From: an uncultured Actinomycetes bacterium
GTDB taxonomy: Bacteria; Actinomycetota; Thermoleophilia; RBG-16-64-13
Direction of reading: 5' to 3'
Assembly (NCBI GenBank): GCA_903873715.1
Contig: CAIQPS010000119.1
Coordinates: forward strand, 1 to 40,087
DNA: 40,087 bases
Shown piece after piece: positions 1 through 40,087 of the stretch. Made by a program: the position numbers and the translations under genes. The stretch's first letter is position 1, and the number at the start of each line of letters is the position of its first letter. Below the pieces are notes generated by a model. It did no database searches. It worked only from the letters and a program-made list of their open reading frames with translations, and was not told the DNA's origin.

Positions 1-1194
1 CGCCGCCCGCAGGGCCGCAGCCTTGTCCGTCTTCTCCCACGTGAAGTCGGCGTCCTCGCGGCCGAAGTGGCCGTAGGCGGCGGTCTTCTCGTAGATGGGG
101 CGCAGCAGCCTGAGGTCGCGGATGATGGCCGCCGGGCGCAGGTCGAAGTGGCTGAGCACCAGCTCCGAGATCTTCGCCTTGTCGATCTTCTCGGTCCCGA
201 AGGTCTCGACCATCACACTGACCGGATGGGCCACGCCGATGGCGTACGCGATCTGCACTTCGCAGCGGTCGGCCAGGCCGGCGGCCACGACGTTCTTGGC
301 GACGTAGCGGGCGGCGTAAGCGGCCGAGCGGTCGACCTTCGACGGGTCCTTACCGGAGAAGGCGCCCCCACCGTGACGGCCCCAGCCGCCGTAGGTGTCA
401 ACGATGATCTTGCGGCCGGTGAGGCCGGTGTCGCCCATCGGGCCGCCGATGACGAACTTGCCGGTGGGGTTGACGAACAGTTTCGTCTTGATGAACTCCG
501 GATCGTACAGGCCGGCCGGCAGCACCGGTTTGATGACATGCTCGATGAGGTCCGGCCGCATGAGCGTGTCGATGTCGATGCCGTCCGCGTGCTGCGTGGA
601 GAGCACCACCGCGGTGATGAACTCCGGCTTGCCGTCGACGTACTTGACCGTCACCTGGCTCTTGCTGTCGGGACGCAGGTAGTTGATGACCCCGCCCTTG
701 CGCACTTCGCTCAAGCGGTGCACCAGTTTGTGGGCGAGCGAGATGGGCAGCGGCATGAGCTCCGCGCAATCGTTGCAGGCGTAGCCGAACATCATGCCCT
801 GGTCGCCGGCGCCCTGCGAGTCGAGGACGTCCTGGTCGTTGGGGTCCTGGCGGGATTCGAGGGCCGTGGTGACGCCCTGCGCGATATCCGGGGACTGCTC
901 GTGGATGGCGGTCACGATACCGCAGGTGTGGGCGTCGAAGCCGTACTTGGCCCGGGTGTAGCCGATGCGCTCGATGGTCTTGCGCACGAGGGACGGGACA
1001 TCCACATACGTGGAGGTGGTGATCTCGCCCGAAACGACCACGAGGCCGGTGGTGATCAGGGTCTCGCACGCGACATGGCCGTTGGGATCGTCACGCAGGA
1101 CGGCGTCGAGGACCGCATCCGAGATCTGGTCTGCGATCTTGTCGGGATGGCCTTCGCTCACCGACTCCGACGTGAACAGGAACTCATTACTCAC
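1..1194 (-). CDS. metK: S-adenosylmethionine synthetase, C-terminal end cut by window edge
   Basis: MetK makes S-adenosylmethionine from ATP and methionine in the cytoplasm. The frame stays open to base 1, and 398 residues are present. That is already the usual family length, so only a few C-terminal residues can be missing. Visible signatures are GHPDK (residues 15-19), GAGDQG (128-133) and GGGAFSGKD in the glycine-rich loop of the last third. I chose the GTG at 1194 because GGAGGT lies 8 nt upstream and the protein then begins with the expected [11 protein letters not shown]. Its SAM would feed the two methylthiotransferases in this window (MiaB, RimO), although they are far away. No SAM riboswitch is visible in the 98 bp before the gene. 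The call is certain. Confidence 0.98.
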
Positions 1195-1292
1195 CGCTCT
1201 TGACCTCCGAGATATGCGCTCAGGGGCATAGAAGGACAGCCCCTCGGATTACCGTCCGCACACTGTATCAGATGAAGCGGACGCGAGGCGGC

Positions 1293-2597
1293 TCAGGCGG
1301 GCTTGTCGCGGGCGTCGACGACCTTGCGCAGTTCATCCACGGGGACGGTCCTCGGCTCCACGAGGCGCACCCGCGGGCGGATACCCAGTTCCTGGCGCAT
1401 GCGCTCCTCCACCCCGCTCTGGAACGCCTGCAGCTTACGCACGGTATCGGCCATGAAGGAGGGCTCCACCTCGATCTGGATCTCGAGTTGGTCCATGGCC
1501 CCTTCGCGGGACACGACGATACGGTAGCGGGGGTCCACGCCTTCCAGGTCGGCGAGCACCGCCTCGATGGACGACGGGTAGACGTTCACGCCCCGGATGA
1601 TAAGCATGTCGTCGGTGCGCTTGTACACCTTGCTGTGCCGCGCGAAGACCCGCCCGCACGCGCAAGGCCGGCAGCTGACGCTCGCCAGGTCCCCTGTCCG
1701 GTATCTGATGACCGGCAGAGCCTCCTTGGTCAGGGACGTGAACACCAGTTCGCCTTCTTTGCCGTCCGGCACCGGCTCACCGGTCTCCGGATCCACGACT
1801 TCCACAAGGAAGTGGTCCTCGTTGATGTGCAGCCCGTCCTTGTTCCAGCACTCGTACGAGACGCCAGGGCCTATCACCTCGGACAGCCCGTAGATGTCGC
1901 TGGCGGACATACCGCTGCGCTTCTCGATCTCGTCGCGGGTCTGATTGGTCCAGGGCTCGGAACCGAGGAGGGCCACCCGCAGGTCGAGGGCCTTGAGGTC
2001 GTAGCCGAGGCGCGGGGCCACTTCGGTGAGATGCATCACGTAAGAAGGCGTCCCGACCAGGACGGTGGTCTTGAAATCCCGCATGACCTTCAGCTGGCGC
2101 TGGGTGTTCCCCGTCGAGGTCGGGACCACCGTCACACCCACCCGCTCCAGACCGGCGTGCATGCCGAAGGCCCCGGTGGTGAGACCGTACTCGAAGCTGA
2201 TCTGGGCCACGTCGTGGGAATGGGCACCGCCGGCCACCGCGACCCTGGCGCAGAGCTCCGACCAGGTGTTGAGGTCGCCGCGGCTGTATCCGACCACAGT
2301 GGGGTTCGAGATGGCGCCGGACGTCGAATGGATGCGGATGATCTTCTCGAGAGGCAGCGCGAAGAGCCCGTACGGGTACGCCGCCTTGAAGTCGCTCTTG
2401 ACCGTGAACGGCAGCTTGCGCAGGTCGTCCAGGGACCGTATGTCGGAAGGCTTGAGCTTCATGGCCGACCAGCGGTCGCGGTGGAATGGCACGTTGTCGT
2501 ACGTCCAGCGCAGGGTCATCTGCAGGCGCTTGAACTGCAACTCGCGCAGTTCGTCCCTGCTCATCGCCTCGTATTCGGGATTCCATATCTGGTTCAT
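1293..2597 (-). CDS. paaK: Phenylacetate-CoA ligase family protein (divergent PaaK)
   Basis: This 434-residue member of the ANL superfamily belongs to the phenylacetate-CoA ligase group, which activates aryl acids to CoA thioesters through an acyl-AMP. The family pattern is clear: YGLSEVIGPG in the middle, then RYRTGDL, a Cys-containing CxCGR segment, and the IRGVNVYPSSIE stretch near the C terminus. The ATG at 2597 is preferred over an in-frame start at 2627, because GGGGAGA precedes it and the earlier start would overlap livF. Two catalytic segments are unusual. The phosphate loop normally reads SSGTTGKPT but here reads TSGAISNPT (residues 92-100). The C-terminal segment that normally carries EGK before the RVID-like end is shortened to DELRKVVDAR. 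Substrate or activity may therefore differ. It is the last gene of the Liv cluster. In anaerobes such neighbours usually serve oxidation of aromatic amino acids; that role here is inference. Confidence 0.9.
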   Translation of the reverse strand: MNQIWNPEYEAMSRDELRELQFKRLQMTLRWTYDNVPFHRDRWSAMKLKPSDIRSLDDLRKLPFTVKSDFKAAYPYGLFALPLEKIIRIHSTSGAISNPTVVGYSRGDLNTWSELCARVAVAGGAHSHDVAQISFEYGLTTGAFGMHAGLERVGVTVVPTSTGNTQRQLKVMRDFKTTVLVGTPSYVMHLTEVAPRLGYDLKALDLRVALLGSEPWTNQTRDEIEKRSGMSASDIYGLSEVIGPGVSYECWNKDGLHINEDHFLVEVVDPETGEPVPDGKEGELVFTSLTKEALPVIRYRTGDLASVSCRPCACGRVFARHSKVYKRTDDMLIIRGVNVYPSSIEAVLADLEGVDPRYRIVVSREGAMDQLEIQIEVEPSFMADTVRKLQAFQSGVEERMRQELGIRPRVRLVEPRTVPVDELRKVVDARDKPA

Positions 2598-2616
2598 GTT
2601 CTCTCCCCGGACGTCG

Positions 2617-3366
2617 TCATCGTCCACCGCCAGACCCGGCGCCTGCGCGCCCGCCGGCCCGCTGCCCGAAGTAGATGGCCTGCACCTCAGGGTTGGCCAG
2701 CAGTCCTTGAGAGGTGTCGGCCAGCACGATGCGGCCCCTCTCCATCACCAGGCCGCGATGGGCCAGGCTAAGCGCGATCCGCGCGTCCTGTTCCACCAGG
2801 ACCATGGTGAGACCTTCTTGGTTGAGCGTGCGCAACGTGGCGAAGATATCGCGCACGATGATGGGCGCCAGACCCATCGACGGCTCGTCGAGCAGCAGTA
2901 TCCGCGGCTCCGCCATCAACGCCCTGCCGATGGCCAGCATCTGTTGCTCGCCGCCCGACAGGGTACCCGCCTGTTGCCCCTTCCGTTCCTCCAGCCGAGG
3001 GAAGAGCGCGAACACCTTCTTGAGGCGCTCCGTCACAGGCGTGCCCTTGCGGCGGCGCGAATACGAGCCGAGGGCCAGGTTCTCGGCGACGGTGAGCGGG
3101 CCGAACAACTGCCTGCCCTCCGGGACCTGTATCAATCTCCGCGAGACCACCTGCTCCACGCTCAGCGTGTCCAGCCTCTCCCCGTCCAGGGCGATGCTCC
3201 CCCCAGAGAGCTTCACCAGCCCGGAGATGGCTTTGAGCAGAGTGCTCTTACCGGCGCCGTTGGCGCCGATCACGGTGATGATCTCACCGGCGGCCACGGT
3301 CAGATCGAGGCCGTGTAGGACCTCGATCTTCCCGTATGCCGCGCGGATGTCCCGCAGTTCAAGCAC
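2617..3366 (-). CDS. livF: Branched-chain amino acid ABC transporter ATPase LivF
   Basis: This is one of the two cytoplasmic ATPases of a LivFGHMK-type importer for branched-chain or related hydrophobic/aromatic amino acids. At 249 residues it has normal LivF length. Walker A is GANGAGKST (34-42), the signature is LSGGEQQMLAIGRAL, and Walker B is ILLLDEPSMGL. The QVPEGRQLFGPLTVAENL stretch is typical of LivF. Translation starts at GTG 3366 behind GGGAGA. The stop lies 19 bp before the paaK start, so co-translation or at least co-transcription with paaK is likely. The cytoplasmic partner is LivG, encoded on the other side of livK. Confidence 0.95.
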   Translation of the reverse strand: MLELRDIRAAYGKIEVLHGLDLTVAAGEIITVIGANGAGKSTLLKAISGLVKLSGGSIALDGERLDTLSVEQVVSRRLIQVPEGRQLFGPLTVAENLALGSYSRRRKGTPVTERLKKVFALFPRLEERKGQQAGTLSGGEQQMLAIGRALMAEPRILLLDEPSMGLAPIIVRDIFATLRTLNQEGLTMVLVEQDARIALSLAHRGLVMERGRIVLADTSQGLLANPEVQAIYFGQRAGGRAGAGSGGGR

Positions 3367-3403
3367 GCGTCGTTCTCCCGCTCACCGTGCCGTCAGATAC
3401 TTC

Positions 3404-4660
3404 TTACTCGGCCAAGACCCAGGTGCCGCCCTGGATCTTCACCATGATCATGTCGGAGGCGACCAGACCATCATGGTTGGTGGCGGTGTAGTTGTAGATG
3501 CCGTCCGGCATGGCGAAGCCGGTGGTCGCGTTCAGCGCGCCCTGGATGGCCTTGGCATCGGTGCTGCCGGCGCGGGTGATGGCGTCGGTCAGGATGCTGA
3601 TGGCTTCGAAGGCGTACCCGCCGAACGGGTTCGGCTTGCCGCTGTAGCTGTACGCATAGTCCGCGGCGAAGGCGTCCGTGACGGCCTTCTGCTTCGCATC
3701 GGTGATCGAGCTCGGCACGAGGAGCCGGCCTGCCGGGAAGACCACACCCTCGGCCGCGTCGGCCGCAAGCTTGATGAAGGTCGAGTTTGCGATGCCGTGG
3801 CTGCCCACGTACGGGATGGTGATGCCGAGCTGCTTCATGTTCTTGGCGACCAGGGCCGGGCCCGGGTTGGTGCCCCACACGACCAGGACCTCAGGGTTGG
3901 TGCCCTTGATCTTGGTGAGCTGGGCGGTCATGTCGGTGTCGGCGGTCTTGTAGGACTCGGTCGCCACCACTTCCAGGCCCAGGGCCGGAGCCTGCTTGGC
4001 GATCTCGGCGGCGCCCGACGCGCCGAAGGCGTTCTCGTCGTGAAGCACGGCGATCTTCTTGACCTTCAGGGTCTTGGAGACGTAGTCCAGCGCCCGCTGC
4101 ACGGCCAGAGCGTCCTTCTGCGGGGTACGCCAGATCCACTCGTTCGGGGCCTTGTCGGTGACATCGTTAGCGGCGGCCATGGCCATCTGCGGGACGCCCT
4201 TCTCGGCGGTGATCGCCTTGACGGCCAGCGTCGAGGACGACGTGGTGGCTGCGATGAGGGCGATGGCCTTGTCCTGCGTGAGCAGCTTGTTGGCGGCCGT
4301 CACGGCTTCCTTGGGGTCGCTCTTGTCGTCTTCGATGACGATCTTGACCGGGCGGCCGAGCACGCCACCCTTGGCGTTGATCAGCTTCTCTTCCATCTGC
4401 AGGACGTTACGTTCCTGCTCGCCCAGCGCCGCGCCCGGGCCGGTGGCCGATACGATGGCGCCGATGACGATCGGGTCGCCGGACGGAGCCGCGGCGGTGG
4501 TGGCGGTGCTTGCGGCGGTCGTGTCGGTGGCGGCTGCTGTAGTAGTGGTCGTCCCCCCGCCGCACGCTGCGGCGAACAGCGCCACGGCCACGAGCGCTGC
4601 CACGAGCAGCACGAGACTCACGCCCGGGATGGTCCGGGCCCCGTTGTTCTTCTTGTTCAT
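3404..4660 (-). CDS. livK: Branched-chain amino acid ABC transporter substrate-binding lipoprotein
   Basis: This periplasmic-binding-protein-like type I solute receptor (Peripla_BP_6/LivK family) is exported as a lipoprotein. A charged N terminus and hydrophobic segment lead to the lipobox FAAAC with Cys33. A Thr/Ala linker (about residues 37-60) joins the anchor to the ligand-binding domain, which opens IVIGAIVSATGPGAALGEQ as in LivJ/LivK. Total length is 418 residues. The ATG at 4660 shares bases with the livG stop (ATGA) and has GGAGGAG just upstream. The ligand cannot be read from the sequence. Its place with paaK and an ACT-domain gene suggests aromatic or branched-chain amino acids, which is inference. 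Confidence 0.93.
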   Translation of the reverse strand: MNKKNNGARTIPGVSLVLLVAALVAVALFAAACGGGTTTTTAAATDTTAASTATTAAAPSGDPIVIGAIVSATGPGAALGEQERNVLQMEEKLINAKGGVLGRPVKIVIEDDKSDPKEAVTAANKLLTQDKAIALIAATTSSSTLAVKAITAEKGVPQMAMAAANDVTDKAPNEWIWRTPQKDALAVQRALDYVSKTLKVKKIAVLHDENAFGASGAAEIAKQAPALGLEVVATESYKTADTDMTAQLTKIKGTNPEVLVVWGTNPGPALVAKNMKQLGITIPYVGSHGIANSTFIKLAADAAEGVVFPAGRLLVPSSITDAKQKAVTDAFAADYAYSYSGKPNPFGGYAFEAISILTDAITRAGSTDAKAIQGALNATTGFAMPDGIYNYTATNHDGLVASDMIMVKIQGGTWVLAE

Positions 4661-5421
4661 TCCAGCTCCTCCCCTAGATACGCCTTGATCACTTCCTCGT
4701 TGTTCTGGATCATGAGAGGCGGGCCCTCGGCGATCTTCCTGCCGTAGTCGAGCACCACCACTTCATCCGATATCTCCATGACGAAGTTCATGTTGTGCTC
4801 CACCAGGAGCACCGTCACCCCTTCGTCCCGAATTTTCTTCACCGTGTCGGCCAGCCGCATGGTCTCGTCGTCGTTCAGTCCTGCCGCCGGTTCGTCAAGC
4901 AGGAGCAGTTGCGGCTCGGACGCCAACGCCCGCGCGATCTCCAAAAGATGCCGCTCCCCCATCGGCAGGCTGTCCGCCAGTTCTTCGGCCAGATGGTCCA
5001 AGCCCACCCGGCGCAAGGCCTCGTGCGCGGCCTTGAAGGTCTCCTTCTCCTCCCTCCGGTGGCGCGGCAGCGTGAGCGCCCCGGAGAACAGACCCGTCTT
5101 GGTGCGGGAGTAACGCCCTACCGCCACGTTCTCCACCACGCTCATGTCGTCGAATACGAGGCTGTGCTGGAACGTCCTGCCCACTCCCATCCTGCATATC
5201 CGGTGGGGCGCCTTGTGGGCCAGGTCCGTGCCGTCGAACACCACCGTGCCCTCTGTGGGCCGGTAGGATCCCGAGACGATGTTGAAGAGGGTGGTCTTGC
5301 CGGCGCCGTTCGGCCCGATGAGAGCCTTGATCTGGTCCCGGTAGACGGAGAAGGTGACTTCCTTGAGGGCATCGAGCCCGCCGAACCGCTTGGAGACGTT
5401 CTGGACGGTGAGTAGCGGCAT
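4657..5421 (-). CDS. livG: Branched-chain amino acid ABC transporter ATPase LivG
   Basis: The second ATPase of the importer has 254 residues. Walker A is GPNGAGKTT (36-44) and Walker B is LLLLDEPAAGLND. The GRTFQHSLVFDDMSVVENVAVG segment is typical of LivG. The ABC signature is LPMGERHLLEIARAL, in which the usual LSYG/LSGG core has become LPMG; the ERHLLEIARAL part remains normal for LivG. The start is ATG 5421, 3 bp after the livM stop, and the stop overlaps livK by 4 bp. This is tight translational coupling within one operon. Confidence 0.95.
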   Translation of the reverse strand: MPLLTVQNVSKRFGGLDALKEVTFSVYRDQIKALIGPNGAGKTTLFNIVSGSYRPTEGTVVFDGTDLAHKAPHRICRMGVGRTFQHSLVFDDMSVVENVAVGRYSRTKTGLFSGALTLPRHRREEKETFKAAHEALRRVGLDHLAEELADSLPMGERHLLEIARALASEPQLLLLDEPAAGLNDDETMRLADTVKKIRDEGVTVLLVEHNMNFVMEISDEVVVLDYGRKIAEGPPLMIQNNEEVIKAYLGEELE

Positions 5422-5424
5422 GGC

Positions 5425-6480
5425 CTACTCCTCCCGCTCCACGCCGGCGCCTGGTCCGGGCAGCCCGCCCCGGCGGCGCGGCCAGACGCCCTTCAACTGC
5501 CCCCATAGATCGAACCGCTTGCTGCCGGACAGCACCATGATCCCGATGAGCAGCACGCCGAACACGAGGTTGGTGAAGTCCTCGTTCACCCGCTTGAGGA
5601 TCTCGGGCAGGATGACGATGACGATGGTCCCCCACACGGCCCCCCACAGGGAGCGCAGCCCGCCGATGATCACCCCCGTCACCAGGATGATGGAGAAGGT
5701 GATGGTGAAGCTCTCCGGGCTGATGAACTGCACGTGATAGGCGTCGAAACTCCCGGCGATGCTGGCGAAGACCGCGGCGATCATGAACACCTGCACCTTG
5801 CGGTACGAGTAGTCGATGCCGAGCGACTCGGCAGCGGGCTCCGAACGGTGCAGCGCGCGCAGGGACCGCCCCACCCGCGAGTCAGTGAGGTTGAGCGCGA
5901 AGCGGAACATGAGCAAGGCGACGCCCCAGGCCACCAGGTGATACGCCCGCGGGCCGCTCAGATCCAAGCCGCCGATGTGCAGGCCGGGGATGCCGGTGAG
6001 CCCGTCGGTGCCGTTGGTGAGCGGCTTCAGTTGCACGAGCAGGATGTACACGATCTCGTTGATCCCCAGCGTCGCCATCGCCAGGTAGTAACCCTTGAGC
6101 TTTAGCGTCGGGATGCCGACGAGCCCCGCTATCGCCGCGGCCAGGATGGCCGACACGACCAGCGCCACCCCCGGGTCGAAGCCCAGCTTGGTCGTCAGGA
6201 TGGCCGACCCGTATGCACCGATGCCCACGAAGGCCGACTGGCCGAGGGAGATCTGCCCCGCTTGGCCGAGCAACAGGCTGATGCCGACGGCCATCATGAA
6301 CCGGGTGGCCGCGAACGACAGCACCGACAGGTAGTACATGTTGCTGAGGTAGGCCGGGATGGTCATCACCAGCACGGCGAAGACCAGATAACCGGCGTGG
6401 CGCCGTGCGAACGCGGCAGGCCCGCCGGCGGAGCGTGACGGAGCGCGGGTCCCGCCCTTTGCTGCGGTCGCCCGGTTCAC
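5425..6480 (-). CDS. livM: Branched-chain amino acid ABC transporter permease LivM
   Basis: This inner-membrane permease has 351 residues and about ten hydrophobic segments. The family hallmarks LLLGQAGQISLGQSAFVGIGAYG, the ALHRSEPAAESLGID cytoplasmic loop and GVIIGGLRSLWGAVWGT are all present. The same frame is open far upstream, but I place the start at GTG 6480. That codon overlaps the livH stop (GTGA) and gives a normal-length LivM; translation further upstream in this frame is livH out of frame. The N terminus up to about residue 25 is polar and basic. The C terminus carries a short Arg-rich, Gly/Pro-rich tail. LivM pairs with LivH in the membrane. Confidence 0.94.
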   Translation of the reverse strand: MNRATAAKGGTRAPSRSAGGPAAFARRHAGYLVFAVLVMTIPAYLSNMYYLSVLSFAATRFMMAVGISLLLGQAGQISLGQSAFVGIGAYGSAILTTKLGFDPGVALVVSAILAAAIAGLVGIPTLKLKGYYLAMATLGINEIVYILLVQLKPLTNGTDGLTGIPGLHIGGLDLSGPRAYHLVAWGVALLMFRFALNLTDSRVGRSLRALHRSEPAAESLGIDYSYRKVQVFMIAAVFASIAGSFDAYHVQFISPESFTITFSIILVTGVIIGGLRSLWGAVWGTIVIVILPEILKRVNEDFTNLVFGVLLIGIMVLSGSKRFDLWGQLKGVWPRRRGGLPGPGAGVEREE

Positions 6481-7355
6481 TGGCGGTTCACCACCTTGGC
6501 GCCCATCAGACCGGCAGGGCGCAGGAACAGCACCAGGAGTAGGATCACGAACGCGATGGCGTCCTTGTAGCCGGCCGAGACGACGCCGACCCCCAGAGCC
6601 TCCACGATACCCAGCAGGAAGCCGCCGAGCACCGCACCCACCGGGTTGCCCAACCCGCCGAGCGTCGCCGCCGCGAAGCCCTTCAATCCGAGCATGGTGC
6701 CGTTGGCGTACCCCATGAAGCTGATGGGCGCGATCATCACGCCGGCAGCGGCGGCCACCGCCCCGGTGAGAGCGAAGGTGAAGACCACCACCCTGCGGTA
6801 CGAGATGCCCTGCAGCCGCGCAGCCTCGGGGTTGACGGCGCAGCCGCGGATGGCAGTGCCGTACAGGCTCTTGCGATAGAAGATCGTGAGGGCGACCACG
6901 ACGACGATACTGAGACCCACCACCCACAGCGTCTGTGGGACGACGGTGGCCCGGCCGATGGCTATGGGCGTCTCGCCGGTGAAAGGCGGCAGCGGCTTGG
7001 CGTCGCGCCCCCAGATGAGCATGGCCGCGGTCTCGAAGATGAACGAGGCGCCGACGGTGGCGATGATCTGGGTCAGGACCCCTTTGCGCAGGAGCGGCCG
7101 GATGGCGATCTCCTCCATCCCAACGCTGACGATGGCTACGACGGCCACCGCCCCGATGAAACACGCCCACAGAGGCAGCCCGGCCTCATGCAGGGTGATC
7201 CCCATCATGCCCCCGAGCATGACCATCTGGCCCTGGGCGAAATTGATGATCTGCGTGGCGCTGAAGACCAGGGTGAAACCCACAGCGGTCAGGGCGTAGA
7301 CGCTCCCGCTGGTGATACCGCTGAGGATGTACTGAAGGAACTGGTCGAAAGTCAC
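6477..7355 (-). CDS. livH: Branched-chain amino acid ABC transporter permease LivH
   Basis: This 292-residue membrane permease partners LivM. The N terminus contains the LivH signature TQIINFAQGQMVMLGG, and later GLKGFAAATLGGLGNPVGAVLGG, the conserved cytoplasmic coupling region. About eight hydrophobic segments are evident. Translation starts at GTG 7355, 19 bp behind the ACT-domain gene stop; no strong ribosome-binding site is seen there. The stop overlaps the livM GTG start by 4 bp. Part of the ACT-livH-livM-livG-livK-livF-paaK operon. Confidence 0.94.
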   Translation of the reverse strand: MTFDQFLQYILSGITSGSVYALTAVGFTLVFSATQIINFAQGQMVMLGGMMGITLHEAGLPLWACFIGAVAVVAIVSVGMEEIAIRPLLRKGVLTQIIATVGASFIFETAAMLIWGRDAKPLPPFTGETPIAIGRATVVPQTLWVVGLSIVVVVALTIFYRKSLYGTAIRGCAVNPEAARLQGISYRRVVVFTFALTGAVAAAAGVMIAPISFMGYANGTMLGLKGFAAATLGGLGNPVGAVLGGFLLGIVEALGVGVVSAGYKDAIAFVILLLVLFLRPAGLMGAKVVNRQ

Positions 7356-7374
7356 TGCGGGCGCCGCGCGAAAG

Positions 7375-7785
7375 TCAGATGACGTCGTCGGGGCCGAGGA
7401 CGCGGAAGCCGTTGTTCACCAAGAGGTCCTCCATGCGCTCGAGGTCCTCGGTCTTGATGCAGAGCGTGTCCTTGTTGCCTTGGTACACGTACTCGATGTC
7501 CAAGCCAGATTCGTACACGAGACGGACGACGGACGCGAGCGCCCCGGCCTCGTCGCGCAGGACGGTGCGCACCACCGGGTGCTCCACAACCATGTATCCG
7601 GCTCCACCGAGGGCCGTCTTGGCCTTGCCGACCTCGTCCACGATCAAGCGCAGGATCCCGTAGTCCTTGGTGTCCGCGATGGTGAACGAGTGGATGTTGA
7701 CCCCAGCGCCCGCCAGGGTCGCCAGCGTGTCTGCAAGATGCCCAGGCTTGTTCTCGACGAACACGGAGAGCTGAGGAACGCTCAA
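7375..7785 (-). CDS. Tandem ACT-domain protein, PaaK/Liv-associated
   Basis: This 136-residue cytoplasmic protein is made of two ACT domains, about residues 4-65 and 70-132, with no catalytic domain. ACT domains bind amino acids and act as allosteric sensors. The first repeat starts QLSVFVENKPGHLADTLATLAGAGVNI, a classic ACT opening with the Gly-His-Leu turn. It is the first gene of the liv-paaK operon, which suggests that it senses the imported amino acid and tunes the ligase or transporter (inference). The start is TTG 7785, with GGGGGT 6 nt upstream; no better in-frame start exists. Stand-alone tandem ACT proteins beside paaK are a known arrangement in anaerobes. Confidence 0.88.
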   Translation of the reverse strand: MSVPQLSVFVENKPGHLADTLATLAGAGVNIHSFTIADTKDYGILRLIVDEVGKAKTALGGAGYMVVEHPVVRTVLRDEAGALASVVRLVYESGLDIEYVYQGNKDTLCIKTEDLERMEDLLVNNGFRVLGPDDVI

Positions 7786-7855
7786 AAGGACCCCCGAAAC
7801 CCTGTCTTTCGCTGGACGTGACGGCCATCCCGGGCCGCCAGGCCGGAATGGACGC

Positions 7856-7861
7856 TATTCT
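7856..7861 (+). promoter_or_regulatory. -10 box for a leaderless ade transcript
   Basis: TATTCT lies exactly 7 nt before ATG 7869. A transcript starting 7 nt after this box would begin at the start codon. No -35 match to TTGACA is visible. Inferred from spacing and from identical spacing at lipB and the Cys-rich gene. Confidence 0.55.
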
Positions 7862-7868
7862 AATGGAT

Positions 7869-9602
7869 ATGCGCGAACGTGAACACTGCCGGCTGGTGGC
7901 TCTGGGCCACGAACGTCCCACCCTCCTGATCAAGGGGGGCCGGGTGTTCTCGCCGTTCACCGGCGAGATGTTCGAGGCCGACGTGGCTGTCTGCGGGACC
8001 CTCATCGCGGGGGTCGGGCACTACCCGGGCGACGCGGACGCCGTCGTCGACGCCCGTGGCGCCTTCGTCATCCCCGGATTCATCGACGCCCACGTGCACC
8101 CTGAGACCTCTCTGCTCTCTCCGCCCCGGTTCGCCGAGGCCCTCGTGGTCCACGGCATCACCACCACCATGTCGGAGCCGCACGAGATCACCAACGTGAT
8201 GGGCAGGGCCGGCATCGACTTCTATCTGGCGGCCAGACCTGGTCTCCCGATCGATCTGCGCATCATGCTGCCCACCACGGTGCCGGCGTCCCGGTTCGAA
8301 TTGGCGGCCGGCTCGCTGAGCGCCGCCGAGGTCGCCGACCTCCTCGCGCAGGACGGAGTGACCGGCCTCGGCGAAGCAATGGACTACATGGGCCTCATCT
8401 CCGGGACCGCGTCGGGCAGCCTGTTCGATCTGTCCGGCCACCGGGTGGTCGACGGGCACGCGCCCGATGTCACGGGGCGCCAACTTGCCGCCTACATGGT
8501 CGCCGGGCCCAGTACCGACCACGAGACCTCGGACCCCGAGCTCATCCTCGAGCGGCGCAGGCTGGGCATGTGGACCCTCATACGCGAGGGCTCCGCCGCC
8601 CGCGACCTCACCCGGGCCATGCCCTACCTCGTCGAGCACGGCACCGAGCGCACAGCCCTCTGCACCGACGACCGCAACGCGGCCGCCCTTGCCGAGCACC
8701 ACCACCTCGACGGTGTGGTCGCCGCCCTCTGCAGGGCCGGGGTACCGGTGGCGGCCGCCCTGCGCGCCGCCACGATCAACCCGGCCACGCTCTACCGTCT
8801 TTTCGACCGGGGCAGCATCACGCCGGGCTTCCGCGCAGACCTCCTCATCGTGGAGGACCCGGCGAACCCCCACCCGCGCGAAGTCATCCAGTCGGGTCGG
8901 ATGGTCGTACATCAGGGGTCCCTCACGGTCGAACTGCCGCCCACCCCGGGCCTGGCCTCGCCCCCCTTCCGCGTGGATGTCCCGGACCATCACGCCCTGG
9001 CCACCCCTGCGCCCGACGGCGCCCACCGAGCCCGCGCCATCCACATCACCCCGCGGGCGATCGTCAGCGAGGAGCGCTTCGTCGAGGTGGACGCACGGGC
9101 AGGGCGCCTTGAGGCCTCACCCGAGAAGGACGTGTGCCTGGCGGCTCTCATGGAACGCCGGCCGGGCGCGACCGGCAACTCGCTCCACAACAAGATCGGC
9201 TGCGGCCTCGTGAGCGGGCTCGGCCTGCAGACGGGCGCCATAGCCACCACCATCGCGCACGACGCCCACCACCTGCTCGTGGTCGGCATGGACACCACGG
9301 ACATGCTGGCCGCGGCACGCGCCGTCGCCGCTGCGGGGGGCGGGTTGGCCGTAGTCCGCGGAGACATGATGCAGGTACTCCCGCTGCCGCTCGCAGGCCT
9401 TATGACCGACCTGCCCGTCACCACCGTCCGCGACCGCCTGCGCTCCCTCGAGCGCGCCGCAGGTTCGTTGGGCGTCGATTTCGAGGAACCGTTCATGGTC
9501 CTGAGCTTCATCACGCTCAGCGTGATCCCCCGCCTGCGCCTCACATTGGACGGCCTGCTGGACGTGGAAGCCCAGACCTTGGTCCCCGTCCTGGCCGACT
9601 AG
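7869..9602 (+). CDS. ade: Adenine deaminase
   Basis: Ade hydrolyses adenine to hypoxanthine and ammonia in purine salvage, using a metal-dependent amidohydrolase fold. From ATG 7869 it has 577 residues, the same as typical bacterial Ade. Visible family motifs are GFIDAHVHPETS, EPHEITNVMG, LGEAMDYMG, VDGHAPDVTG, DHETSD, REGSAARDL and TDDR, followed by the C-terminal domain with HDAHHLLVVGMD. Common Ade proteins read HVHIESS and DPHEI; here these are HVHPETS and EPHEI, conservative differences near the metal site. Earlier in-frame starts exist at 7818, 7848 and 7863, but the -10 box TATTCT 7 nt upstream of 7869 favours a leaderless start there. It is monocistronic and divergent from the ACT-liv operon. 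Confidence 0.92.
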   Translation: MREREHCRLVALGHERPTLLIKGGRVFSPFTGEMFEADVAVCGTLIAGVGHYPGDADAVVDARGAFVIPGFIDAHVHPETSLLSPPRFAEALVVHGITTTMSEPHEITNVMGRAGIDFYLAARPGLPIDLRIMLPTTVPASRFELAAGSLSAAEVADLLAQDGVTGLGEAMDYMGLISGTASGSLFDLSGHRVVDGHAPDVTGRQLAAYMVAGPSTDHETSDPELILERRRLGMWTLIREGSAARDLTRAMPYLVEHGTERTALCTDDRNAAALAEHHHLDGVVAALCRAGVPVAAALRAATINPATLYRLFDRGSITPGFRADLLIVEDPANPHPREVIQSGRMVVHQGSLTVELPPTPGLASPPFRVDVPDHHALATPAPDGAHRARAIHITPRAIVSEERFVEVDARAGRLEASPEKDVCLAALMERRPGATGNSLHNKIGCGLVSGLGLQTGAIATTIAHDAHHLLVVGMDTTDMLAAARAVAAAGGGLAVVRGDMMQVLPLPLAGLMTDLPVTTVRDRLRSLERAAGSLGVDFEEPFMVLSFITLSVIPRLRLTLDGLLDVEAQTLVPVLAD

Positions 9603-9630
9603 AAGCCCCCACTCACCGCCGGGAAGAAGA

Positions 9631-9720
9631 GCGACGGCAAGCGCCGCGCCAAACCTTGAAGAGCGCCGGCGAAGCCGCGCGCCATGCCTTGAAAGGCGGC
9701 GGCGGAAGCCGCGCCAAAGG
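9631..9720. repeat. Imperfect tandem repeats of about 32 bp
   Basis: Three adjacent, imperfect copies occupy 9631-9662, 9663-9694 and 9695-9720 (the last is truncated). The shared core is a GC-rich stretch reading roughly AAGCCGCGCGCC, and the two full copies end in CCTTGAA. They fill the space between the convergent genes ade and the GH-like gene. No convincing coding potential is seen in them. Confidence 0.6.
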
Positions 9721-9726
9721 ATGACA

Positions 9727-9805
9727 GCGGAGCCGGACGTGTCCACGGGAGCATGAGCGTTAGCGTACTCGCGCGTGTAGCGACCGGGGACACGTCCGGC
9801 TCCGC
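9727..9805. repeat. Perfect 18-bp inverted repeat with 43-bp spacer
   Basis: The left arm GCGGAGCCGGACGTGTCC (9727-9744) is exactly complementary to the right arm at 9788-9805. The right arm ends one base before the stop codon of the GH-like gene. The right half is preceded by GTAG (9777-9780), as in some REP elements. No T-tract follows on either strand, so it is not a standard terminator. It could be a two-sided transcription barrier or a small REP/MITE-like element. Confidence 0.75.
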
Positions 9806-9806
9806 C

Positions 9807-11063
9807 CTACTGAGTGCGGAAAGCCCCCGTCGTATACGTCAGCCCCGGGTCCCAGATCATCCACTCGGTGTAGCCCTGCTCCTCGGCCGCGCGGATCTGG
9901 GCCTTCACCTCCGCCACCCCGTAGGTGACCCCGTTCAGCGAGAAGTCCTGCAACCACGGACGCACCATAGCTCCCGTCCCGATCATCCGCGGTTTCGCGT
10001 CCTTGAGCGCCGCGCTGACCAACTCGTAGGGGCTGTTGTTCGGGTTCGCCAGGTTATACGACCCGGGGTTGTAGTGCGACGGGTAGACCATCGGGCAGAC
10101 GATGTCCACGTTGCGCGCCACCTGCTCCAGTTGCTGCCCCATACCTTGGTCGTTGTTGACTCGCAACGTCATCCCGAAGATGTCCGCCGCCACCCATACC
10201 CCCAACGGTTCGAGGCGCTCGCGGGCGTAGGCGAGGAACCCGGAGATGGCGTCGGCCTTGCTCTGCCCGTTCTGGCCGGGATAGAGGGCCTCTTTCACGG
10301 GACCGTCGGTGGGGAAGCGGACGTAGTCGAACTGGATCTCGCGGAATCCGTGCTTGGCGGCGTCAGCGGCCACCTGGACGAGATAGTCCCAGACCTCGTG
10401 GTTGTACGGGTTCGTGTAGCAGAGATGGTTCCGGCTGGAATCCCTCCACAGCCCGTCCTTCTCGGTGGTGCTGCCGATGGCCAGGTCCGGCCGCGCCTTG
10501 GCGAGCGCCGTGTCCTCGAAGCAGACCAGACGGGCGATGGGAGTGATGTCGTGCTTCCGGAGCAGGGATATCAGACCGTCGATGTCGGCGATACGAGGGT
10601 CGATCACGCCCAACTCTTTGGCGACGGGCACGTCGCAGTTGTAGACGACCCGGCCCCATTCGTCCTTGACATCCACCACGAACGCATTGATCTCCGTGGT
10701 GTCCGCGATATCCAGCATCTTCTGCAACAGTTCGGGCTTGCCCGCCCAGTAGCTGCTCACGTAGATCGCCTTCACCGGGACGTAGGACAGGTCGCGGAAC
10801 GCCCGCATGTCCACCAGGGGTTCGAGAGGATGGTCGACGCTGGCCTGCAGAGCCACCGGGGATATCGATGCTTCGGCTTTGGACGACCAGGGGAACCCCT
10901 GACCTCCGACGATGACGCTCCCGAGCGACCACAGAAGGATGAACCCGGCGGCGAAGCACGCCACGCTGCCGAGAGCGGTAAGGATCATCCTGCCCTTCAC
11001 CCGGTCTGAGCGGCCGGGCCGGGCGCGGCCCGAAGACCGCCGCTTTGTTGTCTCCTGGCCCAT
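9807..11063 (-). CDS. Membrane-anchored putative glycoside hydrolase (DUF4015 type)
   Basis: The protein has 418 residues. A basic N terminus is followed by one hydrophobic segment at about residues 27-50, which is a signal anchor that places the rest outside the cell. The remainder matches the putative glycosyl hydrolase family formerly called DUF4015. This is a TIM-barrel fold containing KAIYVSSYWAG, NAFVVDVKDEWG, FREIQFDYVRFPTDG, WVAADIFGM, CPMVYPSHYNPG and EWMIWDPG. The aspartates in VDVKDE and QFDYVRFP are the likely active-site region. The substrate is unknown; a cell-wall or exopolysaccharide glycan is plausible because the gene diverges from a deacetylase-like gene. The ATG at 11063 follows TACAAT by 10 nt, giving a near-leaderless mRNA. 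Confidence 0.85.
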   Translation of the reverse strand: MGQETTKRRSSGRARPGRSDRVKGRMILTALGSVACFAAGFILLWSLGSVIVGGQGFPWSSKAEASISPVALQASVDHPLEPLVDMRAFRDLSYVPVKAIYVSSYWAGKPELLQKMLDIADTTEINAFVVDVKDEWGRVVYNCDVPVAKELGVIDPRIADIDGLISLLRKHDITPIARLVCFEDTALAKARPDLAIGSTTEKDGLWRDSSRNHLCYTNPYNHEVWDYLVQVAADAAKHGFREIQFDYVRFPTDGPVKEALYPGQNGQSKADAISGFLAYARERLEPLGVWVAADIFGMTLRVNNDQGMGQQLEQVARNVDIVCPMVYPSHYNPGSYNLANPNNSPYELVSAALKDAKPRMIGTGAMVRPWLQDFSLNGVTYGVAEVKAQIRAAEEQGYTEWMIWDPGLTYTTGAFRTQ

Positions 11064-11073
11064 CGTGGCGGGT

Positions 11074-11079
11074 ATTGTA
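11074..11079 (-). promoter_or_regulatory. -10 box of the GH-like gene
   Basis: TACAAT on the minus strand lies 10 nt before ATG 11063, giving a predicted 5' leader of about 3 nt. It sits within 60 bp of the divergent deacetylase promoter. No clear -35 is visible. Confidence 0.5.
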
Positions 11080-11105
11080 CCAGAGCCCTCTCCCCAGAAG
11101 GCTGC

Positions 11106-11111
11106 TAGACT
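11106..11111 (+). promoter_or_regulatory. -10 box of the deacetylase-like gene
   Basis: TAGACT lies 9 nt before ATG 11121, so the transcript would be leaderless or have a 2-nt leader. The whole divergent intergenic region is only 57 bp. Confidence 0.45.
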
Positions 11112-11120
11112 TGTTCGACC

Positions 11121-12224
11121 ATGCGGCGTGACAGATTGCTACGCTTCCTCGCCATCGCCTTCGCGGTAGGGGCATTCCTTGGGCTGGTCTCGGGGTTGGC
11201 TTTCGGCGGTTCACCGTCCGACAACGGGACCCCGAAGGCCGCCACACCTGCCGGCGGCAATGACGGCACCCGCTCCGCCGGAGCCTCCGGAAACACATCG
11301 TCCACCTTCTCGGGCCCGATGACTGCCTCCAAGGCAGCCGCCATCGGAGCCAACGAGCTTGGACAGATACCGGTGCTCCGCTATGTCGACATCAGCGAAG
11401 AACGGGGCTCGGATATCCGCAGCCCCGAGGACCTCGTCAAAGACATCGAATTGCTGAAGTCCTCCGGGTACCAGCCCATCAACCTTCGGGACCTCGCTTC
11501 CGGCAACATCGACATCCCGGCGGGGATGTCGCCGGTCGTTCTGACTTTCGACGACTCCACCATCGGCCAGTACAACATCCTGGACGACGGCAACCTCGAC
11601 CCGCAGTCCGCGGTCGGCATTCTGCAGGCCGCCGTCGATGCAGGGAACTGGGCGCCCAAGGCCACGTTCTACTGCCTCATCGACGTGACCTCGAAAGACA
11701 ACGAACTCTTCGGCCAGCCGGAGAACCGGCAGGAGAAGTTGCGCAACCTGGTCGACTGGGGCTACGAGGTGGGCAGCCATACAGTCAGCAACCTGAACCT
11801 GAGCAAGGCATCCGTCACGGACGTCCAGCGCGAGTTGCAGTCGTCCCAGAAGACTCTCCAGGACCTCATCGGCGGCGAATATCAGGTCAACAGCCTGTCG
11901 GTGCCGGCCGGCGAGTACCCCGCCGACATCACCGTGCTGGCCCGCGGCGTCTACGACGGCAAGGCATACAAGTACGCGTCAGCGGTCACGCTCGGCGACA
12001 CCCTGTGCCCCTCACCGTTCTCGACCCTCTTCAACGCCTTCCGCATCCCGCGCATCACCGTCACTGGGAACACTCTCAAGGACGCCATCTCCGACCTCAA
12101 GTCGCACCCCGAGAACCGGTACATCTCCGACGGCGACCCCACGACGGTGTCAGCCCCGGCGACGCTGGCTGCAATTCTGGGTTCGGTGACGGACGATCTC
12201 GGAAGGCCGCTGGTCCGCTACTAG
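11121..12224 (+). CDS. Secreted polysaccharide deacetylase-like protein
   Basis: The protein has 367 residues. An N-terminal hydrophobic segment (about 8-30) acts as signal peptide or anchor, followed by a Gly/Ser/Thr/Asn-rich spacer to about residue 70 and then a NodB-like domain. Motif 1 LTFDD is at 141-145 with both aspartates. Motif 2, normally H(S/T)xxH for metal binding, reads SHTVSN: His220 is kept but the second histidine is Asn224. LSVPAGEYP resembles the later R/P-rich motif. Carbohydrate esterase family 4 enzymes remove acetyl groups from peptidoglycan or exopolysaccharide. With the altered metal ligand this one may use a different ligand set or be non-catalytic. It diverges from the GH-like gene, which suggests related envelope work. 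Confidence 0.82.
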   Translation: MRRDRLLRFLAIAFAVGAFLGLVSGLAFGGSPSDNGTPKAATPAGGNDGTRSAGASGNTSSTFSGPMTASKAAAIGANELGQIPVLRYVDISEERGSDIRSPEDLVKDIELLKSSGYQPINLRDLASGNIDIPAGMSPVVLTFDDSTIGQYNILDDGNLDPQSAVGILQAAVDAGNWAPKATFYCLIDVTSKDNELFGQPENRQEKLRNLVDWGYEVGSHTVSNLNLSKASVTDVQRELQSSQKTLQDLIGGEYQVNSLSVPAGEYPADITVLARGVYDGKAYKYASAVTLGDTLCPSPFSTLFNAFRIPRITVTGNTLKDAISDLKSHPENRYISDGDPTTVSAPATLAAILGSVTDDLGRPLVRY

Positions 12225-12225
12225 C

Positions 12226-12246
12226 GCGCCGGCGTACGCCCGGCGC
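12226..12246. terminator. GC-rich hairpin after deacetylase-like gene
   Basis: A 7-bp stem GCGCCGG/CCGGCGC with a 7-nt loop starts just after the stop codon, between convergent genes. There is no T-tract, so termination activity is uncertain. Confidence 0.35.
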
Positions 12247-12259
12247 CGCCGAGTCTCGC

Positions 12260-12475
12260 TCAGACAGCTTTGAGGCCGAGTCCTTTGCCGGTGTCGACCA
12301 CCTCGGACGTGCCCCCACACAGTCCGCATCTGACGCGCCCGCCCTTGGGGGCCGATGCGCCCAGGTGCAGGGTGACATGGCAATGAGGGCAGGGAACGTC
12401 AAGGTCGGGACCTTGGTCCTGAAGCGCGACCTTTTCGTCGATGATCTCCCACAGGGGATCGAACTTCTTCGTCAC
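12260..12475 (-). CDS. Small zinc-ribbon protein, unknown function
   Basis: This predicted cytoplasmic protein of 71 residues has no recognisable enzyme domain. Two Cys pairs, CPHC (Cys29, Cys32) and CGLC (Cys50, Cys53), have zinc-ribbon spacing and probably bind one Zn ion. The N terminus MTKKFDPLWEIIDEKV looks like a short amphipathic helix. I chose the second in-frame GTG (12475) over 12481, because AGGAG then lies 5 nt upstream rather than touching the start. It diverges from lipB and converges on the deacetylase-like gene. It could be a nucleic-acid-binding or adaptor protein; no function can be assigned. Confidence 0.65.
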   Translation of the reverse strand: MTKKFDPLWEIIDEKVALQDQGPDLDVPCPHCHVTLHLGASAPKGGRVRCGLCGGTSEVVDTGKGLGLKAV

Positions 12476-12526
12476 AGCCACTCCTCTACGGGCCAGCCCG
12501 GACCGGTCCCCCGACCGCCGGTGCTG

Positions 12527-12532
12527 TATCTT
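12527..12532 (+). promoter_or_regulatory. -10 box for a leaderless lipB transcript
   Basis: TATCTT ends exactly 7 nt before ATG 12540, the same spacing as at ade and at the Cys-rich gene. No ribosome-binding site precedes lipB. No clear -35 is visible. Confidence 0.55.
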
Positions 12533-12539
12533 GCTGATT

Positions 12540-13259
12540 ATGGCAGGAGTCTCTCACACTTCCGGGCAACCACTCAAGCGTTCGGCGGCCGAATACCGGG
12601 CCTTCGACCTGGGACTCGCTCCCTACGAGCCGGTCCAGGCCCTGCAGTCACGCCTGAGGCGTGCGGTCGCAGATGGCAAGCTCCCCGGCGTCGTGCTGCT
12701 CCTTGAGCACGAGCCGGTCATAACCATGGGCAGCAGAGCCGGTCTGCACGACCTGCGGCACATGGGCGGCCTGCCGGTGGCCGAATCGGAACGCGGAGGG
12801 CAGGCTACGCTGCACGCTCCCGGTCAGTTGGTGAGCTACCCGGTCGTGCCCATCCCGGGACACGATCTGAGCGGCTACGTGCACGGATTGGAGGAAGCCA
12901 ACATCCTGCTGCTCGACGGCCTCGGCATCCGCGCGGAGCGCCGCGCCGGCAAACCAGGCCTGTACGTGGCCGGTGACAAGATCTCTTCGGTGGGCCTCCG
13001 CTGCCAACGCTGGGTGAGCAGTCATGGCACCTCTCTCAACGTCAGCATCGACCTCTCCCTTTTCGACGCCATCGTGTCGTGTGGAGAGCCCCAGTTGCGC
13101 CAGACCAGCATCGCCGAGCTCCTGCCGGACGCTCCCGCCATGCCCATGGTCAAGCAGCTGTATCTACAAGCTGTAATGCAGGTGTTCGGCTGGCGACTCG
13201 CCCCTCTTTGCCCGATCACCTACGATCTGATCGAAGCTGAACTGGGGCTGGAGGGCTGA
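12540..13259 (+). CDS. lipB: Octanoyl-[acyl-carrier-protein]:protein octanoyltransferase
   Basis: LipB moves octanoate from acyl carrier protein to lipoyl domains, the first step of lipoate synthesis in the cytoplasm. From ATG 12540 it has 239 residues. Visible motifs are RGGQATLHAPGQLVSYPV (85-102), the catalytic Lys147 in GDKISSVGLRCQRWVSSHG, and the catalytic Cys181 in IVSCG. In many LipB proteins the Cys motif is PCG; here it is SCG. The frame is open further upstream, but the TATCTT box 7 nt before 12540 and normal family length support this start. No lipA is in the window. Confidence 0.93.
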   Translation: MAGVSHTSGQPLKRSAAEYRAFDLGLAPYEPVQALQSRLRRAVADGKLPGVVLLLEHEPVITMGSRAGLHDLRHMGGLPVAESERGGQATLHAPGQLVSYPVVPIPGHDLSGYVHGLEEANILLLDGLGIRAERRAGKPGLYVAGDKISSVGLRCQRWVSSHGTSLNVSIDLSLFDAIVSCGEPQLRQTSIAELLPDAPAMPMVKQLYLQAVMQVFGWRLAPLCPITYDLIEAELGLEG

Positions 13260-13311
13260 CCAAGGTGCCCTCGAGGCCGGCTCGAGGCCTGGTGTGGCAT
13301 TGCCACCTTGG
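13260..13311. terminator. Nested inverted repeats filling the lipB/membrane-gene gap
   Basis: The outer arms CCAAGGTG (13260-13267) and CACCTTGG (13304-13311) pair perfectly and occupy exactly the gap between two convergent stop codons. Inside is CCTCGAG-gccgg-CTCGAGG (13269-13287). A further GTGGC/GCCAC pair competes with the outer stem. No T-tract follows. The position suggests a bidirectional terminator. Confidence 0.55.
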
Positions 13312-13656
13312 CTACGACGGGTCGGTGAGGAGGTAGGCGAACACTCCCCATGCCCACACCACAGACCAGATGACGATCGAGACCGCGCCTCTCCAGTCCT
13401 TCCGGAACAAGAGTGCGGCGGTGAAGAGAGCGGTGAGAAGGCCGGCGCCGCCGAAGCCCAGAGGCGCCGCTCGATAGGCGTGATAGGGCCAGCCCCACGG
13501 CACCCCGATGCCCTTCACGACGGACAGCAACCCGGTGGCAGGCAGCGTATCCTTCATCACGCCAAGCACGAAGAGTGCTGCCAGGGGCACGATCGCGCCC
13601 GCTAGCCGGAGCAGAAGGCCCCATCCACGGCTGTTCGGATCGGCTGCGTTGTTCAT
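13312..13656 (-). CDS. Small integral membrane protein, unknown function
   Basis: The protein has 114 residues and three to four predicted membrane segments (about 15-33, 63-84 and 90-110, plus a weaker one near 40-58). I recognise no family. The same frame is open through the upstream tRNA, but those residues are a translation of tRNA-Arg and are excluded. Starts are possible at ATG 13662 (overlapping the tRNA discriminator base) and ATG 13656. I prefer 13656, because RNase Z cleavage of the tRNA would leave 5'-UGCAC-AUG, an almost leaderless mRNA. There is no ribosome-binding site. Likely co-transcribed with the Cys-rich gene, rnz and tRNA-Arg. It could be a small lipid- or ion-related membrane protein, but nothing specific is visible. 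Confidence 0.7.
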   Translation of the reverse strand: MNNAADPNSRGWGLLLRLAGAIVPLAALFVLGVMKDTLPATGLLSVVKGIGVPWGWPYHAYRAAPLGFGGAGLLTALFTAALLFRKDWRGAVSIVIWSVVWAWGVFAYLLTDPS

Positions 13657-13661
13657 GTGCA

Positions 13662-13734
13662 TGCCCACGGCAGGATTCGAACCTGCGACACCTGGCTCCG
13701 GAGGCCAGTGCTCTATCCCCTGAGCTACGTGGGC
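13662..13734 (-). tRNA. tRNA-Arg (anticodon CCG)
   Basis: A complete 73-nt cloverleaf: acceptor GCCCACG pairs with CGTGGGC, D-arm GCTC..GAGC, anticodon stem CTGGC/GCCAG around loop CTCCGGA with anticodon CCG, and T-arm GCAGG-TTCGAAT-CCTGC. It reads codon CGG. The discriminator base is A. No CCA is encoded: the next genomic bases are TGC, so 3' maturation needs RNase Z-type cleavage and CCA addition. It lies 41 nt after the rnz stop codon in the same orientation. Confidence 0.97.
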
Positions 13735-13775
13735 GGGGTGAGGAACCTGCCGGCATCGAAGCCGGCGACGCGCCA

Positions 13776-14711
13776 TTATACCCGTTCGAGGCGCGCGGTG
13801 CCTTTGTCCGGGTACGGCACCACCAAGACGTCCAGATCGCGGGGCAGAAGAGCGCCGGGAAACACCTGCCGGGCCTCGTCGCGGAGCTCGCGCGCGCTGT
13901 GCCTGGAACTCAGATGAGTCAGGATCAAGGTCGAGACTCCCGCCTCTACCGCCACCTGCGCAGCCTCCCGGGCTGTCGAGTGCCCCGTCTCGAGCGCGCG
14001 GTCCTTCTCCGTCTCCGAAAAGGTGGAATCGTGCACCAGCACGGTTCCTCCACGAGCCAGTTCGATCACGGCCGCGGTGGGACGGGTATCCCCCGTGATG
14101 ACTATCTTCCTCCCCGGGCGCGTTTCATCCATGACCTCGTGCGGCTCCACCACGCGACCTTCGGCGTTGGTGAGGCTCTCGCCCCGCTGCAGCCTGCCGA
14201 AATCCGGCCCAGCCTTGATGCCCAACGCGGCTGCGCGATCGGGGTGGAACATCCCCACCCGGGTGCGCTCCTCCAGACACCACGCCAAGCCGGGCATGCC
14301 GTGCTCGGTGGCGACGGCTTTGACGGCATAGTCGGGCATATCGTAGACGGTGCCCGGCCGCGCCTCCTCCACCAGGAAGGGGAACTTCGGCCGCCCGATG
14401 ATCCTCTCCACCTCGCGCAGCAACTCATACAGGCCTGACGGGCCGAAGAGTTGCAGCGGCTCCTCCCGCCCGGCGAGGCTGAGCGTCTTGAGGAGGCCCG
14501 GCAGACCGAGATAATGGTCGCCGTGGAGATGCGTCAGCAGGATGGTGTCGATGTGGGCAAGCCCCACCGAGCGCATGAGCTGCCGCTGGGTGCCCTCGCC
14601 GCAGTCGACCAGGATGCGCTCCCCGCCCCGTATGATGAGCGTGGCGGGAGAGCCTCTGTCGACCGTGGGAGTGGCGCCGGCTGTGCCGAGGAAGACGAGC
14701 TGAAGATCCAT
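13776..14711 (-). CDS. rnz: Ribonuclease Z
   Basis: RNase Z is a zinc endonuclease that cuts pre-tRNAs after the discriminator base, especially those lacking an encoded CCA. The protein has 311 residues with the beta-lactamase fold. LVFLGTAGATPT at the N terminus, HLHGDH (61-66), ITGDTRP and LTHLSSRHS carry the metal ligands. The GRPKFPF region is near the flexible exosite that grips tRNA. Translation starts at ATG 14711, 15 bp after the Cys-rich gene stop. The tRNA-Arg downstream is CCA-less and so is itself an expected substrate, perhaps co-transcribed. Confidence 0.95.
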   Translation of the reverse strand: MDLQLVFLGTAGATPTVDRGSPATLIIRGGERILVDCGEGTQRQLMRSVGLAHIDTILLTHLHGDHYLGLPGLLKTLSLAGREEPLQLFGPSGLYELLREVERIIGRPKFPFLVEEARPGTVYDMPDYAVKAVATEHGMPGLAWCLEERTRVGMFHPDRAAALGIKAGPDFGRLQRGESLTNAEGRVVEPHEVMDETRPGRKIVITGDTRPTAAVIELARGGTVLVHDSTFSETEKDRALETGHSTAREAAQVAVEAGVSTLILTHLSSRHSARELRDEARQVFPGALLPRDLDVLVVPYPDKGTARLERV

Positions 14712-14726
14712 GTTGGCGGCCCTGTC

Positions 14727-15173
14727 CTAAGGCTGCGGCTCGGGCGGAAGGTTCGTGGTGAACCTCATCCTGTCCTCGGGAGCACCCGTGGGTTGATGGA
14801 AGAATGTCGGGTTGCAGCACGCGATGACGGCCGCCTTGGCGGGGTAGGCCTGCTCGACCACGACCTTGCACTGGCGGCGGGGGGACCGGCTCACCTTGAT
14901 GTTGCCGTAAAGGTCCGCACCCTTCGGCCTGCCGCGACGCTCCTCGAAGACCGCGAGGTTCAGCTCGGGAGCGAACACCTTGTGGACGCAGCCGAACACC
15001 TTGGTGTCCTCGTCCTCGTAGACGTACACGGAGGAGCAGCCGGAATCGAGGCAGTGCTGCGGTGACACCACCCGCTCGCAGATGACGTCGCACTCCCGGC
15101 ATTCCTGCCGCACGCGCTGAAGCCGCCTTTTCCAGGCGACGAATCTGTCGGAGATGCGGGCACGTCTGTCCAT
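14727..15173 (-). CDS. Cys-rich conserved-looking protein, unknown function
   Basis: This predicted cytoplasmic protein of 148 residues is one I do not recognise. Ten cysteines are concentrated in motifs: C25-x2-C28-x3-C32, then C41-x4-C46, C62, C102 and the pair C119-C120. The first block resembles a metal or Fe-S binding site. The Lys/Arg-rich N terminus and an RRGRPK segment near 79-84 could touch nucleic acid. The reading frame is open far upstream (to 15680), but that part lies inside the PilX-like gene's antisense and is not coding here. ATG 15173 follows the -10 box TATACT by 7 nt. It is first in a unit with rnz and tRNA-Arg, so a link to RNA processing is possible but unproven. Confidence 0.75.
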   Translation of the reverse strand: MDRRARISDRFVAWKRRLQRVRQECRECDVICERVVSPQHCLDSGCSSVYVYEDEDTKVFGCVHKVFAPELNLAVFEERRGRPKGADLYGNIKVSRSPRRQCKVVVEQAYPAKAAVIACCNPTFFHQPTGAPEDRMRFTTNLPPEPQP

Positions 15174-15180
15174 GGGCCTG

Positions 15181-15186
15181 AGTATA
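15181..15186 (-). promoter_or_regulatory. -10 box for leaderless Cys-rich gene/rnz transcript
   Basis: TATACT on the minus strand is separated from ATG 15173 by exactly 7 nt (GGGCCTG complement). There is no ribosome-binding site. No TTGACA-like -35 is visible. Confidence 0.6.
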
Positions 15187-15268
15187 CCCGCCGCGCGAGG
15201 CTGGTGGGCGCGGCACCCACCGGGGCAGGCCGGCGGGCCGGGAGCAACGCACCCCCCGGCCTCCGGTC

Positions 15269-16264
15269 TCATCGGATGATCTCCCTCCTGGTGCCGGGGA
15301 CCAGGCGCACGCGTATCAAGGACCGGTCGGTGGCCCACCGAAGCGTGTCGCGGGCGAAGAGTAGCTGCCCGGTCCTGCCTAAGTCTGCATCGCCGGTCAC
15401 GAACAACGCACCGTGTACGCGGGTGCCGTCCAACAGCACCCCTCCGTGATCCACCACGACCACGCCGTACAGGTCCCCGAGACCGCGCGCGTCCAAAGCG
15501 CCCCCACCGGTGACGACTATCAGCACTGGTGCCCCGGGCCGCCCGGTACAGCCGCCGGGCAGGCGGACCGTCTGGCCGTCCCGCGCTCCAAGGGCTGTGA
15601 CCGAAGACGTCGCGGCCACCCCCGTCTCGCCCGCGGCTCCCGCCCCGAAGAGGAGCCGCCAGGTCTCGTCTAGCGCCCAAGGGGCCGCCGCCGTCCGGAC
15701 ACTCACCCTTTCTCCCACGAGGCCTGGTGGAGGCGCTTCGCGCAGCCAGACGACGGCGGCCTCTTCAAGGCCCGCGGTTCCGAACGCGTACTGGTCGACA
15801 TCCGACCACGGCAGGACTCGGTCCGCCTCGTACACCACCCGGTCCGCCACGAGCGCCGCCGACGGCAGGTCGACACCGTCACGCCCTCTCTCCATCCAGG
15901 TGGACACCACTATGGGAGAGACGTCATCGGGCTGCGACGCCGACACGTCCAATGCCCAGCCTCCGCTCGCAGAGATGGTCGCCGCCGTCGTCGACACGGA
16001 ACCGGAGGACTCGGAGCCGGCGATCCGATCCTGAGGAGACCACGTGACCAGGAGACTCTGCCGAGCTTCGAGAAGGGCCTGCTGCTTCTGCAGTAGCAGG
16101 TCGCGGCCGGTCTGCTCCGCATCCTTGCCGCGGTCGGAGGCCACGACCACTATCGAGAGGGCCTGCACGAGGACGGCGACGGCAAGGGCCACGAAGAGCA
16201 CGAAGAGCACCACCGACCCGCCCTGTCCCCCGCCGGCGGTCTTCGATTCCCTGCGGGTCTTCAT
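15269..16264 (-). CDS. PilX-like minor pilin/assembly protein (minus-strand set)
   Basis: The protein has 331 residues. A short basic leader ending GGGQGG precedes one long hydrophobic helix (about 17-40), as in PilX/GspK proteins, which often lack the Glu5 of true pilins. The extracellular part has no recognised domain. Its C-terminal third has repeating Gly/Val strands (VVVVDHGGVLLDG, HGALFVTGDADLG) suggestive of a small beta-helix and similar to the end of the plus-strand PilX-like protein (21917-23179). The start ATG 16264 overlaps the upstream prepilin stop (ATGA). The frame continues upstream but only as an overlap with that gene. It is the last gene of the minus-strand minor-pilin set. 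Confidence 0.72.
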   Translation of the reverse strand: MKTRRESKTAGGGQGGSVVLFVLFVALAVAVLVQALSIVVVASDRGKDAEQTGRDLLLQKQQALLEARQSLLVTWSPQDRIAGSESSGSVSTTAATISASGGWALDVSASQPDDVSPIVVSTWMERGRDGVDLPSAALVADRVVYEADRVLPWSDVDQYAFGTAGLEEAAVVWLREAPPPGLVGERVSVRTAAAPWALDETWRLLFGAGAAGETGVAATSSVTALGARDGQTVRLPGGCTGRPGAPVLIVVTGGGALDARGLGDLYGVVVVDHGGVLLDGTRVHGALFVTGDADLGRTGQLLFARDTLRWATDRSLIRVRLVPGTRREIIR

Positions 16265-16863
16265 CGCCCCACCGCCGCCGAAGCCGCCACCTGAGGTCCC
16301 TCGGCCCCGTCGCGCCCTTTCTCGGAGAGCACCAACCTCACGCCTTCCACGAGCGGCAGGTCGGCAGTCTGCGGCAGGCCCGGCAGCCCACCCTCGATGG
16401 AGCACGAGAAGGCTGACCGCGAGATGTCCACGTTCTCCACGATGGTCTTGTTGTCCGTGTACAGTGAATGAGGGAAGGTGGCCGGGCGGGCCGGTGGGCA
16501 GGGCCCCGTGCGGCGCATGAGTGCGCTGTTGACCAACTCCCATTCCACTAACTGGGCGGTCCCGGCCTGCGTCTGCTGCAACAGCACCACGTGCGACTTC
16601 GTGAGCAGCAACACCATCCCGTCCATCGGGAACGGGCAACTGAGACACGATGCAAGCCGCACGTCCCTCTCCAGCCGGGCGACCGCCACCCTGGCCTGCC
16701 CGACCCATATGGTGTCGTCCGCCTGCCCGGCCGCCACACCCTGGAGGGACACCCATACGGGCGCCAGCCCCAGGCTCAGGCACAGCGTCAGCGCAAGACC
16801 CAAGAGGAGTTCGACCAGCGAGAACCCACCCTGCGCCGCACGCCTAGTAATAGAGGTCCACAC
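16261..16863 (-). CDS. Type IV minor prepilin, PilW/PulJ-like
   Basis: The protein has 200 residues. The prepilin site is QGG/FSLVE: a 13-residue basic leader, cleavage after Gly13, Phe+1, Glu+5, then the hydrophobic helix LLLGLALTLCLSLGLAPVWV. The domain after the helix contains VARLERDVRLASCLSCPFP, the kind of segment seen in PilW/PulJ minor pilins. Four Cys residues could form disulfides. The start GTG 16863 lies 20 bp inside the end of the preceding prepilin gene. Minor pilins prime pilus assembly in the inner membrane. Confidence 0.82.
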   Translation of the reverse strand: MWTSITRRAAQGGFSLVELLLGLALTLCLSLGLAPVWVSLQGVAAGQADDTIWVGQARVAVARLERDVRLASCLSCPFPMDGMVLLLTKSHVVLLQQTQAGTAQLVEWELVNSALMRRTGPCPPARPATFPHSLYTDNKTIVENVDISRSAFSCSIEGGLPGLPQTADLPLVEGVRLVLSEKGRDGAEGPQVAASAAVGR

Positions 16864-17626
16864 TGCGCCCCTCCTCCATCTGCCACGTCTGGGTCCGTCC
16901 GTCGAGGTTCGCCGTGCCCCACCCCGTGAAAGGGGCCGTCTCTGCGAATAAGAGCCCGAAGGAGGGCGAGGAGATCTTCACGGCGCTCCACGAGACTCCC
17001 AGCGGCGATGAAGCGATCCCCCGGCGATGCACGACCACCCCCGGTGGTGGGCCATCCGAGGCGGCCAGCGGCACCGGCACCGGCACGATGCCCGAACCCG
17101 GCGGCACCTCCGTCCGCCAAGGCGGTCCCCACGGCCCCGCACCGCTGCGCACCCGTATCACCAGTGCTCCACCCGCATGGGCGCTGAACACCGACGGCTG
17201 CACAGATATCTCAGCCTGTCCGCTCCCCCCCGCTCCTCCGAGGCCGGCGGGATCTGCGACCACCTCCGCGACGAGCCAGCCGTCCACCCACACTCCAAGG
17301 CGGGCGATGCCGTTCCCACCCGTGGTCTCGCTGGTCCGAACGTGCAGCACGGGTCCCGGCCGCCACCAGGCGTCCACCACTCGGGGGCCCCAGTCTTCTT
17401 CACTGACGCTCTGCGCTGCCTGGCTCCGGCCGGCGACGGAGGAGGTACTCTGCGCGTCCCGGGCCCTGCTCAGTTGCCCTGCCAGCGACGTCGCCAGCGG
17501 CCCCACCACGATGCCGACGAGGATCACCGCGACGAGCACTTCCAACAGCAGGTAGCCGCCATCCCCGGCCAAGCTGGTCGGCCATCCACCATCGCCGGGC
17601 CCAGCCAGGAGGCTGCGCCTTGTCAC
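16844..17626 (-). CDS. Type IV minor prepilin, PilV-like
   Basis: The protein has 260 residues with an unusually long 24-residue leader ending AGDGG. Cleavage precedes YLLLE, so position +1 is Tyr rather than Phe/Met and Glu is at +5. The helix VLVAVILVGIVVGPLATSLAG follows. The body is rich in Gly, Pro, Val and Trp, with no recognised domain. The start GTG 17626 overlaps the upstream prepilin stop (GTGA). The degenerate cleavage context makes it worth checking that the peptidase processes it. Part of the same co-translated minor-pilin run. Confidence 0.78.
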   Translation of the reverse strand: MTRRSLLAGPGDGGWPTSLAGDGGYLLLEVLVAVILVGIVVGPLATSLAGQLSRARDAQSTSSVAGRSQAAQSVSEEDWGPRVVDAWWRPGPVLHVRTSETTGGNGIARLGVWVDGWLVAEVVADPAGLGGAGGSGQAEISVQPSVFSAHAGGALVIRVRSGAGPWGPPWRTEVPPGSGIVPVPVPLAASDGPPPGVVVHRRGIASSPLGVSWSAVKISSPSFGLLFAETAPFTGWGTANLDGRTQTWQMEEGRSVDLYY

Positions 17627-18102
17627 CGGGCATCCTCCCGCACCCTCGTCGTGAGCCCGGATTCCAAGCGCACCGCGACTCGGAACTCACCGCCGGGCGC
17701 GGAGAAGAACAGGGACCCCGCTGCGTTCGGCGCACCTGAGCCCCCCACGAAGCGCACAGCCGCCCCGTGTTCCCTCTGCCACCGCGCCACGTTCGCCACC
17801 ACGTCTGCCGGCGGGACGGACATCCCGAGCCCCGCAGGGCCCGCCGCCGGCCAGGCCGTCACCGATAGCCGCTGACTGTCGACCGTCACGTCCTCTGACA
17901 CGCCGTGCCAGACCGACGCCACCTGCGCTGCGGCAGCCGCCGATTGCCAGGCCTGAGCCGTGCCACGCGCTTCCACCAGGCCCAGGCCCCGCGACAGGAC
18001 TACACCGGCGACAGTCATGCAGATGGCAAGCACCGACAGCACGGCCATCATTTCGAACAGGGTGTGACCCGCTTCGGAGAGTGTGTGGATCCGGTGTCGC
18101 AT
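17623..18102 (-). CDS. Type IV minor prepilin, FimT/GspH-like
   Basis: The protein has 159 residues. The leader MRHRIHTLSEAG is followed by HTLFE: cleavage after Gly12, His at +1 and Glu at +5. The helix MMAVLSVLAICMTVAGVVLS comes next. GspH/FimT proteins normally have Phe at +1, so His is atypical. It is the first gene of a four-gene prepilin run with overlapping stops and starts. It probably has its own promoter: a weak TACCGT lies 6 nt before ATG 18102, and no ribosome-binding site is evident. Confidence 0.78.
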   Translation of the reverse strand: MRHRIHTLSEAGHTLFEMMAVLSVLAICMTVAGVVLSRGLGLVEARGTAQAWQSAAAAAQVASVWHGVSEDVTVDSQRLSVTAWPAAGPAGLGMSVPPADVVANVARWQREHGAAVRFVGGSGAPNAAGSLFFSAPGGEFRVAVRLESGLTTRVREDAR

Positions 18103-18133
18103 GACGCCACGGTACTGCGAGGCACCGTGACGA

Positions 18134-18151
18134 AGACCAGTACTTTGGTCT
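18134..18151. promoter_or_regulatory. Palindrome upstream of minus-strand minor-pilin genes
   Basis: AGACCA-GTACTT-TGGTCT is a perfect 6-bp inverted repeat with a 6-bp centre, 32 bp upstream of ATG 18102. It could be an operator or an mRNA hairpin. Confidence 0.4.
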
Positions 18152-18175
18152 GAGCTTGGCGTTGAAACGCGACCA

Positions 18176-18195
18176 GCGACCGCACGTGCGGCCGC
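18176..18195. terminator. Near-perfect palindrome after TPR lipoprotein gene
   Basis: A 20-bp palindrome GCGACCGCAC/GTGCGGCCGC with one mismatch lies just downstream of the TPR gene stop. It has no loop and no T-tract. It may act as a weak terminator or an operator for the next gene. Confidence 0.35.
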
Positions 18196-18201
18196 TCCGG
18201 A

Positions 18202-18849
18202 CTACGAGGAGAGGTTGACCCCTGCCTTTTGAGCCGCGGTGCGGACCTGGTCAGCCTCGGCCTTGCGGCCCTGGGACTCGAGCAGCGCGATGAGGACTTC
18301 GTAGGCGCGCGCGTAGGTGGGGTCGGTGGAGATGGCCCGTTTGTAGCTGGCCTCAGCGTCGGCAGGCCGGCCGACGGCATCCTGGGCTTGGCCGAGGAAG
18401 GTCAGGTACTTGGCCGAAGGGTCCAGGGCGACGGCCTCGCCGAGCACCGCCACAGCCTTCTCCGGCTGGCTCTGATGGTTGAGGTAGTTGAAGCCGAGCT
18501 CCACTCTGGTCTGAGCGTCCTTCAGATCTGCTGCGACGACCTTCTCCTGGTATGGCAGGGCGCCGTTGAAATCCCCCATGAGAAAGAGGTCGACAGCGAC
18601 ACCGCGAAGGGCTTCGAGGTTCGCCGGATCCTGATCGAGTTTCTGCTTGTACAGAGAGACGGCGGTCTTGTAGTCATTGGCCCGATCGGCCTTGCGTGCC
18701 GCCGCCAGCGGGTCGTTGCCGCAGCCCGCGACGACGAGGGCCAGGCCGAGGAGTGAGACCACCAGGAACGCACACAGGCCGGCGGCGAGGGCCTGCCTCT
18801 TAGCCGGTCTGCATAGGAGCGCCTTACGGACTGTCACGCTTCTCTTCAT
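18202..18849 (-). CDS. TPR-repeat lipoprotein
   Basis: The protein has 215 residues. A basic N terminus and hydrophobic stretch end in the lipobox VAGC (Cys43), so it is exported and lipid-anchored. At least four tetratricopeptide repeats follow (about 50-205), for example ANLEALRGVAVDLFLMGDFNGALPYQ and PTYARAYEVLIALLESQGRKAEA. TPR lipoproteins near pilus genes can act in assembly (PilF-like), but similarity to PilF is only in architecture. Starts at ATG 18858 and 18849 are both possible; neither has a ribosome-binding site. It lies directly behind the pilin terminator and may depend on readthrough. Confidence 0.78.
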   Translation of the reverse strand: MKRSVTVRKALLCRPAKRQALAAGLCAFLVVSLLGLALVVAGCGNDPLAAARKADRANDYKTAVSLYKQKLDQDPANLEALRGVAVDLFLMGDFNGALPYQEKVVAADLKDAQTRVELGFNYLNHQSQPEKAVAVLGEAVALDPSAKYLTFLGQAQDAVGRPADAEASYKRAISTDPTYARAYEVLIALLESQGRKAEADQVRTAAQKAGVNLSS

Positions 18850-18865
18850 GGCAGCCATTCTAAAC

Positions 18866-18892
18866 AAAAAAAGGGGCCCCATGCGGGGCCCC
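18866..18892 (-). terminator. Intrinsic terminator after the major pilin gene
   Basis: On the minus strand the sequence reads GGGGCCCC-GCAT-GGGGCCCC followed by seven T residues. This is a strong rho-independent terminator 26 nt after the pilin stop. It should make pilin mRNA mostly monocistronic and limit expression of the TPR and minor-pilin genes beyond. Confidence 0.92.
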
Positions 18893-18918
18893 TCGCGAGA
18901 CTCGGTAGTGAGTACCGA

Positions 18919-19431
18919 TTACCAGCCGATGGTGGTGTCGCCGTCGATGGTCTTGAGGAAGGTCGTGCCACCGTCCGGGGCGCCTTTGTTGGTGTAGACG
19001 CCGAAGGTGTTCTCGGAGAGCGAGATGGTGGCCACGGAGAACGAGGTGTCGTCGCCGAAGTAGTCGACCGCGTTGATGCCGGCGTCAGCCGAAACACCGG
19101 TGAAGGTGCCAGCGGCGGGCGTGGAGCCAGCGGCGGCGGTGATGGTCACGACGGCTGCGGAAGCCTGGTTGAACACGATGGACGGTTCGATCGCCTGCAG
19201 GACGCTACTCGCAACGTTGTATGTGCGGCCGTCGACATAGGCGGATTCGATGGTGGTCATGGCGTTGCGGACGAGCGACTTAGCAGCCGCGTCCTGAGCT
19301 TTCTGGCGCTGGCCAAGGAAGGTCGGGATGGCGATAGCGGCCAGGATGGCGATGATGATGATCACCACCAAGAGTTCGATGAGGGTGAAACCCTTATCGC
19401 TCTTCATCCTCTTCTGGATCTTGGTAAACAT
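18919..19431 (-). CDS. pilA: Type IV major pilin
   Basis: The protein has 170 residues, typical for a type IVa pilin. The leader MFTKIQKRMKSDKG is cut before FTLIELLVVIIIIAILAAIAIP, with Phe+1 and Glu+5 and the classic N-terminal helix. The C-terminal domain ends with the strand-rich VDYFGDDTSFSVATISLSEN and has no cysteine pair. The ATG at 19431 has a strong AGGAGGAGGA site. Upstream are a folded leader and a sigma-28-like promoter, and downstream a strong terminator. This is the pattern expected for an abundantly made structural pilin. The motor, peptidase and platform genes are not in this window. Confidence 0.93.
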   Translation of the reverse strand: MFTKIQKRMKSDKGFTLIELLVVIIIIAILAAIAIPTFLGQRQKAQDAAAKSLVRNAMTTIESAYVDGRTYNVASSVLQAIEPSIVFNQASAAVVTITAAAGSTPAAGTFTGVSADAGINAVDYFGDDTSFSVATISLSENTFGVYTNKGAPDGGTTFLKTIDGDTTIGW

Positions 19432-19472
19432 TGTTTACGCTCCTCCTCCTGTAGTTCACGGACCCTTTTGTT

Positions 19473-19516
19473 GGGACCGCGAACTTTTCGCGGACCCGCA
19501 CACCGTTTTTGGTGTG
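19473..19516 (-). promoter_or_regulatory. Two stable hairpins in the pilin mRNA leader
   Basis: Hairpin 1 (19499-19516) is CACACC-AAAAAC-GGTGTG. Hairpin 2 (19473-19497) is CCGCGA-AAAGT-TCGCGG with an outer GGG/CCC clamp. They follow each other directly at the predicted 5' end of the transcript and stop about 25 nt before the ribosome-binding site. A stabilising role for pilin mRNA is inferred. They do not match the c-di-GMP riboswitch consensus I know. Confidence 0.6.
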
Positions 19517-19525
19517 TCGCTACTT

Positions 19526-19552
19526 ATGTCGGCAGGATGACGCCCGACTTTA
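19526..19552 (-). promoter_or_regulatory. Sigma-28 (FliA/WhiG)-type promoter of the pilin gene
   Basis: On the minus strand TAAAGTCG (19552-19545) and GCCGACAT (19533-19526) are separated by 11 bp. The known consensus is TAAAGTTT-N11-GCCGATAA. This gives TAAA-N15-GCCGA, the diagnostic core. The predicted transcript start is near 19518, right before the leader hairpins. Confidence 0.75.
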
Positions 19553-19564
19553 GCGATTCGTGTA

Positions 19565-19593
19565 GGACCTTAGTCCCATGCTGGGCGATCGCC
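19565..19593. promoter_or_regulatory. Two palindromes between the divergent pilus promoters
   Basis: GGAC-CTTA-GTCC (19565-19576) and the perfect 10-bp GGCGATCGCC (19584-19593) lie between the two sigma-28-type promoters. The first is 12 bp from the pilin -35. They are candidate operators for a regulator acting on both arms; this is inference only. Confidence 0.45.
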
Positions 19594-19631
19594 TCGCGCG
19601 CGTCGCGCCCTATAGAGACACAGGGGCCCGC

Positions 19632-19659
19632 TAAAGAACGCCACCCGGCGTGCCGATAT
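19632..19659 (+). promoter_or_regulatory. Sigma-28-type promoter of plus-strand minor-pilin operon
   Basis: TAAAGAAC (19632-19639) and GCCGATAT (19652-19659) are separated by 12 bp, one more than the optimum. The -10 matches the consensus GCCGATAA at seven of eight positions. The predicted start near 19666 gives a leader of about 23 nt containing GGAG before ATG 19689. Confidence 0.7.
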
Positions 19660-19688
19660 CCCCTTCGACACACATCTAAGGAGACGGA

Positions 19689-21242
19689 ATGCGCTTCTCC
19701 CCCCGGCCGGACACCACCAGCTCGATCGTCAGAGCCCGCGCGCAGCGAGGCATGACCCTCATCGAGGTCATGGTGGCCGCGCTGATCCTCCTGGTGGCCA
19801 TGGCGGGCATCGTCCCCTTCTTCGTCACCGGTCTGAGCCAGGCGTCCACCATCCGCATGCGCTCCATCGCCAGCAACCTCGCGCGCGAGAAGATGGAGCT
19901 CATCCGCCAGCTCGACTACCGCGAGATCTACACGCAGGCCATGAAGCTCTCGGACGCCACCCTGGGCTCGCGGACTCTCGAGACACTCTTCGGCACCACC
20001 GAGACCGTGCGTGGAGTCGAGTTCCACATCTCCTACGTGGTCAACAACCAGGGCTACCAGACGGGCACACTGAAAGAAGTGACCGTGAACGTGGACTGGA
20101 CGGCCCCACCCAAGGTGTCGCCGGCCTCGACCACGACCCTGGTGCACCAGCAGTTCCTGGGGCCGCGCGGTTCGAAGCTCGACGTGAGCACCCTGCAGGA
20201 CGATCCGCTCGGCACTCCGTTCTCCCTCATCACCAACACACACAACACCACGGTCAAGTACTACGTCGCTCAGGCGGACTGGAACCTCATCTTCTACGAC
20301 CCCACCCAGAGCAACCCGACGACCCGCAACGCGTACATGCGCGTGGCCTTCGTAGACCAGCAGGGCCAGGCCATCCCCGTCGGCCCCTCCGGCAACGACT
20401 ACAAGATCGACACGTCCTACCTTCACTACACCAAGGACTCCAACGGGCTGATCAACGCCGTCTGGTTCCAATACACCTTCGACGAGTCGGTCATCCCGGA
20501 CGGTTATTGGGAGACCCGGGCGGTCTGCTACAACAGCTACAACGAACCCGGCAACACGTGGAGGCTGCGGCTGCGCATCGAGAAGGCCGCCCCCTTCGCT
20601 CCCACCTCGTTCACCGCCGTCCCGCAGGCCGACAACCACACGATCATCCTCAACTGGCTGAGCGGCGCCGAACGCGACCGCAGCCACTGGGTGCTGGAGC
20701 GGCGCAAGTGGAACTACGTCACGGGCGCGTGGGGCGAATGGGTGGTGGTCATCAACAACCTCGACCCCAACCTGACCACCTACCACGACATCGGCAACGA
20801 GGCCTCTGGCATCGATCCGTGGGGCAACACGTCCACCCACAACTACTACCAGTACTCGCTGTTCGCGATAGATACCAACGTGCCGCCCAATACCGGTGCT
20901 GCAGCGCAGACCCAGACCTACATACCGGAGACCTCCACCACGTCCACCACGCTGTCCACTTCCACCACGAGTTCCACGAGCACGACCTCCACATCGAGCA
21001 CCACCACCACGGCCGGCCTCGTGAACATCAACATCCAGAACAACACCACCGCCACCTACACGGTCACGCTGATACTCACCGGCACCAACACCGTCTACAC
21101 GGTCACGTGCAAGAAGAGCAAGACGACCACCGTGCAGGTCAAGACGGGTTGGTACCAGGCCACCGCCACCAGCGGCAGCAAGACCGTGACCGGTTCGTTC
21201 CAGGCCGGCGTCACCCCCAACCCCGTGCTCTCCATCAACTGA
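19689..21242 (+). CDS. Large PilV-like prepilin with FN3-like module, candidate pilus-tip protein
   Basis: The protein has 517 residues, two to three times the size of an ordinary minor pilin. The 21-residue leader ends RAQRG, and cleavage precedes MTLIEVMVAALILLVAMAGIVPFF (Met+1, Glu+5). A pilin-like domain runs to about residue 300. A segment near 305-415 (APTSFTAVPQADNHTIILNW, then the W-rich and YSLFAID strands) looks like a fibronectin type III fold. A Ser/Thr linker of about 35 residues follows (416-450), and then a small all-beta C-terminal domain. This layout resembles adhesive tip pilins; ligand and role are unknown. Translation starts at ATG 19689 behind GGAG. First gene of the plus-strand set. 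Confidence 0.82.
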   Translation: MRFSPRPDTTSSIVRARAQRGMTLIEVMVAALILLVAMAGIVPFFVTGLSQASTIRMRSIASNLAREKMELIRQLDYREIYTQAMKLSDATLGSRTLETLFGTTETVRGVEFHISYVVNNQGYQTGTLKEVTVNVDWTAPPKVSPASTTTLVHQQFLGPRGSKLDVSTLQDDPLGTPFSLITNTHNTTVKYYVAQADWNLIFYDPTQSNPTTRNAYMRVAFVDQQGQAIPVGPSGNDYKIDTSYLHYTKDSNGLINAVWFQYTFDESVIPDGYWETRAVCYNSYNEPGNTWRLRLRIEKAAPFAPTSFTAVPQADNHTIILNWLSGAERDRSHWVLERRKWNYVTGAWGEWVVVINNLDPNLTTYHDIGNEASGIDPWGNTSTHNYYQYSLFAIDTNVPPNTGAAAQTQTYIPETSTTSTTLSTSTTSSTSTTSTSSTTTTAGLVNINIQNNTTATYTVTLILTGTNTVYTVTCKKSKTTTVQVKTGWYQATATSGSKTVTGSFQAGVTPNPVLSIN

Positions 21243-21254
21243 TCGGACGATGTC

Positions 21255-21893
21255 ATGAGGGCACGGACGATACGAAGTGCGCTTGCCCGGCGGGAGGGGT
21301 TCACTCTCGTCGAACTGCTCGTGGTGATGATGGTCTTGCTCGTGATCATGGGAGCCATCTACACGGTCTGGTTCGGGCTTCAGCGATCGTACAGCTTCAC
21401 CGACGAGGACTTGAGCGCCCAGTCGCAGGCCCGGGCGGCCATGAGTGAGATGGTGGAGTTCATAAGGACCGCCAGAGCGCCCGACCCCGCTCCCAGCGAA
21501 GAGCTCAACGTCGTCATCTACAGCGCCGACGACAACGAGCTCGTCTTCTGGACCGACACCGACCGGGACGACGTCCACGACCTCGAACTCTGCCGCTTCC
21601 GCGTCAACCTGGTCGACCAGACCCTGTTCCGCGACAGCACCAACGACGAGGACCCGAGATTCATCGACGGTGTCGAGGTGCGGCTGGTCACCAACTGTGT
21701 CACGAACTCGGAGTCGAAGCCGCTCTTCACATACGTCGGGTCGGACGGGCAGGTGATGGCCACACCGGTCGCCGATCCCAACCAGATCCGGGAGATCCAC
21801 ATAGACCTTCTGATCGACATCTACGAGAACAACCGTCCGATCGCGCACGAGCTCACCTCCACGGTGCAGCCGCGCAATCTCCGCCAGTACTAG
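21255..21893 (+). CDS. Type IV minor prepilin, PilW/PulJ-like (plus-strand set)
   Basis: The protein has 212 residues. The 15-residue leader MRARTIRSALARREG is cut before FTLVELLVVMMVLLVIMGAIYTVWFG (Phe+1, Glu+5). The segment SAQSQARAAMSEMVEFIRTAR is characteristic of PilW/PulJ-type minor pilins, which share the helix-then-RxxxSEMVxxIRxA pattern. Acidic residues dominate the middle (EDPRFIDGVE, DTDRDDVHD). Two cysteines, in LELCRF and VTNCVTN, may pair. It begins 12 bp after the large prepilin gene and is followed by the PilX-like gene, the usual V-W-X order of minor-pilin operons. Confidence 0.85.
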   Translation: MRARTIRSALARREGFTLVELLVVMMVLLVIMGAIYTVWFGLQRSYSFTDEDLSAQSQARAAMSEMVEFIRTARAPDPAPSEELNVVIYSADDNELVFWTDTDRDDVHDLELCRFRVNLVDQTLFRDSTNDEDPRFIDGVEVRLVTNCVTNSESKPLFTYVGSDGQVMATPVADPNQIREIHIDLLIDIYENNRPIAHELTSTVQPRNLRQY

Positions 21894-21916
21894 ACCAGCG
21901 ACGAGGAGCCCCGACC

Positions 21917-23179
21917 ATGAAGACCACGACCCAAACCGCGCAACTCCGGACCGGCCGACTCGGCCGTCTAGCCTCCGGAGGTCGCGAGGACGGCATCGCC
22001 ATGGTCATCGCGATAGTGTTCGTGATCATTTTCATGATGCTGGGCGCCGCTCTCTACTGGCTGATCCACTCCCAGACCGCCTCCGCCGAGACTGAGCGCA
22101 CCGACATCAAGGCCTTCAACGTGTCCGAGGCCGGCGTCGACGCGGGCATGCTCACGCTCCGTCTCAACTGGCCCCGCCACACCACCGACAACGCCACCCT
22201 CGCCGTGACTGAATCCGCGCTCAAGACGGCTCTACAGGCGGCCAACGCGAGTCTCTACGACCCCACCCGTTCAGCCGCCAGCGACTTCCTGCAGGTGGCC
22301 ATCTACGACAACGTCGACAGCAAAGGTCAAACCACCACCGTCGCCGACCCGGACGCCCCCACGTGGGACTCCAACAAGGACGGCAAGATGTTCGTCGACG
22401 CGACGGCCAACGTCGGCGACGACCGTCACCGCATCCTGATCATGGCCGAGCGCCAGCAGTGGCAGCTCTCCTTCCCCGCTGCGCTGGCCCTCTGGTCCGG
22501 CAGCGTGGACAGCAACGGGCAGGGCTTTCAGCTGTCCATCGAGAAGGGGACGCCCCCCATCTACTACGACGTCCACGACTCCCAACACAAGGGCGTGGAC
22601 CCCGTTCCCCCGTCCGACGTCCTCGCGGCGACCCCCACCGACTGGGAGAACGTCGTAAGCACGCAGACCCAGCAGGCGCTCATGAAGATCGCCCAGGACG
22701 AACACTCGTACTTCGCGCCGGAGACCCTTCCCGTGACTATCGACGGTCAGAGCTACTCGACGGTCACGTCTGCCGCGACCGCGTTCCTCCTGTCGGGCGA
22801 CGCGAACGGTAAGGTGGTGTACATCAAGAGCGCCACCGCCGTGGTGATCGAGGGCGACAAACAGGTGGGCACCGAGGAAGAACCGGTGGTCGTGGTGTTC
22901 GACACCCCCACCGGCACCGAGAACGTCTGGGACTTCCGGGGCACCGCCGACTTCTGGGGCATCATGGTGACGATCGGCAACAACACCCTCAGGGGCACCT
23001 GCGCCATGCACGGTGCCATGTTCTGCAAGGGGGCCATCGCGAACAAGGGTAACGGCTCGGTCGCCGAACTGCTCTACAACCAGGATGTGATCAACAACAT
23101 CAACGGCCAGTACGTCATCGACGTGAACCTCGTGCCGAACACCTGGGAAGAGTACACGCTCAAGAAGACGTCAAACTAG
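21917..23179 (+). CDS. PilX-like minor pilin/assembly protein (plus-strand set)
   Basis: The protein has 420 residues. A 26-residue leader ending GGREDG precedes IAMVIAIVFVIIFMMLGAALYWLI, a PilX/GspK-like helix without Glu5. The segment SQTASAETERTDIKAFNVSEAGVDAGMLTL matches the start of PilX-like proteins, where the SEAG motif is typical. Its end (FRGTADFWGIMVTIGNN, HGAMFCKGAIANKGNG, LYNQDVI) looks like short beta-helix rungs. It is similar in pattern to the end of the minus-strand PilX-like protein. GAGGAG lies upstream of ATG 21917, 23 bp after the preceding gene. Last gene of the plus-strand set; it converges on dut. Confidence 0.78.
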   Translation: MKTTTQTAQLRTGRLGRLASGGREDGIAMVIAIVFVIIFMMLGAALYWLIHSQTASAETERTDIKAFNVSEAGVDAGMLTLRLNWPRHTTDNATLAVTESALKTALQAANASLYDPTRSAASDFLQVAIYDNVDSKGQTTTVADPDAPTWDSNKDGKMFVDATANVGDDRHRILIMAERQQWQLSFPAALALWSGSVDSNGQGFQLSIEKGTPPIYYDVHDSQHKGVDPVPPSDVLAATPTDWENVVSTQTQQALMKIAQDEHSYFAPETLPVTIDGQSYSTVTSAATAFLLSGDANGKVVYIKSATAVVIEGDKQVGTEEEPVVVVFDTPTGTENVWDFRGTADFWGIMVTIGNNTLRGTCAMHGAMFCKGAIANKGNGSVAELLYNQDVINNINGQYVIDVNLVPNTWEEYTLKKTSN

Positions 23180-23257
23180 GAGCTGGACCCGCCCCTGGGC
23201 ATATCCGGCGGGCCGAATCTGCGCGCCGCCGGCTTTGGGCCTGAGGGTCTTCTTCGC
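23180..23257. other. Convergent intergenic region with competing GC-rich stems
   Basis: Between the PilX-like gene and dut, CCCGCC pairs with GGCGGG across a 13-nt loop. The overlapping CCGGCGG also pairs with a downstream CCGCCGG. The stems exclude each other. There is no T-tract, so bidirectional termination is possible but not demonstrated. Confidence 0.35.
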
Positions 23258-23686
23258 TCAGCGTCCGCTGCTGCCGAAGCCCCCGTGACCCCTGCTGGTG
23301 TCCTCGAGCTCGTCCACAGGGACGAACTCAGGCTCCTCCACCCGCTGGATGACCAGCTGGGCCACCCGCTCGCCCACGCTCACGGTGAACGCCTCGGCCC
23401 CCGAGTTGTAGAGCGACACCCGGAGCTCGCCCCGGTACCCGGCGTCGATGAGACCCGGCGAGTTGGTCAGCATGATGCCGTGCTTGAACGCCAGGCCCGA
23501 GCGCGGCTGTACGAAGCCGCCATAGCCGGGCGGGATGGCCAGCGCGATACCGATGCCGACCTCCCTCCTCTCGCCCGCGGGGATGACGACCTCTTCGACC
23601 GCGAACAGGTCCGATCCGGCGTCGCCGGGATGGGCGCGGCGCGGCAGCCGCGCGTCGGGGTGCAGCAGACGTACCTGCAGTTCCAT
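23258..23686 (-). CDS. dut: dUTP pyrophosphatase
   Basis: Dut hydrolyses dUTP to dUMP and pyrophosphate as a homotrimer, keeping uracil out of DNA and feeding dTMP synthesis. The protein has 142 residues and all five motifs are visible: DAGSDLFA, PRSGLAFKHGI, GLIDAGYRGELRV, GERVAQLVI and the C-terminal glycine-rich TSRGHGGFGSSG. The ATG at 23686 follows GAGGGG by 4 nt. It is 31 bp downstream of dapL and is the last gene of the minus-strand run. Confidence 0.97.
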   Translation of the reverse strand: MELQVRLLHPDARLPRRAHPGDAGSDLFAVEEVVIPAGERREVGIGIALAIPPGYGGFVQPRSGLAFKHGIMLTNSPGLIDAGYRGELRVSLYNSGAEAFTVSVGERVAQLVIQRVEEPEFVPVDELEDTSRGHGGFGSSGR

Positions 23687-23717
23687 GGTGCCCCTCAGCT
23701 TTCGGCGGGCCGGCTGG

Positions 23718-24881
23718 TCAGATGCGGAGCGACCGCTCGATGCGGTCCACGGCTTCGGCGATGCGGTCGTCGGGGGTGGTCAGCGACAGGCGCACGAAGC
23801 CTTCACCTGCCGGCCCATACCCGCGTCCCGGGGTGATGACCACGGCGGCCTGTTCGAGCACGTGCTCGCAGAAGCCGCCCGACGTATATCCTTCAGGCAC
23901 GGGGATCCACATGTAGATGGTCCCCTTGATCTTCGGGACCTTCATGCCCACCGAGGTGAGAGCTTCGCTCAACAGGTCGCGGCGGCGCGCGTAGACGCCG
24001 CACATCTCGTGGACGAAGTCCCAGGGGCTGTCGAGGATGAACGCGGAGGTCTTCTGCAGGGCGTCGAACATCCCCGAGTCCATGTTGGTCTTGAGGCGCC
24101 ACAGGTGCTCGAGGACCTCGTGGTTGCCCACCGCGAAGCCGGTACGCCAGCCCGTCATGTTGAACGGCTTGGAGAAGCTGAAGAACTCGACGCCCACGTC
24201 CTTGGCTCCCGGGGTCGCCAGGAAGCTCGGGGCCACATACCCGTCATAGGTGAGTTCCGAATAGGCGTTGTCATGGATGACGGCGATGTCGTACTTCTTG
24301 GCGAAAGCCACCACACGGGCGAAGAAATCATCCTCGACGACGGCGCCGGTGGGGTTGTTGGGATACCCGATGAACAGGACTTTGGCCCTGCGGGCGTCTT
24401 CCTCGCTGACCGCGTCGAGATCCGGCAGGAAGCCGGTCTCCGGACGGAGCGGCAAGTACCGGACATCCGAACCGGCCAGGATGGATCCTCCCGCGTACAC
24501 CGGATAGCCGGGATCGGGCACCAGGGCAAGGTCGCCCGGGTCCAGCATTGCGAAGCAGATGTGGGCCAGACCTTCCTTGGCCCCCAGCAGGGCCATGAAC
24601 TCCCGTTTGGGATCGATGTCGACGCCGAAACGGCGCTTGTAGAAGGATGCGGCCGCTGCGGCGTAGTCAGGATGGCCCCAGTTGCTCGGGTAACGGTGGT
24701 TGCCCGCGTCGGCGATCTGGCGCTGCATCTCCTCGACGATGTACTTGGGGGTCGGGATGTCCGGGTCGCCGATGCCCAGGCTGATGACGTCGATACCGGC
24801 CGCGCGTTTCTCCGCTATCTTGCGCTCCGCCTCGGCGAAGAGATAGGGCGCCAGGTTGTCCATCCTCGTGGAGAATCGCAC
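23718..24881 (-). CDS. dapL: LL-diaminopimelate aminotransferase
   Basis: DapL converts tetrahydrodipicolinate directly to LL-diaminopimelate with glutamate as donor, a one-step route to lysine and cell-wall DAP. The protein has 387 residues with an aminotransferase class I/II fold. LGIGDPDIPTP at the N terminus, GYPNNPTGAV, and the PLP lysine in SFSKPFNMTGWR fit this clade. The next gene upstream is dapF, which epimerises the product, so the two form a functional pair and this supports DapL over a general aminotransferase. The start GTG 24881 has GGAGG 5 nt upstream. Alternative substrates cannot be excluded from the sequence. Confidence 0.88.
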   Translation of the reverse strand: MRFSTRMDNLAPYLFAEAERKIAEKRAAGIDVISLGIGDPDIPTPKYIVEEMQRQIADAGNHRYPSNWGHPDYAAAAASFYKRRFGVDIDPKREFMALLGAKEGLAHICFAMLDPGDLALVPDPGYPVYAGGSILAGSDVRYLPLRPETGFLPDLDAVSEEDARRAKVLFIGYPNNPTGAVVEDDFFARVVAFAKKYDIAVIHDNAYSELTYDGYVAPSFLATPGAKDVGVEFFSFSKPFNMTGWRTGFAVGNHEVLEHLWRLKTNMDSGMFDALQKTSAFILDSPWDFVHEMCGVYARRRDLLSEALTSVGMKVPKIKGTIYMWIPVPEGYTSGGFCEHVLEQAAVVITPGRGYGPAGEGFVRLSLTTPDDRIAEAVDRIERSLRI

Positions 24882-24900
24882 GTCCGCCTCCTTGTGGTCT

Positions 24901-25806
24901 TCAGTGGCCGGCCGGCGCCGGCCATCCCAGCCGGCGCAGCAGTTCGTCGCTCAGTTCGCAGGTGCATATCTCTTCGGCGGGACCGGTCTTGAAGACCCGT
25001 CTGCCGTCACTCGCCCCATCTTCCTCGCCCACTTCGATGACCAGGTCGCCACCGAGCAGGTGGACGGTCACCGGGCTCTCCGCAAGTCCCAGCCGCACCG
25101 CCGCGGCGCCTACGGCCGTCGCCCCGGTGCCACACGCCTGGGTCTCCCCTACGCCACGCTCCCACACGCGCATGGTCACGGTCCCGTCGGCCTCGCGGCG
25201 GATGAACTCTACGTTGGTGCGCTTCGGGAAGAGCGGGTGCCGCTCGATGGCCGGGCCCACGACCGGAAGATCGACCGCAGCCGGATCGCCGACCACGATG
25301 ATGCAGTGTGGGTTACCGACGTCGACGAAGGTGAAGGTGAACTCCTGGCCCGCCGCGGTCACGGGCGCTTCGACCACAGCCTCACGCATCGCGGCCGGGA
25401 GAGCGGCCAGGTCGATGTTGGCGCTCGCGAAGCGAGCGCGGCCCATGTCGACCCGCACCATCCCGTCGCCGAGCAGCCGGGGCCGGATGGGACCGGCCAG
25501 CGTCTCCACGGTGAACTCCGAAGCGGCCGCGACGGCGCCGACGGTCTCCAGGTACAGGGCGAAGATGCGGATGCCGTTCCCGCACATCTCCGATTCACTG
25601 CCGTCCGGGTTGAAGATGCGCATCCGCGTCACTGCGCCGGGGACTGCGCCCGTGGGCTCGCCGCGAAGCAGGATCCCGTCGGAGCCCACCCCCCGATGCC
25701 GGTCGCACAGCAGCACGATCGCCTCGGTGGTGAGAGGGGCGGGAAGCGCGGCTTCCTCCACGACCAGATAGTCGTTCCCCAGTCCGTGCCACTTGGCCAG
25801 TCTCAT
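24901..25806 (-). CDS. dapF: Diaminopimelate epimerase
   Basis: DapF interconverts LL- and meso-diaminopimelate through a two-cysteine, cofactor-independent mechanism. The protein has 301 residues. Cys75 in MCGNGIR and Cys224 in GETQACGTGA are the catalytic pair. KWHGLGNDY opens the protein as usual. The ATG at 25806 overlaps the miaA stop (ATGA), so translation is coupled. dapL lies 19 bp downstream. Confidence 0.97.
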   Translation of the reverse strand: MRLAKWHGLGNDYLVVEEAALPAPLTTEAIVLLCDRHRGVGSDGILLRGEPTGAVPGAVTRMRIFNPDGSESEMCGNGIRIFALYLETVGAVAAASEFTVETLAGPIRPRLLGDGMVRVDMGRARFASANIDLAALPAAMREAVVEAPVTAAGQEFTFTFVDVGNPHCIIVVGDPAAVDLPVVGPAIERHPLFPKRTNVEFIRREADGTVTMRVWERGVGETQACGTGATAVGAAAVRLGLAESPVTVHLLGGDLVIEVGEEDGASDGRRVFKTGPAEEICTCELSDELLRRLGWPAPAGH

Positions 25807-26798
25807 CGTCCTCTTGGGTCCTCGCCGTTCCGTTTTTCGAGCGTAAGGTCCAGGATCTCGCGGGCGATGTCTTCCGGGTCCCGGTCTTGGACGTCAATCA
25901 TAGCAGCGTCATTGAGCTTCCGCAGCCAGGTGAGCTGGCGTCGGGCGTAGCGGCGGGTGGCTGCCGCCATCTGCTCCGCCGCCTCCTCGCGGGACGTCCT
26001 GCCCTCCAGATACCCGCAGATCTCCGGGTACCCGATGGCACTGCGGATGCCTGGGCCGCCGGGGGCCGTGGCCTCCGGCCCGTGCTCCTCCCGGAAGGCG
26101 AGCACCTCTTCGACCGCCCCCTCCCGCATCATGCGGCCGGCCCGCGCGTCGATGCGGGGATAGAGGACGCTCCGGTCCAGGACCAGCCCCACGACGAGCG
26201 TAGGACGGTCATAGACGGGTCTCCAGAGGTCCTCCCGCCCCGACCATTCCCGTCCACCGACGAGTACGGCCTCGAGCGCCCTGATCACCCGGCGCTCGTT
26301 GCGGGGGTCCACGTGTGCGGCCCCCTCTGGGTCGAGGGCGGCCAACTCCGAGTGGAGCGCGCCGCAGCCCTCGGCCGCTGCGCGCTCCGGCAGGCGGGCC
26401 CGCACCTCTGGATCAGACGGGGCCACGGCCAGCGGGGCCACCGATGCCCGCAGGTAGAGCCCGGTGCCTCCGGCCAGGAGAGCGGCGCCGGCGCGGTTCA
26501 CATCCTCGGCGATGGCGACCCGGGCACGCTCCGCGTACTCCGCCGCGGTCAGGGGGCACAGAGGGTCGGCAAATCCGACGAGCGTGTGCGCCGCCGCGGC
26601 CGTCTCGGCCGGCGAGGGCTGATTGGTGAGAACGGGGAACCCGCGGTACACCTGCATCGAGTCGCACGAGATCACTCTGATGCCGAGAGCGGCCGCCACC
26701 GCGACAGCGATCGCCGTCTTCCCGACCGCAGTCGGGCCCAGCAGGCCGATGGTCACGCCGGAGTTCGCCGGCCCGGCGGCGCCGGCGGCAGGGCCCAT
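25803..26798 (-). CDS. miaA: tRNA dimethylallyltransferase
   Basis: MiaA adds the dimethylallyl group to N6 of A37 in tRNAs reading U-starting codons. The protein has 331 residues. The P-loop is GPTAVGKT (21-28), followed by SCDSMQVYRGF, GGTGLYLRA, RRVIRALE and the C-terminal RRYARRQLTWLRK. The start ATG 26798 shares one base with the miaB stop (TGATG); the longer open frame upstream is only antisense-free overlap with miaB. MiaB, encoded immediately upstream, acts on the MiaA product, so the two successive tRNA enzymes are co-translated. Confidence 0.96.
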   Translation of the reverse strand: MGPAAGAAGPANSGVTIGLLGPTAVGKTAIAVAVAAALGIRVISCDSMQVYRGFPVLTNQPSPAETAAAAHTLVGFADPLCPLTAAEYAERARVAIAEDVNRAGAALLAGGTGLYLRASVAPLAVAPSDPEVRARLPERAAAEGCGALHSELAALDPEGAAHVDPRNERRVIRALEAVLVGGREWSGREDLWRPVYDRPTLVVGLVLDRSVLYPRIDARAGRMMREGAVEEVLAFREEHGPEATAPGGPGIRSAIGYPEICGYLEGRTSREEAAEQMAAATRRYARRQLTWLRKLNDAAMIDVQDRDPEDIAREILDLTLEKRNGEDPRGR

Positions 26799-28129
26799 CA
26801 GGCCTCCTGCCCCCGGAAGCTGGTCGAGGTGGCTTCGAGCAGTCGCACCTGCACCAGGTCGCCCGGAGCAGCGGCCGACGGGAAGTTCACCGGTTTGTGC
26901 CCCCGCGTGCGCCCCATGACCTCTCCGGCGGCATGGCGGCTTGCCCGCTCCACGAGCACCTCCACCGTCTGCCCCACCATCGCCTGGTTGTGTTCCATTC
27001 CGAGCCGCTGCACGACGTCGACGAGGCGGGCCATCCGCTCTTCTCCGGCCCCCTCGGGCAACCTGCCCGGAAGCGCGGCCGCGGCCGTTCCGCGCCGCGG
27101 CGAGTAGATGAACGTGAACGCGGAATCGAACCGGCACTCCTCGACCAGGGAAAGCGTGTCCTGGAACTCCTCCTCGGTCTCGCCGGGGAAGCCGACTATG
27201 AGGTCGGTGGTGAGTACCAGGTCCGGCACCGCGGAGCGCAGGCGCCGCACCAGTCCGACGTACCCCGCCCGGTCGTACGTGCGGTTCATCGCGGCCAAGA
27301 TGCGGTCGTTGCCGGACTGCGCTGGCAGGTGGACGTGTTCGCACACCTGGTTGCGCTCTGCCAGCACCTGGATGAGCTCCTCGGAGACATCCTTGGGATG
27401 CGAGGTCATGAACCTCACCCGCTCGATGCCGTCCACCGCGCAGGCGCTCCGCAGCAACCCCGCGAAGGTCTCGCCGCCCTGGAAGCCCGGTTCCTTCCCG
27501 TACGCGTTGACGTTCTGCCCAAGAAGGGTGATCTCCCGGACGCCCTCCGCAGCCAGCCCCTCCACCTCGGCCATGATGTCGGTCGCCGGCCGCGACGCCT
27601 CCGGTCCGCGCACGTGCGGGACGATGCAGTAGGTGCAGAAGTTGGTGCAGCCCGCGACGATCTGGACCCAGGCACACGGCCCATCCACCCGCACGCGCGG
27701 CAGGTCAGCGCTCCAGCGGGTCGTCTCCTCAGCGTAGGCGCCTACCCCGGCCCCATCAGCCAAGCGCTGCTCGAGCAGGCCCGGCAGTTCGTGAAGGCTC
27801 TGCGGGCCCACGAGCACGTCCACGCAAGGAAAGTCGGCGAAGAACTCGTCGCGCCGGCTCTGGGCCAGACACCCAGCCACTACGACCAGCATCGACGGGC
27901 GGTCCCTCTTCAGTCGAGCCGCGTAGCTCAGGTGGCCGGCGAGGCGGCTGTCGGCCTTCTCCCTGATGGAGCAGGTGTTGTAGACGAGAAGGTCCGCGCT
28001 CTCCGGCGACGCAGCCGGGCCGATGCCCATCTCCTCGAGCAGCCCGGCTATGCGCTCGGTGTCGTGCTCGTTCATCTGGCACCCGAAGGAGCGCAGGAAG
28101 TAGCTCTGTGGACGCACAGACCGCCCCAT
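26798..28129 (-). CDS. miaB: tRNA-2-methylthio-N6-dimethylallyladenosine synthase
   Basis: MiaB is a radical-SAM methylthiotransferase that converts i6A37 to ms2i6A37 in tRNA. The protein has 443 residues. The N-terminal UPF0004 domain has FGCQMNEHD, NTCSIREKA and GCLAQ cysteines. The radical-SAM cluster is GCTNFCTYCIVPHVRG. A TRAM domain ends the protein (VEVLVERAS...GRTRGHKPVNF). The usual GREVSR after VRG is GPEASR here. I use ATG 28129, with GGGAG upstream, instead of the GTG at 28150. It lies 79 bp downstream of rny. Confidence 0.96.
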   Translation of the reverse strand: MGRSVRPQSYFLRSFGCQMNEHDTERIAGLLEEMGIGPAASPESADLLVYNTCSIREKADSRLAGHLSYAARLKRDRPSMLVVVAGCLAQSRRDEFFADFPCVDVLVGPQSLHELPGLLEQRLADGAGVGAYAEETTRWSADLPRVRVDGPCAWVQIVAGCTNFCTYCIVPHVRGPEASRPATDIMAEVEGLAAEGVREITLLGQNVNAYGKEPGFQGGETFAGLLRSACAVDGIERVRFMTSHPKDVSEELIQVLAERNQVCEHVHLPAQSGNDRILAAMNRTYDRAGYVGLVRRLRSAVPDLVLTTDLIVGFPGETEEEFQDTLSLVEECRFDSAFTFIYSPRRGTAAAALPGRLPEGAGEERMARLVDVVQRLGMEHNQAMVGQTVEVLVERASRHAAGEVMGRTRGHKPVNFPSAAAPGDLVQVRLLEATSTSFRGQEA

Positions 28130-28208
28130 CCCACTCCCGCCCTTCACCACAGCTCAGCCCACCTCGATCAGGCAGCCGGCGCCGCTCGCGGCCCGGCGTA
28201 CCGGCCGA

Positions 28209-29750
28209 TCACTTGGCGTAGTCGACGGCGCGGCTCTCGCGGATGACGGTCACGCGGATGGTGCCCGGATAGTCGAGCTCCTGCTCGATCTCCTTGGCGA
28301 TCTCGCGGCACAGCAGACCGGCGGCCTGGTCGTCGACCTCGTCGGGCTTGACAAGCACGCGGATCTCGCGGCCGGCCTGGATGGCGTAGCTCTTCTCCAC
28401 GCCCGGCTTGCTCTCCGCGATGCGCTCCAGGTTCTCCAGGCGCTTGATGTAGGTCTCCAGCGTCTCCCGGCGGGCACCCGGGCGGGCTCCGCTGACGGCG
28501 TCGCCGGCAGCTACAAGGACTGCCTCGACCGTGGCGGCTTCCACCTCAGCGTGGTGGCTCTCGATGACGTGCACCACGGCCTCGGATTCGCCGTACCGCC
28601 GGGCCAGGTTAGCCCCGATGGCCGCGTGCGAACCCTCGACCTCATGGTCGACGGCTTTGCCGAGGTCGTGAAGCAGACCGGCCCGCTTGGCCAGCTTGGC
28701 GTTGACACCCAGCTCGTTGGCCATCAGCCCGGCGAGGTGCGCCACCTCGAGGGAGTGCATCAGGACGTTCTGCCCGTAGCTCGTGCGGAACTTGAGGCGG
28801 CCGAGGAGGCGCAGCAGTTCCGGCGCCAGACCGTGGACGTTGGCGTCGAGGACGGCCTGCTCGCCGGCGTCCTGGATCTCCTTCTCGACCTCGTCGCGGG
28901 CCTTGGAATACATCTCTTCGATCTTCGCCGGGTGGATTCGGCCGTCGGCGACCAGTTTGGACAGTGTCAGCCGGGCGATCTCGCGGCGCACCGTGTCGAA
29001 GCCGGAGAGAACGACCGCCTCGGGCGTGTCGTCGATGATGAAATCGATGCCGGTGAGGTTCTCGAGGGTGCGGATGTTGCGCCCCTCACGGCCGATGATC
29101 CGGCCTTTCATGTCGTCGGACGGCAGCGGCACGACGGACACGGTGGTGTCCGCCACGTGGCTCGCGGCCGTGCGCTGGATGCAGGTGGAGAGGATGTCCT
29201 TGGCCCTGCGATCGCCCTCGTGCCTCGCCTCTTCTTCGATGGCGCGAACCATCTTGGCCATGTCATGCCGGACTTCGTCCTCGGTGCGCTTGAGGATGAT
29301 CTCCGCAGCTTGGTCCTTGGTCATCCCCGAGATCTGCTCGAGCTGCTTCTGCTGCTCGGTCTTCGCAGCCTCGGCCTCCTCGAGTACCCGGCGGTAGTGC
29401 GCCTCGCGGTCGGTGACCGACTGCTCGCGCCGAGCGATGTCCTTCTGCATGTCGTCGAGACCCTCTTCGCGGCTCAGCAGCCGGTTCTCGAGGGAGACCA
29501 GTTCTTGGCGGCGCTCCTTGATCTCCGCCTCGGCCTGCGTCCGCAACTGATGCATCTCGTCCTTGAGCTCCACTCGAGCTTCACGCTGCATCGATTCAGC
29601 CTGCCTCTTCGCATCCTGAACGATGCTCTCAGCAGCCTTCTCGGCCGAGTGGATCTTCGCTTCTCCCACGTATTTGCGGGCCAAGAACCCCGCCACCACG
29701 CAGATGATCGCCACAACCAGGACCACCGCGATCCATACGCCAGTCATCAT
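28209..29750 (-). CDS. rny: Ribonuclease Y
   Basis: RNase Y is a membrane-bound endoribonuclease that starts mRNA decay in many Gram-positive bacteria. The protein has 513 residues. An N-terminal membrane helix (about 4-22) is followed by a long coiled coil (about 25-190), a KH domain with [17 protein letters not shown], and an HD domain with the metal ligands in [12 protein letters not shown] and ESHHAEV. Starts at ATG 29750 and 29747 are both possible; I use the first because GGTGA precedes it. The open frame further upstream (to 30014) passes through the RNA unit and terminator and is not part of the protein. The upstream RNA unit may control it. Confidence 0.96.
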
Positions 29751-29826
29751 CTCGTCATCACCATTCCAGTCATACGCTTCAGAGCGTTTGCCAAGTCCAG
29801 GTGTGCGAGGATCGTTCGCGGACATG

Positions 29827-29851
29827 AAAAAAAGCCGAACACACGTCCGGC
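29827..29851 (-). terminator. Intrinsic terminator before rny
   Basis: On the minus strand GCCGGAC-GTGT-GTTCGGC (29851-29834) forms a 7-bp stem with one G-U pair, followed by seven T residues. This is a good rho-independent terminator 77 nt before the rny start codon. Confidence 0.88.
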
Positions 29852-30057
29852 CGACAAGCTGTACCAGTGACCTCGCCCTACTGAGATGGGCAGCCAATAC
29901 CGGCGAGCCAGCCACTTCAGAAGCAGCCCTCGCACGGATATATTCCCAGCAATCTAAGTCTTCGGCTCCAGCCACTCGCCGGATACGCCGACTTACAGAG
30001 CCATCTATAGCCAAAAGGCAAGGTCGCGCGTTGTCGCTATCGACCGATCATCACACG
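29827..30057 (-). ncRNA. Unassigned structured RNA upstream of rny (small RNA or leader)
   Basis: The transcript is predicted from a promoter at 30064-30092 to a T-tract at 29827. It is about 230 nt and non-coding. Folding by eye gives a hairpin AAGUC..GACUU enclosing GGC/GCC and CCGGC-gagug-GCUGG. A second hairpin is GCGAG..CUCGC enclosing GCUGCUU-CUG-AAGUGGC, and a third is GCCCA..UAGGGC; the terminator stem comes last. The word GUGGCUGG occurs in both large hairpins. It does not match the key sequences of 4.5S/SRP RNA, RNase P RNA, tmRNA, T-boxes or the riboswitches I can check by memory. It could be a stand-alone small RNA, or a leader in which the terminator is an attenuator for rny. Confidence 0.6.
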
Positions 30058-30063
30058 ACTCGG

Positions 30064-30092
30064 AGTTTACGTGGGCCAGGGTAAAGTGTCAA
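30064..30092 (-). promoter_or_regulatory. Consensus housekeeping promoter TTGACA-17-TAAACT
   Basis: The -35 TTGACA (30092-30087) and -10 TAAACT (30069-30064) are separated by exactly 17 bp. It is the best sigma-70/SigA-type promoter in the window. The -35 overlaps the recX stop codon (TTGA). The expected start is near 30057. Confidence 0.85.
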
Positions 30093-30817
30093 GGAATGCT
30101 GGGGAATTCTGAGTCCCGAGAGGCCTCGGAACGCAACTTTCTGACCATCCGGTTAATACTTTCCCAATCGTAACCCCGTCTGGCCATGAAGCCCGACAGC
30201 CGTCGCTCCGCGGCTTCAGGATCGCTGGCGAACTGCGCCCCGAAACGCCTCCGGACGGTCTGTTCCAGAGCGTGCCCACCCTCTGCGCCTTCGACATCGT
30301 CTTCGGGGCCGCGCTGGACCGCCTCGAGCCCGGCGAGGGTCTCGTCTACCACCCGCCGCTCCACACCCTTGGCAGCCAATTCTGCGCGGATGCGGCGGGG
30401 CCCCCACCCGGCACGTTCCTTCTCGCGCGCATAGGCCACGGCGAACCTGCCGTCGTCCAGGTAGCCCAAACCCACCAGCCAGTCCAGCGTCTCGGTGACG
30501 ACCGCGGCGTCGAACCCCGCCTGACGCAGCCGGGTATCGAGCTCCCGACGGGACCGTTCGCGCAGTGCAAGCAGCCGCATTGCACGGTCGTGGGCCCGGT
30601 AGGGTGCGTCCAGGGCCGCCAGTTCCCGTTGGCGCTCAGCGGGCAGCCGGTCGCCGACTCGCAGTCCGCCCTGATGGACCACGACAGCCGAAAGGTCGAA
30701 GGCACGCCGGCCGTCGAGGTGCACGGCCAAGCGTTCGTCCTGGCCGCTGCGGGCGACCAGAGCGGTTATCACACCTTCCCGGTACTCAGGCGCCTCTGCC
30801 GCTGTGCGGCGCACCAT
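30089..30817 (-). CDS. recX: Regulatory protein RecX
   Basis: RecX binds RecA filaments and limits recombinase activity. The protein has 242 residues and is mostly helical, with the RecX three-helix repeats: RRELDTRLRQAGFDAAVVTETLDWL, DDGRFAVAYAREKERAGWGPRRIRAEL and AERRLSGFMARRGYDWESINRMVRKL. An extra N-terminal segment of about 70 residues (ITALVARSGQDERLAVHLDG...) is common in actinobacterial and clostridial RecX. It lies 12 bp downstream of recA, so co-transcription is expected. No strong ribosome-binding site precedes ATG 30817. Confidence 0.93.
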   Translation of the reverse strand: MVRRTAAEAPEYREGVITALVARSGQDERLAVHLDGRRAFDLSAVVVHQGGLRVGDRLPAERQRELAALDAPYRAHDRAMRLLALRERSRRELDTRLRQAGFDAAVVTETLDWLVGLGYLDDGRFAVAYAREKERAGWGPRRIRAELAAKGVERRVVDETLAGLEAVQRGPEDDVEGAEGGHALEQTVRRRFGAQFASDPEAAERRLSGFMARRGYDWESINRMVRKLRSEASRDSEFPSIP

Positions 30818-30829
30818 GCGTGAACGGGG

Positions 30830-31888
30830 CTATCCGGCCGCGTTCCCCGCTTCGGCGCCGGCGTCGGCGGCCGGAGCGGCCGAGGCAGCAGCACCCGGAC
30901 CCCACTCGGGATTGACGGCCTGGATGACCTGCTGGCGCAACTGGGCCAGCAGTTCCGGGTTGTCGCGCAGCAGCGTCCGTACGTTCTCGCGACCCTGGCC
31001 GAGGCGCTGATCGCCGTAGGAGAACCAGGCCCCGCTCTTCTGCACGATCTTGTTCTCGACCGCCAGATCAAGAACGTCGCCCTCAGTGGAGATGCCGTGG
31101 CCGTACATGATGTCGAACTCCGCCTCTTTGAAAGGCGGAGCGACCTTGTTCTTCACGACGCGGACGCGCACTCGGTTGCCCACCGCTTCGGTGCCCTCCT
31201 TGAGGGTCTCGATGCGGCGGATGTCCAGGCGGACCGACGAGTAGAACTTGAGAGCGCGGCCGCCCGGCGTCACTTCCGGGTTGCCGAACATGACACCCAC
31301 CTTCTCGCGCAACTGGTTGATGAAGACCGCGGTGGTCTGCGTCTTGCTGATGGTACCTGTGAGCTTCCGGAGCGCCTGGCTCATGAGCCGCGCCTGCAGG
31401 CCGACGTGCGAGTCCCCCATCTCACCCTCGAGCTCGGCCCGGGGCGTCAGCGCCGCCACGGAGTCGATGACCACGATGTCGAGCGCGCCGCTGCGGATGA
31501 GCAACTCCGTGATCTCGAGTGCCTGCTCCCCGTTGTCGGGCTGCGAGACGAGCAGTTCGTCGATGTTGACGCCGATCTTGCGGGCGTAGACCGAATCCAT
31601 GGCATGTTCCGCGTCGATGAAAGCAGCCTTGCCTCCGGCCTTCTGCGCCTCCGCGATCATGTGCAGAGCCAGGGTGGTCTTACCGCTCGACTCGGGGCCG
31701 AACACCTCGACCACGCGCCCGCGCGGGACCCCGCCCACTCCCAGGGCCAGGTCGAGCCCGAGGGACCCGGTGGAGATGGCAGACACCTTCAGGGTCGCCG
31801 CCTCGTCGCCCAAGCGCATGATGGAACCTTTGCCATACTGGCGCTCGATCTGCAGAACGGCCATCTCCAGGGCCTTGTCCTTTTCCAC
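30830..31888 (-). CDS. recA: Recombinase RecA
   Basis: RecA catalyses homologous strand exchange and SOS co-protease activity. The protein has 352 residues. Walker A is GPESSGKT (64-71), with Walker B in LDIVVIDSV, the L1/L2 regions and [42 protein letters not shown] replaces the more common DAEHALDPVYA, a mild variation. The C-terminal tail is Ala/Gly-rich rather than strongly acidic. The GTG at 31888 has AGGAGG upstream. It starts only 9 bp after thpR, leaving no space for its own LexA site there. cinA, often present between pgsA and recA, is absent. Confidence 0.98.
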
Positions 31889-31897
31889 CTGAGCCTC

Positions 31898-32491
31898 CTA
31901 CTGACTCGTATGAACCATGTCGACTCCGCCGGACTCGAACACCTTCCGGCAGACCACCGTGTATACCGCTCCCTCGCGCCTCAACTGACTCTCGTAGAGG
32001 CAGACCGACTGTACCGCAAACACCGCCCGCTCGCTCTCATACCTTGGTCGTACCTGGCCGGGCTCCCGCAGGCGGGCGATGGTGAGATGGGGCCGGAACG
32101 GCCTTTTCTCCCGCTGCATGACCCCGCCGGCCTCAAGGCCGCCCACGACCGCCTCGTATAGGGCCCCGAACACTCCCTGCTGGTCGGACAGCTCGAGGGC
32201 CACGACCCGGGCCCGGGACGCCGACGGCAACAACAGGAACCTCTCGATGGCGGCCTCGCCCCCGGCATCCGCCGGCAGCGCCTCCACCACCCGCCGGGCG
32301 ACGCCTGCCTTCGCGCCATCGACCTCGCCGATGAACGCCAGCGTCACGTGCCACTGCTCCGGCTTGGTGACCCGCAGACCCCCCGAGCGCGGCAACGCCT
32401 CCTGTGCCCTAAGCACCAGAGGATGCAGCCCCACCGGCAGAGGGACGGCCACGAACAGTCTCTTCGTGCCGTCGGCCTCCGTCCGGTCCAT
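31898..32491 (-). CDS. thpR: RNA 2',3'-cyclic phosphodiesterase (LigT/ThpR)
   Basis: ThpR hydrolyses 2',3'-cyclic phosphate RNA ends to 2'-phosphate and belongs to the 2H phosphoesterase superfamily. The protein has 197 residues. The two catalytic motifs are HVT (48-50) in EQWHVTLAFIGEV and HLT (135-137) in FRPHLTIARL. RLFVAVPLP is the usual N-terminal strand. The start ATG 32491 lies 4 bp after the pgsA stop; the longer upstream frame only overlaps pgsA. It stands where cinA would often be and has recA directly downstream. Confidence 0.92.
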   Translation of the reverse strand: MDRTEADGTKRLFVAVPLPVGLHPLVLRAQEALPRSGGLRVTKPEQWHVTLAFIGEVDGAKAGVARRVVEALPADAGGEAAIERFLLLPSASRARVVALELSDQQGVFGALYEAVVGGLEAGGVMQREKRPFRPHLTIARLREPGQVRPRYESERAVFAVQSVCLYESQLRREGAVYTVVCRKVFESGGVDMVHTSQ

Positions 32492-32495
32492 GGCG

Positions 32496-33095
32496 CTAGC
32501 CCTTGCCTCCCGAATCCTGCGCGGCCTCTCCGCCCTCTTGCCGGGCATGGAAGCCGCGCCTGGCGTTCACGAAATAGTCCACTCCACTGACCACCGTCAG
32601 CACCAGCATCAAGAGCACCAGATACCAGGTGATGCGGTGCCCCCACAACTGCCACTCGGGCTTGATCCACCGCGGCTCCACGATGAGAGCCGCGATCGCA
32701 AGCATCTGGCTGGCCGTCTTGAACTTGCCCCACCAGCTCGCCGAGATGACCGTACCCTGCACCGCCGCCACCATCCGCAGTCCGGTGACCGCGAACTCAC
32801 GTGCGATGACTACCATAGCAACCCATGCGGACAGTTCCCTGAGTTCTATCAGGGAGAGGAGAGCGGCGGCGACGAGCAGCTTGTCCGCGAGCGGGTCGAG
32901 GAAGGCTCCCAAGGGAGTGGTCTGCCGGAACCGCCGGGCCAGGTACCCATCGAGCGAGTCGCTGGCCGCGGCCAGCACGAAAACCGCCAAGGCGAACACA
33001 TCCCCGTACCTGACGTCCACCAGCAAGAAGGCCATGAGGACGGGCACGAGCACTACCCGGAAGAACGTGATGGCGTTGGGGACGTTCCAGGTCAT
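32496..33095 (-). CDS. pgsA: CDP-diacylglycerol--glycerol-3-phosphate 3-phosphatidyltransferase
   Basis: PgsA makes phosphatidylglycerophosphate, the committed step to phosphatidylglycerol, in the inner membrane. The protein has 199 residues and several membrane helices. The CDP-alcohol phosphatidyltransferase motif D-x2-DG-x2-AR-x8-G-x3-D-x3-D is perfect at residues 46-71 (SDSLDGYLARRF...GAFLDPLADK). NVPNAITFFRVVLVP is the standard PgsA opening. The ATG at 33095 overlaps the rimO stop (ATGA). Confidence 0.94.
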   Translation of the reverse strand: MTWNVPNAITFFRVVLVPVLMAFLLVDVRYGDVFALAVFVLAAASDSLDGYLARRFRQTTPLGAFLDPLADKLLVAAALLSLIELRELSAWVAMVVIAREFAVTGLRMVAAVQGTVISASWWGKFKTASQMLAIAALIVEPRWIKPEWQLWGHRITWYLVLLMLVLTVVSGVDYFVNARRGFHARQEGGEAAQDSGGKG

Positions 33096-34447
33096 ACCAG
33101 GTCGCTCCCCTGCGCCGCCACGATCCCTACGAAGTCGTAGCCCACCGCAGCTTCGATGGTCACTCTGACGATGTCTCCCACGCTCACCCCGTCCGGAAGC
33201 CGCCCCTCGATATGCACCACGCCGTCCACTTCGGGCGCCTGTCCCCTCATGCGCCCGACGGCATCAGGTCCCGCCTCGTCCTCGTCCGAACCCAGCGCAT
33301 CCACCATGACGTCCACGGTGGTGCCAACCTGGCGGGCGTGAGCGGCCTCCGCCACCTCCACCAGCACCCGGTTGAGCCGGTTGAAGCGCTCACGCGCCAC
33401 CCGCTTGGGCACGGCCGGCCGCAGCTTGGCCGCAGGCGTCCCTTCCTCAGGACTGTATATGAAGGCCCCGGCGTAATCAAACTCCGCCTCCCGGACAAAG
33501 GCGAGCAGGTGTTCGAAATGGGCCTCGGTCTCACCGGGGAACCCCACTATGAAGGCCGACCGCACCACGACACCCGGGATGCATCTGCGCGCCCTATCCA
33601 GCAGTTCGAGATACGAGTCGCCGTCGCCGGAACGCCCCATCCTCCGCAAGACCTCGGGATGGGAGTGCTGCAGAGGGATGTCGAGATACGGGACGAGCTT
33701 GCCCTCCCGCCCCATGGCTTCCAGCAGACCGTCCGTGACGTGCTCCGGCTGCAGATACATGACCCGCAGCCACTCCACTCTCGAGTCCTCCGAGAGCGCC
33801 TCGGCCAGGCCTTCCAGCCCGACACCGCCGCTCTCCCACCTGGCCGTGTCCTGCCCCACGAGCACGAGTTCCTTCGCACCGGCGGTCAGACAGGCTCCCG
33901 CATCCTCGAGGATCTCGGCCGTCGTTGACGAGTGATAGGGACCCTTGATGCCGGGGATGGCGCAGAACGTGCACATCTCGTCGCAACCGTCGGATATCTT
34001 CACGTACGCGTAGGACGCTGCCGGCTCCGCTGCAGGGGCCTCCCCTGTCTCAGCGCCCACGTCGGATCGAGCGGCTCCATCCGTCCCCAGCAGCCGCACC
34101 AGATCGTCCTGGTCGCCGCCCCCCACGAGGCCGAACCAGCCCGAGACCTCCGGGATCCCCTGCTTCAGCTCGTCGCGGTAGCGCTCCACCAGACACCCGA
34201 TGGCCAGGACCTTCTTGTCCGGGTAGGCGGCGGTGGCGTCAAGGATGGCGCCGATGGACTCCTCTTTCGACTCGCGGATGAAACCGCAGGTGTTCACGAT
34301 TATGTGTGTGGCTTCCTCAGGCGCCGCGACCAGCGAGGCCCCGGCCGCGCCCAGGGCCCGGCCGAGAGAGCGGCTGTCCGCCTCGTTCTTGGGGCACCCC
34401 AGGGTATGGACCCAGACCCGGGCCCCGCCCGGCGAGCTGTCGGCCAT
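33092..34447 (-). CDS. rimO: Ribosomal protein S12 methylthiotransferase
   Basis: RimO is a radical-SAM enzyme that methylthiolates an aspartate of ribosomal protein S12. The protein has 451 residues. HTLGCPKNEADS (Cys18), NTCGFIRESKEES (Cys54) and AIGCLVERY hold the auxiliary cluster. DGCDEMCTFCAIPGIKGPYHS holds the radical-SAM CxxxCxxC. A TRAM domain ends the protein. An Ala/Glu/Asp-rich insert before the radical-SAM cluster (around 135-155) is extra to many homologues. ATG 34447 is one base after the rodZ stop. The sequence clades with RimO rather than MiaB because of the GCPKNxxDS opening. Confidence 0.95.
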   Translation of the reverse strand: MADSSPGGARVWVHTLGCPKNEADSRSLGRALGAAGASLVAAPEEATHIIVNTCGFIRESKEESIGAILDATAAYPDKKVLAIGCLVERYRDELKQGIPEVSGWFGLVGGGDQDDLVRLLGTDGAARSDVGAETGEAPAAEPAASYAYVKISDGCDEMCTFCAIPGIKGPYHSSTTAEILEDAGACLTAGAKELVLVGQDTARWESGGVGLEGLAEALSEDSRVEWLRVMYLQPEHVTDGLLEAMGREGKLVPYLDIPLQHSHPEVLRRMGRSGDGDSYLELLDRARRCIPGVVVRSAFIVGFPGETEAHFEHLLAFVREAEFDYAGAFIYSPEEGTPAAKLRPAVPKRVARERFNRLNRVLVEVAEAAHARQVGTTVDVMVDALGSDEDEAGPDAVGRMRGQAPEVDGVVHIEGRLPDGVSVGDIVRVTIEAAVGYDFVGIVAAQGSDLV

Positions 34448-34448
34448 G

Positions 34449-35363
34449 CTAACCAGTGCTGTCGGTGGAGCCGGTCTGCTCCCTCTCGACCCCGGCTTCC
34501 GTGACAACGAAGGTCCCCGCACCACCGCTGACGGTGTACGGTGTCCCGTTGACGGTGATGGACAGCGCATCCGGGATACCGGCCCTGAACCAGTAGCGCT
34601 TGGCGGTGTTGAAGGTCTGCTGCCCTCCTGCCGACAGGGTGCCGGCGTACAGATCGGCGCCGTTCTCGCTGTCGTCGCGCACCACCAACCAACAGCTGCC
34701 CTCGGTGACGGTCAGGACCATCGTGACGTTCTGGCCCGAGGTGGAGGCGGTGCCGTTGCCGGCCGTGGTGGTGGTTTCGGAGACAGTGGTCGTGGTGGTC
34801 TTGCCGGTGGTGGAGGTGCTGCTGTCCTCTGAGGTCGAGGACTCGACGTCCTCGGAGGTGGATGTCTCGCCACCCTCGGTCGCCACGGTACTGCTGGTGG
34901 AGACCGCCGCTGTCGTGCTCGGAAGGTTGTCTGCCCCGAGCACCGCCGCACCCTTGCCCCGGCCCGCGCCGAGCCAGGCGATGACCACTATGACTATGAC
35001 CGCCAGTATCGCCACCGCGATGTAGCCGCGCTGCGTACGGCGCTGGCGCTTCTTCTTGCGCTCTGCGCTGGTCTGCGTGCGCCGTTGCTGGGACAGTTCG
35101 GTCCGCAGCGCTCCGATGTCGTCCCGGGAGGACTCGTAGAGCGCCCGGTATTCCTCGATGAGGGGATCGGCCGGCAGCCTCAGGAAGAGCGCGTACGAAC
35201 GGAGAAAGCCCTTTACGACCGTGGGGCCGGGCAGGACCTCGAAATCGTTCTCCTCGAGAGCCTCGACGTACTTGCTGCGGATCTTCGTGACGTTCTCGAC
35301 ATCGGCGAGAGTGAGCCCCCGGCGTATGCGGGCTTCGCGTAAGGTGTTGCCGATGTCTGGCAC
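34449..35363 (-). CDS. rodZ: RodZ-like helix-turn-helix membrane protein
   Basis: RodZ couples the MreB cytoskeleton to the wall-synthesis machinery in rod-shaped cells. The protein has 304 residues. An N-terminal HTH_25 domain (about 4-72; NTLREARIRRGLTLADVENVTKI) is cytoplasmic. A basic stretch and one membrane helix (about 112-131) follow, then a long Ser/Thr/Glu linker (about 148-208) and a C-terminal DUF4115 beta-domain with VTEGSCWLVVRDDSENG and AKRYWFRAGIPDALSITVNG. The start is GTG 35363, 19 bp after mnmH, with no near ribosome-binding site. The architecture is certain; a link to cell shape is by family, and mreB is not in the window. Confidence 0.88.
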   Translation of the reverse strand: MPDIGNTLREARIRRGLTLADVENVTKIRSKYVEALEENDFEVLPGPTVVKGFLRSYALFLRLPADPLIEEYRALYESSRDDIGALRTELSQQRRTQTSAERKKKRQRRTQRGYIAVAILAVIVIVVIAWLGAGRGKGAAVLGADNLPSTTAAVSTSSTVATEGGETSTSEDVESSTSEDSSTSTTGKTTTTTVSETTTTAGNGTASTSGQNVTMVLTVTEGSCWLVVRDDSENGADLYAGTLSAGGQQTFNTAKRYWFRAGIPDALSITVNGTPYTVSGGAGTFVVTEAGVEREQTGSTDSTG

Positions 35364-35382
35364 TGAAGTCTGGATACGCCTC

Positions 35383-36468
35383 TCATATCAGGCGCGCCAT
35401 CTCCTCTGAGAAGCGGCGCGCGTCATCCACCGGGTCGGAGGTGGTCTCGAACTCGAGAACGAATCGCCTGCCTTCTACGCACGAGCGCTGGTACAGCGGA
35501 TCGTAGTAGCTGACGAGGAGTCCCTCGACGACGTCGGTAAATCTACCATCCGCGAAAGCCCCTTCCAAGTAGGCCACTTTCTCCTTGGATAGCCGCTCGG
35601 CTATGAGCCCGAGACTTCGCAGGAACCGTTCCCGGTCGGTAGGATCCCATCCTTCCGGTGCGTATTCCTGCATGATGCGCCCGGCCCGTGCGGCCACGGG
35701 GGCCGTCACCAGCACCGGCGACCCGGTGCGGATGGCCTCCGCCACCGTGCCGGGCACGAACAGCCTGCCTATCTTGCCGCCCTCGCACTCGAGGATCAGG
35801 TAGTCGCCCCGAGGCCGGCGCAGCTCGTCCCACAAAAGGGAATCGAAGTCCTTCTGGGTCCGCTCGCCCGGCTGGTTCAGCCCGCCCAGCAGCGATCCCC
35901 GGTGCAGAGCCAGCGCCTCCAGGTCGACCACCCAGGGGCGTGGCCCTTCGAGTGCCGGCGCCAGGGCCATCAGTTCCCGTATGAGCGCGCTCTTGCCCGC
36001 GCCCGTGTGCCCGTACAGCGTGAAGACCGGCATCGGCGGGCCCCAGGCGGCCAACCCCGCCACGACTTCCTTCCTGTACGCCCGATAGCCACCTTTGACC
36101 ACGACGGCGTGGACGCCCACGAGCGCCAGAAGCAGAGCGGCGTTGCGGCTCCGCTCCCCCCCGCGCCAGCACATCACCGCCAGACGGCGGCCCTTGGGCA
36201 GGGACCGGGCCACCTCCACGAGACCACGCAGGTACTCGGGGAGCCTGGGGCTCACCAGGTCCATGGCGAGCAGCCGCGCCTGCGCCGCACCCCTGTCCTT
36301 GTAGCAGATGCCCACCTGGGCCCGGGTCTCGTCATCCAACAAGGGGAAGTTGAGGGCTCCGGGCATATGGCCGTCGGCGAACTCGGAGGGGGCGCGGACG
36401 TCGATGACCTGGAACCCGCCCCCCATCGCCTCAGCAGCATCGATAGAGGGAACAAACAGGTCAGTCAC
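35383..36468 (-). CDS. mnmH: tRNA 2-selenouridine synthase
   Basis: MnmH (SelU/YbbB) geranylates and then replaces sulfur by selenium at the wobble 2-thiouridine of some tRNAs, using selenophosphate. The protein has 361 residues, close to the E. coli length. The N-terminal rhodanese domain carries catalytic Cys100 in VMCWRGGERSRN. The C-terminal P-loop domain has GHTGAGKS (153-160). The start GTG 36468 lies inside the end of ftsK (8-bp overlap) and gives the expected first strand. It is a tRNA-modification gene inserted between ftsK and rodZ, an unusual site. It implies that the organism makes selenophosphate; selD is not in the window. Confidence 0.9.
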   Translation of the reverse strand: MTDLFVPSIDAAEAMGGGFQVIDVRAPSEFADGHMPGALNFPLLDDETRAQVGICYKDRGAAQARLLAMDLVSPRLPEYLRGLVEVARSLPKGRRLAVMCWRGGERSRNAALLLALVGVHAVVVKGGYRAYRKEVVAGLAAWGPPMPVFTLYGHTGAGKSALIRELMALAPALEGPRPWVVDLEALALHRGSLLGGLNQPGERTQKDFDSLLWDELRRPRGDYLILECEGGKIGRLFVPGTVAEAIRTGSPVLVTAPVAARAGRIMQEYAPEGWDPTDRERFLRSLGLIAERLSKEKVAYLEGAFADGRFTDVVEGLLVSYYDPLYQRSCVEGRRFVLEFETTSDPVDDARRFSEEMARLI

Positions 36469-39259
36469 CTTGGTAGTCGTCTCCCACCGTCGTGTCGCCG
36501 CCTTCGAGCCGGAGGGCGGCCAGGACGTGCTCGGCCTCGTCGGCATCCACCAGGATCTGCCGGGGCTTGCTGCCCTCCCAGGGACCCACCACGCCACGCC
36601 GCTCCAGCATGTCGATCAGCCGCCCCGCCCGAGTGTAGCCGACGCGCAGCCGGCGCTGCAGCATGGACACCGACGCACTGCCCGTCTCGATGACGAGTTG
36701 GGCCGCGTCGGCGAGGAGGTCGTCCGCATCGGGATCGAACTCTTCCTCCTGCTGGGCCTTCTTGAGCTCCTTGGGGTCAGGCGGACGGCGCAGCAGTTCC
36801 TCGCGGAAGTCCGGCTCCGCCTGGTGCCGCCAGTGATTCACGAGCAGGCTGATCTCGTCCTCGGTGATGAAGGCGCCCTGCACCCTCTCCATGTGGCTGG
36901 AGCCGAGCGGCTTGAAAAGCATGTCGCCGCGGCCGAGGAGCGTCTCCGCGCCGTTGACGTCGAGGATCACGCGGGAGTCTATCTGGCTCGACACCGCGAA
37001 CGCGATGCGCGACGGGATGTTGGCTTTGATCATCCCGGTGATGACGTCCGCCGACGGACGCTGGGTCGCGACCACCAGATGGATGCCCACGGCCCGCGAT
37101 TTCTGGGCCAGACGGATGACGTACTCCTCCACTTCCTGCGGGGAGACCATCATGAGGTCCGCGAGTTCGTCGATGACCACCATCATGTACGGCACCGCCC
37201 GCTCGCCGCGCTTGGCCCGGACCTTGTTCATGTCGGCGAGGTTGCGGCAATGCTCGAGCTCCATGAGCTCGTACCGGTCCTCCATCTCCTTGCAGACGTT
37301 GTGGAGCACCCCTGCGGCGTCTTTCATGTTGGTGACCACAGGCACCAGCAGGTGCGGGATGCGGTCGTAGTGCGACAGTTCGACCTTCTTCGGGTCGATC
37401 ATGATGATGCGCACCTGCTCCGGTGTGCTGCGTAGCAGGATGGACGAGATGATGCAGTTCACGCAACCACTCTTGCCCGAACCGGTGGTACCGGCGATGA
37501 GGAGGTGTGGGAGTTTGCTGAGGTCCGTGAAGACCGGCTTCCCGGAGATGTCCTTGCCGAGCCACGCCATGAGCGGACCGGCGCCTTTGGGGAAGTCGCG
37601 GTAGATGTCGCCCAGCGTCACGAAGTCCGGCCTCTGGTTGGGGACCTCGACCCCCACGGCGGACTTGCCGGGGATCGGGGCCAGGATGCGTATCTCGGTG
37701 GTGGCCAGCGCGTAAGCAAGGTCGTCCTTGAGGTTGGACACCTTGGACACCTTGGTACCGGGCGCAAGTTGCAGCTCGTAGCGCGTCACCCTCGGACCGA
37801 CCACCATGCCCACCACGCGGGCCTCTACACCGAACTGGCCCAGCGCCTGGAGCACCACGTTGGCCGTGTCGCGCTCACCGCTCCGCCCGGGCGCCACCGG
37901 AGCGCTCTTCTTGAGGATGTCAGAGTCGGGCAACAGATAGTTCGGCACTTCCACCGGCAACTCTATCTGCCGAGGCTTGCGCGCCAGGCCCGGGAGAGCC
38001 TCCTGCTCCTCCGCGAGCGCTTCCAGGCTGTCGTCGAGCGTATGGTCGTGACGATCGACCAGGGGGCCCACGGAAGCCGACCCGGCCACCTGCGCGGCGA
38101 GCGCAGACACCGACACTGGCGCCGGCGCGGCCGGAGCCGGTGCGGCGTGCATGCCGAACCCGGGCGGTTCCGAACCGCCGGCATCCAGACGACCGCCAGT
38201 GTCGTGAGCGCCCATGCGGGGGTCGCCTGCGTCGTAGAGGTCGGCGAACGCCTCGGCGCCGTCCAGCACCGAGCCCCTGCGGCTGCCGGTGACGAGCGTG
38301 GTCACCGAGGGACCGGCGGCTGGCTCGGTCTTCACGTCGTCCCAGTCGTCGAACTCGGCACCCAGGCCGGCCGGAGTAGCACCTCCGGCCTGGCCCACAA
38401 GATCCACCGGGCCGAGCCGCGGAGCTGCCATGGCCGCCGGTGAGGTCCCGGACTGACCCTGCCAGCCCGCGGTCGTGCCCCGCCCCGGGAAGAAGTCGAA
38501 GTCGCCAGCCTGCGGATCGTCGATCCCGCGGTCTTTCATCATGGTCATGCCCCGGCCGGCGTTGTCTCGCACCACACCTGCAGCACGCTTGGTGTGATGC
38601 GCCATCTTTGCGGCGGTCATACCGGTAGCGAGGCTGAAGCCCGCCAGTACCGCCACCCAGCCGATGATCCCCACTCCCAGGGTGCCGGCCAGCTTGTGGA
38701 ACAACGCGTAGAGGGCCTCACCCAGGCCGCCCGCCCTGCCCTTGAACTCCGCACTCACGAAGTAGTCCGCCCCGTGCCCGCCGAAGGGCGGCGCACCGGC
38801 GGCGACCAGCAGGAACAGCCCGAACAGGAAGAGGATCCCGCCGATGAGCCAGTAAGAGCGGCGCAAAGAGACGTTGAGCACGGTGGTGACGGCGAACACG
38901 ACGAACAACACGGGGATGACCAGGGCGAGATGACCGAACGCGTAGCCCAGACCGGCTGCTGAGCCCCTGCCCAGCACCCCGCCCGCGCCTCCGGCAATCA
39001 GCACGACGAACAGGAAGATGGCGATGGCGAACATCACCAGGGCGACGAGTTCCTTGCGGCGCCCCGGCACGGACTTCCTGGGCAGCACCCGGCGGACGTC
39101 CTCCGCCGTCTGGGTGTCACGAGCGCGGGCGGATGCGGCGACGCTCGAACCAGCGACCGTGCCCCGCGCAGCGCGGGAGCCTCCGGAGCCGGCACCCGAC
39201 CTGGCACCGCCCTTGACCGTCGTGCGGGTGGTCTGCGGGTTGTTGGTGCGTGCTGCCAC
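36461..39259 (-). CDS. ftsK: DNA translocase FtsK/SpoIIIE
   Basis: FtsK pumps chromosomal DNA through the closing septum and activates dimer resolution. The protein has 932 residues. A basic, disordered N terminus is followed by four to five membrane segments (about 70-225), then an Ala/Pro/Gly linker to about 440. The motor domain has HLLIAGTTGSGKSGC (Walker A, near 593) and MMVVIDELADLMM (Walker B, near 696). The C-terminal gamma winged helix (about 855-925; SVSMLQRRLRVGYTRAGRLIDMLE) reads KOPS-type DNA sequences. Start ATG 39259 lies 12 bp after rnj. The linker is short compared with proteobacterial FtsK, as in SpoIIIE-type proteins. Confidence 0.96.
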   Translation of the reverse strand: MAARTNNPQTTRTTVKGGARSGAGSGGSRAARGTVAGSSVAASARARDTQTAEDVRRVLPRKSVPGRRKELVALVMFAIAIFLFVVLIAGGAGGVLGRGSAAGLGYAFGHLALVIPVLFVVFAVTTVLNVSLRRSYWLIGGILFLFGLFLLVAAGAPPFGGHGADYFVSAEFKGRAGGLGEALYALFHKLAGTLGVGIIGWVAVLAGFSLATGMTAAKMAHHTKRAAGVVRDNAGRGMTMMKDRGIDDPQAGDFDFFPGRGTTAGWQGQSGTSPAAMAAPRLGPVDLVGQAGGATPAGLGAEFDDWDDVKTEPAAGPSVTTLVTGSRRGSVLDGAEAFADLYDAGDPRMGAHDTGGRLDAGGSEPPGFGMHAAPAPAAPAPVSVSALAAQVAGSASVGPLVDRHDHTLDDSLEALAEEQEALPGLARKPRQIELPVEVPNYLLPDSDILKKSAPVAPGRSGERDTANVVLQALGQFGVEARVVGMVVGPRVTRYELQLAPGTKVSKVSNLKDDLAYALATTEIRILAPIPGKSAVGVEVPNQRPDFVTLGDIYRDFPKGAGPLMAWLGKDISGKPVFTDLSKLPHLLIAGTTGSGKSGCVNCIISSILLRSTPEQVRIIMIDPKKVELSHYDRIPHLLVPVVTNMKDAAGVLHNVCKEMEDRYELMELEHCRNLADMNKVRAKRGERAVPYMMVVIDELADLMMVSPQEVEEYVIRLAQKSRAVGIHLVVATQRPSADVITGMIKANIPSRIAFAVSSQIDSRVILDVNGAETLLGRGDMLFKPLGSSHMERVQGAFITEDEISLLVNHWRHQAEPDFREELLRRPPDPKELKKAQQEEEFDPDADDLLADAAQLVIETGSASVSMLQRRLRVGYTRAGRLIDMLERRGVVGPWEGSKPRQILVDADEAEHVLAALRLEGGDTTVGDDYQGD

Positions 39260-39271
39260 CGGCCCTCCTGC

Positions 39272-40087
39272 CTAGACCTCGACGATGACCGGCAGCACCA
39301 TCGGCCGGCGCCCGACTTCCTTGTGCAGGAACTTCTGCAGCACGTCGTGCACCCGGGTCTTCACCAGGGTGATGTCGGACGAAGGCGAGAAGTCGTCGCC
39401 GGTGAGCGCCTCGATGACGCGGAGCTTGGCCTTCTCGGTGAGTTCTTCCAGGTCGCCTGCGTGCGCGAACCCCCTGAAGACGACCTCCAGGTCCCCCACG
39501 ATGTCGCCGTCCTGGGCGCTGCGCGCCAACACGATGATCACCAGGCCGTCGTTGGCCAGATGCTGGCGGTCGCGCAGCACCAGGTCGTGGAGGTCGCCCA
39601 TGGCGAAACCGTCCACCAGCGTCATGCCTGCCTGGACCTTGTCGGTGATGCCCGCCCCGTCTTTGCCCAACTCGAGCACGTCGCCGTTCTCGAGCAGGAA
39701 CACGTTGTCTGCCGGGATGCCGGTGAGCTTGGCCAGTTCCGAATGGAAGTGCATGTGGCGGTGCTCTCCGTGGACCGGCATGAAGTACTTCGGCCGCACG
39801 AGATTGAGCATCACCTTGAGTTCCTCGGCGGCGGCGTGACCGGAGACGTGCACGCCGGCCGAGTGCTCGTAGATAACCTTGGCACCGGCCGCGAAGAGCC
39901 GGTCGATCGTGCGGTACACGCTCGTCTCGTTGCCCGGCACGGCGCGCGCGGAGATGACCACGGTGTCGCCCTTCCTGATCTCCACGAGCGGATGGTCGTG
40001 AGAGGCGAGGCGGGCCAGAGCCGACAACGGCTCCCCTTGGCCGCCCGTGGACAGGATGGCCACCCGGTCGGGCGGCAACAGAGCGAG
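39272..40087 (-). CDS. rnj: Ribonuclease J, 5' end cut by window edge
   Basis: RNase J is a metallo-beta-lactamase/beta-CASP enzyme with 5'-exo- and endonuclease activity in mRNA decay and rRNA maturation. The 271 C-terminal residues are present; the frame remains open to the right edge, and about half the protein is missing. Visible parts are STGGQGEPLSALARLA and HVSGHAAAEELKVMLNLVRPKYFMPVHGEHRH, the beta-CASP signature with its metal histidine, followed by the C-terminal domain ending PMVLPVIVEV. A TTG at 40078 is internal and is not the start. Together with RNase Y it gives this genome both main Gram-positive mRNA decay nucleases. Confidence 0.95.
   Translation of the reverse strand, partial: LALLPPDRVAILSTGGQGEPLSALARLASHDHPLVEIRKGDTVVISARAVPGNETSVYRTIDRLFAAGAKVIYEHSAGVHVSGHAAAEELKVMLNLVRPKYFMPVHGEHRHMHFHSELAKLTGIPADNVFLLENGDVLELGKDGAGITDKVQAGMTLVDGFAMGDLHDLVLRDRQHLANDGLVIIVLARSAQDGDIVGDLEVVFRGFAHAGDLEELTEKAKLRVIEALTGDDFSPSSDITLVKTRVHDVLQKFLHKEVGRRPMVLPVIVEV

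Follow-up and report, generated by a model that had tools for sequence, protein, structure and literature searches.

Candidate WhiG promoters at a type IV pilin locus in an uncultured Thermoleophilia family without flagella

Introduction

Control of type IV pili by the sigma factor WhiG and the anti-sigma factor RsiG has been reported in Rubrobacter radiotolerans, where 12 promoters of this type were mapped together with their transcript starts (Schumacher et al. 2021, PMC8325347). The same report records RsiG in the class Thermoleophilia, and the sections of it that are cited here name no WhiG targets in that class. Given the Rubrobacter precedent, the use of sigma-28-type promoters for pilins, which the initial annotation of the locus described below set apart from the usual flagellar role, is unsurprising.

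The window analysed here, meaning the whole stretch of 40,087 nucleotides, is a single contig of a Thermoleophilia draft assembly (3.33 Mb in 169 contigs, 96.9% complete) and carries a type IV pilin locus. The genetic content of this locus, its predicted promoters and their counterparts in related genomes are described in turn.

The pilin locus and its divergent boxes

The major pilin gene, pilA (18919..19431, minus strand), predicts a 170 aa protein that matches Pfam N_methyl (4.3e-10) and an NCBIfam prepilin domain above the cut-off, and has orthologues in the family. A 257-bp gap separates it from an operon of three predicted minor pilin genes on the plus strand. The first (19689..21242; 517 aa) has a PilV-like N-terminus, with a match to N_methyl and a weak one, below the cut-off, to PilV; the second (21255..21893; 212 aa) also matches N_methyl; and the last, a PilX-like gene (21917..23179; 420 aa), was assigned from gene order and a PilX_N match of 21 bits that is below the cut-off. 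The dut-like gene that follows is on the opposite strand.

Each strand of the gap carries one sigma-28-type box. The candidate WhiG promoter of pilA (19552-19526, minus strand) reads TAAAGTCG-N11-GCCGACAT with the spacer GGCGTCATCCT and has 2 mismatches to TAAA...GCCGATAA, while that of the minor pilin operon (19632-19659, plus strand) reads TAAAGAAC-N12-GCCGATAT with the spacer GCCACCCGGCGT and has 1. A box was assigned to a pilus gene when it matched TAAA-N-GCCGATAA with no more than 2 mismatches within about 200 bp upstream; here the distances to the start codon are 94 bases for pilA and 29 bases for the operon, and transcript starts are predicted from the box positions at about 19519 and 19666, respectively. 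The back-to-back arrangement proposed in the initial annotation was thus recovered, and in 20,000 dinucleotide-preserving shuffles of the gap, boxes with up to 2 mismatches on both strands together arose at a frequency of only 0.00025. Across the whole window there are 3 such matches, of which the two promoter boxes account for 2; the third, at 29830 (plus strand), lies antisense where the RNase Y gene region just begins, and seems fortuitous. In line with the claim that nothing else in the gap resembles a promoter, a consensus scan of 18700-19750, which does not cover all actinobacterial promoters, found no sigma-70-type site. The genome-wide scan suggested at the same time gave 8 occurrences of TAAA-N14..16-GCCGAYA compared with 1 for the reversed control, both figures being pattern counts only. 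A c-di-GMP riboswitch in the pilA leader was rejected, as no Rfam match to one, or to any other known RNA, was found there.

The suggestion that the two boxes drive both arms of the locus applies to the plus-side operon and was overstated for the minus side. A predicted intrinsic terminator (18871..18894, minus strand), consisting of a 10-pair stem and a T run, comes directly 3′ of pilA, and the minus transcript would therefore be mainly monocistronic. Beyond the terminator are a TPR lipoprotein-like gene (18202..18837, minus strand; gene call, matches to TPR families) and a second minor-pilin-like set on the same strand (15269..18102), comprising 17623-18102, 16844-17626, 16261-16863 and 15269-16264. 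The set was recognised by prepilin-like N-termini in the translations, and the N_methyl score of 17623-18102 falls just below the cut-off. No sigma-28 box with up to 2 mismatches was found upstream of it.

Two further loci of this genome carry related features. A second major-pilin-like gene (54% identical) is found on contig C2 (L032:4610-5257); the gap between it and crcB has a box of the strict form TAAAG-N13..15-GCCGAYA that faces crcB, while the second pilin is faced by a box with 2 mismatches on the opposite strand. The other is a perfect 12/12 box (L033; C60:384-409, minus strand), which would read antisense into an NlpC/P60-like gene and has no obvious product.

The sigma factor and its probable anti-sigma partner

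A sigma-28 family gene, on which the proposal depends, is present. The sole strong FliA/WhiG homologue in the genome (C30:84379-85053) scores 285.7 bits against TIGR02479 (cut-off 189.6), with the next best protein at 124 bits, and passes the NCBIfam WhiG equivalog NF004935 (366 bits, cut-off 343). The gene order is rnhB-yraN-comM-dprA-xerC-whiG-rpsB, with gene names taken partly from translations, and the best PDB match of the product is Streptomyces venezuelae WhiG [6pfj] (2.6e-91). In a quick tree it falls among the core WhiGs, and two copies located near flagellar genes (G031 and G046) fall apart from these; as the branches are long, only this broad split was taken from the tree. The stretch LVKYVAGR is shared without change by S. 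venezuelae WhiG, in which K57, G61 and R62 have been placed there as contacts to c-di-GMP (PMC8325347), and is kept in the core WhiGs, with the G replaced by Y in the two flagella-linked copies.

The flagellar gene flhA (PF00771) is absent from all 18 family genomes, this one included, and present in 7 of the 61 class genomes. FlgM (PF04316) was considered as the partner of WhiG and rejected because this genome has none; weak FlgM-like matches near the cut-off occur in some flagellum-less relatives (L103, L104 and others). The anti-sigma factor anticipated in the initial annotation is thus not FlgM, and the part of that expectation that stands is RsiG (Pfam PF22802), which was detected in 56 of 61 genomes, among them all 17 same-family relatives. 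The four genomes of genus g23, which have no WhiG, also lack RsiG, and a fifth WhiG-less genome, G051, retains it.

With a profile built from eight RsiGs of the family and class, matches were obtained to the crystal structure of R. radiotolerans RsiG [7lq2] (5.6e-13) and to chain T of 6pfj, which is the partner of WhiG in the S. venezuelae structure (5.8e-15). The published RsiG motif is E(X)3S(X)2R(X)3Q(X)3D. In the RsiGs of relatives that were inspected (L161:13692-13982, L162:3936-4250, L107-L136) it takes the form E-X3-S-X2-R-X3-H-X3-D, keeping E, S, R and D with H in place of Q, and because of this replacement the motif alone is no proof of c-di-GMP binding in the class. Homologues with H for Q occur throughout the class. 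Searching for the published motif at the DNA level gave 6 matches and 4 in the control, none of them RsiG-like; relatives' RsiGs would be missed by such a pattern, as they carry H for Q.

Neither the Pfam family nor the family profile detected RsiG in this assembly, and no MglA-like GTPase was found. These empty searches would fit a genome in which the boxes are real WhiG promoters and WhiG is not under RsiG and c-di-GMP, either through true loss of RsiG or through a different anti-sigma factor, and in Actinoplanes WhiG-like sigma factors are reported to serve pili without RsiG (PMC8325347). However, RsiG occurs in 17 of 17 same-family relatives, and its neighbourhood there suggests where the gene would lie. 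In G001 and G003, rsiG is part of a pilB-pilT-pilC-apt-...-rsiG-gcvH-mglB-mglA-like stretch (L161 and L162; names from translations), whereas contig C129 of this genome (L160:1-2183) bears pilB and breaks inside pilT. As the contig ends there and the MglA-like gene, located beyond rsiG in relatives, is also missing, the most economical reading is an assembly gap, and loss or replacement of RsiG is considered unlikely. We infer that RsiG is present in this genome, with its expected place in the gap. The PilB of this genome includes a predicted MshE-type c-di-GMP-binding domain (NF053729; 54 bits, cut-off 38).

Conservation and putative regulon

The initial annotation had made conservation before orthologous pilins a test of the boxes. 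Upstream of pilA in the same-family genomes, a box with up to 2 mismatches was found in 15 of 17, compared with 0.35 expected from shuffles. The divergent pair between pilA and a minor pilin gene recurs in G001 (contig C114) and G015 (contig C22), which represent two other genera. Genus g10 (G009 and G014) has both WhiG and RsiG, yet no good box was found within 400 bp of pilA. With this level of conservation, the rarity of the pair in shuffles and no sigma-70-type site found, it is very improbable that the boxes are fortuitous or minor and that the pilins are driven from a housekeeping promoter of a kind that the consensus scan would overlook.

The 18 family genomes together contain 65 strict boxes, compared with 14 occurrences of the reversed pattern. 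In five genomes that fall short of the WhiG cut-off (G028, G033, G048, G058 and G051) there are no strict boxes and no pilin match, although this co-loss represents only about two independent events, since four of the five share one genus and two genera are involved overall. Strict boxes precede pilA in many genomes and, at other loci, additional minor pilin genes (L232, L245) and a gene for a PilT-type ATPase (L219). Also behind such boxes are genes that predict secreted proteins of the CAP/SLH and CAP/CE2_N types (L224, L034), cytochrome-like multihaem proteins (L216 from Pfam, L213 and L218 from CXXCH motifs in translations), sugar transferases (L211; L215 by similarity), proteins with an HD domain (L234, L254) and histidine kinases (L204, L241). 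The putative WhiG targets besides pilA would be surface or signalling genes, though single assignments are tentative because for several genes the box is over 200 bp away and some of the boxes are intragenic.

A putative small RNA between rpoD and gatC

Thirteen genomes of the family, this one (L037:6476-6580, contig C151 from 19475 onward) and 12 others, have a conserved putative small RNA of ~70 nt between rpoD and gatC, with a sigma-28 box directly upstream. It is absent from this position in G002 and G007, and G015 and G017 have two copies in tandem, the second of them with a weaker box. The distance from box to hairpin is about 8-12 bases. The predicted layout is a hairpin with a CCCAU loop, most commonly of the form GAGAGUUUCCCAUUCAAAACUCUC, then an invariant UCUCCUC, for which no pairing is predicted in most copies, and finally a terminator rich in GC. 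Five copies were compared with shuffles and all fold at lower energy (z -2.8 to -5.9).

As the loci were found through the box, its presence at each of them is ascertained and does not constitute independent evidence; the conserved RNA-like sequence behind it does. Rfam gave no convincing family match. Consensus folding of the alignment showed no compensatory changes, the stems hardly varying and some rows being misaligned by MAFFT, so that covariation speaks neither for nor against the structure. The unpaired CUUUCUCCUCU stretch could cover ribosome-binding sites. A role as a specific regulator of pilA was rejected: in this genome its predicted pairing with the ribosome site of pilA comes 37th among 168 genes, and in five relatives the pairing is unremarkable, and for this reason no target is proposed. 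A leader of gatCAB is less likely, because in most genomes a TATAAT-like gatC box follows the terminator of the small RNA.

Discussion

The two boxes are best explained as promoters of the sole WhiG/FliA-family sigma factor of this genome, held off by RsiG together with c-di-GMP, and from the sequence evidence we give this reading a probability of roughly 0.87. Use of both boxes by WhiG in vivo is predicted from their form, position and conservation. RNA polymerase carrying WhiG would transcribe pilA leftward, mostly stopping at the terminator after the gene, and the three-gene minor pilin operon rightward, so that under this proposal the pilus subunits would appear together. At high c-di-GMP the small coiled-coil RsiG would keep WhiG inactive, and a fall in c-di-GMP would free WhiG and allow the pilins to be made, the direction of the effect being taken by analogy from work on Streptomyces and Rubrobacter. 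The wider proposal, that WhiG in this family drives pilins, surface genes and a conserved ~70-nt regulatory RNA, forming a circuit of c-di-GMP, anti-sigma factor, WhiG and small RNA, stands at about even odds. If it is true, c-di-GMP would act on pili both through transcription and through the motor, by way of the predicted domain in PilB, with the small RNA as an added layer below WhiG.

A link between WhiG and pili that was reported from one genus would thereby become a conserved trait of an uncultured family without flagella in another class. This supports pilus control as an old role of WhiG and RsiG, with the control of sporulation in Streptomyces as a later one, and provides a concrete regulon that can be checked, candidate small RNA included. 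The core claim extends the c-di-GMP-linked pilus switching known from Rubrobacter to a new lineage and will not surprise specialists.

Among known systems, flagellar FliA/FlgM has the promoter consensus and the sigma factor superfamily in common with the present one, unlike which it involves genes, flhA and flgM, that this genome lacks. In a further known system a FliA/WhiG-type sigma factor transcribes type IV pilus genes as proposed here, but the organism is flagellated and has no RsiG. The RsiG-(c-di-GMP)-WhiG system of Streptomyces shares an orthologous WhiG and the same c-di-GMP logic, but controls sporulation and has a monomeric RsiG with twin motifs. Closest is the (RsiG)2-(c-di-GMP)2-WhiG switch of R. 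radiotolerans, which, as far as the cited sections of its description go, likewise has TAAA...GCCGATAA boxes in a type IV pilus cluster, a single-motif RsiG (seen here in the RsiGs of relatives) and genes of the c-di-GMP-turnover type among its targets, with no sporulation role. Apart from the RsiG missing from this assembly and the H for Q in relatives, the pilin locus agrees with that system in the features tested. The present case differs in belonging to the class Thermoleophilia, in the location of relatives' rsiG near pilB-pilT-pilC and mglAB, in the altered motif, and in the addition of a putative small RNA to the regulon.
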